Shown here: positions 1 through 33,166 of the stretch, piece after piece | How positions within the stretch are numbered: the stretch's first letter is position 1 | How the letters are laid out: every line of letters begins with the position of its first letter | From: a virus | Direction: 5' to 3' (one strand) | Virus record (IMG/VR): IMGVR_UViG_3300034102_000548 | Coordinates: 1-33,166 of that record | DNA length: 33,166 bases | The notes under the pieces: generated by a model | The model's input: the letters and a program-made list of their open reading frames with translations, nothing else | What the model was told of the DNA's origin: nothing | Databases searched by the model: none | Program-made: the position numbers and the translations under genes

Positions 1-1504
1 CAATTGACTTCTGGAACTTGAACATTGGAGAACTTTCAACCTTCTTCAACTCTCGCTCAGATAGGATTGCTAATTCTTCAGAGGTTGCTCTAGTTAGTCC
101 CAGAACCTTGTTTGCCTGGCTACCTTCGGCAATTACGTTCTGAAACAATGTTGATAGACGTGAGAACTGGAACTTACCGAACATCTGTTCGATAGCACGA
201 GCACGGTTTAGCGGATCTAGGGTATCTAGGGCAGACGCAAACTCAACAACGAGACCCTTAACGTCTCCCATGTTTGACTCAACAATGTTCTTTACGTTAA
301 TGCCAAAACTTTGCAGGAACTCAGATGCCTTTCCAGTTGGATTAATTAGAGATGCAAGACCAGACTTAAGTGCGTTAGCACCTTCTGATGCGTTAATGCC
401 ACCTTCCTTCATTGCTGTCAGGAAGAATGCTAGGTCTTCTACGTCTCCACCAAGTTGCTGAATAACTGGGGCTGCCTTTGGAATGGCGATTGTAAGGTCT
501 TCGATAGCAGTTACAGTTTGGTTTTCAACTGCGTTTAGGAAGTTGATCTTTCCTGCTAGGTCTTCTGCAGCAATACCAAAAGCATTTGTCAAAGACATTG
601 TAGTTTCTAGGGCTTGTTGCTGATCTACGTTACCAAGAATTGCGAGTCTGGTTGCGTTAGTAACCTGCTGTAGGAGTTCGACACCCTCTTTACCTGCTGC
701 TGCAGCGTCTGCTGCCATTGTCATTGTGTCAGATACTGCAACACCATACTTTGTAAACTCAGAGGCAAGTCTCTTTACTGACTCTACCATTGCGTCTACA
801 TCTTTAGTAGTGGTTCCAAAACTTCCGTATACCCTGCTAAATTTAATTGCAGCCTTTTCCATATCCATGAAGGCTTTGGCTGCTGCTGTACCTGCCATAG
901 TTAGAGGGACGGTAAAACCAACCATCAACTGGCGACCTGCCCACTGAGTATTCTTACCCCAGTTGAGCATGTTGGTTGACCCCTGCTTTAGGAGTTGATT
1001 TAGAATCTGTTGCTTCTGGGCAGCGATGGCTGTTTTGGTTCCCAGGTTGTCCATGTCAAGAACTAATGGTCTTACGGCAATTGCCTTCATGGCACCGTTT
1101 GCATCACGACCTAGTTGGATGTATTGAGTCTGTAGGTCTTTTACACGTTCACGAGCAACCTTATCAATGGTTGCCATTTCGGTCTTGAATAGTTTACCGA
1201 AACTCTTTGTCGCACCACCAGCATACTTGAAGTATTGCCCCATTGAGAACTTGTTCTTCTCAAGTGAGGTTGTAAAAGACTCCGTGGTGGTCTTGATATC
1301 TGTAATGCCTGCTGCAAACTTCTTAGTTGCATTGATATCGTTTATTAGATTTTGTCTGAGTTTAGCAGCGTTTGCTGCCTGCGTGGCAGTGCCACGAGCC
1401 ATAGATGTTTGGAAGGCTGAAATCTGAGACTGCAAAGCCTGCAGGTTTGCCAAGGCTTGACTGGTATCAATATTTAAATTAATATTAGTCTGAGAATCAG
1501 CCAT
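1..1504 (-). CDS. Tail tape measure protein, N-terminal part (runs off the left edge)
   Basis: This is an open frame of about 501 codons from the ATG at 1504 to the window edge, with no stop, so only the N-terminal part is seen. It starts MADSQTNINLNIDTSQAL, and a GAGG ribosome binding site lies 9 nt before the ATG. The first ~180 residues are helical and polar. A hydrophobic stretch around residues 188-205 (VGFTVPLTMAG) is followed by a long alanine-rich helical region, as in the TP901-1-type tape measure family. It lies directly after the two tail assembly chaperone paralogs, the standard order. The expected role is to set tail length inside the tail tube and help DNA entry. The product name is well supported; the full size is unknown. 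Confidence 0.9.
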   Translation of the reverse strand, partial: MADSQTNINLNIDTSQALANLQALQSQISAFQTSMARGTATQAANAAKLRQNLINDINATKKFAAGITDIKTTTESFTTSLEKNKFSMGQYFKYAGGATKSFGKLFKTEMATIDKVARERVKDLQTQYIQLGRDANGAMKAIAVRPLVLDMDNLGTKTAIAAQKQQILNQLLKQGSTNMLNWGKNTQWAGRQLMVGFTVPLTMAGTAAAKAFMDMEKAAIKFSRVYGSFGTTTKDVDAMVESVKRLASEFTKYGVAVSDTMTMAADAAAAGKEGVELLQQVTNATRLAILGNVDQQQALETTMSLTNAFGIAAEDLAGKINFLNAVENQTVTAIEDLTIAIPKAAPVIQQLGGDVEDLAFFLTAMKEGGINASEGANALKSGLASLINPTGKASEFLQSFGINVKNIVESNMGDVKGLVVEFASALDTLDPLNRARAIEQMFGKFQFSRLSTLFQNVIAEGSQANKVLGLTRATSEELAILSERELKKVESSPMFKFQKSI

Positions 1505-1534
1505 CCATAAACACCTCTTTTATTTTATTTTTTG

Positions 1535-1849
1535 CTACAGTAGCGTAGCAGCATTCTGGGAAATCTTAAGACCCGATGCTTCTTCCACGATTTCATACAC
1601 TGTTGGGAGATCCAGAAGTTCTTCCAACTGTTCTGGCTTTTCTGCTAGTTCTGGCTTGTATTGCTTCATAGCAATAGCCACACATTCTAGAAGAAGATCC
1701 ATTGACTTTGAGTTATTGTCAGCAACCTCTGAAATCTTTTCAAACTTGTCCATGAATGGACGAAGAAGAGAGATCTTTAGTGGTCTAATTTCAATTTTTG
1801 TTCCGTCAAGCAGTGTGATTGTTTTTGCTTCATTTACGGTTGTTGCCAT
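1535..1849 (-). CDS. Short tail assembly chaperone (G-like paralog)
   Basis: This is a 104-residue protein whose whole length matches the N-terminal ~100 residues of the next upstream gene (1903-2589). Shared blocks include the I-x-PLKI-x-LR-FM segment near residue 25 and the A-I-A-M-x-QYKPE segment near residue 65. In siphophages a short G-type chaperone and a longer GT-type chaperone coat the tape measure during tail assembly, and the GT form is normally made by ribosomal frameshifting. Here the short form is a separate gene with its own strong site (AAAGGAGG, 5 nt before ATG) and its own upstream -10 element. It lies just before the tape measure gene, which supports the call. Confidence 0.82.
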   Translation of the reverse strand: MATTVNEAKTITLLDGTKIEIRPLKISLLRPFMDKFEKISEVADNNSKSMDLLLECVAIAMKQYKPELAEKPEQLEELLDLPTVYEIVEEASGLKISQNAATLL

Positions 1850-1875
1850 GTTTTCCTCCTTTAAAGGTCTTATTA

Positions 1876-1884
1876 ATTATAACA
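1876..1884 (-). promoter_or_regulatory. Extended -10 promoter for short chaperone
   Basis: On the minus strand this reads TGTTATAAT, an exact TGn extended -10 box, 26 nt before the ATG at 1849. The Shine-Dalgarno site lies between. It gives the short chaperone (and probably the tape measure) a promoter separate from the long chaperone. Confidence 0.6.
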
Positions 1885-1902
1885 TAAACAATTAATTTTT
1901 AA

Positions 1903-2589
1903 TTAGAGTTTCTCGTAAGATAGCCCCATGCCAATGCCAAAACCAGCCTTCGCTGCTTTCTGACCTTTTAGGGATGTTACGTCGTTTGGGTCTCCACCCT
2001 TATTGAATACTTTATTCTTCATTCTTTCCCAGGCATTCTCTTCTTGCTTTGATGAACCGCCGTCAATGTCAATGCCCTTGAGTGATGCCATGAACTTCTT
2101 TTCATTATATGACTGCTCTCGTTTGGCATTAAGGGTTTCAGATAGTTCTGGCATTGATAGTGATGACTCTAGTTCTTCGTAGTCTTTCCAGATACCCAGC
2201 AGAAAAACCTCAGACTCCAACTTGGCAAGATCTATGGTTTCCCAAGAATTGTTCTCTTTACTATTCGCTTGCTCTGGCAAACTCTCTCCAGAGTCTTCTG
2301 GACTTTTCATACTAATACCTGCTGCTACATCCAAAACCGTGTAAAGAGTTGCTAGGTCAAAGGAGTCTTCAATTTGCTCTATCGTCTTTATTTCTGGCTT
2401 ATACTGCATCATTGCTATAAGGGCACACTGGGAAACAAAGGTAAAAGCGTCATCGTTATTTGAAGACTTCTTGACATTGCCGAACTCTTCCATGAAGAGT
2501 CTTAGGTATTTGATCTTTAGTGGAGTGATGTATATTTGCTCACGATCGATTGTTTCAATGATCGCAGATTTGTATATCGCAGTAGCCAT
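1903..2589 (-). CDS. Long tail assembly chaperone (GT-like, fused in frame)
   Basis: This 228-residue protein has residues 1-100 paralogous to the 104-residue neighbour at 1535-1849. Residues ~115-228 form a polar extension with W, E and K rich helices (for example LGIWKDYEELESSLSMPEL) like the T part of GT chaperones. No frameshift is needed because the G-like and T-like parts are in one frame. The gene has no clear Shine-Dalgarno. Instead a TGGTACAAT box ends 6 nt before the ATG, which fits a leaderless message. A terminator separates it from the major tail protein upstream. I infer it is made at a lower level than the short paralog. Position between tail tube and tape measure supports the role. 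Confidence 0.78.
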   Translation of the reverse strand: MATAIYKSAIIETIDREQIYITPLKIKYLRLFMEEFGNVKKSSNNDDAFTFVSQCALIAMMQYKPEIKTIEQIEDSFDLATLYTVLDVAAGISMKSPEDSGESLPEQANSKENNSWETIDLAKLESEVFLLGIWKDYEELESSLSMPELSETLNAKREQSYNEKKFMASLKGIDIDGGSSKQEENAWERMKNKVFNKGGDPNDVTSLKGQKAAKAGFGIGMGLSYEKL

Positions 2590-2595
2590 GTATCT

Positions 2596-2604
2596 ATTGT
2601 ACCA
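2596..2604 (-). promoter_or_regulatory. Extended -10 promoter, leaderless start of long chaperone
   Basis: The minus strand reads TGGTACAAT and the ATG follows after 6 nt, so the expected +1 is at or next to the start codon. It sits directly below the terminator that ends the major tail protein message. Confidence 0.5.
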
Positions 2605-2637
2605 AAAAGAAAACCGCCTAGTGTTAACTAGACGGTT
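2602..2637 (-). terminator. Intrinsic terminator after major tail protein
   Basis: On the minus strand a 10-bp stem (AACCGTCTAG paired with CTAGGCGGTT, one G-U pair) with a 6-nt loop is followed by TTTTCTTTTTGG. It lies 21 nt past the stop of the tail tube gene. Confidence 0.85.
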
Positions 2638-2657
2638 CCCTACTATATTAAATTATA

Positions 2658-3329
2658 TTACGATGCTGCTGGGATGGTACGATCAATGATCTTACCGTAA
2701 GATGCATCGTTGTTTGGAAGCATTCTAAACGATACTTCAAACATGGTTGCTTCGTCACGCTTTGCTGATACTGTTACATTCTCAATTGAGAGTGCACGGT
2801 ATGCAACATAGATACGCTCAATCTGCTCAGTTGGAGCACAGTCGCCTGTACCTGGACCAACTGCAACTAGACCACGCTCAATTGGGCATTCGCCCAAATT
2901 GCCTGCTGACAAGTTAAGAACTGATAGGTCTGGGTCGGTTACACCGTTGTCCCAGTCAGTGTCTGAGTTGCCTGCTGTTGCGTATAGAAGGTTTTCTAGA
3001 GTTGCTTCAGCGAATGATGTGTTCAGGTTAACCTGCATTCCCTGCTTGTACAACTTTGCAACGTCAAGTAGTTGGTCAACCTGTACTTCACCGAAGTCAG
3101 GCTGGAACTGTAGTTCTAGACCATTGCTGGTGTAACCTACGTTCTTGAAGTTTGCTGCCTTTGCTGCGTCTCCGCTTGCTTGACCTGAGTAGCCAGATAG
3201 CGAGTCACGGAATGACTTGCCATCAGCGTACGCTGGTAGATCGGTGTCTGCTAGTTCTCCGTCCTTGAAGACGAAGAGTGCTGCTGCACCAACGATAATG
3301 TTGGTATTGCTACCTCTGCTGTATGCCAT
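2658..3329 (-). CDS. Major tail (tube) protein
   Basis: This 223-residue protein starts MAYSRGSNTNIIVGAAALFV, and GAGGTG lies ahead of the ATG. It has the mixed beta and glycine-rich composition of siphophage tail tube proteins, with an F-x-N-VG-YTSNGLELQF segment near residue 62 and a VTVSAKRDEATMFEVSFRM segment near the C-terminus. It is followed by a strong terminator and preceded by its own promoter-like box, as expected for an abundant virion protein. The neighbours are the neck genes upstream and the chaperones and tape measure downstream. The name rests on size, position and composition, not on a single diagnostic motif. Confidence 0.82.
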   Translation of the reverse strand: MAYSRGSNTNIIVGAAALFVFKDGELADTDLPAYADGKSFRDSLSGYSGQASGDAAKAANFKNVGYTSNGLELQFQPDFGEVQVDQLLDVAKLYKQGMQVNLNTSFAEATLENLLYATAGNSDTDWDNGVTDPDLSVLNLSAGNLGECPIERGLVAVGPGTGDCAPTEQIERIYVAYRALSIENVTVSAKRDEATMFEVSFRMLPNNDASYGKIIDRTIPAAS

Positions 3330-3385
3330 AATATTTCACCTCTTTTTTCTTTATGGAATTTTTGGGTGGTGTTTCCTCAAGACTA

Positions 3386-3394
3386 AGTATACCA
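3386..3394 (-). promoter_or_regulatory. Extended -10 promoter for major tail protein
   Basis: The minus strand reads TGGTATACT in the 71-nt gap between the neck gene (end 3401) and the tail tube ATG (3329). The start is 57 nt before that ATG, leaving a leader with an AAGAGGTG site. Confidence 0.55.
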
Positions 3395-3400
3395 GCCTTT

Positions 3401-3931
3401 TTAGACTACTTGGTGGTATTCGTAGTCAATAATGATTTTGTTACCAGCATATGTTCTGGCAGTACCAAAATCAATGATATCCCTGGTTTCTTCCAGTTGA
3501 TACATCTTCATTCTGTGGAAAAACACAGGATGAAACTCTGTTGGATCAGTGCCGAATGACACGGTACCGTTAGGGTTTCTAGGCAAAAGCCGAACCCATT
3601 CGTTTAACTCTTGAGCAGACTCGTCTTCACGGTCTAGCAAATCATACACCATTTGAGATATCTCGGTCATTAGTTCTGAGTCTCCCTGCATTTTGTAGAA
3701 ATAGTACAAAAGTTGTTCTGATTTTACGTGTGGGAATGGTGATCTTCTATACTTGAACATTCTGTCATATACCGCAAAAGTGCCATTGCTAAGTGGGAAG
3801 GTTTCTGTCAATGCATCAATGTCTGTTGGCAGGCTTGGAAAGAATGGCAAATTAAAGTTGCCGTCAAAGTACTCTGACACCTTGTCAGCCAGATACTTGT
3901 TTATAAAGATTGGTGGATATGACATTGCCAT
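3401..3931 (-). CDS. Putative tail terminator / tail completion protein
   Basis: I place the start at the ATG at 3931 (MAMSYPPIFINKYLADKV), 2 nt past the stop of the previous gene, giving 176 residues. A start 9 codons further up (3958) would overlap that gene. The protein has alternating helices and strands, with segments LYYFYKMQGD and NEWVRLL near the middle and FGTARTYAGNKIIIDYEYH at the C-terminus. That C-terminal strand-rich end resembles small neck proteins. It lies between the HK97 gp10-like gene and the tail tube, where tail terminators usually lie. The function comes from position only; I do not recognise a motif. Confidence 0.5.
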   Translation of the reverse strand: MAMSYPPIFINKYLADKVSEYFDGNFNLPFFPSLPTDIDALTETFPLSNGTFAVYDRMFKYRRSPFPHVKSEQLLYYFYKMQGDSELMTEISQMVYDLLDREDESAQELNEWVRLLPRNPNGTVSFGTDPTEFHPVFFHRMKMYQLEETRDIIDFGTARTYAGNKIIIDYEYHQVV

Positions 3932-3933
3932 TA

Positions 3934-4590
3934 CTATTTGCCTACTTTCATTATCCAATTATACCCTGTTGTTAGACCCAATGCTCTACCGCCACGTTTA
4001 GCAGATGCAAACTTAGTCTTAAAGTCTTTTTCTCTCTTTAGGCTGTAGAACACCTCATTCAGGAATGATTGCTTTAGGTATGAGTTAAAGAATGTGTCTA
4101 GCACCTTTTGGTATTCACCTTCGGTAGCACCGCCAGGATTGACAACCGTTACTGAGTTAGGGGTGAACACAGTTTCTCCGTCTACCTCAAAAACCAATTT
4201 TGTCCTAGGGGTAATGGTCACAGGAACTCCGCTTTCCATGATGGCAGCCTTGTTGTAGAATGGCACTCTTGATCCAGACTTGATGCTTCTTGATTGGCTA
4301 AATGATGACGATATGGATAGACCGCCACCGACGACAGCATAGTCAATGTCAAACAGTCTTGCGTTTGGGCTTCCTGTCTGATACCACTCATATACGTGAT
4401 GAAGGGATTCTGGATTTACCCTGGCATTTGAATCAATGAAGTCTTTTAGAATTTCTGAAATACGAGCACCAAGCACCTTGAGCAGTGCTGGCTTGGCTTG
4501 CTGTGCACCTTCTAGGAATCCATTGGAGTATCCCAAAATGTTCTTCATGTCTTTGTTAAATGCTTTAAGGTCTAGGCTCATTGTCAACAT
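3934..4590 (-). CDS. Putative HK97 gp10-like neck / tail completion protein
   Basis: This 218-residue protein has a start ATG at 4590 overlapping the previous stop as TAATG, so it is translationally coupled. It begins with a helical segment (DLKAFNKDMKNILGYSNGF). The middle is rich in serine and basic residues (SFSQSRSIKSGSRVPFYNKA), followed by a strand region with a PRTKLVFEVDGE segment, and it ends with a basic stretch (KFASAKRGGRALGLTTGYNW). Size, basic character and place between head closure and tail terminator genes fit the gp10-type neck family. A second in-frame ATG at 4581 is also possible. Moderately sure it is a neck component; exact role not proven. Confidence 0.5.
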   Translation of the reverse strand: MLTMSLDLKAFNKDMKNILGYSNGFLEGAQQAKPALLKVLGARISEILKDFIDSNARVNPESLHHVYEWYQTGSPNARLFDIDYAVVGGGLSISSSFSQSRSIKSGSRVPFYNKAAIMESGVPVTITPRTKLVFEVDGETVFTPNSVTVVNPGGATEGEYQKVLDTFFNSYLKQSFLNEVFYSLKREKDFKTKFASAKRGGRALGLTTGYNWIMKVGK

Positions 4591-5039
4591 TAGACATCAG
4601 TTCCTTGGTTCTCTGATCTACGCAATACAACCTTGTAATACTCTACTGAGCCAAATGGGTTAATAAATGGCTCATTTGTTGCAATTTCAAATAGGGTTGA
4701 TTGTCCAGATCTTGGTCCAGAAGTTTCTACATAAATCTCATTGCCATTTGTATCTCTAATGTTTGTAATCAGGATATTGGTAATTGCATTTCTAGAGTCT
4801 GAACTTGATACCCTGATGTCTGAGCGGATTCTTCCAAGAAGAATTAGTTCTTTTGTGATGTTGACATTTGGCTTGACATCTTCATTTAGTGCAGATCCTG
4901 CAGTGGTCAGGGAGCAGGCAAGAGTCTTGTCGTGTATCCACTGTTTCTTAATGCTGCCAAGGGCAGTCTGCTCTACAATTGGATAGTAGATGTCTGCAAG
5001 AAGTGGAAAAGTGAAACTGGTAGTTTCGCATGTAGCCAT
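4590..5039 (-). CDS. Putative head closure (stopper) protein
   Basis: This 149-residue protein starts MATCETTSFTFPLLADIYYP, coupled to the previous gene by a TAATG overlap. It looks mostly beta, with a conserved-looking ITNIRDTNGNEIYVETSGPR segment near residue 95 and FEIATNEPFINPFGSVEYYK near the end. That is similar in style to small beta-barrel head closure proteins. It is third in a tightly packed set of neck genes (6163 to 3401) with overlaps of a few bases, so the products are probably made together and act in one structure. The name is from gene order and fold style only. Confidence 0.45.
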   Translation of the reverse strand: MATCETTSFTFPLLADIYYPIVEQTALGSIKKQWIHDKTLACSLTTAGSALNEDVKPNVNITKELILLGRIRSDIRVSSSDSRNAITNILITNIRDTNGNEIYVETSGPRSGQSTLFEIATNEPFINPFGSVEYYKVVLRRSENQGTDV

Positions 5040-6163
5040 TAGAGCACCCCGACTTTAGTAATAGACTTCATATACTTGTCAAGTATTTTGTCTACTATAA
5101 GATTACCTGTTCCTTCTAGCATCTTCTTGTCGAACTGAATTCTGTACTGATCAGTGTTATATGTAGTTACATACTTTTGGTAATAGTCTAATCTACCGCA
5201 CATTAGATCGTCAATGAGCATGATTGTTGCTCTCTCAACGTCTGCTGGAATAGCACGGAAACCTTCGTCAAGGACAAATAGGTAATCTGCGTTGTTTACA
5301 AATGTTCCATAGGTTCTGTCGTCATAAGCGTAGTCTCCTCTGGCAATTGGAAGTTTTGGATAACTAGTTGTAATTATGTTTGAGTACCCAGTAAACTCTT
5401 TTACAATTGCTGAGTTGTCTAGGGTAACCTTAAATGTATAAGCCCAAACTCTTTTAGCAGTTTCTGCTCCATTAAGGGTTGGCTCGGTAAGGGTAGTAAT
5501 TCTAAACTCTGTAGTAGATACTACTTCTTGTACAGAGAAGGTAGAGTTGTAGTCTGTATTTGTAAATCCTGCCAAGGTTATTGAATCTCCAACAGCGTAT
5601 CCGTGTGCTGATTCTGTCTCTACCACAGTGTCTGTGCCTGTTGTCTCAAAACTGGTAATTGGGATTGCAACGTCTTCTCCATTGAAGATCATAGCATTAT
5701 TCTCATATACCTTGAGCACACGGTTAGCGTCTCTCCATACTGGCATGTAGTCTAGCCCATTGCCAACTACCTGTAAAATTGACTTGTGATTATAGAAGCC
5801 AATTCCTGTATAGGTGTCAATGATTGATCTTGCAATGAGTTCGTTTTTCTTGTAGTTTGCAATGTCCGTTGCAGTGGTAGCAAGAGAACTTGGATTGACG
5901 TATGGTCGAACAATGTCCAGGTTTGATTCGTAGATGATGTGTTCGTGCTCTGAGTCGTAAAAGCGAATAAGAAACTGACGATCGAATTGAACCTTTCCTG
6001 CTGGCAGGATGTATGTTACTACACCGTCTTCATCTGATGTGATTGTAGTCTCTTCAATTGAGTGGTCCACCAAATCCTCAACATAGACGATGTAGTCATA
6101 GTCAGCATCTGGCAATGTCCAGGTGGTTGTAATTGGATAAGGTGGAACCCTCAAAATTTCCAT
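5039..6163 (-). CDS. Putative head-tail connector with inserted beta domain
   Basis: This 374-residue protein starts MEILRVPPYPITTTWTL, directly after the previous stop (TAA then ATG). Residues 1-75 look like an Ig-like beta domain. Residues ~110-150 and ~300-374 form a helical part (YKKNELIARSIIDTYTGIGF; ATIMLIDDLMCGRLDYYQKY) as in connector or adaptor proteins. Residues ~165-225 are an inserted strand domain with the motif SAHGYAVGDSITLAGF, which recurs in many phage structural proteins. Typical head-tail adaptors are far shorter, so this may be a fused or decorated adaptor. It is expected to sit below the portal. Confidence 0.5.
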   Translation of the reverse strand: MEILRVPPYPITTTWTLPDADYDYIVYVEDLVDHSIEETTITSDEDGVVTYILPAGKVQFDRQFLIRFYDSEHEHIIYESNLDIVRPYVNPSSLATTATDIANYKKNELIARSIIDTYTGIGFYNHKSILQVVGNGLDYMPVWRDANRVLKVYENNAMIFNGEDVAIPITSFETTGTDTVVETESAHGYAVGDSITLAGFTNTDYNSTFSVQEVVSTTEFRITTLTEPTLNGAETAKRVWAYTFKVTLDNSAIVKEFTGYSNIITTSYPKLPIARGDYAYDDRTYGTFVNNADYLFVLDEGFRAIPADVERATIMLIDDLMCGRLDYYQKYVTTYNTDQYRIQFDKKMLEGTGNLIVDKILDKYMKSITKVGVL

Positions 6164-6520
6164 TTAGAGACCGTACCCCTTGGCGACATCTTCTGGTGTC
6201 GCTAGTGTGATGTGGCTACGAGTAAGCCACTTCTCTGCCTGCTCTTCGGTTACAATGTTAAATCCAACCTCTACAGATCCTACACCATTCCAGGTTACGT
6301 TTCTTGTTGACAATAGGGCAACAGACTTATCAGCATTTTTCTTTTCAGTCTTTGCTGGCTTCTCTGTCTTCTCTACTACTGGAACAACTTCCTCAACTAC
6401 AGGAGTCTCTTCTACCTCTTCGATAGTAGCCTCTTCTTGTTCCTTTGCTGCGAGTTCTTCTGCTTCTTCTTGTAGAAGTGCCAAGAATTCCTCTTCTTCG
6501 TTAATTAGTTCGTCTGACAT
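6164..6520 (-). CDS. Acidic small protein after the capsid gene, unknown function
   Basis: This 118-residue protein has an extremely acidic first half (runs of E, then EEVEETPVVEEVVPVVEK), a lysine-rich hinge near residue 60, and a compact C-terminal part with VTWNGVGSVEVGFNIVTEEQ and ATPEDVAKGYGL. It has a strong AGGAGG site 6 nt from ATG and its own TGTTATAAT box just after the capsid terminator. It starts the neck gene operon. The C-terminal part could be a small virion-binding domain with the acidic region as a flexible arm. I do not recognise the family. Confidence 0.6.
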   Translation of the reverse strand: MSDELINEEEEFLALLQEEAEELAAKEQEEATIEEVEETPVVEEVVPVVEKTEKPAKTEKKNADKSVALLSTRNVTWNGVGSVEVGFNIVTEEQAEKWLTRSHITLATPEDVAKGYGL

Positions 6521-6539
6521 AATTACCTCCTAAATTACA

Positions 6540-6548
6540 ATTATAACA
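6540..6548 (-). promoter_or_regulatory. Extended -10 promoter for neck operon
   Basis: The minus strand reads TGTTATAAT, 19 nt before the ATG at 6520, immediately downstream of the capsid terminator. It restarts transcription for the neck genes. Confidence 0.6.
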
Positions 6549-6551
6549 GAA

Positions 6552-6587
6552 TAAAATTAAAAAGAGGGCAGAGCCGAAGCCCTGCCC
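6552..6587 (-). terminator. Intrinsic terminator after major capsid gene
   Basis: The minus-strand stem GGGCAGGGC / GCTCTGCCC closes a UUCG tetraloop and is followed by TCTTTTTAATTTTA. A classic strong hairpin 23 nt past the capsid stop. Confidence 0.9.
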
Positions 6588-6609
6588 CCTCTTAAAGGGT
6601 AGTTACAGA

Positions 6610-7758
6610 CTATGAGTCTGCTCCTGCGTCAGCGAATGCAATTGCATCCTCTTCCTCCCACTGAAGACCAAAGCGGACGAATACGGTGTATTCAATTGTG
6701 TCCTTCTTAGGCTTGTATTCACGGTTTACAGTGATGTCTCTCTGGAAACCCCAGATACGGTTCTGAGGGAATGTTAGGTCAACGTAACCTGCTGGGTAGT
6801 AAGGAACTTCCTGAACGTCAATTCCTAGAACACGAGTGGTGCGAGCACCACCGAATGTCTGACCAGCACCGTCAAGGTATGCCTGACGGTTTGCAGGGGT
6901 ACCTGCTGGAGTACCAGCAAATGCCTCGGCAATAGCGTCTGCTAGGGTACCGTTGTGCTTGATAATACCCTGGAATGCGTCAGTACCAGCGTAGAACTTA
7001 AGGTTGTTCTTAAGTGCACGATACTTACGTGGCATAGCCAAGATAATGTTCTGCATTACATCTGGAGTCCAAGCGTTGTCTGAGACAGTTACTACTGACT
7101 CGTGGGCATCGCCATTCTCCTTAGCCTTGTTGATAAAGCCTTCCATGATACCGAGGAATGCACCATCGCCACTGTCGCCAGTACCGTTGATTGCTAGGTC
7201 CTCAATGTCATTTGCGAACGCATTTGTCATAAGACGTACTAGGTGATCCTCTAGAGCACCACCTTCAATACCGTCTTCAAGTGCTTCTGATGAAACTTCC
7301 CAGTCAAGACGAATCTTCTTGGTGGTAAGTTCTACCTTTGTAAACGATGCACCTGCGTTGGTGTAGTTTCCTACAGCCTGTGCAGCAGCACGGATTACAC
7401 GCTCTCCCACGTTAACTTTTTCAAGTTCCATGGTGTTTGCTCTCATGGTCACACGGCGACCATCCTTGGCGAGAACTGTGGCATCCCACACGTAGTCAAT
7501 AAAACGACGTGCTTGCTCTGGGCGAAGGATACCGCTACCTGCCTCACCAGAAGGGTTTACTGCGTTTGGACCAGTTGTTAGTCCTGCAAGTGCTACTGGA
7601 ATGTTTCCGATTGCACCTGTTGTTGCATAGTTACCTGGTACGTTTGAGCCATCTTCTGAACCTGATGCGAATGCACCCTGTCCTTGATATAGACCAGGAG
7701 TAGTGTCTCCTAGTTGACCAGATGTACCTGGTTGGTTTTTGATAATTTCTTCCGACAT
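6610..7758 (-). CDS. Major capsid protein (HK97 fold)
   Basis: I choose the ATG at 7758 (382 residues) because AGGAGG lies 8 nt before it; the GTG three codons upstream overlaps that site. Residues 1-70 are a flexible, glycine- and asparagine-rich arm. From about residue 80 (RPEQARRFIDYVWDATVL) the sequence has the order of HK97-type capsids of the N4-gp56-like or XkdG-like class: an E-loop region, a long spine helix near GGALEDHLVRLMTNAFAND, and a C-terminal strand end (VNREYKPKKDTIEYTVFVRF). It follows the protease and is followed by a strong terminator, as expected for the most abundant virion protein. Confidence 0.92.
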   Translation of the reverse strand: MSEEIIKNQPGTSGQLGDTTPGLYQGQGAFASGSEDGSNVPGNYATTGAIGNIPVALAGLTTGPNAVNPSGEAGSGILRPEQARRFIDYVWDATVLAKDGRRVTMRANTMELEKVNVGERVIRAAAQAVGNYTNAGASFTKVELTTKKIRLDWEVSSEALEDGIEGGALEDHLVRLMTNAFANDIEDLAINGTGDSGDGAFLGIMEGFINKAKENGDAHESVVTVSDNAWTPDVMQNIILAMPRKYRALKNNLKFYAGTDAFQGIIKHNGTLADAIAEAFAGTPAGTPANRQAYLDGAGQTFGGARTTRVLGIDVQEVPYYPAGYVDLTFPQNRIWGFQRDITVNREYKPKKDTIEYTVFVRFGLQWEEEDAIAFADAGADS

Positions 7759-7792
7759 ATTGTTCACCTCCTGAGTGATTTTTTATTTGTTG

Positions 7793-8356
7793 TTATCTAA
7801 ATAGATCGGCAGTTTTGAGGAAACGTCCGCCCCATAGGGATTTCTCAACCAATTCTGGTTGATTTTCCTGTACGATCTCGCCTAGATCGCCAGACTTGCG
7901 GAAAGCGGTGTCAGCCTCAACAGCATCTACTCTCTTTCCAAACTCGTCAAACACGCCCTTTGTTGCAGTTACCTCATTTTTTACTGCAGCAATTGACTTG
8001 TGTAGTTCTGCGATTTGCTCGGCTTGTGCCTGAACAACCGCAGTTAGATCGCTAAAGGCTTTTGTGACGGTGTCCTTGATGTCTGCAACTGCAGTCTCAA
8101 GAGCCTCGTCTGACTTAGCAACAGGCTCAATAACTTCTTCTTCTGACTCTCTAGGGTCTTCATCTTCTTCTGGCTGCATAGCCTCTGTCAATGGGACAAC
8201 CTTTGTGTCTACAGACTTTTCAACATCTGCATCTTCAGTTACTTCTTCGCTTGTTTCTGCCTCTGGAGCGACCTGTGATTCTTCAACTGTAGTCTCTTCA
8301 ACAGCAACCTCTTCGGCTGGTGCATCAAGAACTACTTCATTTGTTGTGTCAGTCAT
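7793..8356 (-). CDS. Nested scaffold protein from an internal start
   Basis: Within the protease gene, on the same frame, an exact AAGGAGGT (about 8364-8371) precedes an in-frame ATG at 8356 by 8 nt. The product, MTDTTNEVVLDAPAEE and onward, has 187 residues. It is the acidic, coiled-coil C-terminal part without the protease domain. This matches the known arrangement in lambda, where the scaffold Nu3 is made from inside gene C. The parent gene itself has no visible ribosome binding site, so the internal one may be used more often. Sequence support is good; production is inferred. Confidence 0.65.
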   Translation of the reverse strand: MTDTTNEVVLDAPAEEVAVEETTVEESQVAPEAETSEEVTEDADVEKSVDTKVVPLTEAMQPEEDEDPRESEEEVIEPVAKSDEALETAVADIKDTVTKAFSDLTAVVQAQAEQIAELHKSIAAVKNEVTATKGVFDEFGKRVDAVEADTAFRKSGDLGEIVQENQPELVEKSLWGGRFLKTADLFR

Positions 8357-9115
8357 AGGACTTACCTCCTTGTTAATCTTAGATGCACTAATGCCTTTAG
8401 CACTATCAACTAAGAACTTTATCATATCTGTTTTTTCGTTATCATTCTTTTCAACGAAACCTATGTTTTGCATTGGTGCTCCAGTAGTTGGGCTTGCCTC
8501 TGCTTCATTTTCAGAAATCTTTACAACGCCAGACTCGGGGTCCCAGAACACGTTTTCAATTTCAGTGTTAATAGAGTCTCCCTTAATGGTGTCTACGCCA
8601 TCTACCTTTTGAACAGATAGAATGTTGGCGAATTGGTTTGCTGGAGTATCTACTAGAGATAGTTCCATAAGGTCGTACTCTTTGATAATTCTAATTTGCT
8701 TGTCAACATTTGAGTCGTATGCATCTTCATACTTGTTCATTCTACCGCCAATTGAGAAGCCAGAAAGTGTGCCATCTAGTACCTTTTCCCAAGTATCTTG
8801 AGCACCCTTTGAAACATATGCTGATACATAAACGCCTGAATAGAACTTCTTTGACTCAGGATCGAAGTACTTATCTTCTTTGAACGATACCATCTTGCCA
8901 ACTGCTAGAGGTTGGTGCATCTCACGGATGTTGCCACGGAACTTGGAGAAGGCTTTCATAGAAGCCTCTGCAGTAACAATGTCAGATTGTCTGTCAACAT
9001 TGTCAAGCGTAGCAAAGCCAGAAACGATTCTTCGTTCCTTATCTACTTTGCTGAACGGCATTGAGAGACGAACATTTTCGCCCTCAGTATCCCAGTGTGC
9101 TTTTGCAATAGTCAT
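7793..9115 (-). CDS. Prohead protease fused to scaffold (XkdF-like)
   Basis: This 440-residue protein has a protease domain in residues 1-175. Candidate catalytic residues are His67 in REMHQP and Ser121 in SGFSIGG, followed by the family-typical MELSLVDTPAN at 150-160. Residues ~255-345 are highly acidic and 345-405 form a likely coiled coil (AVVQAQAEQIAELHKSIAAV), which looks like an internal scaffold. The protease should cleave the scaffold and capsid arms during head maturation. It sits between portal and capsid, the same order as in PBSX-type heads. A strong internal start at codon 254 suggests a nested scaffold product (separate entry). No Shine-Dalgarno is seen before the ATG at 9115. 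Confidence 0.88.
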   Translation of the reverse strand: MTIAKAHWDTEGENVRLSMPFSKVDKERRIVSGFATLDNVDRQSDIVTAEASMKAFSKFRGNIREMHQPLAVGKMVSFKEDKYFDPESKKFYSGVYVSAYVSKGAQDTWEKVLDGTLSGFSIGGRMNKYEDAYDSNVDKQIRIIKEYDLMELSLVDTPANQFANILSVQKVDGVDTIKGDSINTEIENVFWDPESGVVKISENEAEASPTTGAPMQNIGFVEKNDNEKTDMIKFLVDSAKGISASKINKEVSPMTDTTNEVVLDAPAEEVAVEETTVEESQVAPEAETSEEVTEDADVEKSVDTKVVPLTEAMQPEEDEDPRESEEEVIEPVAKSDEALETAVADIKDTVTKAFSDLTAVVQAQAEQIAELHKSIAAVKNEVTATKGVFDEFGKRVDAVEADTAFRKSGDLGEIVQENQPELVEKSLWGGRFLKTADLFR

Positions 9116-9156
9116 AGTATCTTAATTATAGAGCCCTTTTTAAACTTTATTACTAA

Positions 9157-9165
9157 ATTATAACA
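9157..9165 (-). promoter_or_regulatory. Extended -10 promoter for protease/capsid genes
   Basis: The minus strand reads TGTTATAAT, partly inside the gap after the portal stop and 41 nt before the protease ATG. A second plain TATAAT lies at 9125-9130, only 9 nt before the ATG, so a leaderless start is also possible. Confidence 0.55.
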
Positions 9166-9167
9166 CA

Positions 9168-10814
9168 TTATTGAACAGAGCGTCCCTCACCCTTTGGATT
9201 GCGTCCAGCAACTGTTGCTGTGTTATCCGAAGAGTTTGAACTTCTCTCTGCATCTCTTTGACGAGTCTGTTGGGTGTTTGCTGTAGCGTCTGCTGCCTGA
9301 CGAGCGTTCAGTTCAAGAAAGTCGTCTGCCTCTTCCATCTGTGGAAGACCCAATGTCTCACGTGCTTCATTTCTAGTCATAACCTGATTACGAACATAAC
9401 GCTCAATAATCTGTGACTGTGCAATTTCATCTGTAAGGGTAAGTTCATTAAACTTGAGTTCAACAATGTCTGTCTTCTCGTTAATGATCTTATTGATAAC
9501 CTTTTCTAGGTTTCTTTGTGCTGGTCTTGCTACCTGCTCTTTAAACGTGCGGTCCTGTGCTAGGGCAGCAGCGATTGCAGCAGAGTCTCCTCCACCAATC
9601 TTGGATAGTGGTACTTGGTGTGCAACAAGAATATCGTCTCTGTTACGAATACGGTATTCGTTGAACGATGCTTCTTGAGTACCGCTCTCAACAGCCTCCA
9701 TCTTAAACTCTACCTTATTAGTGTCTGAGTCTCCTGGAAGTGGGATGTACAGGGTTCTGTGGTTCTGACCCTTTAGGCTTGTCTGTAGGAAGCGGAACAT
9801 CTTGTCCTCTGCCTCTTCAGAAAGTTTTGCACCCTTTAGGGTAACAATATAGCGAGGCACACCCTTGTTGGTAAAGTAGTCAATGTTGTACTGTGACGCT
9901 AGTGCGTCTCCCTGTAGTGCACCAACTGCAGACAGGATATCTGGAACACCATAGAATGAGTTTAGTGGAGAGTACTGCTTGATGTGAATAATCTCGTTTG
10001 GACGTGGATCGTTGGTGATTGGGTTTACGTTCTTTGCACCGAAGTTGCGGAAGTACACAACCTTGTTTCCAATAATCTGAACGTATCCATCACGAAGTCT
10101 GCGAACACGCATTGTGGTGGCAGGGATGTGACCAACATAGCCAATTGCACCAGTAGTGGTTCTACCGATTTCAAGATATCCGTTTCCAGTTGATTCGTAG
10201 TCTGTCCACAACTTCATTAGTGTTGATGTCATAGACTCTTCGTTGTTCAAAGACTCAAACCATTCGCTAACCTCTACCTTGGCTCTCTCAACACGCTTAC
10301 GTGCCTTATCAATTGCACTGGCATTGTCAGATGATTCAAGAGCCATAAGGACTCTCTTTGTAGCCTGAAGTTCATAGCCTAGACCAACAATGTTTTCCAC
10401 CTTTGCATCAATAGCAGCGTGGTTGGCAAATGAAGTGTCATAGTAGTTTGCAAGTTCGTATAGGTTCCATGGTGGAGTAATTACATCAAATAGACCGTAT
10501 CCATTTCTGTATACTTTTCCAGGGTTAATCTCTTTTGATTGTGCTCCATTGATACCAGAGTTAATTGCTAGGGCACTGTCCTGGTACTGTAGTGATGTAA
10601 CATCTACGTTGTTGTACTGTAGAGTTGACTCTACAACAGGATCATTGTTTAGTTTTTCAAGCCTGTCCGTTCTACGCTTAAAGTTCTTTTCAATTCCAGC
10701 AAATACCTTTAGTTCGTCCCAAGACTTGTTGAATGGGTCTTGTGCTTTAAACTTGTCTAGGTCTTGCTGAAGTTCGTCAATACCAAGGTCTCTTACGTAA
10801 TACTCTTCTGACAT
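9168..10814 (-). CDS. Portal protein (PBSX/HK97-type)
   Basis: I choose the ATG at 10814 (MSEEYYVRDLGIDELQQDL, 548 residues), one base past the preceding stop and 9 nt after GGAG; in-frame starts further up lie inside the preceding gene. Family features are an N-terminal region before YYDTSFANHAAIDAKVENI, a central wing (ESTGNGYLEIGR), the segment IIHIKQYSPLNSFYGVPDIL near residue 280, and the helical stem and crown with HQVPLSKIGGGDSAAIAAAL. The dodecameric portal sits at one head vertex, is the packaging channel and holds the neck. A terminase gene would normally be next to it, but none is here. Confidence 0.92.
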   Translation of the reverse strand: MSEEYYVRDLGIDELQQDLDKFKAQDPFNKSWDELKVFAGIEKNFKRRTDRLEKLNNDPVVESTLQYNNVDVTSLQYQDSALAINSGINGAQSKEINPGKVYRNGYGLFDVITPPWNLYELANYYDTSFANHAAIDAKVENIVGLGYELQATKRVLMALESSDNASAIDKARKRVERAKVEVSEWFESLNNEESMTSTLMKLWTDYESTGNGYLEIGRTTTGAIGYVGHIPATTMRVRRLRDGYVQIIGNKVVYFRNFGAKNVNPITNDPRPNEIIHIKQYSPLNSFYGVPDILSAVGALQGDALASQYNIDYFTNKGVPRYIVTLKGAKLSEEAEDKMFRFLQTSLKGQNHRTLYIPLPGDSDTNKVEFKMEAVESGTQEASFNEYRIRNRDDILVAHQVPLSKIGGGDSAAIAAALAQDRTFKEQVARPAQRNLEKVINKIINEKTDIVELKFNELTLTDEIAQSQIIERYVRNQVMTRNEARETLGLPQMEEADDFLELNARQAADATANTQQTRQRDAERSSNSSDNTATVAGRNPKGEGRSVQ

Positions 10815-10815
10815 C

Positions 10816-11193
10816 TTATTCATCTCCATAAAGTTCAAGTGTCTTCTTGGCAGCAATAACGGCACCAAGGTCGTTCATAGATGGGATTAGTCCCTGGCTC
10901 ATTCTATCTACCTGCTCTGAGTGCTCCTCGTCGGAGATCTTCTTCATGTTTGGGTAGAATACGGCACGACCCTCTGGTTGCCCCCAGTACTTTGCAGCAT
11001 CTGCAAGTTCTTTAATCTTAGCCTTGTCGTCCTTCATGCCTTCAATTGACAAAACGTTTTTGTCAGCATCCATGAATGGCTTTCCGTTTGGCTTCATCCA
11101 AACATAGGTCCCAAATGAGGAAAACTCTTCCTTGATTACTTGGAGTCTTGGCTTTTTTACTTTACTAAGAAGGTGGTCATCGAATGAATTCAT
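10816..11193 (-). CDS. Small protein before the portal, unknown function
   Basis: With the ATG at 11193 it has 125 residues (MNSFDDHLLSKVKKPRLQVI). A GTG two codons up is less likely. There is no Shine-Dalgarno, but a TGGTATACT box ends 7 nt before the ATG, so I infer a leaderless message. The protein is mixed charge, with FGTYVWMKPNGKPFMDADKN near residue 30 and a C-terminal helix (DLGAVIAAKKTLELYGDE). Its position would suit a small packaging or portal-associated factor, but I do not recognise the family. Confidence 0.7.
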   Translation of the reverse strand: MNSFDDHLLSKVKKPRLQVIKEEFSSFGTYVWMKPNGKPFMDADKNVLSIEGMKDDKAKIKELADAAKYWGQPEGRAVFYPNMKKISDEEHSEQVDRMSQGLIPSMNDLGAVIAAKKTLELYGDE

Positions 11194-11200
11194 AACCACT

Positions 11201-11209
11201 AGTATACCA
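11201..11209 (-). promoter_or_regulatory. Extended -10 promoter, leaderless start before portal pair
   Basis: The minus strand reads TGGTATACT; the ATG at 11193 follows after 7 nt. It lies in a short gap between the large tail protein and the portal genes. Confidence 0.55.
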
Positions 11210-11211
11210 TA

Positions 11212-14200
11212 TTATGACGGTTTATTGGTAAACGAGACTGAAGATAAACGCCTATACGTTCTAAACCTATAACTAGATAACGTAACTGCCTTGTTATCAT
11301 CAAAGATAATCTTGTTTGTTCCTACATAGGCTTTAAAGATTTCTGGCAAACTAATGCCAAGAGAACTGCTCTTGCCGATCACCAATACGTTGTTCCATGA
11401 ATATGTTCCAATGGTTTGACCAGTACCTCTCCAGAAGTTCCACGCAAGATCCTGGTTTGTTAGGGTCTCTCTAACCCTATCCCAGATTCTAAAGGTGGTG
11501 AAGATCTTTTCCTGAAGACCAGTTGACTGATAATATGACAGGTGGTTTACCATGATTGGACCATTAATCCTAAATGCACCAGAATAACTATCTAGATTAA
11601 GTTTGGCTGCAAAAGAGATTCCCAGCATTGACCATTCCTTTGTTGAGATGGTTGGACTCTTAACAAGTCTTCCATTTATATAGAAAGCAATGCCATTCTC
11701 TTCTTCTCCAGTGTTTGCGTTAATTGCATAGATCTTTGCCCTCTTGCCGTTCGGGTGGGTTGCAACCAAATAGAACTTGATGTATGTATCTTTGGACTGT
11801 ATTTCAAAGATTGGGGTAGATGAATATGGGAAGAAGTCTCCGCTAAACCTTAGCAAGACCTGGAGGGCTGCTACGTCAAACCTTGTTGACAACTTTGAGT
11901 TTAGTGGTACAGTCAAGCCCCTGTTCTTTCGTGCCTCGTAGTCTCCTACCAACTCAATGCCAGATGTTCTGCTTAGAAAAAGATATGGGGTGCTTCTCTT
12001 GTATATCTTAAATGGGTTAATCTCTTTATAGTTAAAGTAGATACCGCTTTTTGTATATGGGTACATTGGGATACCAAATTTTGTACCAATCGGAGTTGGT
12101 GTCTTTACATCTAAAGCCTGAGATGTAAGTTCTATATTATGAATAGCAACTGGCTTGGTAATAACTCCATCTGCAACAATATCTACGTGAACCACAATTG
12201 CCAAGTCTGAAAACTTTACTGATTTTGGTGGGTAAATAACTGTTCCATCAACAACTTCATATTTAGTGTTAACCCATTCATCCCCTGCCTTAATCAGGTT
12301 ATTTCTGCTTACATTTTCAGTATTTGTATAGTTCTCAATTGGAGTGTTTGCACCACCACTAACATACTGGAAGGTGATATATGTTTTTGCTGAATAAAGT
12401 TCTGTGTCATATGAGTACTGGGTTTGAGTCCTATTCTTTAGATCTGCATAAGATGCGTATCCGCTAAAGAGTTCATTGTCTAATTCAGCATAGGAGTGTT
12501 GAACTGGAGATCCGTACTCTGCTTGTAACTCTCCATAGGTCCAAGAGCCTGTGTCCGACTTCTGTTCAAAGAACTTTCCTGGAGATGGATATCCAATGTT
12601 AAATTGAATAAAGTCAAGGTCGTAATAGTTGCCTGTTTCTGCATCTTTTACATACTTTGCAAAATGAGATAGTGGAACGTAGTCTTCCCATGTTGAGTGA
12701 GTTGATATGTCAAGAATAAAGTTGCCAAAGAATTGCTTTGGAGTTAATCTGTAGGTTGCTACGTGAGTATAGAATCTATCTGACATGAGTGCATATGGGT
12801 CTCCTCCGTCAAGGACTTCAGTCCAATACTCTGGGTCGTTTCCAAAGTAGGTATATCCAGCATCATAGACTACACTCTGGAAAGACTCTTTGTCCATGGC
12901 GATTCCGTCTTGAGCAAACATATAGCCAACTGGAGAAACGTTTCTTCTTGTTGACATTGAAAAGTTATATAGATTTCCAAGGTATGTGTTCTCAAACGTA
13001 TTGTCTCCACAAATAAAGATTTCAAGATTGTTTCTATTTGCAAAGAATTGAATAAGATCTCCACCATAATATGAAGAAACTGTGTCTAGGTTAAATCCAG
13101 CAACGAACATTTCTCCAACGATGTTAACTGCAACAGTCTTTATTGTTGTTTCAGATAATCCGTTGTAATACTTGTATAGAATATCGCTTCCGTTAGCAAT
13201 AACGCTAAAGTAGTTGCCAGAACTTTTGTCTCTTATCTTTATTAGGATTTGATCTGATGAATCACTCTCTACCGTCTTAAAAATTCCATAAACTGCCTTC
13301 AACTGATCTGACATAAAAGATATGCTATCTAGATAAAGATATCCATAGACGGTGTCCCAGTTTGAGCCAGGTTGCATTTTTACGTATGTTTCAGCCTCGT
13401 AGTTGTTCAAAGATTGATCGCTTAACCAAGAGGCAGCAGATCCTGAAGATAGCACAACTTCTGGGAGTGGGTGGTTTGGGGCAGCAATCTTGTTACCTGT
13501 AAAACTGATGTTGTCTGAAATTCCAGATGACCATGGACTGTTCTTGGGGAACACAAAGTTGGCTGCATAGTTTGCAGTAGAGTAATCTATGGCTACCGTC
13601 TTACCGTCATATGCTGCATTTAGATTTTCTGGATACTCCACGTTTTGACCATATATCCATTTTCTTTTTGCTAGATTTTTGTCTACCTCGTACGGATAGA
13701 TTCCAATACAGTCTAGGTCAACTGAAACATCATCAGCACAGTAAAAGCCAATCCAGTCTTGGTCCTTTCCTACCTCGCTGTTTTTGTTTGGGAAGTATGT
13801 GTTGTTTACATCAAACTCAATGGTTATAATCTCTTCTGTGTTCACAACTAAAGATACCTTGCCTGGAAAATACTTTAGGTGAACGAGCATTGGTTTTGAC
13901 CATTCTGGAACAACGCCAGACTTAACGTTTTCTGATACCTTTAGATAGAATCTTTCGTGATCAACATAAACACCATCGTCTGAGCCAACTGGTCCAAAGA
14001 TTCTATGAGCCTCTGTAGAAATCGAATCAATTCGCATCCATGCCTCAAGGGTGTATGTTGAGTGCTTTCCTACGGCATTTAGAAGACCTTTGGCAGGAAC
14101 AACTAGTGATGGTAGGGTGTCATTTTGAATTAGTTTTGTAACGCTGGATGCACCGAAGACTAGTGGCATTCCTGTATTTTGAGCAAAAATTTTGTTTTCT

Positions 14201-14955
14201 GTAGCAAGATAATAGCCGTCCAGATCTTGTAAACCATACGCCTTTGCAACAACAGCCTTATCTGCTCCATCAACTGCAATGTTTGCTGGGAAGTCTATGA
14301 TAGAGCCAGTGCCATCTTCCTTATACTGTAGTCCTAGAGATTCCGACTGGAACTCTTCTGACCACTGACCAAGGCTTAAGCCATTAATGTAAAAAGTATA
14401 CTCTGTGGCTGGGTCTTCGCTGTCATAGTATTCAATATCAATAAAGATATTCATGTCGCTTGTGAGGTTTGGGATATCGAATGTTTCGGCAATGTAAATC
14501 CAGTTTTTATATACGGTTGTTTCAAACTTCTTGGATACCCGAACTAGTTGCTGAGTAATTTCTTCGGTATAGGTAAACCCAATAGTAATGCCATTGACAT
14601 ATTCGGTATCTGAGTAAAAGTATGAGCCAATTGACATTGTGGCTAGGTCAGCATCCATGTTTTCAAAGTTAACAACCACTGGACTTGTTAGTCTGGCTTT
14701 ACCTGTGAGGGCACTTCCAGATGGCTTTGTGGCTACAACCTTGTACAGTCCGCCATCAAGGTATTGACCAAGGTTTGATGGGTCTGATGTAATTGCAATG
14801 TCATCACCATCGTCTGGAACTGTCCAGTCTGTTGATAAGTCTCTTGCAGAATCACTAAGGTATGATACATAGTCTAACTGATCATCAAGTGCCCACATCG
14901 CTAGTGGGTGATCGCTATAGGCTTTTTCAGCATAAATGTTAGACGGACTGGGCAT
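11212..14955 (-). CDS. Large LamG/concanavalin-like minor tail protein
   Basis: This 1247-residue protein starts MPSPSNIYAEKAYSDHPLAM, after an AGGAG site. The N-terminal block (YAEKAYSDHPLAMWALDDQL) is typical of large actinophage tail proteins. At least two regions look like jelly-roll (LamG) lectin domains: residues ~300-400 (TYTLEAWMRIDSISTEAHRI) and ~1030-1160 (LSTRFDVAALQVLLRFSGDF, then YINGRLVKSP). It is strongly aromatic and beta-rich with no coiled coil. It could be a tail-tip or side-fibre protein that binds surface glycans. Its place next to the portal rather than downstream of the tape measure is unusual. Confident it is a virion tail protein; the ligand is unknown. Confidence 0.75.
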   Translation of the reverse strand: MPSPSNIYAEKAYSDHPLAMWALDDQLDYVSYLSDSARDLSTDWTVPDDGDDIAITSDPSNLGQYLDGGLYKVVATKPSGSALTGKARLTSPVVVNFENMDADLATMSIGSYFYSDTEYVNGITIGFTYTEEITQQLVRVSKKFETTVYKNWIYIAETFDIPNLTSDMNIFIDIEYYDSEDPATEYTFYINGLSLGQWSEEFQSESLGLQYKEDGTGSIIDFPANIAVDGADKAVVAKAYGLQDLDGYYLATENKIFAQNTGMPLVFGASSVTKLIQNDTLPSLVVPAKGLLNAVGKHSTYTLEAWMRIDSISTEAHRIFGPVGSDDGVYVDHERFYLKVSENVKSGVVPEWSKPMLVHLKYFPGKVSLVVNTEEIITIEFDVNNTYFPNKNSEVGKDQDWIGFYCADDVSVDLDCIGIYPYEVDKNLAKRKWIYGQNVEYPENLNAAYDGKTVAIDYSTANYAANFVFPKNSPWSSGISDNISFTGNKIAAPNHPLPEVVLSSGSAASWLSDQSLNNYEAETYVKMQPGSNWDTVYGYLYLDSISFMSDQLKAVYGIFKTVESDSSDQILIKIRDKSSGNYFSVIANGSDILYKYYNGLSETTIKTVAVNIVGEMFVAGFNLDTVSSYYGGDLIQFFANRNNLEIFICGDNTFENTYLGNLYNFSMSTRRNVSPVGYMFAQDGIAMDKESFQSVVYDAGYTYFGNDPEYWTEVLDGGDPYALMSDRFYTHVATYRLTPKQFFGNFILDISTHSTWEDYVPLSHFAKYVKDAETGNYYDLDFIQFNIGYPSPGKFFEQKSDTGSWTYGELQAEYGSPVQHSYAELDNELFSGYASYADLKNRTQTQYSYDTELYSAKTYITFQYVSGGANTPIENYTNTENVSRNNLIKAGDEWVNTKYEVVDGTVIYPPKSVKFSDLAIVVHVDIVADGVITKPVAIHNIELTSQALDVKTPTPIGTKFGIPMYPYTKSGIYFNYKEINPFKIYKRSTPYLFLSRTSGIELVGDYEARKNRGLTVPLNSKLSTRFDVAALQVLLRFSGDFFPYSSTPIFEIQSKDTYIKFYLVATHPNGKRAKIYAINANTGEEENGIAFYINGRLVKSPTISTKEWSMLGISFAAKLNLDSYSGAFRINGPIMVNHLSYYQSTGLQEKIFTTFRIWDRVRETLTNQDLAWNFWRGTGQTIGTYSWNNVLVIGKSSSLGISLPEIFKAYVGTNKIIFDDNKAVTLSSYRFRTYRRLSSVSFTNKPS

Positions 14956-14989
14956 ATTTTCTCCTAGTCCATTTTATCATAATTAAGTT

Positions 14990-15640
14990 TTATTTATATG
15001 ACTTTCGTTCCCAGAAGTTTTTCTTATAGAATCCAAAAGGTGGATTGTGCATAATGCTAACAAACCATGGCTGCTTATATGGCTTCTTATCTTCTACCTC
15101 TGATGTCCAATTGTCTCTTTTCATAGGAATAGCCTGAATGATCGGAGTTCCTGCAGGAATAACTCCAACAAAGTCTTTCTTCATAAAGAATGGAAAATTC
15201 ACTGGTATTGGAAATTTGTCAGTCTCTACTATTCCAGTCAATGAGTAGAATGGCAACTCTATTCTATTTAATGGGTGCGTGAACAAGGTGCTATAGCCTT
15301 TTGGTGTCTTTGTAACAAAAAAGTTAATCCATTTGTATGGCTGCTCGTTATATTCTTTTGGCACATCGAACGTTTGCAACTGATCCCTAAAGTGAGTTGT
15401 TACCTGTTCCGTTTTTGAGACTTGCTGAAAGTTGCTTCCGTCATAGTATACGTCAGATGCTAGGACAATCATGTATCCAGATGTCATTGTATCAAGAAAT
15501 GGGATGCATTTTTTGATAGTTTCAAATCCACTGATAACGCCTGGCAACTTTCTGAACCATTCTGGAACAAATTTAGATGCTGGCTGTGGATGCAAAAACT
15601 GTATGCTGGTGTCAATTGAGTGGAACTTAATTTTCTTCAT
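14990..15640 (-). CDS. Unknown phage protein, DUF6065-like, copy 2
   Basis: I choose the ATG at 15640 (MKKIKFHSIDTSIQFLHPQP, 216 residues), since GAGAGG lies 6 nt before it; it overlaps the preceding stop by 14 nt. It is a clear paralog of the gene at 16001-16696. Shared blocks are a W-F/Y-R near residue 28, KKCIPFLDTMTSGYMIVLASDV near 45-65, TPKG-Y/W-S-x-L, HPLNRIELPF, TGI-x-x-TDK, FF-x-KDFVGVIPAGTP, and a C-terminal YKK-x-FW-x-RK. Proteins of this type occur as hypothetical proteins in many aquatic phages. The family name is from memory and its activity is unknown. Located among tail genes, so perhaps a structural or surface-modifying protein. Confidence 0.65.
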   Translation of the reverse strand: MKKIKFHSIDTSIQFLHPQPASKFVPEWFRKLPGVISGFETIKKCIPFLDTMTSGYMIVLASDVYYDGSNFQQVSKTEQVTTHFRDQLQTFDVPKEYNEQPYKWINFFVTKTPKGYSTLFTHPLNRIELPFYSLTGIVETDKFPIPVNFPFFMKKDFVGVIPAGTPIIQAIPMKRDNWTSEVEDKKPYKQPWFVSIMHNPPFGFYKKNFWERKSYK

Positions 15641-16001
15641 TATCAACCTCTCCAAACTCATTGTCCTTGAATGTCATTCCCTTTTTAACCTTAATGCTTT
15701 GTGGGTCAAATGGAACGAACTTTACGCTACCGCCCTCTAAAAGTTTTGCCGTTTCTTCATTAACACGAATCATCTCTACAACTTTGCCTCGTTTAACAAC
15801 TGCTAGATATTTGATGTCTAGGTATGGCGAAGAGTCTGCAGGTAATTGAAATCTTGCATTTTCTTGCTGGAATGGCTCTTTTGCTTTTTTAAGTTCTAAA
15901 AACTTTGCATATAGAATATTAAATATTAGAGACTTGAAGGTTGGTCTAAACTCATTAATCAGGTCGCCGTACATTGCCCTGCTTTTTGATCTAAACAGCA
16001 T
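15627..16001 (-). CDS. Small protein between the two DUF6065-like paralogs
   Basis: The start ATG at 16001 overlaps the preceding stop as TAATG, giving 124 residues (MLFRSKSRAMYGDLINEFRP). Its stop lies inside the start region of the next gene, so the three genes are coupled and probably made together. It has a helical first half (FKSLIFNILYAKFLELKKAK) and a second half with short strands (YLAVVKRGKVVEMIRVNEE) ending in an acidic tail. I do not recognise it. Tight coupling to both paralogs suggests a shared complex or pathway. Confidence 0.65.
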   Translation of the reverse strand: MLFRSKSRAMYGDLINEFRPTFKSLIFNILYAKFLELKKAKEPFQQENARFQLPADSSPYLDIKYLAVVKRGKVVEMIRVNEETAKLLEGGSVKFVPFDPQSIKVKKGMTFKDNEFGEVDNEEN

Positions 16002-16696
16002 TAGTTGTATTCCTTTCGTTGCCAAAAATATTTTTTGTAACTTTTTCCTGGTGACCTAACAAAACTACCCTGAAGATTTTCAAGGTATTGTATACCCACG
16101 TCATTTTTAATTGATGACCACTTGGCTCTTTTAATCGGTATCAACTGAGCAAATGGTGTGCCTGCTGGTATAACGCCAACAAAGTCTTCTTTAATGAAGA
16201 ATGGAATGTTTCCAGATGTTGAATATTTGTCTGAATCCATAATACCAGAAGTAATTGTAAAAGGCAAGTCGTGCCTATTCAGTGGGTGAACCACTAGCAG
16301 GCTCCACCCTCTTGGTGTTTTCATTCCCCAAAATCCTTTAAAGGCTAGGTGATTGGGATAGTGTGCTGGGGGTCTTGGCATTAGTTCTCCAAGTTCTTTT
16401 ACCCTCTCGCTAATAAAGTCTTGGAATATGTCTGGAGAGTTCCACCTAATATTGAGGCTACCATCTTCATTTTTTGAAACAAAAATGTCTACTGGCGTGA
16501 CCAAAGCATATCCACTCAGCATTGCATCCATAAAGGGTATACACCTTTTTAATCCAGATGCTGGCTCACCATTGTCTTCAAATCCTGGAATTGTGCTCTC
16601 TGAATCACGATACCACTTTGGCAATAACTTCTTTATTGGTACTGGCTGACCTAAGTTAAAGTAGTCTTTTTTAGAAAAAAATCTAATTAGTTTCAT
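16001..16696 (-). CDS. Unknown phage protein, DUF6065-like, copy 1
   Basis: This 231-residue protein starts MKLIRFFSKKDYFNLGQPVP. It is a paralog of the gene at 14990-15640 over its whole length, with the same order of blocks: KW-Y-R near 28, LKRCIPFMDAMLSGYALVT near 50, MKTPRGWSLLVVHPLNRHD near 125, FFIKEDFVGVIPAGTP near 170, and YKKYFWQRKEYN at the end. No signal peptide, membrane segment or known catalytic motif is visible. It is the first of the three coupled genes. The blocks with conserved P, G and H could form a small jelly-roll-like fold, but that is a guess. Confidence 0.65.
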   Translation of the reverse strand: MKLIRFFSKKDYFNLGQPVPIKKLLPKWYRDSESTIPGFEDNGEPASGLKRCIPFMDAMLSGYALVTPVDIFVSKNEDGSLNIRWNSPDIFQDFISERVKELGELMPRPPAHYPNHLAFKGFWGMKTPRGWSLLVVHPLNRHDLPFTITSGIMDSDKYSTSGNIPFFIKEDFVGVIPAGTPFAQLIPIKRAKWSSIKNDVGIQYLENLQGSFVRSPGKSYKKYFWQRKEYN

Positions 16697-16710
16697 TTGA
16701 TGCCCATCTG

Positions 16711-17793
16711 CTAGTTTCTAGTAATTTGTACTGATGTACCAATTATACCATTTGCAGGGGCTGTTGTGTATGCAGTTGGAGAAACTGCAATTCCAAATCT
16801 AGTGTTTACCGAAGCACCAGTTGCTGTGTAAACCAGATCTGATCCTAATTGCGTTACAAAGTTGTTGTCGCTGTAAGCCTTTGCTGTAATCTGATTTCCA
16901 GTTAAAGATACCAACAATGATGCTGCCGATTGAACAGCAGATATTACGGATGACGTTATAGTGCTTACTGTACCACCAACAGATTGACGAACTCTCAAAA
17001 TTTGAGAATATGCATATGTTGTGGCATTTGTAAAACTATTTGTAAAGTAGTTCCCACCTGTAGTAAAGTAGAAATAGTTTACGCCATTGTAGGCATAGCC
17101 AGTTCCAGATGCATAGTAGTAATAGTTTGTGTTTACATAGTATGATGTGGAAAGTCCGTATCCTGTGGATGATCCATAAGTTACGGTATATCCATTTGCT
17201 GTGTATTTATATGTTGGTGGACCGTTAGTAAAGAAAGGTCCTGATGTTCCGTACTTAGCGGTATAAGATGCGTTATAGTTAGTAAAAGAAAAGTAGTTTG
17301 AACTACTTGTATACCAGTTGGATGCAGCAGGTCCTGCATAGGTGGTAAAAGAAAATTGATTTGAAGTGTTAGATCCTTGAGATTCTCCATAGGCATTTTG
17401 GGCATAGGCGTACGCAGTGTTTCCTGGAATTGTGTTGAACTCTGCATCAATTCCCACCATCCACCAGTCAGACGAACTCTGTACCCAAATTGCAGCGGAG
17501 GCACCCTGCTCAACGTCTTTAATTCTAATTGTGTTGTCTCCTGTTGGCATAGTTACAGTTGCCATTGGGTAGGTATTTCCAGAACCGCCACTATTTGGAA
17601 CAGATGTTGCCTGTGCAACATTTGGTAATCCTACGCCAGGAGAGGCAACTGCAATTGTTCCGCTCGTTGCATCCCACCTAGAACCATCCGTTGCTGTGTC
17701 AAGTGAACCAGATGTTGTAGATCTGCTAGAGAACGTATCTATAAAACGTTTTCTAACTGATGATGCTACCTGGCTAAAGAATGGTACTGGCAT
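16711..17793 (-). CDS. Tyrosine-rich tail fibre protein
   Basis: The start is the ATG at 17793, overlapping the preceding stop as TAATG, with GGAG 13 nt upstream; 360 residues (MPVPFFSQVASSVRKRFIDT). Residues ~25-130 form a beta domain. Residues ~125-260 are a low-complexity stretch very rich in Tyr, Asn, Ser, Thr, Gly and Phe (for example VNTNYYYYASGTGYAYNG), with loose repeats of YF-F-T-x-G-x-x-Y. Residues ~265-360 form a second beta domain. The coupling to the fibre gene upstream suggests that both are parts of one fibre. The Tyr/Asn-rich middle may form a stacked beta structure or a sticky glycan-binding shaft; this is inference. Confidence 0.72.
   Translation of the reverse strand: MPVPFFSQVASSVRKRFIDTFSSRSTTSGSLDTATDGSRWDATSGTIAVASPGVGLPNVAQATSVPNSGGSGNTYPMATVTMPTGDNTIRIKDVEQGASAAIWVQSSSDWWMVGIDAEFNTIPGNTAYAYAQNAYGESQGSNTSNQFSFTTYAGPAASNWYTSSSNYFSFTNYNASYTAKYGTSGPFFTNGPPTYKYTANGYTVTYGSSTGYGLSTSYYVNTNYYYYASGTGYAYNGVNYFYFTTGGNYFTNSFTNATTYAYSQILRVRQSVGGTVSTITSSVISAVQSAASLLVSLTGNQITAKAYSDNNFVTQLGSDLVYTATGASVNTRFGIAVSPTAYTTAPANGIIGTSVQITRN
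16742..16750 (-). promoter_or_regulatory. Possible extended -10 promoter inside the end of the fibre gene
   Basis: The minus strand reads TGGTATAAT, an exact copy of the motif used elsewhere, 46 nt before the ATG at 16696. It also codes for fibre residues, so it could be chance. Confidence 0.35.
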
Positions 17794-19409
17794 TATGCTG
17801 TAAGGTCTCCGATCAGCACCCATGTGTCTGTAGCACGTTTTAGCAGGGTGGCTGAAGACCATTGAGCACGTAGTTTAGTTCCAGGGGTAGCATTCAAAGT
17901 ACCACCAGAAGGACCAGAGACAGTAATCTGTCCTGCACCTGTTTGAAGCAAAGTAATCTGTGTTCCTACTGGATAGGCTACAGAATCGTTAGTTGGAATT
18001 GTAACTGTAATAGCAGAAGCGTTTCCTACTTCTACAATCTTTCCAGCATCTCCTAGAACAAGTGTGTATGTTGTTCCAGATTGAGCATTTGTAAGAGTTG
18101 GAATAGATGCAACATACTTGTTTACCCAACCTGTGCCATTGTAGTACACTACATCATTGGCTGTGGCAGATGTAACGGTTACATCCGATAGGTCATCCAT
18201 TGCTGGGCTGGCATTTAGAGTTGCCCAAGAGGCGGTAGAGCCATCGGTAGTCAAGTACTTGCCAGTGTTACCACTTTGAGACGGTAGTGCGTCAATGCCT
18301 GTTACTGTTGCTGCAGAGAAATCTACGTCTCCAGTTGCAGTAATGTCTGCAACCTCAAGAGCACCGATTGCTAATGTGTCTAGAGATCCTTGTGCAAAGT
18401 TAACGGTTGTCGTTGGCTCGTCGATCACTCCCTTGAAAAGTTTCCACTTTCCTACTGAAGCATCACGAACGAGACCTGTGTGCTGATAGGTGCCATCATC
18501 AAATGATGCTACAAGACCGAGATCTGATACGTTTGCTTCGTTTCCCTCACCGATATAAATTAGTGGGTCTGTGATGCTAAGGTCTGTGGCGTTGACAGTA
18601 GTAGTTGTTCCGTTAACCGTGAAGTCACCAGTAATAATAAGATCTCCACCAACATACATATCCTTGGCTACACCAGCACCACCAGAGACAACCAAAGATC
18701 CTGTTGTAGTGCTAGTAGATTCTGTCGTGTCTGATGCTGTTACTAGACCTGTAAAGGTCGGGGCTGCTATTGGTGCTTTGTCATTAATCTGTGTCTGAAT
18801 GGCAGATGTTACTCCATCTACATAATTAAGTTCTGTTGTTGTTAGAGTTGCACCGTCGAGGATGTTTAGTTCACTTGCAGATGCTGTAACTCCATCTAGG
18901 ATGTTGAGTTCTGCTGTGCTTAGAGTGGCACCGTCAAGAATGTTGAGTTCTGCTGATGTTGCGGTGATCCCAACCAAAGTGTTTAGTTCTGCTGTAGATG
19001 CTAGGAGACCGTCTAAGCGATTAATCTCAGAAGCATCTGCAGTTACACCATCTAGGATGTTAAGTTCGTTTGTAGAGGCTGTGATTCCATCTAGGACGTT
19101 TAGTTCTGATGCCGTGGCAGTTAGACCGTTGATAAGTGCAAGTTCTGTGCCAGAGACATCACCAATTGATGTAGTTGAAGGAAGCGTTACGTTGCCAGTA
19201 AAGGTAGGAGATGCTAGTGGGGCTTTTAGGTCAATGTTTAGGTCGATTGTGTCTTTGAAGTATGCAAGTGAGTTCCAGCCAGTGGTTCCATCACCAATCT
19301 TGAACTGACCAGTGTCAGTCTCTACACCAAATTCGCCTGCTGCCAATACGGTATTTGCTGAGGTCCACTGCGATGCAGTCCCTCTTCTCTGTAGCATTCT
19401 TGTTGCCAT
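17793..19409 (-). CDS. Tail fibre with 13-residue repeats
   Basis: This 538-residue protein has residues 1-50 (MATRMLQRRGTASQWTSANT, then FGVETDTGQFKIGDGTTGWN) forming a fibre N-terminal domain like that of Mtd-type and many tail proteins. Residues ~85-210 hold about nine 13-residue repeats of the form ELNILDGVTAS. A central beta region follows (TTTGSLVVSGGAGVAKDMYV). The last ~75 residues are a C-terminal module, also present in the gene at 24864-25520 (VGTQITLLQTGAGQITVSGP, ending WVLIGDLTA). A trimeric fibre is expected. Confidence 0.82.
   Translation of the reverse strand: MATRMLQRRGTASQWTSANTVLAAGEFGVETDTGQFKIGDGTTGWNSLAYFKDTIDLNIDLKAPLASPTFTGNVTLPSTTSIGDVSGTELALINGLTATASELNVLDGITASTNELNILDGVTADASEINRLDGLLASTAELNTLVGITATSAELNILDGATLSTAELNILDGVTASASELNILDGATLTTTELNYVDGVTSAIQTQINDKAPIAAPTFTGLVTASDTTESTSTTTGSLVVSGGAGVAKDMYVGGDLIITGDFTVNGTTTTVNATDLSITDPLIYIGEGNEANVSDLGLVASFDDGTYQHTGLVRDASVGKWKLFKGVIDEPTTTVNFAQGSLDTLAIGALEVADITATGDVDFSAATVTGIDALPSQSGNTGKYLTTDGSTASWATLNASPAMDDLSDVTVTSATANDVVYYNGTGWVNKYVASIPTLTNAQSGTTYTLVLGDAGKIVEVGNASAITVTIPTNDSVAYPVGTQITLLQTGAGQITVSGPSGGTLNATPGTKLRAQWSSATLLKRATDTWVLIGDLTA
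18800..19158 (-). repeat. In-gene 39-bp tandem repeat of the tail fibre
   Basis: About nine degenerate copies encode ELN-x-LDG-x-T-A-x-x-x units of 13 residues. The copies differ at synonymous and conservative sites, so they are old. Boundaries are approximate. Confidence 0.7.
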
Positions 19410-19454
19410 ATTTTAAAATCTCCTAATGGGGTTTGCCCAAGCCTGTATAAATTA

Positions 19455-19463
19455 ATTATAACA
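19455..19463 (-). promoter_or_regulatory. Extended -10 promoter for tail fibre genes
   Basis: The minus strand reads TGTTATAAT, 46 nt before the fibre ATG at 19409, in the gap after the 85-residue gene. The leader carries an AGGAG site. Confidence 0.6.
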
Positions 19464-19469
19464 TAGGTA

Positions 19470-19727
19470 TTATACATTTCCAGCGTCAATGGTGGCATCC
19501 CAGTCTTGTGTTTCTGGGTTTCCTCCATCTGTAAACGTAAGTCCATCTATGTCTCCAGCATCTATGGTGTTTCCTGGAAGTGCAGCAAGCACTGAATCCA
19601 AGTATTCCTTAGTTACTGCGTGTGAGGGATCTGTTGGCTCTCCAACAACAACTGGACCACCGAATGTACCGCCTTCAGATACGACGATTCCATTCTTAAC
19701 CTTAAAATCTTTATTAGTGGTAGTCAA
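19470..19727 (-). CDS. Short tail fibre-like protein, TTG start
   Basis: This 85-residue protein starts at TTG (19727) with AGGAG 6 nt before it. Its N-terminus (TTTNKDFKVKNGIVVSEGGTF) matches that of the long fibre at 19814-21391 (DKDFRVKHGLVVEGTTATV), so both probably attach to the same site. The middle has a segment common in phage fibres, DPSHAVTKEYLDSVLAALPG. It has its own promoter-like box just after a terminator. It may be an adaptor, a decoration protein, or the remnant of a longer fibre. Confidence 0.72.
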   Translation of the reverse strand: MTTTNKDFKVKNGIVVSEGGTFGGPVVVGEPTDPSHAVTKEYLDSVLAALPGNTIDAGDIDGLTFTDGGNPETQDWDATIDAGNV

Positions 19728-19746
19728 AGTGGGCTCCTAAGTTTTA

Positions 19747-19755
19747 ATTATACCA
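19747..19755 (-). promoter_or_regulatory. Extended -10 promoter after fibre terminator
   Basis: The minus strand reads TGGTATAAT, directly downstream of the terminator at 19763-19800 and 19 nt before the TTG start. Confidence 0.6.
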
Positions 19756-19762
19756 TTAATTA

Positions 19763-19800
19763 GAAACAAAAATACCCCCCAATATTTCATGGAGGGTATT
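19763..19800 (-). terminator. Intrinsic terminator after the YFTNQRA-repeat fibre gene
   Basis: On the minus strand AATACCCTCC pairs with GGGGGGTATT (10 bp, one G-U) around a 10-nt loop, followed by TTTTTGTTTC. It lies 14 nt past the fibre stop. Confidence 0.85.
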
Positions 19801-19813
19801 CTGTTAATGCCTA

Positions 19814-21391
19814 TTAAGCAAGCAATGTTCCAACAACGTTAATCGTTGAATCATTTACTGGGTTAACTCGTAGTCTAACATCTGAAAGAACTACGTCTGC
19901 CGTAATGGTTCCTCTAGAGCCATTTGTTCCAACAATTGCATATTCTGTGATAGCAATATTGTCTCCTGAGTCTAGTGTTAGAAGTACTTCTGTTACCTCA
20001 TTTTCAGTGCCATTGTCAATCTTAACAATAAACTTTGCTGTCTTGTATTCCGACTTGTTAAATGAGTATGCAGTAACTACAACGCTTCCTAGAGATGATG
20101 ACGTTGCTGCTACCTGCTTTGCAAGAGAGTTTACCTCTACTGCTGTAAAGTTTGGCACTACTGCTTCAAGTGCATCTACTGCTCTTGTATCTGTGAAGTA
20201 TAGGTTAGTTACCCCTTCTTCAATGTCATCTGTATCTAGAGCATCTACTGCACTTTGAGAAGCACCTGCTGGCTCGTAGTTAACAGCAAGACCATCTGCA
20301 TAAGATTCTGCAGCAGTTTGTGCAGATGCTGCTGAACCAGCAGGATCGTACGCTGCAGAAGTTGCATCTAGAGCACGTTGGTTGGTAAAGTAAAGGTTTG
20401 TGCCTTCAGATACATCGTCTGTGTCTAGTCCAGTTACCGAGATTGTGTCGCTAACAATGCTAATGTTTGTTCCAGCGGTTAGTTCGTTTTGCTTACCTGC
20501 AAGAGCAGTAGTCATTGTTGTTGCATAGTTCTCGTCATCGTTAATCGCTGCTGCAATCTCGTTAAGGGTGTCTAGAAGACCTGGAGCACCATCAACAAGG
20601 TTGTCTACTGCGGTGTTTACAAACGACTCAGTTGCATATCCCGAAAGATCTGCAGTCTTGATGTATCCATAACCACCAACAGTTGTGTCCAAAGACGATG
20701 TTGGGGTGTAGTCTTGTAGTGCTGTATCTGTGTATGTGTTTGCATTGGTTTCTGCTGTAGAGGCAGCACCAGATGCATCATATGCCGATGCAGTTGCGTC
20801 AAGTGCACGTTGATTGGTGAAGTAAAGATTTGTTACTCCTTCTTCGATATCGTCCGTGTCAAGTCCGCCAATTGCGGTATCAGTATATGAGTTTGCGTTG
20901 GTTTCGGCTGTAGATGCGGAACCCGATGGGTCATACGCTGATGCTGTTGCATCTAGTGCACGTTGGTTAGTGAAGTAAAGGTTTGTAGCACCTTCGGTGA
21001 GGTCATCAGTATCTGAGTCAGCAACGCCGTTCTCAGCAGTAATTGTTAGACCATCTTCGTTTCCAGTAATGGTAATGTTTGTCAGCGTTGCGTTTGTTAG
21101 CAAGTCTGCTGCATCGCCCTTTGCTCTGGCTGTTGTGTAATACTGGTTTGTAACACCCTCTTCGATGTCATCTGTGTCCAGTGCATTGATTGCTGTAGAT
21201 ACTGCTGTATCGATTTCATCTGTTACTGCATCTACTGCTCTTTGGTCGGTAAAATACTTATTAGTAGTACCTTCCGCAAGATCATCTGTGGTGCTTCCTG
21301 TGGTGATTACATCCTCACCGTTTACGGTTGCGGTAGTGCCTTCTACTACCAGACCGTGTTTGACTCTAAAGTCTTTGTCAACTGTTGCCAT
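19814..21391 (-). CDS. Tail fibre with YFTNQRA repeats
   Basis: This 525-residue protein starts MATVDKDFRVKHGLVVEGTT. An AAGGAG site precedes the ATG. About six copies of a ~46-residue unit, DTDDIEEGVTNLYFTNQRA followed by an alanine- and threonine-rich helix (STAETNANTYTDTA), run through residues ~30-400. Such units occur in shafts of many phage fibres. A short predicted helical hinge (ESFVNTAVDNLVDGAPGLLD) lies in the middle. The last ~90 residues match the C-terminal part of the next gene up (21410-21847). The N-terminal KDF-x-VK-x-GLVV module is shared with the 85-residue gene. Confidence 0.85.
   Translation of the reverse strand: MATVDKDFRVKHGLVVEGTTATVNGEDVITTGSTTDDLAEGTTNKYFTDQRAVDAVTDEIDTAVSTAINALDTDDIEEGVTNQYYTTARAKGDAADLLTNATLTNITITGNEDGLTITAENGVADSDTDDLTEGATNLYFTNQRALDATASAYDPSGSASTAETNANSYTDTAIGGLDTDDIEEGVTNLYFTNQRALDATASAYDASGAASTAETNANTYTDTALQDYTPTSSLDTTVGGYGYIKTADLSGYATESFVNTAVDNLVDGAPGLLDTLNEIAAAINDDENYATTMTTALAGKQNELTAGTNISIVSDTISVTGLDTDDVSEGTNLYFTNQRALDATSAAYDPAGSAASAQTAAESYADGLAVNYEPAGASQSAVDALDTDDIEEGVTNLYFTDTRAVDALEAVVPNFTAVEVNSLAKQVAATSSSLGSVVVTAYSFNKSEYKTAKFIVKIDNGTENEVTEVLLTLDSGDNIAITEYAIVGTNGSRGTITADVVLSDVRLRVNPVNDSTINVVGTLLA
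20160..21310 (-). repeat. In-gene repeats of the tail fibre shaft
   Basis: Six copies code for the unit beginning TDDIEEGVTNLYFTNQRA. Two copies (near 20390 and 20960) are almost the same at the protein level over the first 20 residues, and others are eroded (TDDLAEG, YYTTARA). Limits are approximate. Confidence 0.7.
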
Positions 21392-21409
21392 TTTATATCT
21401 CCTTAGTTT

Positions 21410-21847
21410 TTATGCCTTAAGTCCCATACGAGCGAATCGCACAGTGACTGGCTTTATTGCTCCAGGAGTTACAATAAGTGATACTGTATCTCCTGACTTA
21501 GAGACGCTAATGGTTCCAATATCCCCATTGGTGTCTAATGTGCCATATTCAGTGACGTTTATATTCGTACCGTCAAAAAGTATGGAAATCTCTGTAGCGT
21601 AGAACTGATTTGTTGATGCCTTGGAAACTGTAATCATGTACTTTACAAATCTCCAAGTGCTTGCACTGTACGAATCCACCGTTGTCACATTCTCAATACC
21701 ATTTACGGTATTCTCGTTGTTTCCAGCAGACCCCAAATCTGTAGCCTGTTGCACAAGTGTGTCAATTAGGTCTAGGTAGTCAGCCTGGGTAGGTCTATCT
21801 CCAGACTCAAACTTTGATTTTACTTGTGCTAGGGTTGTTCTTGCCAT
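21410..21847 (-). CDS. Fibre-associated protein sharing the fibre C-terminal domain
   Basis: This 145-residue protein starts MARTTLAQVKSKFESGDRPT, with the fibre-type segment PTQADYLDLIDTLVQQATDL in the first 40 residues. Residues ~65-145 (KYMITVSKASTNQFYATEIS, then ITVTEYG-like NINVTEYGTLDTNGDIGTIS) are paralogous to the end of the next fibre gene. The message is probably leaderless: TGATATAAT ends 7 nt before the ATG. It may be a fibre tip, a chaperone-like partner, or a competing tip for the same shaft. Confidence 0.7.
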   Translation of the reverse strand: MARTTLAQVKSKFESGDRPTQADYLDLIDTLVQQATDLGSAGNNENTVNGIENVTTVDSYSASTWRFVKYMITVSKASTNQFYATEISILFDGTNINVTEYGTLDTNGDIGTISVSKSGDTVSLIVTPGAIKPVTVRFARMGLKA

Positions 21848-21854
21848 ATTAACT

Positions 21855-21863
21855 ATTATATCA
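21855..21863 (-). promoter_or_regulatory. Extended -10 promoter, leaderless
   Basis: The minus strand reads TGATATAAT; the ATG at 21847 follows after 7 nt with no Shine-Dalgarno. Confidence 0.6.
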
Positions 21864-21867
21864 GTTA

Positions 21868-22095
21868 TTAAAGAATATAATTGTTGACACCAATAATCGC
21901 TATGTCAATTGGTGCAGGATTTGTTGGGCTTGATCCAGTTGCAATACCTGGCAAAAACTTAATGCGAAAAGGAAGATTATTGTTTATCTTTACCCTAATA
22001 GGTTTTTGGGAAATTTTGACTTTTCTAGGATATTCAGACTGTGACAACTTTTTTACAATTGGATACTCTGTTGAAGTTAGAGTAGTCCTGATCAT
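21868..22095 (-). CDS. Small basic protein of the fibre cluster, unknown
   Basis: This 75-residue protein (MIRTTLTSTEYPIVKKLSQS) is coupled to the preceding gene by TAATG overlap. It is basic in the first 45 residues with short alternating strands (YPRKVKISQKPIRVKINNNL), then a proline-rich, hydrophobic tail (GSSPTNPAPIDIAIIGVNNY). No known family. The 27-residue ORF at 26956-27039 has the same kind of place, coupled after another GDT-domain gene. Confidence 0.6.
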   Translation of the reverse strand: MIRTTLTSTEYPIVKKLSQSEYPRKVKISQKPIRVKINNNLPFRIKFLPGIATGSSPTNPAPIDIAIIGVNNYIL

Positions 22096-22451
22096 TAGTC
22101 TGTCACGTCCTCAATTATCTTCATAGATCCCTGAGCAACTGTCCACACATACGTGTCATTAGACAACTGAATGTCAAAGACATCTCCAGTTTCTAGTTCT
22201 TCTGATTCTGAGTCAAGAAGCGAGACTGTAAACTCTCCTTCGCCATCTGTTTCCTTTTGCTCTGGCGTAAGAGATACTACAAGAGTTCCTGCACGTTTAA
22301 TGTCTGCCTTTAGTGTCCACTCGTCGATTAGTAGTGGCAGTTTGGCATCGTCAGTTACAAACACACGAAATGATGCGGTATCTCCACGAACAACTGTCCA
22401 AACAATCTGTGGTGGGACGCTTCCGAGGTCATATATATTTGATCTAGCCAT
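22095..22451 (-). CDS. GDT-domain fibre/baseplate accessory protein, copy 3
   Basis: This 118-residue protein starts MARSNIYDLGSVPPQIVWTV. The block VVRGDTASFRVFV near residue 20 and a WTLKADIKR strand match the genes at 26538-26918 and 27039-27410. The three are paralogs of an Ig-like module found at the N-terminus of many phage baseplate and fibre proteins. The likely leaderless start has TGGTATAAT ending 6 nt before the ATG. Confidence 0.68.
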   Translation of the reverse strand: MARSNIYDLGSVPPQIVWTVVRGDTASFRVFVTDDAKLPLLIDEWTLKADIKRAGTLVVSLTPEQKETDGEGEFTVSLLDSESEELETGDVFDIQLSNDTYVWTVAQGSMKIIEDVTD

Positions 22452-22457
22452 AATAAA

Positions 22458-22466
22458 ATTATACCA
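22458..22466 (-). promoter_or_regulatory. Extended -10 promoter, leaderless
   Basis: The minus strand reads TGGTATAAT; the ATG at 22451 follows after 6 nt. Confidence 0.6.
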
Positions 22467-22474
22467 CCAATTGA

Positions 22475-22987
22475 CTAAAGACCAGACTTAAGAGAAGCCC
22501 ATGTTGGAGCACCTTTGGCACCAATAACAATAATTCCATTTGATGGGTCTGCAAAAACATTGATTGCTACCGCTGGGCTACCACCTGTTGGTGCGGTATC
22601 ATCTAAGCCACCGTTTTCTCCAACATACAAGGTTGCACCTTCGGAAAAGCCAGATGTATTTGCCCCAGTAAGAATTCCAGCAATTACAACAATTCCAACA
22701 GCGTTGTTTACTGTAGATGCTTTAACCAATCCAAGAATTGGGTTTGATTCTGATGGTGTATAGATGTCTACTTCAATATTCGTGCCATCGTGACCGATTA
22801 CAAAAACTGGAGTTCCTGCTGCTAGGGTAGATCCACTCTTATTTATAAATGGAATTTCTACATAAGATGCAGATGGTAGAACAATGTCTAGCCTGTCAAC
22901 CAGAGTCTTAATGTCTCCGTGAACGTTTACTGGGTCCGACTCCAATGGATATGGAAGTTCTAGATTTAATGATTCGCCTGATGCCAT
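22475..22987 (-). CDS. Minor tail/fibre protein with phage beta domain
   Basis: This 170-residue protein starts MASGESLNLELPYPLESDPV. The first 40 residues look like an attachment helix (DIKTLVDRLDIVL). Residues ~42-165 form a beta domain common in tail fibres: FINKSGSTLAAGTPVFVIG, then ILGLVKASTVNN, GIVVIAGILTGANTSGFSEG, LYVGENGGLDDTAPTGGSPA and IIVIGAKG. The message is probably leaderless (TGATATAAT, 7 nt before ATG), with its promoter region back to back with the lysin promoter. Confidence 0.72.
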   Translation of the reverse strand: MASGESLNLELPYPLESDPVNVHGDIKTLVDRLDIVLPSASYVEIPFINKSGSTLAAGTPVFVIGHDGTNIEVDIYTPSESNPILGLVKASTVNNAVGIVVIAGILTGANTSGFSEGATLYVGENGGLDDTAPTGGSPAVAINVFADPSNGIIVIGAKGAPTWASLKSGL

Positions 22988-22994
22988 AAGGTTA

Positions 22995-23003
22995 ATTATA
23001 TCA
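22995..23003 (-). promoter_or_regulatory. Extended -10 promoter, leaderless, divergent to lysin
   Basis: The minus strand reads TGATATAAT; ATG at 22987 follows after 7 nt. It lies 12 nt from the plus-strand -35 of the lysin promoter, so the two may compete. Confidence 0.58.
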
Positions 23004-23014
23004 CGATTGTTATA

Positions 23015-23043
23015 TTGGTTTTTGCATCAAATTGTGCTATACT
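23015..23043 (+). promoter_or_regulatory. Lysin promoter
   Basis: TTGGTT at 23015-23020, a 17-bp spacer, and TATACT at 23038-23043 preceded by TGC (extended -10). Expected start near 23050, giving a leader of ~175 nt before the lysin ATG. Confidence 0.65.
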
Positions 23044-23051
23044 TTTAGGAT

Positions 23052-23076
23052 AACTTCCCCTTAAAAGGAAGTTTTT
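23052..23076 (+). promoter_or_regulatory. Leader hairpin (possible attenuator)
   Basis: AACTTCC and GGAAGTT form a 7-bp stem with an 8-nt loop, followed by a short T run. It begins at the predicted +1, so it may be a 5' stabilising hairpin or a weak terminator that gates the lysin message. Confidence 0.45.
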
Positions 23077-23091
23077 CCGTTAAGGAGGAAT

Positions 23092-23163
23092 ATGATGAAA
23101 CAGAGTAACAACAACGTGACAATCGTGACAATCCAAGACAGTTTATTTTTGCTATCACTGTAA
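23092..23163 (+). CDS. 23-residue leader ORF upstream of lysin
   Basis: It has a strong site (AAGGAGG) before two tandem ATGs, then MKQSNNNVTIVTIQDSLFLLSL and a stop. The end is hydrophobic, the start polar. It contains a 9-base direct repeat (GTGACAATC twice). It lies between the leader hairpin and the lysin, whose own site and ATG start 62 nt later. It may be a leader peptide that times lysin translation or a tiny membrane-active peptide. The ORF with a ribosome site is visible; any function is inference. Confidence 0.45.
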   Translation: MMKQSNNNVTIVTIQDSLFLLSL

Positions 23164-23224
23164 AGATAATGTCGCCAGGAGCCTGTGACAGAGGCTAGTA
23201 ACTACATAAAAATAAGGAGGTAGC

Positions 23225-23782
23225 ATGTCTAAAAAATTTGCTGCAATAGGTTTTACAACCTTACTAATTACTGGCTATGTTTCGCCAGCAGAGGCTATCC
23301 CTCTGGAAAGAGCCAACAATGTTCTGCAGGTTAGGTCTACAGCCCCACTACTTGAGAACATGATTGAAAGTGAGAGAATCACAATCCAGAATATTCAACG
23401 ACTTGCAAATGAGAAAAGACTTGGGGAAGCCCTAACTTCTTTGAATAAGCATGTTGGAAAAACCTGGTATGTATTTTCTGGAAATACCCCCTCTGGATGG
23501 GACTGTTCAGGTCTAACCATGTGGTTCTATGAACAACTTGGAATTGAACTAGAGCACCGTGCCTCTAAGCAAGAATATGCTGGGGTAAAAACTAAAAATC
23601 CAAAACCTGGAGACCTAGTTGTATTTAAATACAATGGAAGCAAGTCTGCATACCACGTAGGAATCTATGTTGGTAATGGAGAGATGATCCATGCACCTAG
23701 AAAAGGTGAAGTCACCAGAATCGAATCTGTAAAGCAGTTTGGCGGAGATTACTCAAAAGTAATTTACGTTAGTTTTATATAA
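23225..23782 (+). CDS. Secreted NlpC/P60 peptidoglycan hydrolase (endolysin)
   Basis: This 185-residue protein has an AAGGAGG site 6 nt before ATG. Residues 1-24 are a signal peptide (MSKKFAAIGFTTLLITGYVS, cleavage after AEA). Residues 30-75 are a helical linker. Residues ~70-185 are an NlpC/P60 domain with Cys94 in WDCSG, His144 in YHVGIYVG and His156 in MIHAP. The family cuts stem-peptide bonds in peptidoglycan, often at gamma-D-Glu-mDAP. No wall-binding repeat is present, which is short for a phage endolysin. It is the only plus-strand gene in the virion block and has its own promoter and terminator. A signal peptide suggests export by the host Sec system; a role in late lysis is likely, superinfection exclusion or virion entry are alternatives. 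Confidence 0.85.
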   Translation: MSKKFAAIGFTTLLITGYVSPAEAIPLERANNVLQVRSTAPLLENMIESERITIQNIQRLANEKRLGEALTSLNKHVGKTWYVFSGNTPSGWDCSGLTMWFYEQLGIELEHRASKQEYAGVKTKNPKPGDLVVFKYNGSKSAYHVGIYVGNGEMIHAPRKGEVTRIESVKQFGGDYSKVIYVSFI

Positions 23783-23802
23783 AGTTCGTAAAAACAAAGA
23801 AG

Positions 23803-23831
23803 CCCAGGAGAAATCCTGGGTTTTCTTTTTA
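23803..23831 (+). terminator. Lysin terminator, probably bidirectional
   Basis: CCCAGGA-GAAA-TCCTGGG (7-bp stem, GAAA tetraloop) is followed by TTTTCTTTTT. On the minus strand CTTCTTTGTTTTT follows, so it can also end the convergent message from 24854. Confidence 0.88.
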
Positions 23832-24854
23832 GTTGCTTTTTCTAAAACATCTCCAGTAATAGAATTGCGGAGCATTAATAAAAATTCCGCTACTTCCACA
23901 TCCTGTACCAGCATTTACATATACAGTAGTTCCAATTTGTGGACCTGTTGCTTCAATAATTCCCTGGGCAGAAACAGTCTCTCCGTCAAGTGCTGATGGG
24001 TAGCCACCTCCTGCAGATGCAAATCTATAGGTATAAGCACTCAGTGTTGTTTCGCTATTGCTTCCAGATACACCGTTTGATGAAGCGGTAACGGTGGCTG
24101 TTTGTCCACCGCTTAGTCCAGAAACAGTAAACGATACATTTTTAGACTCATATCCATTAAGAACGAAACTGCTTGGGCTTACGGTACCAGCGGTTGTTGT
24201 TACACTTACGCTATATGATGCACCAGTCATGTTGTTTTGGGCGTTGATAGTGCCAGAAAGAGATGAAGATGACGATGGGGATGCAAAACTTACAGCAAGA
24301 GATATGTTTGGTGGTGGGGCAGCAGATGCTACGGTACCAGAAAATGTTGCTGTATCAATATAACTACCTGCAGCGTTGAAGGCTCTAACGAAAAATTTGA
24401 ATACCTGACCAGCGGTTGATGGGGTTCCGCTAAATTGACCAGTTCCACCATTCATCTCTACTCCCTGAACCCAATATGGATAAACGTTTCCGTCTGGTTG
24501 ACCAATGCTATAACTAACAGCATTGTTTGCACTAACTCCATCGCTATATGGTGTGCCAGCAGTAAAACTAGTAGAAATAGTTTGGTCTGCCCAAGAAAGC
24601 GGAAGGTCTGGAGGTGAATAACTATAAGTTGTGTATGTAATAGTGTCTCCACGATCAGCATCGGTTGAAATTGACTGACTTGCTACGTACCCATTGTTCC
24701 CAGATGTTGCCCCTGTGCTTGTTGAGCCTGTGCTGCTACCAAGAACTAGCCCTACATTTGAAAGTGCTGTTGATGCAGCAGAAGTTGATAGACCAACTAT
24801 GTTTGGAACTATAACCCTTGAGCCACCACTTAGGAATCCAATACCACCTAGCAT
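23829..24854 (-). CDS. Tail protein with PASTA and Ig-like domains
   Basis: This 341-residue protein starts MLGGIGFLSGGSRVIVPNIV. Residues ~12-78 are a PASTA domain (VIVPNIVGLSTSAASTALSN, then DRGDTITYTTYSY); PASTA modules bind peptidoglycan stem peptides or beta-lactam-like ligands. Residues ~82-180 look like a He_PIG/cadherin-like domain (LPLSWADQTISTSFTAGTPY, TGQFSGTPSTAGQVFKFFVR). Residues ~185-270 form a second, serine-rich Ig-like domain. The C-terminus has Cys322 and Cys338 (CGSS, RCFRKSN). Its place convergent with the lysin and next to fibre modules suggests a virion protein that grips the cell wall. Confidence 0.75.
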   Translation of the reverse strand: MLGGIGFLSGGSRVIVPNIVGLSTSAASTALSNVGLVLGSSTGSTSTGATSGNNGYVASQSISTDADRGDTITYTTYSYSPPDLPLSWADQTISTSFTAGTPYSDGVSANNAVSYSIGQPDGNVYPYWVQGVEMNGGTGQFSGTPSTAGQVFKFFVRAFNAAGSYIDTATFSGTVASAAPPPNISLAVSFASPSSSSSLSGTINAQNNMTGASYSVSVTTTAGTVSPSSFVLNGYESKNVSFTVSGLSGGQTATVTASSNGVSGSNSETTLSAYTYRFASAGGGYPSALDGETVSAQGIIEATGPQIGTTVYVNAGTGCGSSGIFINAPQFYYWRCFRKSN

Positions 24855-24863
24855 TATTACCTA

Positions 24864-25520
24864 CTATGACTTTAGATCGCCAACAAGCAGCCAAGCATTT
24901 GTTGCATCAATCTTGATCAATGTACCGCCAGCATATTGTCCATTTAGTTTGAGCCATGAGTTTTTGCTATTGAGTGTAACTCCAACAGCAGCAGTAAAGG
25001 ATACAGCACCGCTACCTAGGGCAACTACGTCAATTCTTGTTCCAATTGGAAAGGGAACTGAAGCATTTGCAGGAATTGTAATGGCTACTGCCGAACTTGA
25101 GTTTACTGTAATAGTTTTTCCAGAATCAGATAGGGCAATCGTGTAGTCCGATGTTTTTGCTACAAAAGAGGTATCTGCATAATTAATCCACTTACTTGTG
25201 GCTTCAGAATAAAATTGAATTTGATTGGCAGTGTTTACTCCATTTACGGATCTTACAAACGCTACAGTTCCGTGATCTGGGGTTGGCAATGCTGCATCTC
25301 TAGCCGTTTCATCGGCAAAGTTGTTAACTCCACCCTGAGCCTTTACGACCTCTTCAAAGGTTACAGAATAATCTTCAAAGGCGTGAGTGCCCTTCCAAGT
25401 ATAATTTGAATTTGTGCTTGCAATACCAACAATTGGATGCCAAGTTCCATTTCCTGGGGTAGGAGAGGACTCTTTATAGATGTAGGCTACCCTAGAATCA
25501 TTGCTCTTTGTTGCTGCCAT
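24864..25520 (-). CDS. Minor tail protein sharing the fibre C-terminal module
   Basis: This 218-residue protein, MAATKSNDSRVAYIYKESSP, has a start overlapping the preceding stop (TAATG). Residues ~65-115 hold a frequent fibre module (FADETARDAALPTPDHGTVA, then YSEATSKWINYA). The last ~75 residues (VPFPIGTRIDVVALGSGAVS, ending WLLVGDLKS) match the C-terminus of the long fibre at 17793-19409 (WVLIGDLTA). This shared end may be a trimerisation or tip module. Confidence 0.75.
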   Translation of the reverse strand: MAATKSNDSRVAYIYKESSPTPGNGTWHPIVGIASTNSNYTWKGTHAFEDYSVTFEEVVKAQGGVNNFADETARDAALPTPDHGTVAFVRSVNGVNTANQIQFYSEATSKWINYADTSFVAKTSDYTIALSDSGKTITVNSSSAVAITIPANASVPFPIGTRIDVVALGSGAVSFTAAVGVTLNSKNSWLKLNGQYAGGTLIKIDATNAWLLVGDLKS

Positions 25521-25957
25521 TATACAATCACCTTCCAGGTAGTTCCGTCATAGACCTTCAATGATAGGTCGTTGGTGTCTGTGCTGTCTACCCACAAACT
25601 TCCAAGAACTGGGTTTGATGGGGCAGAGGTTTGATAGGCTGCAACCAAACCTGGCTGGGCACCAAGAGACTGTGTGGAGTCTACCCAAATATAGCCGTCC
25701 GCTACACCAGCAGTTGGCATGGTGTCTGAGTATTCGCTACCATATCCAGCATCCTGAATGTCTGAGATGTCTGATTGAATGCTTGAAATGTATCCAGCAA
25801 TAGATGCTGAGTTTAGGGTTCCACTTGAAGAAGGATCAAAATTTTCATCGTTTTCGTTTTGACCATAGTGGTATAGTCTCAGGGCAGCCTGAATGTCTGC
25901 GTTATCCGAGAGAGACGGAATTTTAGTTGGTATTTGAGTTCCGATATTTTCAGCCAT
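25520..25957 (-). CDS. Minor tail protein with two G-x-LWVDS modules
   Basis: This 145-residue protein starts MAENIGTQIPTKIPSLSDNA, with the fibre-type N-terminal segment IQAALRLYHYGQNENDENFD. Two copies of a short strand module appear, ADGYIWVDSTQSL near 90 and LGSLWVDSTDTNDLSLKVYD near 120, ending GTTWKVIV. Modules of this form occur at the ends of many phage fibres. A TGGTATAAT box lies 17 nt before the ATG. Confidence 0.72.
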   Translation of the reverse strand: MAENIGTQIPTKIPSLSDNADIQAALRLYHYGQNENDENFDPSSSGTLNSASIAGYISSIQSDISDIQDAGYGSEYSDTMPTAGVADGYIWVDSTQSLGAQPGLVAAYQTSAPSNPVLGSLWVDSTDTNDLSLKVYDGTTWKVIV

Positions 25958-25974
25958 AATTAATCACCAAATAG

Positions 25975-25983
25975 ATTATACCA
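25975..25983 (-). promoter_or_regulatory. Extended -10 promoter, short leader
   Basis: The minus strand reads TGGTATAAT; the ATG at 25957 follows after 17 nt. It overlaps the end of the preceding gene by a few bases. Confidence 0.58.
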
Positions 25984-26536
25984 CAGTAATCAGAAGATGT
26001 ACTGTTCTTGATCCTGACAAATCATTCCAGTCTGTGCCATCAAACTCGCTAGCATGTACTGTGATTGGAAGTTTTCCTGCAGATGGATTTGATACAGAAA
26101 CTGCAGATGCAATTGGGGCAGATCCAATAATACTGTGCTGCACATTAAAGTTACCTGCTGTCATTCCTGTACTGTCGTCGGTAATGCTGGTAAGTGCAAT
26201 ATCAGAAATGGTTCCGTCTCCGTCTGTAAAGGTAACAGACTTATTTACGCTATAGGTGTTTGGGATAATTGACAACACTTCTACCCAAGTTAGTGTTCCG
26301 CCGTCTCCTGCTATGTACTGATACATCTTTTTATTTTGAGTATTGATGTACATGTCAAAAGATTGAACGGTAATGCCAGAAATAACATTATCTTCTGTTA
26401 TTGAGTTTGGTTCAGACGAGCCTACAACAAAGATTGAACCCCTGTCTCCGTCTCCACCTAGATCAACTTGAACGGATACCTGAGATGGTCCACCGAGAAC
26501 AACAAGTTCTTCTGAGTCTAGTACGATATCTACCAT
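25976..26536 (-). CDS. Minor tail protein with fibre-type beta modules
   Basis: This 186-residue protein starts MVDIVLDSEELVVLGGPSQV. Residues ~30-90 carry the module GDGDRGSIFVVGSSEPN, then DMYINTQNKKMYQYI and LTWVEVLSI, seen in many fibre proteins. The second half is a beta domain (VNKSVTFTDGDGTISDIALT). It starts one base past the preceding stop. Confidence 0.7.
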   Translation of the reverse strand: MVDIVLDSEELVVLGGPSQVSVQVDLGGDGDRGSIFVVGSSEPNSITEDNVISGITVQSFDMYINTQNKKMYQYIAGDGGTLTWVEVLSIIPNTYSVNKSVTFTDGDGTISDIALTSITDDSTGMTAGNFNVQHSIIGSAPIASAVSVSNPSAGKLPITVHASEFDGTDWNDLSGSRTVHLLITVV

Positions 26537-26537
26537 A

Positions 26538-26918
26538 TTATGGAGCCACCGTTCCAGATACGTGATCTGTTACAGAAATACTTCCTGTCAAGAGTGTGTG
26601 GACTTGGTTGTATGAGCCAGGTACAGTTTTGGAGACCTCAACGTCATAAACATAGGTGGTTCCTGCAAGTAGTGCAAGACCTGCAGATGAAGTTGGTGGA
26701 ATTACGCATTGAACGTATGAGTAGTCATTAGCGATAAGGGCTGTACCTTCAATTCTTGAAGCATAGCCTGCGTTACCTCTTTGCGTCTGAATGCGGAAAG
26801 TTGCGGTACTGTATCCAGAAAGCGAGAATGTGTTACCATTCGCATCCTTCGGATAAATACGAAATTCTAGGGTGTCTCCCCTATAGTAGTTGATGTTGTA
26901 TGAGCCTGGAAATGCCAT
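26538..26918 (-). CDS. GDT-domain fibre/baseplate accessory protein, copy 2
   Basis: This 126-residue protein (MAFPGSYNINYYRGDTLEFR) starts after GGAGGAAC. The YYRGDTLEFRIY block near residue 12 matches VVRGDT in the genes at 22095-22451 and 27039-27410. It is followed by strands (TATFRIQTQRG, TYVYDVEVSKTVP) and ends with GSISVTDHVSG. An Ig-like fold is likely. It sits in a tightly packed run of small fibre genes. Confidence 0.7.
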   Translation of the reverse strand: MAFPGSYNINYYRGDTLEFRIYPKDANGNTFSLSGYSTATFRIQTQRGNAGYASRIEGTALIANDYSYVQCVIPPTSSAGLALLAGTTYVYDVEVSKTVPGSYNQVHTLLTGSISVTDHVSGTVAP

Positions 26919-26934
26919 TGTTCCTCCAAAGATT

Positions 26935-26940
26935 ATTATA
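26935..26940 (-). promoter_or_regulatory. -10 box before GDT copy 2
   Basis: The minus strand reads TATAAT preceded by GTG; the ATG at 26918 follows after 16 nt with GGAGG between. Slightly off the TGn form. Confidence 0.45.
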
Positions 26941-26955
26941 CACTAAAAAACCTAT

Positions 26956-27039
26956 TTATTTTGTTTTATAGATTTTATTAGCGATTTTGATAACTGGTGG
27001 AATTGCTAGGGGAAGTGTTGAAATCTTAATAACAGCCAT
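26956..27039 (-). CDS. 27-residue coupled small ORF
   Basis: The ATG at 27039 overlaps the stop of the preceding GDT gene as TAATG, the same coupling used throughout this operon. The peptide is MAVIKISTLPLAIPPVIKIA followed by NKIYKTK: hydrophobic, proline-containing, with a basic end. Only the coupling and the open frame support it. Compare the 75-residue basic protein coupled after GDT copy 3. Confidence 0.4.
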   Translation of the reverse strand: MAVIKISTLPLAIPPVIKIANKIYKTK

Positions 27040-27410
27040 TATAGACCACCAGTGACATCAGCAGCAACTACGATTGTTCCAATTACTGGTGTCCAGATTT
27101 CATTGTCAATTGTAACCTCAACATCAAAGGCTAGTTCTGCAATTACAGTGCTATAGCCAACACCCCAGTTTTCAGTAATGTCAGATGGTGCGATAACCTC
27201 AATATATCCAGTATGCTTTACAACATCTAGTTCATCAAGAACTTCACCCTTGGTGTCGTATGCAGATGATACAATACTCCAATCAGAAATATCGAAGGTT
27301 GTTGTTTCATCGTTTTCTAGGAAATCAATACGGAGTTTGGCTGTGTCACCACGGACAACATTCCATTTAAAACTAATTGGTTTTTGACCAAATTGATCTT
27401 GCATACTCAT
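27039..27410 (-). CDS. GDT-domain fibre/baseplate accessory protein, copy 1
   Basis: This 123-residue protein starts MSMQDQFGQKPISFKWNVVR; a second ATG at 27404 is possible. The WNVVRGDTAKLRIDF block near residue 20 is closest to the WTVVRGDTASFRVFV block in the gene at 22095-22451. It ends with an IVVAADVTGGL strand. The start is probably leaderless (TGATATAAT, 6 nt before ATG), right after the holin terminator. It is the first gene of the main virion block. Confidence 0.7.
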   Translation of the reverse strand: MSMQDQFGQKPISFKWNVVRGDTAKLRIDFLENDETTTFDISDWSIVSSAYDTKGEVLDELDVVKHTGYIEVIAPSDITENWGVGYSTVIAELAFDVEVTIDNEIWTPVIGTIVVAADVTGGL

Positions 27411-27416
27411 AACTTA

Positions 27417-27425
27417 ATTATATCA
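27417..27425 (-). promoter_or_regulatory. Extended -10 promoter at head of the virion block, leaderless
   Basis: The minus strand reads TGATATAAT; the ATG at 27410 follows after 6 nt. It adjoins the T-tract of the holin terminator. Confidence 0.62.
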
Positions 27426-27426
27426 G

Positions 27427-27485
27427 CAAAAATAAAAAACTGATGCCCAAGGCGGTGGGTATGAGAGACAACCCTGGGCACCAGT
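27427..27485 (-). terminator. Intrinsic terminator downstream of holin
   Basis: On the minus strand ACTGGTGCCCA pairs with TGGGCATCAGT (11 bp, one G-U-type mismatch), enclosing an inner GGGT/ACCC arm, then TTTTTTATTTTTG. It separates the holin message from the virion genes. Confidence 0.75.
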
Positions 27486-27686
27486 ATTAAAATTATATCA
27501 CATTTCAATTGTTTCGTAGATGTTAACAAATCGTTACACAAAATTTACATAAAAAAGACTTGACAAGATTGATTTCTGTGTATAATATATCTATATATAT
27601 AAGATATATAAAAGATATAAGATATTTTAACTATAATATAGTTTATTTATATATAATATAATAATCGGTTTTAAGTTTTGCGAGTT
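27486..27686. other. AT-rich non-coding stretch after holin
   Basis: About 200 bases with no gene. The part from 27585 to 27665 is nearly all A and T, with short loose repeats of AGATATA/AAGATAT. On the plus strand TTGACA (27560-27565) is followed by TATAAT at 27581 (15-bp spacer) or TAATAT at 27583 (17-bp spacer), which looks like a promoter reading towards 28038, antisense to holin. It may also be an easily melted site. Confidence 0.45.
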
Positions 27687-27971
27687 TTACTTCTGACGAG
27701 AAACGTATTCGATAAAAAGTTCTGTTAGGTGATCAATTTTATTATCTAGTTTTTCGTGATATTGTTCACCTTTTACATTTTGATTCTTTAGGTCTAGGAT
27801 GTCTGTTTCTAGCCTGTTAACCTGATCTTTTAAACTAGATCCTCCATTAGGCTTTAGTTCATGCTTGATGTCATCAAAATAATGTTTGACTAGCCACTTG
27901 ACACCAAGTGTTGCAGATGATATGATTGCTGAGATACCAACAAGGGTTCCGATTATTGCTTCTAAAGACAT
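27687..27971 (-). CDS. Holin (DUF2746-like)
   Basis: This 94-residue protein starts MSLEAIIGTLVGISAIISSA. Residues ~4-27 are one membrane segment. The ELKPNGGSSLKDQVNRLE block at 38-55 is typical of actinophage holins of the DUF2746 type. Residues 45-90 form a coiled coil. It would form pores or lesions in the inner membrane. The -10 box TATAAT ends 9 nt before the ATG, with no Shine-Dalgarno. The lysin is 4 kb away on the other strand, so the lysis genes are split. Confidence 0.75.
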   Translation of the reverse strand: MSLEAIIGTLVGISAIISSATLGVKWLVKHYFDDIKHELKPNGGSSLKDQVNRLETDILDLKNQNVKGEQYHEKLDNKIDHLTELFIEYVSRQK

Positions 27972-27980
27972 AATATTTCA

Positions 27981-27986
27981 ATTATA
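27981..27986 (-). promoter_or_regulatory. -10 box of holin
   Basis: The minus strand reads TATAAT without the TGn extension, 9 nt before the holin ATG. It faces away from the plus-strand genes that start at 28038. Confidence 0.45.
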
Positions 27987-28037
27987 AAGTATTATTTTTC
28001 ACTTTATGATAAACTTAACGAGAGAGATAGGATTTAA

Positions 28038-28508
28038 GTGTCTAAGATATCATTGACCTTGGGTAAAAAGAATTCTCGCAGTTGTGATGGGTGCACAAAG
28101 TGTTGCGAGGGTTGGCTAACCGCAGAGATACATGGCGAAATGATGTATCCAGGCAAGCCGTGTCAAAACTGTGATCCAGGCGTGGGCTGCACGGATTACA
28201 AAAACAGACCAGAAGATCCATGCAAAAATTACATGTGCATGTGGAGAGCCGAGGACGTTGTCCCAATTGAGTTCAAGCCATCTGAGGTCAACTCACTAAT
28301 CACCAGAAGCGAAATTAACGGTATGCCATACCTTGTCTTGGTTGAGGCAGGCGAAAAAATGAGAGCAGAAGTCGTCGCTTGGTTTATTGTGTTTGTTTCT
28401 AGCAAGGGCATCAATGCAGAGTGGCAAATTGACGGAAGATCATATTATTCTGGTCATCCAGAATTCCTAAAAGCAATCGAAGCAACACATAAACAAAAAG
28501 GTGCATAA
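28038..28508 (+). CDS. YkgJ-like CxxCxxCC protein
   Basis: This 156-residue protein starts at GTG, with AGG 7 nt before it. Cys16, Cys19, Cys22 and Cys23 form the CDGCTKCCEGW motif, followed by Cys42, Cys45, Cys51, Cys62 and Cys67. This matches the zinc- or iron-chelating YkgJ-type family, in which eight cysteines bind metal. The C-terminal ~80 residues are cysteine-free and mixed alpha/beta (PYLVLVEAGEKMRAEVVAWF). It is first in a three-gene plus-strand set with the gene at 28511 (2-nt gap) and the cysteine-rich gene at 29275. Function in phages is unknown; a metal-dependent protein modification is possible. Confidence 0.7.
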   Translation: MSKISLTLGKKNSRSCDGCTKCCEGWLTAEIHGEMMYPGKPCQNCDPGVGCTDYKNRPEDPCKNYMCMWRAEDVVPIEFKPSEVNSLITRSEINGMPYLVLVEAGEKMRAEVVAWFIVFVSSKGINAEWQIDGRSYYSGHPEFLKAIEATHKQKGA

Positions 28509-28510
28509 TA

Positions 28511-29281
28511 ATGCAAAAAGAAATTCTAAATACGCTGTCACATTCAAACAAAATTATAATCTCGCCAGACATAGATGGATTTACCTCTGCGAGGCTCCTG
28601 GAGGCGTTTAACGGCTCTTTGGTGGTAGGAACGTACGACAAGAACGTTTTGTTGTTAGCGGACGGTGTGGAGCCTTCTGAGTGCCTTTTCGTCGATTGTG
28701 ACATGAACTCGTCGGATTTGGTTTCAATCGGAAATCACCAGCGTTTGAGTTCGGGGGACAACATGTCGTCAAAGTCTTTCAATCCAAATACTCATTTCGG
28801 TGTAAATCGCTATACGGATAAGTATCCTTTCGCTACAGCGTTTTTAATTTCGTTCGCAACAAGAGTACCCACATCCGAACATATCCAAGCATACATGTCA
28901 TATGCTGACTCTACCTATAAGAACTTAATTAATTACAGCGATAACATGCATAATTGGTGGCAACGGATGAAGCATCTTGAACTTGATCAAGTTTTTAATC
29001 CATCTCCACAAGTTTTGCAGATTCTAAAGTCTCTAGAGTCCGCAGAAACGCCACAGGGCTTTGTCTCCAAGCGATTTGGCAAAAAGCGGTACATTGAGGA
29101 AATGAATGCTGCCTTAGTTAGTCACAATATCCCCCATAAGACACTAGTATCTGGCAAAAAGTATTTAATGGACAAAGTTGGCAAAACAACTATGGTAAAA
29201 TATAGTCAGGACATAATCTCATACGCTGAAGTCTATGGCGGTGAGTTTTCCGTTACATATAATGAGGAGATGGATTGGTAA
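28511..29281 (+). CDS. Possible divergent DHH-type phosphoesterase
   Basis: This 256-residue protein has AAGGTG 7 nt before ATG. Residues 16-29 (IISPDIDGFTSARL) match DHH motif I (Asp20, Asp22). Residues 59-64 (LFVDCD) look like motif II. Residues 73-77 (IGNHQ) stand where DHH should be, with His76 kept but the Asp replaced. NPNTHFG at 91-97 and PFATAFLI then fit the segment after the motif. A C-terminal half (~150-256) has no clear DHHA1 motif. DHH enzymes cleave phosphodiesters such as nanoRNA or cyclic dinucleotides. The changed DHH triad means it could be inactive, altered or not of this family. Codons look more GC-rich than in neighbours. Confidence 0.45.
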   Translation: MQKEILNTLSHSNKIIISPDIDGFTSARLLEAFNGSLVVGTYDKNVLLLADGVEPSECLFVDCDMNSSDLVSIGNHQRLSSGDNMSSKSFNPNTHFGVNRYTDKYPFATAFLISFATRVPTSEHIQAYMSYADSTYKNLINYSDNMHNWWQRMKHLELDQVFNPSPQVLQILKSLESAETPQGFVSKRFGKKRYIEEMNAALVSHNIPHKTLVSGKKYLMDKVGKTTMVKYSQDIISYAEVYGGEFSVTYNEEMDW

Positions 29282-29487
29282 GAGACCCTGCTAAGGATGT
29301 TACCTTCTTTGATCTATTTGATCCTACTGAGCCTAGGTCAGACAAAGAGTTAATTGAGTTTCGTCTGTCAAAATGTAATGAATGTCCGTTCTTTAATAAG
29401 AGATCAGCGAGATGCCAGCACTGTGGATGTTTTATGAAGTTAAAGACTACACTAGAAGGTGCTAAGTGTCCTATGGGACATTGGTGA
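29275..29487 (+). CDS. Cysteine-rich small protein, TTG start
   Basis: This 70-residue protein starts at TTG (29275), 5 nt after GAGGAG and overlapping the preceding gene by 7 nt. Cys34, Cys37, Cys47, Cys50, Cys52 and Cys65 lie in the pattern C-x2-CP-x9-C-x2-CGC-F-M-x-L-K, ending AKCPMGHW. Small proteins with this CGCFM...KCP..W ending are widespread in phages and I recognise the pattern, but no function is established as far as I know. Metal binding is likely. The overlap with the DHH-like gene points to co-production. Confidence 0.75.
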   Translation: MVRDPAKDVTFFDLFDPTEPRSDKELIEFRLSKCNECPFFNKRSARCQHCGCFMKLKTTLEGAKCPMGHW

Positions 29488-29524
29488 TTGCTTCGCAATT
29501 GTTATACCGCCGAAAGTTTAATGC

Positions 29525-29638
29525 ATGAAACCATCATTTTTTAAGAAAATAGGCTATGTCTTAGGTGGATTTGTCTTATGCATTACCTGGATGTATGTCT
29601 TTATGTCTGTTATTAAGTTAATTATTGATCAGGCGTAG
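29525..29638 (+). CDS. 37-residue single-pass membrane protein
   Basis: From the ATG at 29525 the product is MKPSFFKKIGYVLGGFVLCI followed by TWMYVFMSVIKLIIDQA. It has a basic start, then a hydrophobic stretch from residue ~10 to 33 that would span the membrane. The ribosome site is weak (GAAAG). A TGTTATACC sequence about 20 nt upstream resembles the extended -10. It may be an accessory lysis or exclusion peptide; nothing specific is known. Confidence 0.5.
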   Translation: MKPSFFKKIGYVLGGFVLCITWMYVFMSVIKLIIDQA

Positions 29639-29863
29639 TCTGTCTACCCCGAATTTATCATTTCGTTACCAAAATGTTATAATACATACCCACAAAATCT
29701 GAAAAAATTCAAATTTGGAGAAATCTGAATATTTTATAGATGTGGATGATACACACTCTACAAAAAAAATCAATCACATCATAGTGAGCACACAAAAACA
29801 AATTCGATCAGCCCCCCCTGGTGCCCCCATCAAAAATAAAAAGACTGATAGGGGTAGTGCCCC
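29639..29863. other. Non-coding stretch with an extended -10 promoter
   Basis: It contains an exact plus-strand TGTTATAAT at 29675-29683, but no gene with a good start follows for over 300 nt on that strand. Either a non-coding RNA starts near 29690 or the box is unused. The stretch also has C-rich runs at 29813-29829 and 29860-29864. Confidence 0.4.
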
Positions 29864-29866
29864 CTA
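29831..29866 (-). terminator. Hairpin at the end of the 30-residue cysteine gene
   Basis: The minus strand forms TAGGGG / CCCCTA around a 6-nt loop, then TCAGTC and TTTTTATTTTT. The stem includes the gene's stop codon. The T run begins 6 nt after the stem, so it is a suboptimal terminator. Confidence 0.45.
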
Positions 29867-29956
29867 GCAATCACATTGCGAATACGCCTTGTCGCAATCT
29901 GGGCAAGTGTTGTCTGCCGTGTCGAATTGTTCATCGTAAGTGTATCCGTTGTTCAT
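29864..29956 (-). CDS. 30-residue CxxC/CxC miniprotein
   Basis: MNNGYTYDEQFDTADNTCPD followed by CDKAYSQCDC. Cys18, Cys21, Cys28 and Cys30 give C-x2-C-x6-C-x-C, the same spacing as in the 54-residue gene at 31580. AGGA lies 7 nt before the ATG. The TGTCAG-N10-TAAAAT promoter lies upstream. A tetrahedral metal site is the obvious possibility. Very short, but promoter, ribosome site and motif together make it credible. Confidence 0.6.
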   Translation of the reverse strand: MNNGYTYDEQFDTADNTCPDCDKAYSQCDC

Positions 29957-29980
29957 TGCTATCCTTTGTTTGATGTTTTT

Positions 29981-30002
29981 ATTTTAGTTGATACCGCTGA
30001 CA
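29981..30002 (-). promoter_or_regulatory. TGTCRG-class promoter (minus strand)
   Basis: TGTCAG, 10 nt, TAAAAT on the minus strand. The A before TGTC directly follows the stop codon of the upstream gene (TAA then ATGTC). Confidence 0.6.
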
Positions 30003-30003
30003 T

Positions 30004-30210
30004 TTAGTCTTCTGGCACATAGCCTGGTAGCACGATTAGGTGTTCGCCACAGTCGCTAGCACATTCCAAAGATTCGTCGCAATAGCCACCCCAAGGCTCT
30101 TCGCTGTATTCAGTAGCACAAAGAGCACAAACGAAGAATACACCAGAATACTCAATCTCGTGTTCGGTTCCGTCTGCTAGAAGAATCTTGGTTCCTTGGT
30201 TCTCAGTCAT
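30004..30210 (-). CDS. 68-residue cysteine-rich miniprotein
   Basis: The start is the ATG at 30210 (MTENQGTKILLADGTEHEIE) with GGAAAG before it; longer in-frame starts lie across the promoter and are rejected. Cys28 and Cys31 (CALC), Cys44, Cys50 and Cys54 could bind metal. The first 25 residues look like a small beta hairpin, the end is acidic (VLPGYVPED). It is one of two minus-strand members of the miniprotein set and has its own TGTCRG-class promoter with a CGGGCGTGTCG-type box. Confidence 0.7.
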   Translation of the reverse strand: MTENQGTKILLADGTEHEIEYSGVFFVCALCATEYSEEPWGGYCDESLECASDCGEHLIVLPGYVPED

Positions 30211-30238
30211 TTTGCTTTCCTTATCTCTTGATATAAAT

Positions 30239-30260
30239 ACAGTAGCATAGGCGACAGACA
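30239..30260 (-). promoter_or_regulatory. TGTCRG-class promoter (minus strand)
   Basis: TGTCTG, 10 nt, TACTGT (extended by TGC) on the minus strand. A GGGCGTGTCG box ends 9 nt before the A of ATGTC. Confidence 0.58.
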
Positions 30261-30270
30261 TTGGATACCC

Positions 30271-30280
30271 CGACACGCCC
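30271..30280 (-). promoter_or_regulatory. GCGTGTCG box
   Basis: The minus strand reads GGGCGTGTCG, 9 nt before ATGTCTG of the minus promoter. Same spacing as on the plus-strand promoters at 30606 and 31338. Confidence 0.5.
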
Positions 30281-30296
30281 AAAGATCGAAATTCTT

Positions 30297-30362
30297 TTAT
30301 AACAGATTGATAACGGCATCGACGCATTCGAACATCTGTTCGATTATAACGGCTTTATAACG
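30297..30362. repeat. Two TTATAACG dyads between divergent promoters
   Basis: TTATAACGGCTTTATAACG at 30344-30362 and a looser copy, TTATAACAGATTGATAACG, at 30297-30315. A reverse-oriented relative of the first (17 of 19 bases) is at 31284-31302. They lie between a minus and a plus promoter, so they may be regulator sites. Confidence 0.5.
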
Positions 30363-30385
30363 ACTAATAAAAATCCCCAAAAGAT

Positions 30386-30426
30386 CGGCGTGTCGTGTTG
30401 ACAATGTCCTAGATGTATGGTTAGAT
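30386..30426 (+). promoter_or_regulatory. TGTCRG-class promoter with CGGCGTGTCG box
   Basis: CGGCGTGTCG (30386-30395), TGTTGACA, then ATGTC and a -10 region at 30421 (TTAGAT; weakest of the set). TTGACA at 30398 is a perfect -35 at 17 nt. Confidence 0.6.
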
Positions 30427-30468
30427 ATATATATAAAGATAAATAGATAAAAGAAAGAAAGGTAACAA

Positions 30469-30579
30469 ATGTTTTCAGTTTGTGAACTATGTGATGTAGT
30501 AGTAGAAAAGGTATTCGTTCAGGAGGCTGACGAGTATGGTTGTGAAATCTGCTGGTCTGAGTATGGTGAGATTCACTAA
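30469..30579 (+). CDS. 36-residue double-CxxC miniprotein
   Basis: MFSVCELCDVVVEKVFVQEA followed by DEYGCEICWSEYGEIH. Cys5-Cys8 and Cys25-Cys28 form a C-x2-C-x16-C-x2-C zinc-ribbon pattern. AAAGG is 6 nt before the ATG. A TGTCRG-class promoter and CGTGTCG box are 43 nt or more upstream. A small zinc-knuckle protein that could bind nucleic acid or a host protein. Confidence 0.68.
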   Translation: MFSVCELCDVVVEKVFVQEADEYGCEICWSEYGEIH

Positions 30580-30585
30580 TACCCT

Positions 30586-30627
30586 CGGCGTGTCGGTTTG
30601 ACAAATGTCAGACCCATATACTACAAT
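30586..30627 (+). promoter_or_regulatory. TGTCRG-class promoter with CGGCGTGTCG box
   Basis: CGGCGTGTCG (30586-30595), then GTTTGACAA, TGTCAG (30606-30611), 10 nt, TACAAT (30622-30627). TTGACA is an 18-bp spaced perfect -35. Drives the tRNA-like element and the genes after it. Confidence 0.7.
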
Positions 30628-30645
30628 AAAGACATAAATAAATAA

Positions 30646-30761
30646 GGGCAGTTAGTGAAATGGGAATCACAAACTAAAAGAATGATAAACAGCAGAAGAA
30701 GCGTAAGCGAAGTATCTAGGCAATCAGGCGTTTATAGAGAGTTCGAATCTCTCACTGCTCA
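30646..30761 (+). ncRNA. tRNA-like element with abnormal anticodon/variable region
   Basis: The 5' GGGCAGT pairs with 3' ACTGCTC (7 bp, one G-U) as an acceptor stem. T and A follow, then a D arm with GTGA/TCAC and loop AATGGGAA. The T arm is GAGAG, TTCGAAT, CTCTC, directly next to the acceptor. All canonical. Between the D and T arms are 66 nt instead of ~22 (or ~35 for class II); I find no normal 5-bp/7-nt anticodon arm. ATAAAC (30685) can pair with GTTTAT (30730) beside the T arm. No CCA is encoded. It starts ~12 nt after the expected +1 of the promoter. It may be an intron-bearing tRNA, a tRNA mimic in a leader, or a decayed gene. Confidence 0.5.
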
Positions 30762-30785
30762 CTCAAACAAAAAGAAAGGCAACAC

Positions 30786-30920
30786 ATGAATCTAGAAATC
30801 ATACTCAAGGACGGTACGTCAATCTACCCATCATATGACCCACAGCACAAGGATGCAATCATTGAATTCTATAAGGCACGATTTGAAGAGGGTACCATCA
30901 CAGGATGGGCTATCATCTAA
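30786..30920 (+). CDS. 44-residue small protein, unknown
   Basis: MNLEIILKDGTSIYPSYDPQ, ending EEGTITGWAII. AAAGG is 7 nt before the ATG. It has a strand-turn-strand start, a helix (KDAIIEFYKARFEEG) and a final strand. No cysteines. It is the only gene directly downstream of the tRNA-like element, and its stop abuts the next promoter (TAA then ATGTC). Unknown family. Confidence 0.62.
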   Translation: MNLEIILKDGTSIYPSYDPQHKDAIIEFYKARFEEGTITGWAII

Positions 30921-30921
30921 A

Positions 30922-30943
30922 TGTCAGTCGCTTTGCTTATAAT
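30922..30943 (+). promoter_or_regulatory. TGTCRG-class promoter
   Basis: TGTCAG, 10 nt, TATAAT (perfect -10), following the stop of the 44-residue gene. It precedes the ATG at 30987. The ATG of ATGTC also opens an 18-codon hydrophobic ORF (30921-30977), probably accidental. Confidence 0.68.
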
Positions 30944-30986
30944 TGTAATAACACTAATAGTTTTAATTAATCAGTAAAGGATAATC

Positions 30987-31148
30987 ATGGGAATAGGCTT
31001 GGCTCTAATCACTCGTGCTCTAATGGCTAAGAAGGCATTGCCGAAGGTAATGGAAGTGTTTGCATGTAAGGGATGCAATAGCCTTGGTGCCGTCAAGGTA
31101 TTCACTAACCGCATTGAAGTAGTTAGGTGTAAGTGCAATGGACATTGA
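30987..31148 (+). CDS. 53-residue CxxC/CxC miniprotein
   Basis: MGIGLALITRALMAKKALPK, then VMEVFACKGCNSLGAVKVFT and NRIEVVRCKCNGH. Cys27, Cys30, Cys48 and Cys50 (His53 near) give a zinc-ribbon pattern. The first 20 residues are an amphipathic or membrane-leaning helix. AAAGGA is 5 nt before the ATG. The next gene starts 11 bases before its stop. Confidence 0.68.
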   Translation: MGIGLALITRALMAKKALPKVMEVFACKGCNSLGAVKVFTNRIEVVRCKCNGH

Positions 31149-31224
31149 AGAATTAGAGTATCTCATAGGGCTGTGCGATATCATGCTCATGGATGATCAA
31201 ACATTTATCACAGATACCCCTTGA
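31138..31224 (+). CDS. 28-residue acidic peptide overlapping the previous gene
   Basis: MDIEELEYLIGLCDIMLMDD followed by QTFITDTP. AGGTG is 8 nt before the ATG, and it overlaps the preceding gene by 11 nt in another frame. Acidic and helical. A terminator-like hairpin covers its stop. Short, so only moderately supported. Confidence 0.45.
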   Translation: MDIEELEYLIGLCDIMLMDDQTFITDTP

Positions 31225-31239
31225 CAAAAGGGGATCTTT
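31212..31239 (+). terminator. Weak terminator-like hairpin
   Basis: AGAT and CCCC (with one bulged A) pair with GGGG and ATCT around a 9-nt loop, followed by TTG. It ends the 30987-31224 message. The T run is short. Confidence 0.4.
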
Positions 31240-31251
31240 GTGTCGATGCGG

Positions 31252-31280
31252 CTACAGCCCTTTGTTTATATGGGATCTAG
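31252..31280 (+). repeat. 29-bp dispersed repeat, copy 1
   Basis: The 29 bases from CTACAGCCC to GGGATCTAG match 31980-32008 with one difference. Both copies lie in gaps between miniprotein genes and follow a TCGATC or TCGATG sequence. Confidence 0.6.
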
Positions 31281-31283
31281 GAG

Positions 31284-31302
31284 CGTTATAAGACCGTTAT
31301 AA
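31284..31302. repeat. CGTTATAA dyad, inverted relative of 30344-30362
   Basis: CGTTATAAGACCGTTATAA is the reverse complement of the 30344 element at 17 of 19 bases. It is 35 nt upstream of the CGGCGTGTCG box at 31318. Confidence 0.5.
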
Positions 31303-31317
31303 TTATTTCCCTAAATT

Positions 31318-31359
31318 CGGCGTGTCGTGGCAATAAATGTCAGTCCCCTATGTTAGGGT
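31318..31359 (+). promoter_or_regulatory. TGTCRG-class promoter with CGGCGTGTCG box
   Basis: CGGCGTGTCG (31318-31327), 9 nt + A, TGTCAG (31338-31343), 10 nt, TAGGGT (31354-31359, weak). Upstream of the gene at 31387, with AAAGGAAG before its ATG. Confidence 0.58.
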
Positions 31360-31386
31360 AATAGTAGATAAAGAAAGGAAGCAAAA

Positions 31387-31530
31387 ATGATTGCTAAACT
31401 AACAAATGGAACCCTTATCCCCCTACACTGGGATGACCGCTACTATGTGGCTAACTGCCCTGAGTGTGGTGATGAAGTGTCTGCTTCTACTGCTAAGGAT
31501 GTAGTAGAGATACTAGACATCCACTGCTAG
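31387..31530 (+). CDS. 47-residue CxxC miniprotein
   Basis: MIAKLTNGTLIPLHWDDRYY, then VANCPECGDEVSASTAKDVV and EILDIHC. Cys24 and Cys27 form CPEC, and Cys47 is the last residue; His46 precedes it. A short strand region, a knuckle and a helix. AAAGGAAG is 5 nt before the ATG. Its stop lies immediately before the next promoter box. Confidence 0.68.
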   Translation: MIAKLTNGTLIPLHWDDRYYVANCPECGDEVSASTAKDVVEILDIHC

Positions 31531-31531
31531 T

Positions 31532-31557
31532 GGCGTGTCAGTCCCCTATGCTACAAT
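31532..31557 (+). promoter_or_regulatory. TGTCRG-class promoter with merged box
   Basis: GGCGTGTCAG joins the CGTGTC and TGTCAG elements in one site (31532-31541). 10 nt then TACAAT (31552-31557), extended by TGC. A compact variant. Confidence 0.62.
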
Positions 31558-31579
31558 CGAAATAACAAGAAAGGTCATA

Positions 31580-31744
31580 ATGACACTAGAAGAAATGATG
31601 AACCAGGCAGACGCAATTGCGTTTGATAAGGAAATGGCAGAACTAGACGCTATGCCACTAATCAAGGGTGGCTACTGCCCACAATGCGAGTGGACTGCTA
31701 ACAACTGCCACTGCGAAGAATACGGCTTGCCACTACCGAACTAA
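31580..31744 (+). CDS. 54-residue CxxC/CxC miniprotein
   Basis: The start is the ATG at 31580 (MTLEEMMNQADAIAFDKEMA), with AAAGG 5 nt before; an earlier in-frame ATG lies in the promoter. Cys33, Cys36, Cys43 and Cys45 form C-x2-C-x6-C-x-C (GYCPQCEWTANNCHCEEYG). The spacing is identical to the 30-residue gene at 29864. The first 25 residues are an acidic helix. A metal-binding knuckle with an N-terminal helix is likely. Confidence 0.7.
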   Translation: MTLEEMMNQADAIAFDKEMAELDAMPLIKGGYCPQCEWTANNCHCEEYGLPLPN

Positions 31745-31766
31745 TGTCGGTGGCTTGGTATAACTT
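31745..31766 (+). promoter_or_regulatory. TGTCRG-class promoter
   Basis: TGTCGG, 10 nt, TAACTT; a better -10 (TGGTATAAC) lies 2 nt closer. The stop of the upstream gene abuts the site. Confidence 0.5.
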
Positions 31767-31789
31767 AGAACTATCGAAAGGAAAACTAA

Positions 31790-31939
31790 ATGACTACATT
31801 TACCAATGAAACCCAAAAGGACCGCAGAGCATACAGCGACTATTGGGGTATTGAGATTGCTGATGTCTACTACTGCGAAGAGTGTGGCTACTGGACACAC
31901 CTAGATGAAGATGAAATGCCTACCTGTAAGTGTGCCTAA
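31790..31939 (+). CDS. 49-residue CxxC/CxC miniprotein
   Basis: MTTFTNETQKDRRAYSDYWG, then IEIADVYYCEECGYWTHLDE and DEMPTCKCA. Cys29, Cys32, Cys46 and Cys48 form a zinc-ribbon-like C-x2-C-x13-C-x-C. AAAGG is about 8 nt before the ATG. Part of the same series as 29864, 30987 and 31580. Confidence 0.7.
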   Translation: MTTFTNETQKDRRAYSDYWGIEIADVYYCEECGYWTHLDEDEMPTCKCA

Positions 31940-31952
31940 CCGCTACCCTGGG

Positions 31953-31962
31953 CGACACGCCC
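31953..31962 (-). promoter_or_regulatory. GCGTGTCG box (orphan)
   Basis: The minus strand reads GGGCGTGTCG. A near-match of a second, inverted half (GTGCGTCG) follows on the plus strand, so it is a degenerate form of the palindrome at 32868-32889. No TGTCRG promoter is at the usual spacing. Confidence 0.45.
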
Positions 31963-31979
31963 GAGTGCGTCGATCCCCC

Positions 31980-32008
31980 CTACAGCCCTTTGTTTATAAG
32001 GGATCTAG
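31980..32008 (+). repeat. 29-bp dispersed repeat, copy 2
   Basis: Differs from 31252-31280 at one base. It lies in the 137-bp gap between the 49-residue gene and the promoter at 32077. The rest of the gap holds a CCCC/GGGG pair around 32033-32059. Confidence 0.6.
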
Positions 32009-32076
32009 CCTTGTATGAAACCTACAAAAAATCCCCCAAAAGTTTGTAATCAAAAGGGGTCAAAAAGGGCAATAAA

Positions 32077-32098
32077 TGTCAGACCCCCCACTTATACT
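32077..32098 (+). promoter_or_regulatory. TGTCRG-class promoter
   Basis: TGTCAG, 10 nt, TATACT. It is preceded by GGGCAATAA, identical to the bases before the promoter at 33032. Confidence 0.62.
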
Positions 32099-32141
32099 AA
32101 GAGTAGATAAAATAAAGATAACAAAAAGAAAGGAGAGTCAA

Positions 32142-32342
32142 ATGACTTTCACTACCACTAACTTCACCGCCCTAGAAATCCGTCAAGGATACCGCCTAGA
32201 CAACACCTACTTCGGTGTCTGCTCAAATTGTGGAGACCACATCCACAAGAGCCGTTTCGGCAACGCTTGGCTTCACACTATCGCAACAGGAGAACACTCT
32301 TCTCGCACAAGCGAGTATTGCCCAGAGCCATACGAATCTTGA
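32142..32342 (+). CDS. 66-residue CxxC-His miniprotein
   Basis: The start is the ATG at 32142 (MTFTTTNFTALEIRQGYRLD), with AAAGGAGAG before it; an earlier in-frame ATG at 32076 is in the promoter. Cys27, Cys30, His33 and His35 (VCSNCGDHIHK), with His45 and Cys60 further on, could make one or two metal sites. Basic and polar overall. Confidence 0.68.
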   Translation: MTFTTTNFTALEIRQGYRLDNTYFGVCSNCGDHIHKSRFGNAWLHTIATGEHSSRTSEYCPEPYES

Positions 32343-32364
32343 TGTCGGTGGCTACTGCTAAACT
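32343..32364 (+). promoter_or_regulatory. TGTCRG-class promoter
   Basis: TGTCGG, 10 nt, TAAACT, extended by TGC. It begins directly after the stop of the upstream gene. Confidence 0.58.
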
Positions 32365-32385
32365 AAATAAGTAAACAACCGAGAA

Positions 32386-32431
32386 TGAGCCTCAGCAAAT
32401 AATCCGCAAGGTGAGCCTGAGCAAATAAATC
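32386..32431 (+). repeat. Tandem leader repeat upstream of the 56-residue gene
   Basis: Two copies of TGAGCCTSAGCAAATAA lie 26 nt apart (32386 and 32412). Each, with the base before it, makes a five-codon ORF with the same product (ATG or GTG, then SLSK and stop). No good ribosome site precedes them. Confidence 0.5.
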
Positions 32432-32454
32432 TCATAACCAAGAATAGGAAAACT

Positions 32455-32625
32455 ATGAACGAGAAAATCAATTTGCTAAACCGCAACTTGGCACGACACG
32501 ATGTTATCATCGCTCTCTCAACCAAGAAACTAAAATGCGATGAAGACATTCGTGAGTGTGATGTATGCGTTGGCTTAGACTACGCTATCGCTTATGTGAA
32601 ATCTCAGTTAGAGCCAGAAGACTAA
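32455..32625 (+). CDS. 56-residue small protein with CxxC
   Basis: MNEKINLLNRNLARHDVIIA, then LSTKKLKCDEDIRECDVCVG and LDYAIAYVKSQLEPED. Cys28, Cys35 and Cys38. Two helices flank the cysteine segment. AGGAAAACT lies before the ATG. The leader carries a tandem repeat. Member of the miniprotein series, though the cysteine pattern differs. Confidence 0.65.
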   Translation: MNEKINLLNRNLARHDVIIALSTKKLKCDEDIRECDVCVGLDYAIAYVKSQLEPED

Positions 32626-32626
32626 A

Positions 32627-32648
32627 TGTCTTAGGCTACTGCTAAAAT
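32627..32648 (+). promoter_or_regulatory. TGTCRG-class promoter
   Basis: TGTCTT, 10 nt, TAAAAT, extended by TGC. The A before TGTC follows the TAA stop of the upstream gene. Confidence 0.55.
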
Positions 32649-32673
32649 CAAATCAACTAGAAAAAGGAATCCA

Positions 32674-32853
32674 ATGAGAAAACCAAGAATGACCAAGAGC
32701 GAGAAGGCTTTTGTTGAGCGTGTATCTTCTATCGTATTCGCTACCCCTGAAATCCGTAATGGTCAAAAGTATCTTGACCGCAAGACTTTTGCTCTGCTAT
32801 CACCAGAAACAAAAGACCGCTACTTGACCCTGCTAGTTAGCAAGACACGCTAA
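32674..32853 (+). CDS. 59-residue basic protein, unknown
   Basis: MRKPRMTKSEKAFVERVSSI, then VFATPEIRNGQKYLDRKTFA and LLSPETKDRYLTLLVSKTR. Basic, all helical in appearance, no cysteines. AAAGGA lies 6 nt before the ATG. Might bind nucleic acid, judged by charge only. Last complete gene in the window. Confidence 0.65.
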   Translation: MRKPRMTKSEKAFVERVSSIVFATPEIRNGQKYLDRKTFALLSPETKDRYLTLLVSKTR

Positions 32854-32867
32854 CGGCTAGGGCGTTG

Positions 32868-32889
32868 CGACACGCCCGAGTGCGTGTCG
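32868..32889. promoter_or_regulatory. Palindrome of two GCGTGTCG boxes
   Basis: CGACACGC (32868-32875), 6 nt, GCGTGTCG (32882-32889): a perfect 8-bp inverted repeat, next to the DnaA boxes. It is the symmetric form of the single boxes found at promoters. No T run follows, so not a terminator. Confidence 0.55.
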
Positions 32890-32893
32890 ATCC

Positions 32894-32914
32894 TGTGGAT
32901 AACTCTGTGGATAA
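32894..32914. other. Two tandem consensus DnaA boxes
   Basis: TGTGGATAA at 32894-32902 and again at 32906-32914, 12 nt apart and in the same direction. The complement is TTATCCACA, the classical DnaA box. They sit in a 227-bp gap without genes (32854-33080), flanked by CGTGTCG-type sites. An origin or a DnaA-controlled regulator site is possible. Confidence 0.6.
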
Positions 32915-32942
32915 CTGTTTAAGAGGCTTAAGATCGGATCCC

Positions 32943-32952
32943 CGACACGCCC
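32943..32952 (-). promoter_or_regulatory. GCGTGTCG box (orphan)
   Basis: The minus strand reads GGGCGTGTCG, 29 nt past the DnaA boxes, with no TGTCRG promoter at the usual spacing. Confidence 0.45.
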
Positions 32953-33031
32953 GAGATGCAGAGATGATCAAATTCACAGGAAAAATTAACCTAATTAATT
33001 CTTTTGCGAAATGGGCAAATTGGGCAATAAA

Positions 33032-33053
33032 TGTCGGTGGCTTAGTGTAATGT
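33032..33053 (+). promoter_or_regulatory. TGTCRG-class promoter
   Basis: TGTCGG, 10 nt, TAATGT, then a TAGTAGATAAAGAAAGG leader shared with the promoter at 31338. It precedes the last gene at 33081. Confidence 0.55.
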
Positions 33054-33080
33054 AATAGTAGATAAAGAAAGGTAAAACTA

Positions 33081-33166
33081 ATGAACAAAGAACTACTGAA
33101 CCTAGAAGCCCTAGAAGCAGAACTAGAATTGACCCTAGCCTACTTTGAGCGTATGGACTACGATGT
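33081..33166 (+). CDS. Small acidic protein, cut by the right edge
   Basis: The ATG at 33081 follows AAAGG by about 8 nt. The visible product is MNKELLNLEALEAELELTLA and YFERMDYD, running off the edge. Helical and acidic. It has a TGTCRG-class promoter. No function can be assigned. Confidence 0.6.
   Translation, partial: MNKELLNLEALEAELELTLAYFERMDYD

Follow-up and report, generated by a model that had tools for sequence, protein, structure and literature searches.

A tRNA-like RNA in a region of small phage genes

The window, meaning the whole stretch of 33,166 bases that was analysed, is an IMG/VR record that encodes, among its structural proteins, a major capsid protein (Phage_capsid), a portal protein and a prohead protease. 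The nearest annotated relatives of the capsid protein come from Streptomyces phages such as BillNye and LukeCage (43-44% identity), the latter a member of the Stanwilliamsviridae; given these relatives, the host is likely actinobacterial. The right end of the window (~30-33 kb) consists of tiny genes, many of them behind a promoter-like motif containing AATGTC, and resembles the small-gene left end of LukeCage. Judged only from its layout, this would be an early-type region. Tiny cysteine-rich, zinc-ribbon-like proteins are encoded at 30469-30579, 30987-31148, 31387-31530, 31535-31744, 31790-31939 and 32142-32342; the two that were compared with PHROGs families (30987-31148 and 32142-32342) had no match. 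Inverted and direct copies of CGGCGTGTCG / CGACACGCC recur near promoters between 30238 and 33084 and are possibly operators for a phage regulator.

This region contains a tRNA-like RNA gene (Table 1). The original prediction had described a textbook acceptor stem of 7 bp, a D arm with GG in its loop and a T arm with the loop TTCGAAT, with 66 nt between the D and T arms and no standard anticodon arm; the sequence bears out every one of these features. U8 and A9 lie between the acceptor and the D stem, the 4-bp D stem (GTGA/TCAC) encloses the loop AATGGGAA with GG inside, the T stem (GAGAG/CTCTC) has 5 bp, and A73 is position 30761.

Table 1. Positions of the tRNA-like element, its neighbors and its relatives
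Contig	Feature	Position	Strand	Remarks
Window	Sigma-70-type promoter, TTGACA-18-TACAAT	30598-30627	+	11/12 consensus match; overlaps the recurrent AATGTC motif of the phage
Window	AU-rich 5′ leader ATAAATAAATAA before G1	30632-30645	+	Conserved in the family
Window	Whole tRNA-like RNA	30646-30761	+	Acceptor, D and T arms all present
Window	Acceptor stem, 5′ strand GGGCAGU (DNA GGGCAGT)	30646-30652	+	Partner strand 30754-30760; 7 bp, one G-U
Window	D arm, GUGA-AAUGGGAA-UCAC	30655-30670	+	Two-sided compensatory change in 4/4 pairs in the family
Window	66-nt insert replacing anticodon arm and variable loop	30671-30736	+	53-67 nt across six members
Window	37-nt insert core AAACAGCAGAAGAAGCGTAAGCGAAGTATCTAGGCAA	30687-30723	+	36/37 identical to L005 member 5a
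Window	T arm, GAGAG-UUCGAAU-CUCUC	30737-30753	+	Two-sided change in 3/5 pairs in the family; closing G-C invariant
Window	Acceptor stem, 3′ strand ACUGCUC (DNA ACTGCTC), and A73	30754-30761	+	CCA not encoded
Window	44-aa gene	30786-30920	+	Downstream of the RNA
L005 (IMGVR_UViG_3300042301_001415)	Two tandem elements			Query protein (28511-29281 of the window) 70% identical; each element with its own promoter and leader ATAAATAAATAA
L005	Member 5a	9439-9554		D-T gap 67
L005	Member 5b	9598-9708		D-T gap 61
L412 (IMGVR_UViG_3300012664_000243)	Element	4227-4335		Gap 60; same genomic site as in the window; found with the 44-aa protein
L416 (IMGVR_UViG_3300046318_000165)	Two tandem elements		-	Gaps 53 and 54

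We scored the arms with a descriptor that allows a D-T gap of 18-130 nt and has a maximum score of 18. A single site in the whole window was found, with a score of 18/18. When the whole window was shuffled 6000 times with dinucleotides preserved, 2 matches reached this score, or ~3e-4 per window, a single-window estimate in which relatives are not yet counted. The folding energy of the element is ordinary (z, -1.2). ARAGORN called no tRNA at this position, and Rfam gave no match at the gathering score, with only a weak sub-threshold match at an E of ≤10.

The original prediction also placed a strong promoter near the start of the RNA. The TTGACA-18-TACAAT site is indeed close to consensus, and the same arrangement is found ahead of the L005, L412 and L416 members; promoter-like sites of minimum quality are, however, expected by chance in shuffles, so support for the promoter comes mainly from its kept position in relatives. 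That position implies a transcript start ~11-13 nt upstream of G1. The leader of the window element is identical at 12-13 of 14 positions to those of four of the five other members and at 10 of 14 to that of L416b.

The 44-residue gene predicted after the RNA is present. Its product has no Pfam or PHROGs family. The gene has counterparts of 75% identity in L002 and L004, each directly behind its own promoter without the RNA, and this arrangement is seen in four relatives altogether. The two RNAs of L005 are stand-alone units, with another promoter immediately after each. In the window, L412 and L416b, the element sits between the promoter and the ribosome-binding site of a small gene. The suggestion that the RNA is a decoy leader of the 44-aa gene is hence not supported as a general rule, because the gene occurs without the RNA and the L005 RNAs run directly into a promoter.

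A small family with occupied and empty sites

With the protein encoded at 28511-29281 of the window as the query, 80 loci were collected. L416 was located by a pattern of the leader plus a distant T arm. The family has six members in four contigs (one in the window, two in L005, one in L412 and two in L416). At the matching site, five relatives have no such RNA. The site is empty in L002, L004/L413, L411 and L415 (L411 and L415 were recovered with the 44-aa protein), and L003 has neither the 44-aa gene nor the RNA there. Only a few sites of either kind, occupied or empty, enter these counts, and all six members were read from assembled metagenome DNA alone.

The same arm descriptor gave no additional member in >1 Mb of further relative contigs. 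BLAST against phages returned nothing for the window element and only matches at the level of tRNA arms for L005; BLAST against plasmids returned nothing. Short tRNA-like matches to the family model in two other genomes (G094 and G099) proved to be ordinary tRNA-Arg genes and were discarded. ARAGORN with default settings missed the family in every locus scanned, and Rfam with default settings missed the window copy. With permissive filters, the gathering score of the Rfam tRNA model was reached, over short stretches, only by L005 5b (49.3 bits) and L416a (33.8 bits); the model accepts 5b by passing over the anticodon arm.

Comparison indicates selection on the tRNA arms

We aligned the six shells, with most of the insert omitted, so the junction columns of the alignment are uninformative. 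All 96 of the 96 cells in its 16 pairs are standard pairs, and none is broken. Loss of the stems in related phages, which the original prediction had named as evidence against it, is therefore not what we found. Two-sided compensatory change occurs in 8 of the 16 pairs, a count that takes the sequences as independent even though the window element and 5a, and likewise L416a and L416b, are related pairs. Acceptor pair 4-69, for example, is C-G, U-A or A-U across the family, whose acceptor can be written as GGGNAGU/ACUNCYC-A73. The covariation score was 0.721, compared to 0.219 ± 0.049 for shuffled alignments, and sliding the partners by 1-3 columns dropped pairing to 43-52%. Among the unpaired signals specific to tRNA, all six members retain A14, G18 G19 and the T loop, and four retain U8. 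We conclude from this comparison that selection maintains all three arms (acceptor, D and T) as paired RNA, their covariation being the strongest evidence in these sequences that the arms function as RNA. By the same evidence, the tRNA look-alike at 30646-30761 is a genuine RNA family.

An exchangeable insert in place of the anticodon arm

The window element and 5a are 39/50 identical in the acceptor, D and T arms, compared to 36/37 in the insert core, which makes the core the most constrained part. Since these two orthologous inserts differ only once in the 37-nt core, the insert is also under sequence constraint. The two L416 members likewise have a core of ~38 nt in common. In contrast to the pair formed by the window element and 5a, the window and L412 carry different inserts at the same genomic site. 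There, the 3′ flank (24/24) and the acceptor (15/15) are identical and the leader matches at 12/14 positions, whereas the D region is 39% and the insert 54% identical, with shuffled inserts at 50 ± 3%. With flank and acceptor identical and inserts at chance level, it follows that selection preserves the tRNA shell and that the anticodon domain is exchanged. The inserts fall into at least four unrelated types (window/5a, 5b, L412 and L416a/b). By comparison of these members, then, the anticodon domain is replaced by a 53- to 67-nt insert that is exchanged at one genomic site.

A 20-base pattern taken from the core had no other exact match in IMG/VR. It did occur in two copies as a repeat in one Bacillota MAG; this likeness was rejected because 19 specified bases should turn up about twice by chance in 257 Gb and the copies have no tRNA arms in their vicinity. 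An 11-nt stretch, GCAGAAGAAGC, resembles helix 18 of 16S rRNA; the likeness was not clearly above chance and was also rejected. No duplex partner for the insert, as antisense to phage transcripts, was found above shuffled controls in the window, L005 and L416 records.

Compared with a canonical tRNA, the acceptor, D and T arms and the conserved bases of tertiary contacts are all present. An anticodon arm with a 7-nt loop is found neither directly nor after removal of one contiguous intron. The intron analysis covered contiguous excisions, and in none of the six members did any of them yield a 7-nt loop with U33, a purine at position 37 and a 5-bp stem. The nearest case is an isolated, mispaired 4-of-5 stem in L416a only. 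A clean 7-nt-loop arm with a simple intron had been named beforehand as a finding that would count against the original prediction, and none of the six members has one. The Rfam models revealed no intron match, including to a group I core, in any member, and the insert has only 53-67 nt. Partial likenesses to an anticodon arm do exist. L416a and L416b have a 4- to 5-bp stem at the anticodon-stem position, with a 37- to 38-nt loop; this stem covaries (CAGA/UCUG and AUAGA/UCUAU), and the Rfam alignment of L416a includes it. The L412 insert contains a hairpin, ACGGU-UCUGAU-ACCGU, that is similar to the Gln anticodon stem of a relative phage, its loop being one base short. In the window element and 5a, only AAAC/GUUU is available as a pairing.

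Comparison with known tRNA-like RNAs

Phage tRNAs (Rfam RF00005) share with this family the acceptor, D and T arms, A14, G18G19, the T loop, A73, an own promoter and, in four of six members, U8. They differ in the anticodon arm, which is here an exchangeable insert; because of this replacement, the RNA cannot decode. tmRNA (RF00023) also joins a tRNA-like head to other RNA in place of the anticodon domain. Unlike tmRNA, the present RNAs are three times shorter, have a full D stem, lack G3-U70 and have no common frame or tag; position 3-70 is G-C in all six members, and the only match to the tmRNA model was an 11.6-bit T-arm fragment in L412. In YrlA, a bacterial Y RNA, the tRNA-like module lies inside the molecule and the stem that binds Ro is made by the ends; in the phage RNAs, the ends form the acceptor. 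No member matched a Y RNA in Rfam at an E of ≤10. The likeness lies in YrlA being a noncoding tRNA mimic (PMC7790460). A pseudo-tRNA of Bacillus cereus, tRNA-Other, is tRNA shaped, is not functional in translation and has a cellular role (PMC3399842). It has an anticodon, for Trp, and is located on the chromosome next to a genomic island, whereas the phage RNA has no anticodon arm, is phage borne and is hypervariable. A tRNA fold and selection on that fold, as expected of a pseudo-tRNA, are seen in the family; its absence from translation we infer from the missing anticodon arm alone.

Possible functions of the element

Our leading explanation, which we favor only tentatively, is that a stand-alone RNA gene in a promoter-rich, early-type region of the phage encodes a nondecoding tRNA mimic that occupies a host tRNA-binding protein. 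Transcription from the promoter at 30598-30627 would start ~12 nt upstream of G1, host RNase P and 3′ processing enzymes would trim the precursor, and CCA would then be added. The L-shaped product would hold the insert at the anticodon position and occupy its target, for which tRNA-targeting defense nucleases or other tRNA-binding toxins are the leading candidates. The exchangeable insert may set the target or evade it, and an arms race would agree with the rapid replacement of this one domain while the shell stays fixed. Defenses that target tRNAs are known to shape phage tRNAs (PMC10264068, PMC11555353), and the tRNA-like domain of YrlA has been proposed to inhibit an anticodon nuclease by competition (PMC7790460). 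Three points count against a mimic. Any nuclease that recognizes tRNA through the anticodon loop would depend on a part that this RNA no longer has; in the case of retron-Eco7, a phage tRNA does its work in translation and is no longer effective once its anticodon is altered (PMC11555353); and with the core kept in L005, base pairing or a fixed protein site fits as well as a decoy does. As for the options of the original prediction, the covarying stems support a tRNA mimic, so that the prediction stands in part, while a tRNA with a simple insertion or intron does not agree with the excision results and a decoy leader is not supported as the general case. The mimic is probably directed against the host, or exploits it, rather than being a working tRNA.

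Chief among the rivals is a regulatory RNA on a tRNA scaffold, in which the shell would serve processing or stability only and the insert would pair with host or phage RNA or bind a specific protein. We regard this as rather unlikely; the better conservation of the core than of the arms between the window element and 5a, and the common core of the L416 members, argue for it, and the four unrelated insert types and the lack of a duplex partner in the records searched argue against it. It is distinctly improbable that the element is processing punctuation, at which RNase P and 3′ enzymes would cut an early transcript and set the 5′ end of the downstream mRNA. Such a role agrees with the placement ahead of a small gene in the window, L412 and L416b, but both L005 copies run directly into another promoter, relatives have the same gene without the element, and the insert would be superfluous, its conservation not required.

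The remaining explanations are less likely still. Were the element the nonfunctional remnant of a phage tRNA gene that had taken up a random insertion, as the Gln-like hairpin of L412 might suggest, decay should have broken stems; instead, no cell is broken, eight pairs are compensated, the promoter, leader and insert core are all kept, and two phages have two copies each. We thus think decay highly improbable. Slightly more improbable still is an unusual intron or insertion whose removal would give a decoding tRNA: the anticodon-position stems of L416a and L416b are in its favor, but contiguous excision and the search for group I introns gave the negative results described above. A small protein from the 44-codon GTG frame at 30655-30789 has hardly any likelihood. 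This frame is open in the window and in 5a, where the single core difference is synonymous, but it is shifted between the two in the core flanks, no open reading frame is common to the six members, there is no protein match in phages, and the stems covary; the frame was rejected.

Whether phage tRNAs are codon helpers or defense-resistant spares is debated. An RNA that keeps all the features recognized by tRNA enzymes and lacks the decoding arm separates these ideas: provided that it is under selection, its role must lie with tRNA-binding factors and not in translation. It would also be a natural tRNA scaffold with interchangeable inserts. More doubtful than a mimic as such is the wider proposal of a new class of phage anti-host RNA, with a tRNA chassis and a cassette-like anticodon domain whose inserts would be swapped to intercept different tRNA-binding defense factors or host RNAs; we consider it a possibility at the upper edge of unlikely.

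Other unusual tRNA-like genes

Several other odd tRNA-like genes were seen. One at 19275-19341 of locus L219 (95275-95341 of genome G003), inside a tRNA array, has a D-T gap of only 18 nt and no anticodon arm; relatives have a tRNA-Gly there, and the element scores 45.7 bits with the Rfam tRNA model and is not called by ARAGORN. Another, also in a tRNA array (L370, 18247-18339; genome G086), has a D-T gap of 43 nt, and its ARAGORN call, with introns allowed, requires a 16-nt intron. An unrelated phage (L243, 892-997) has a tRNA-like gene with a D-T gap of 56 nt, a 5-bp anticodon stem, a loop of ~22 nt enlarged by a hairpin, and a long variable arm. Lastly, a phage tRNA-Met (L360, 9190-9264; genome G083) has the acceptor GGGGAGT/ACTCCCC-A73, which equals the family acceptor except at pair 4 and at the G2-U71 wobble of some members. 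From this likeness, a phage tRNA-Met of the L360 type is a possible origin of the shell.
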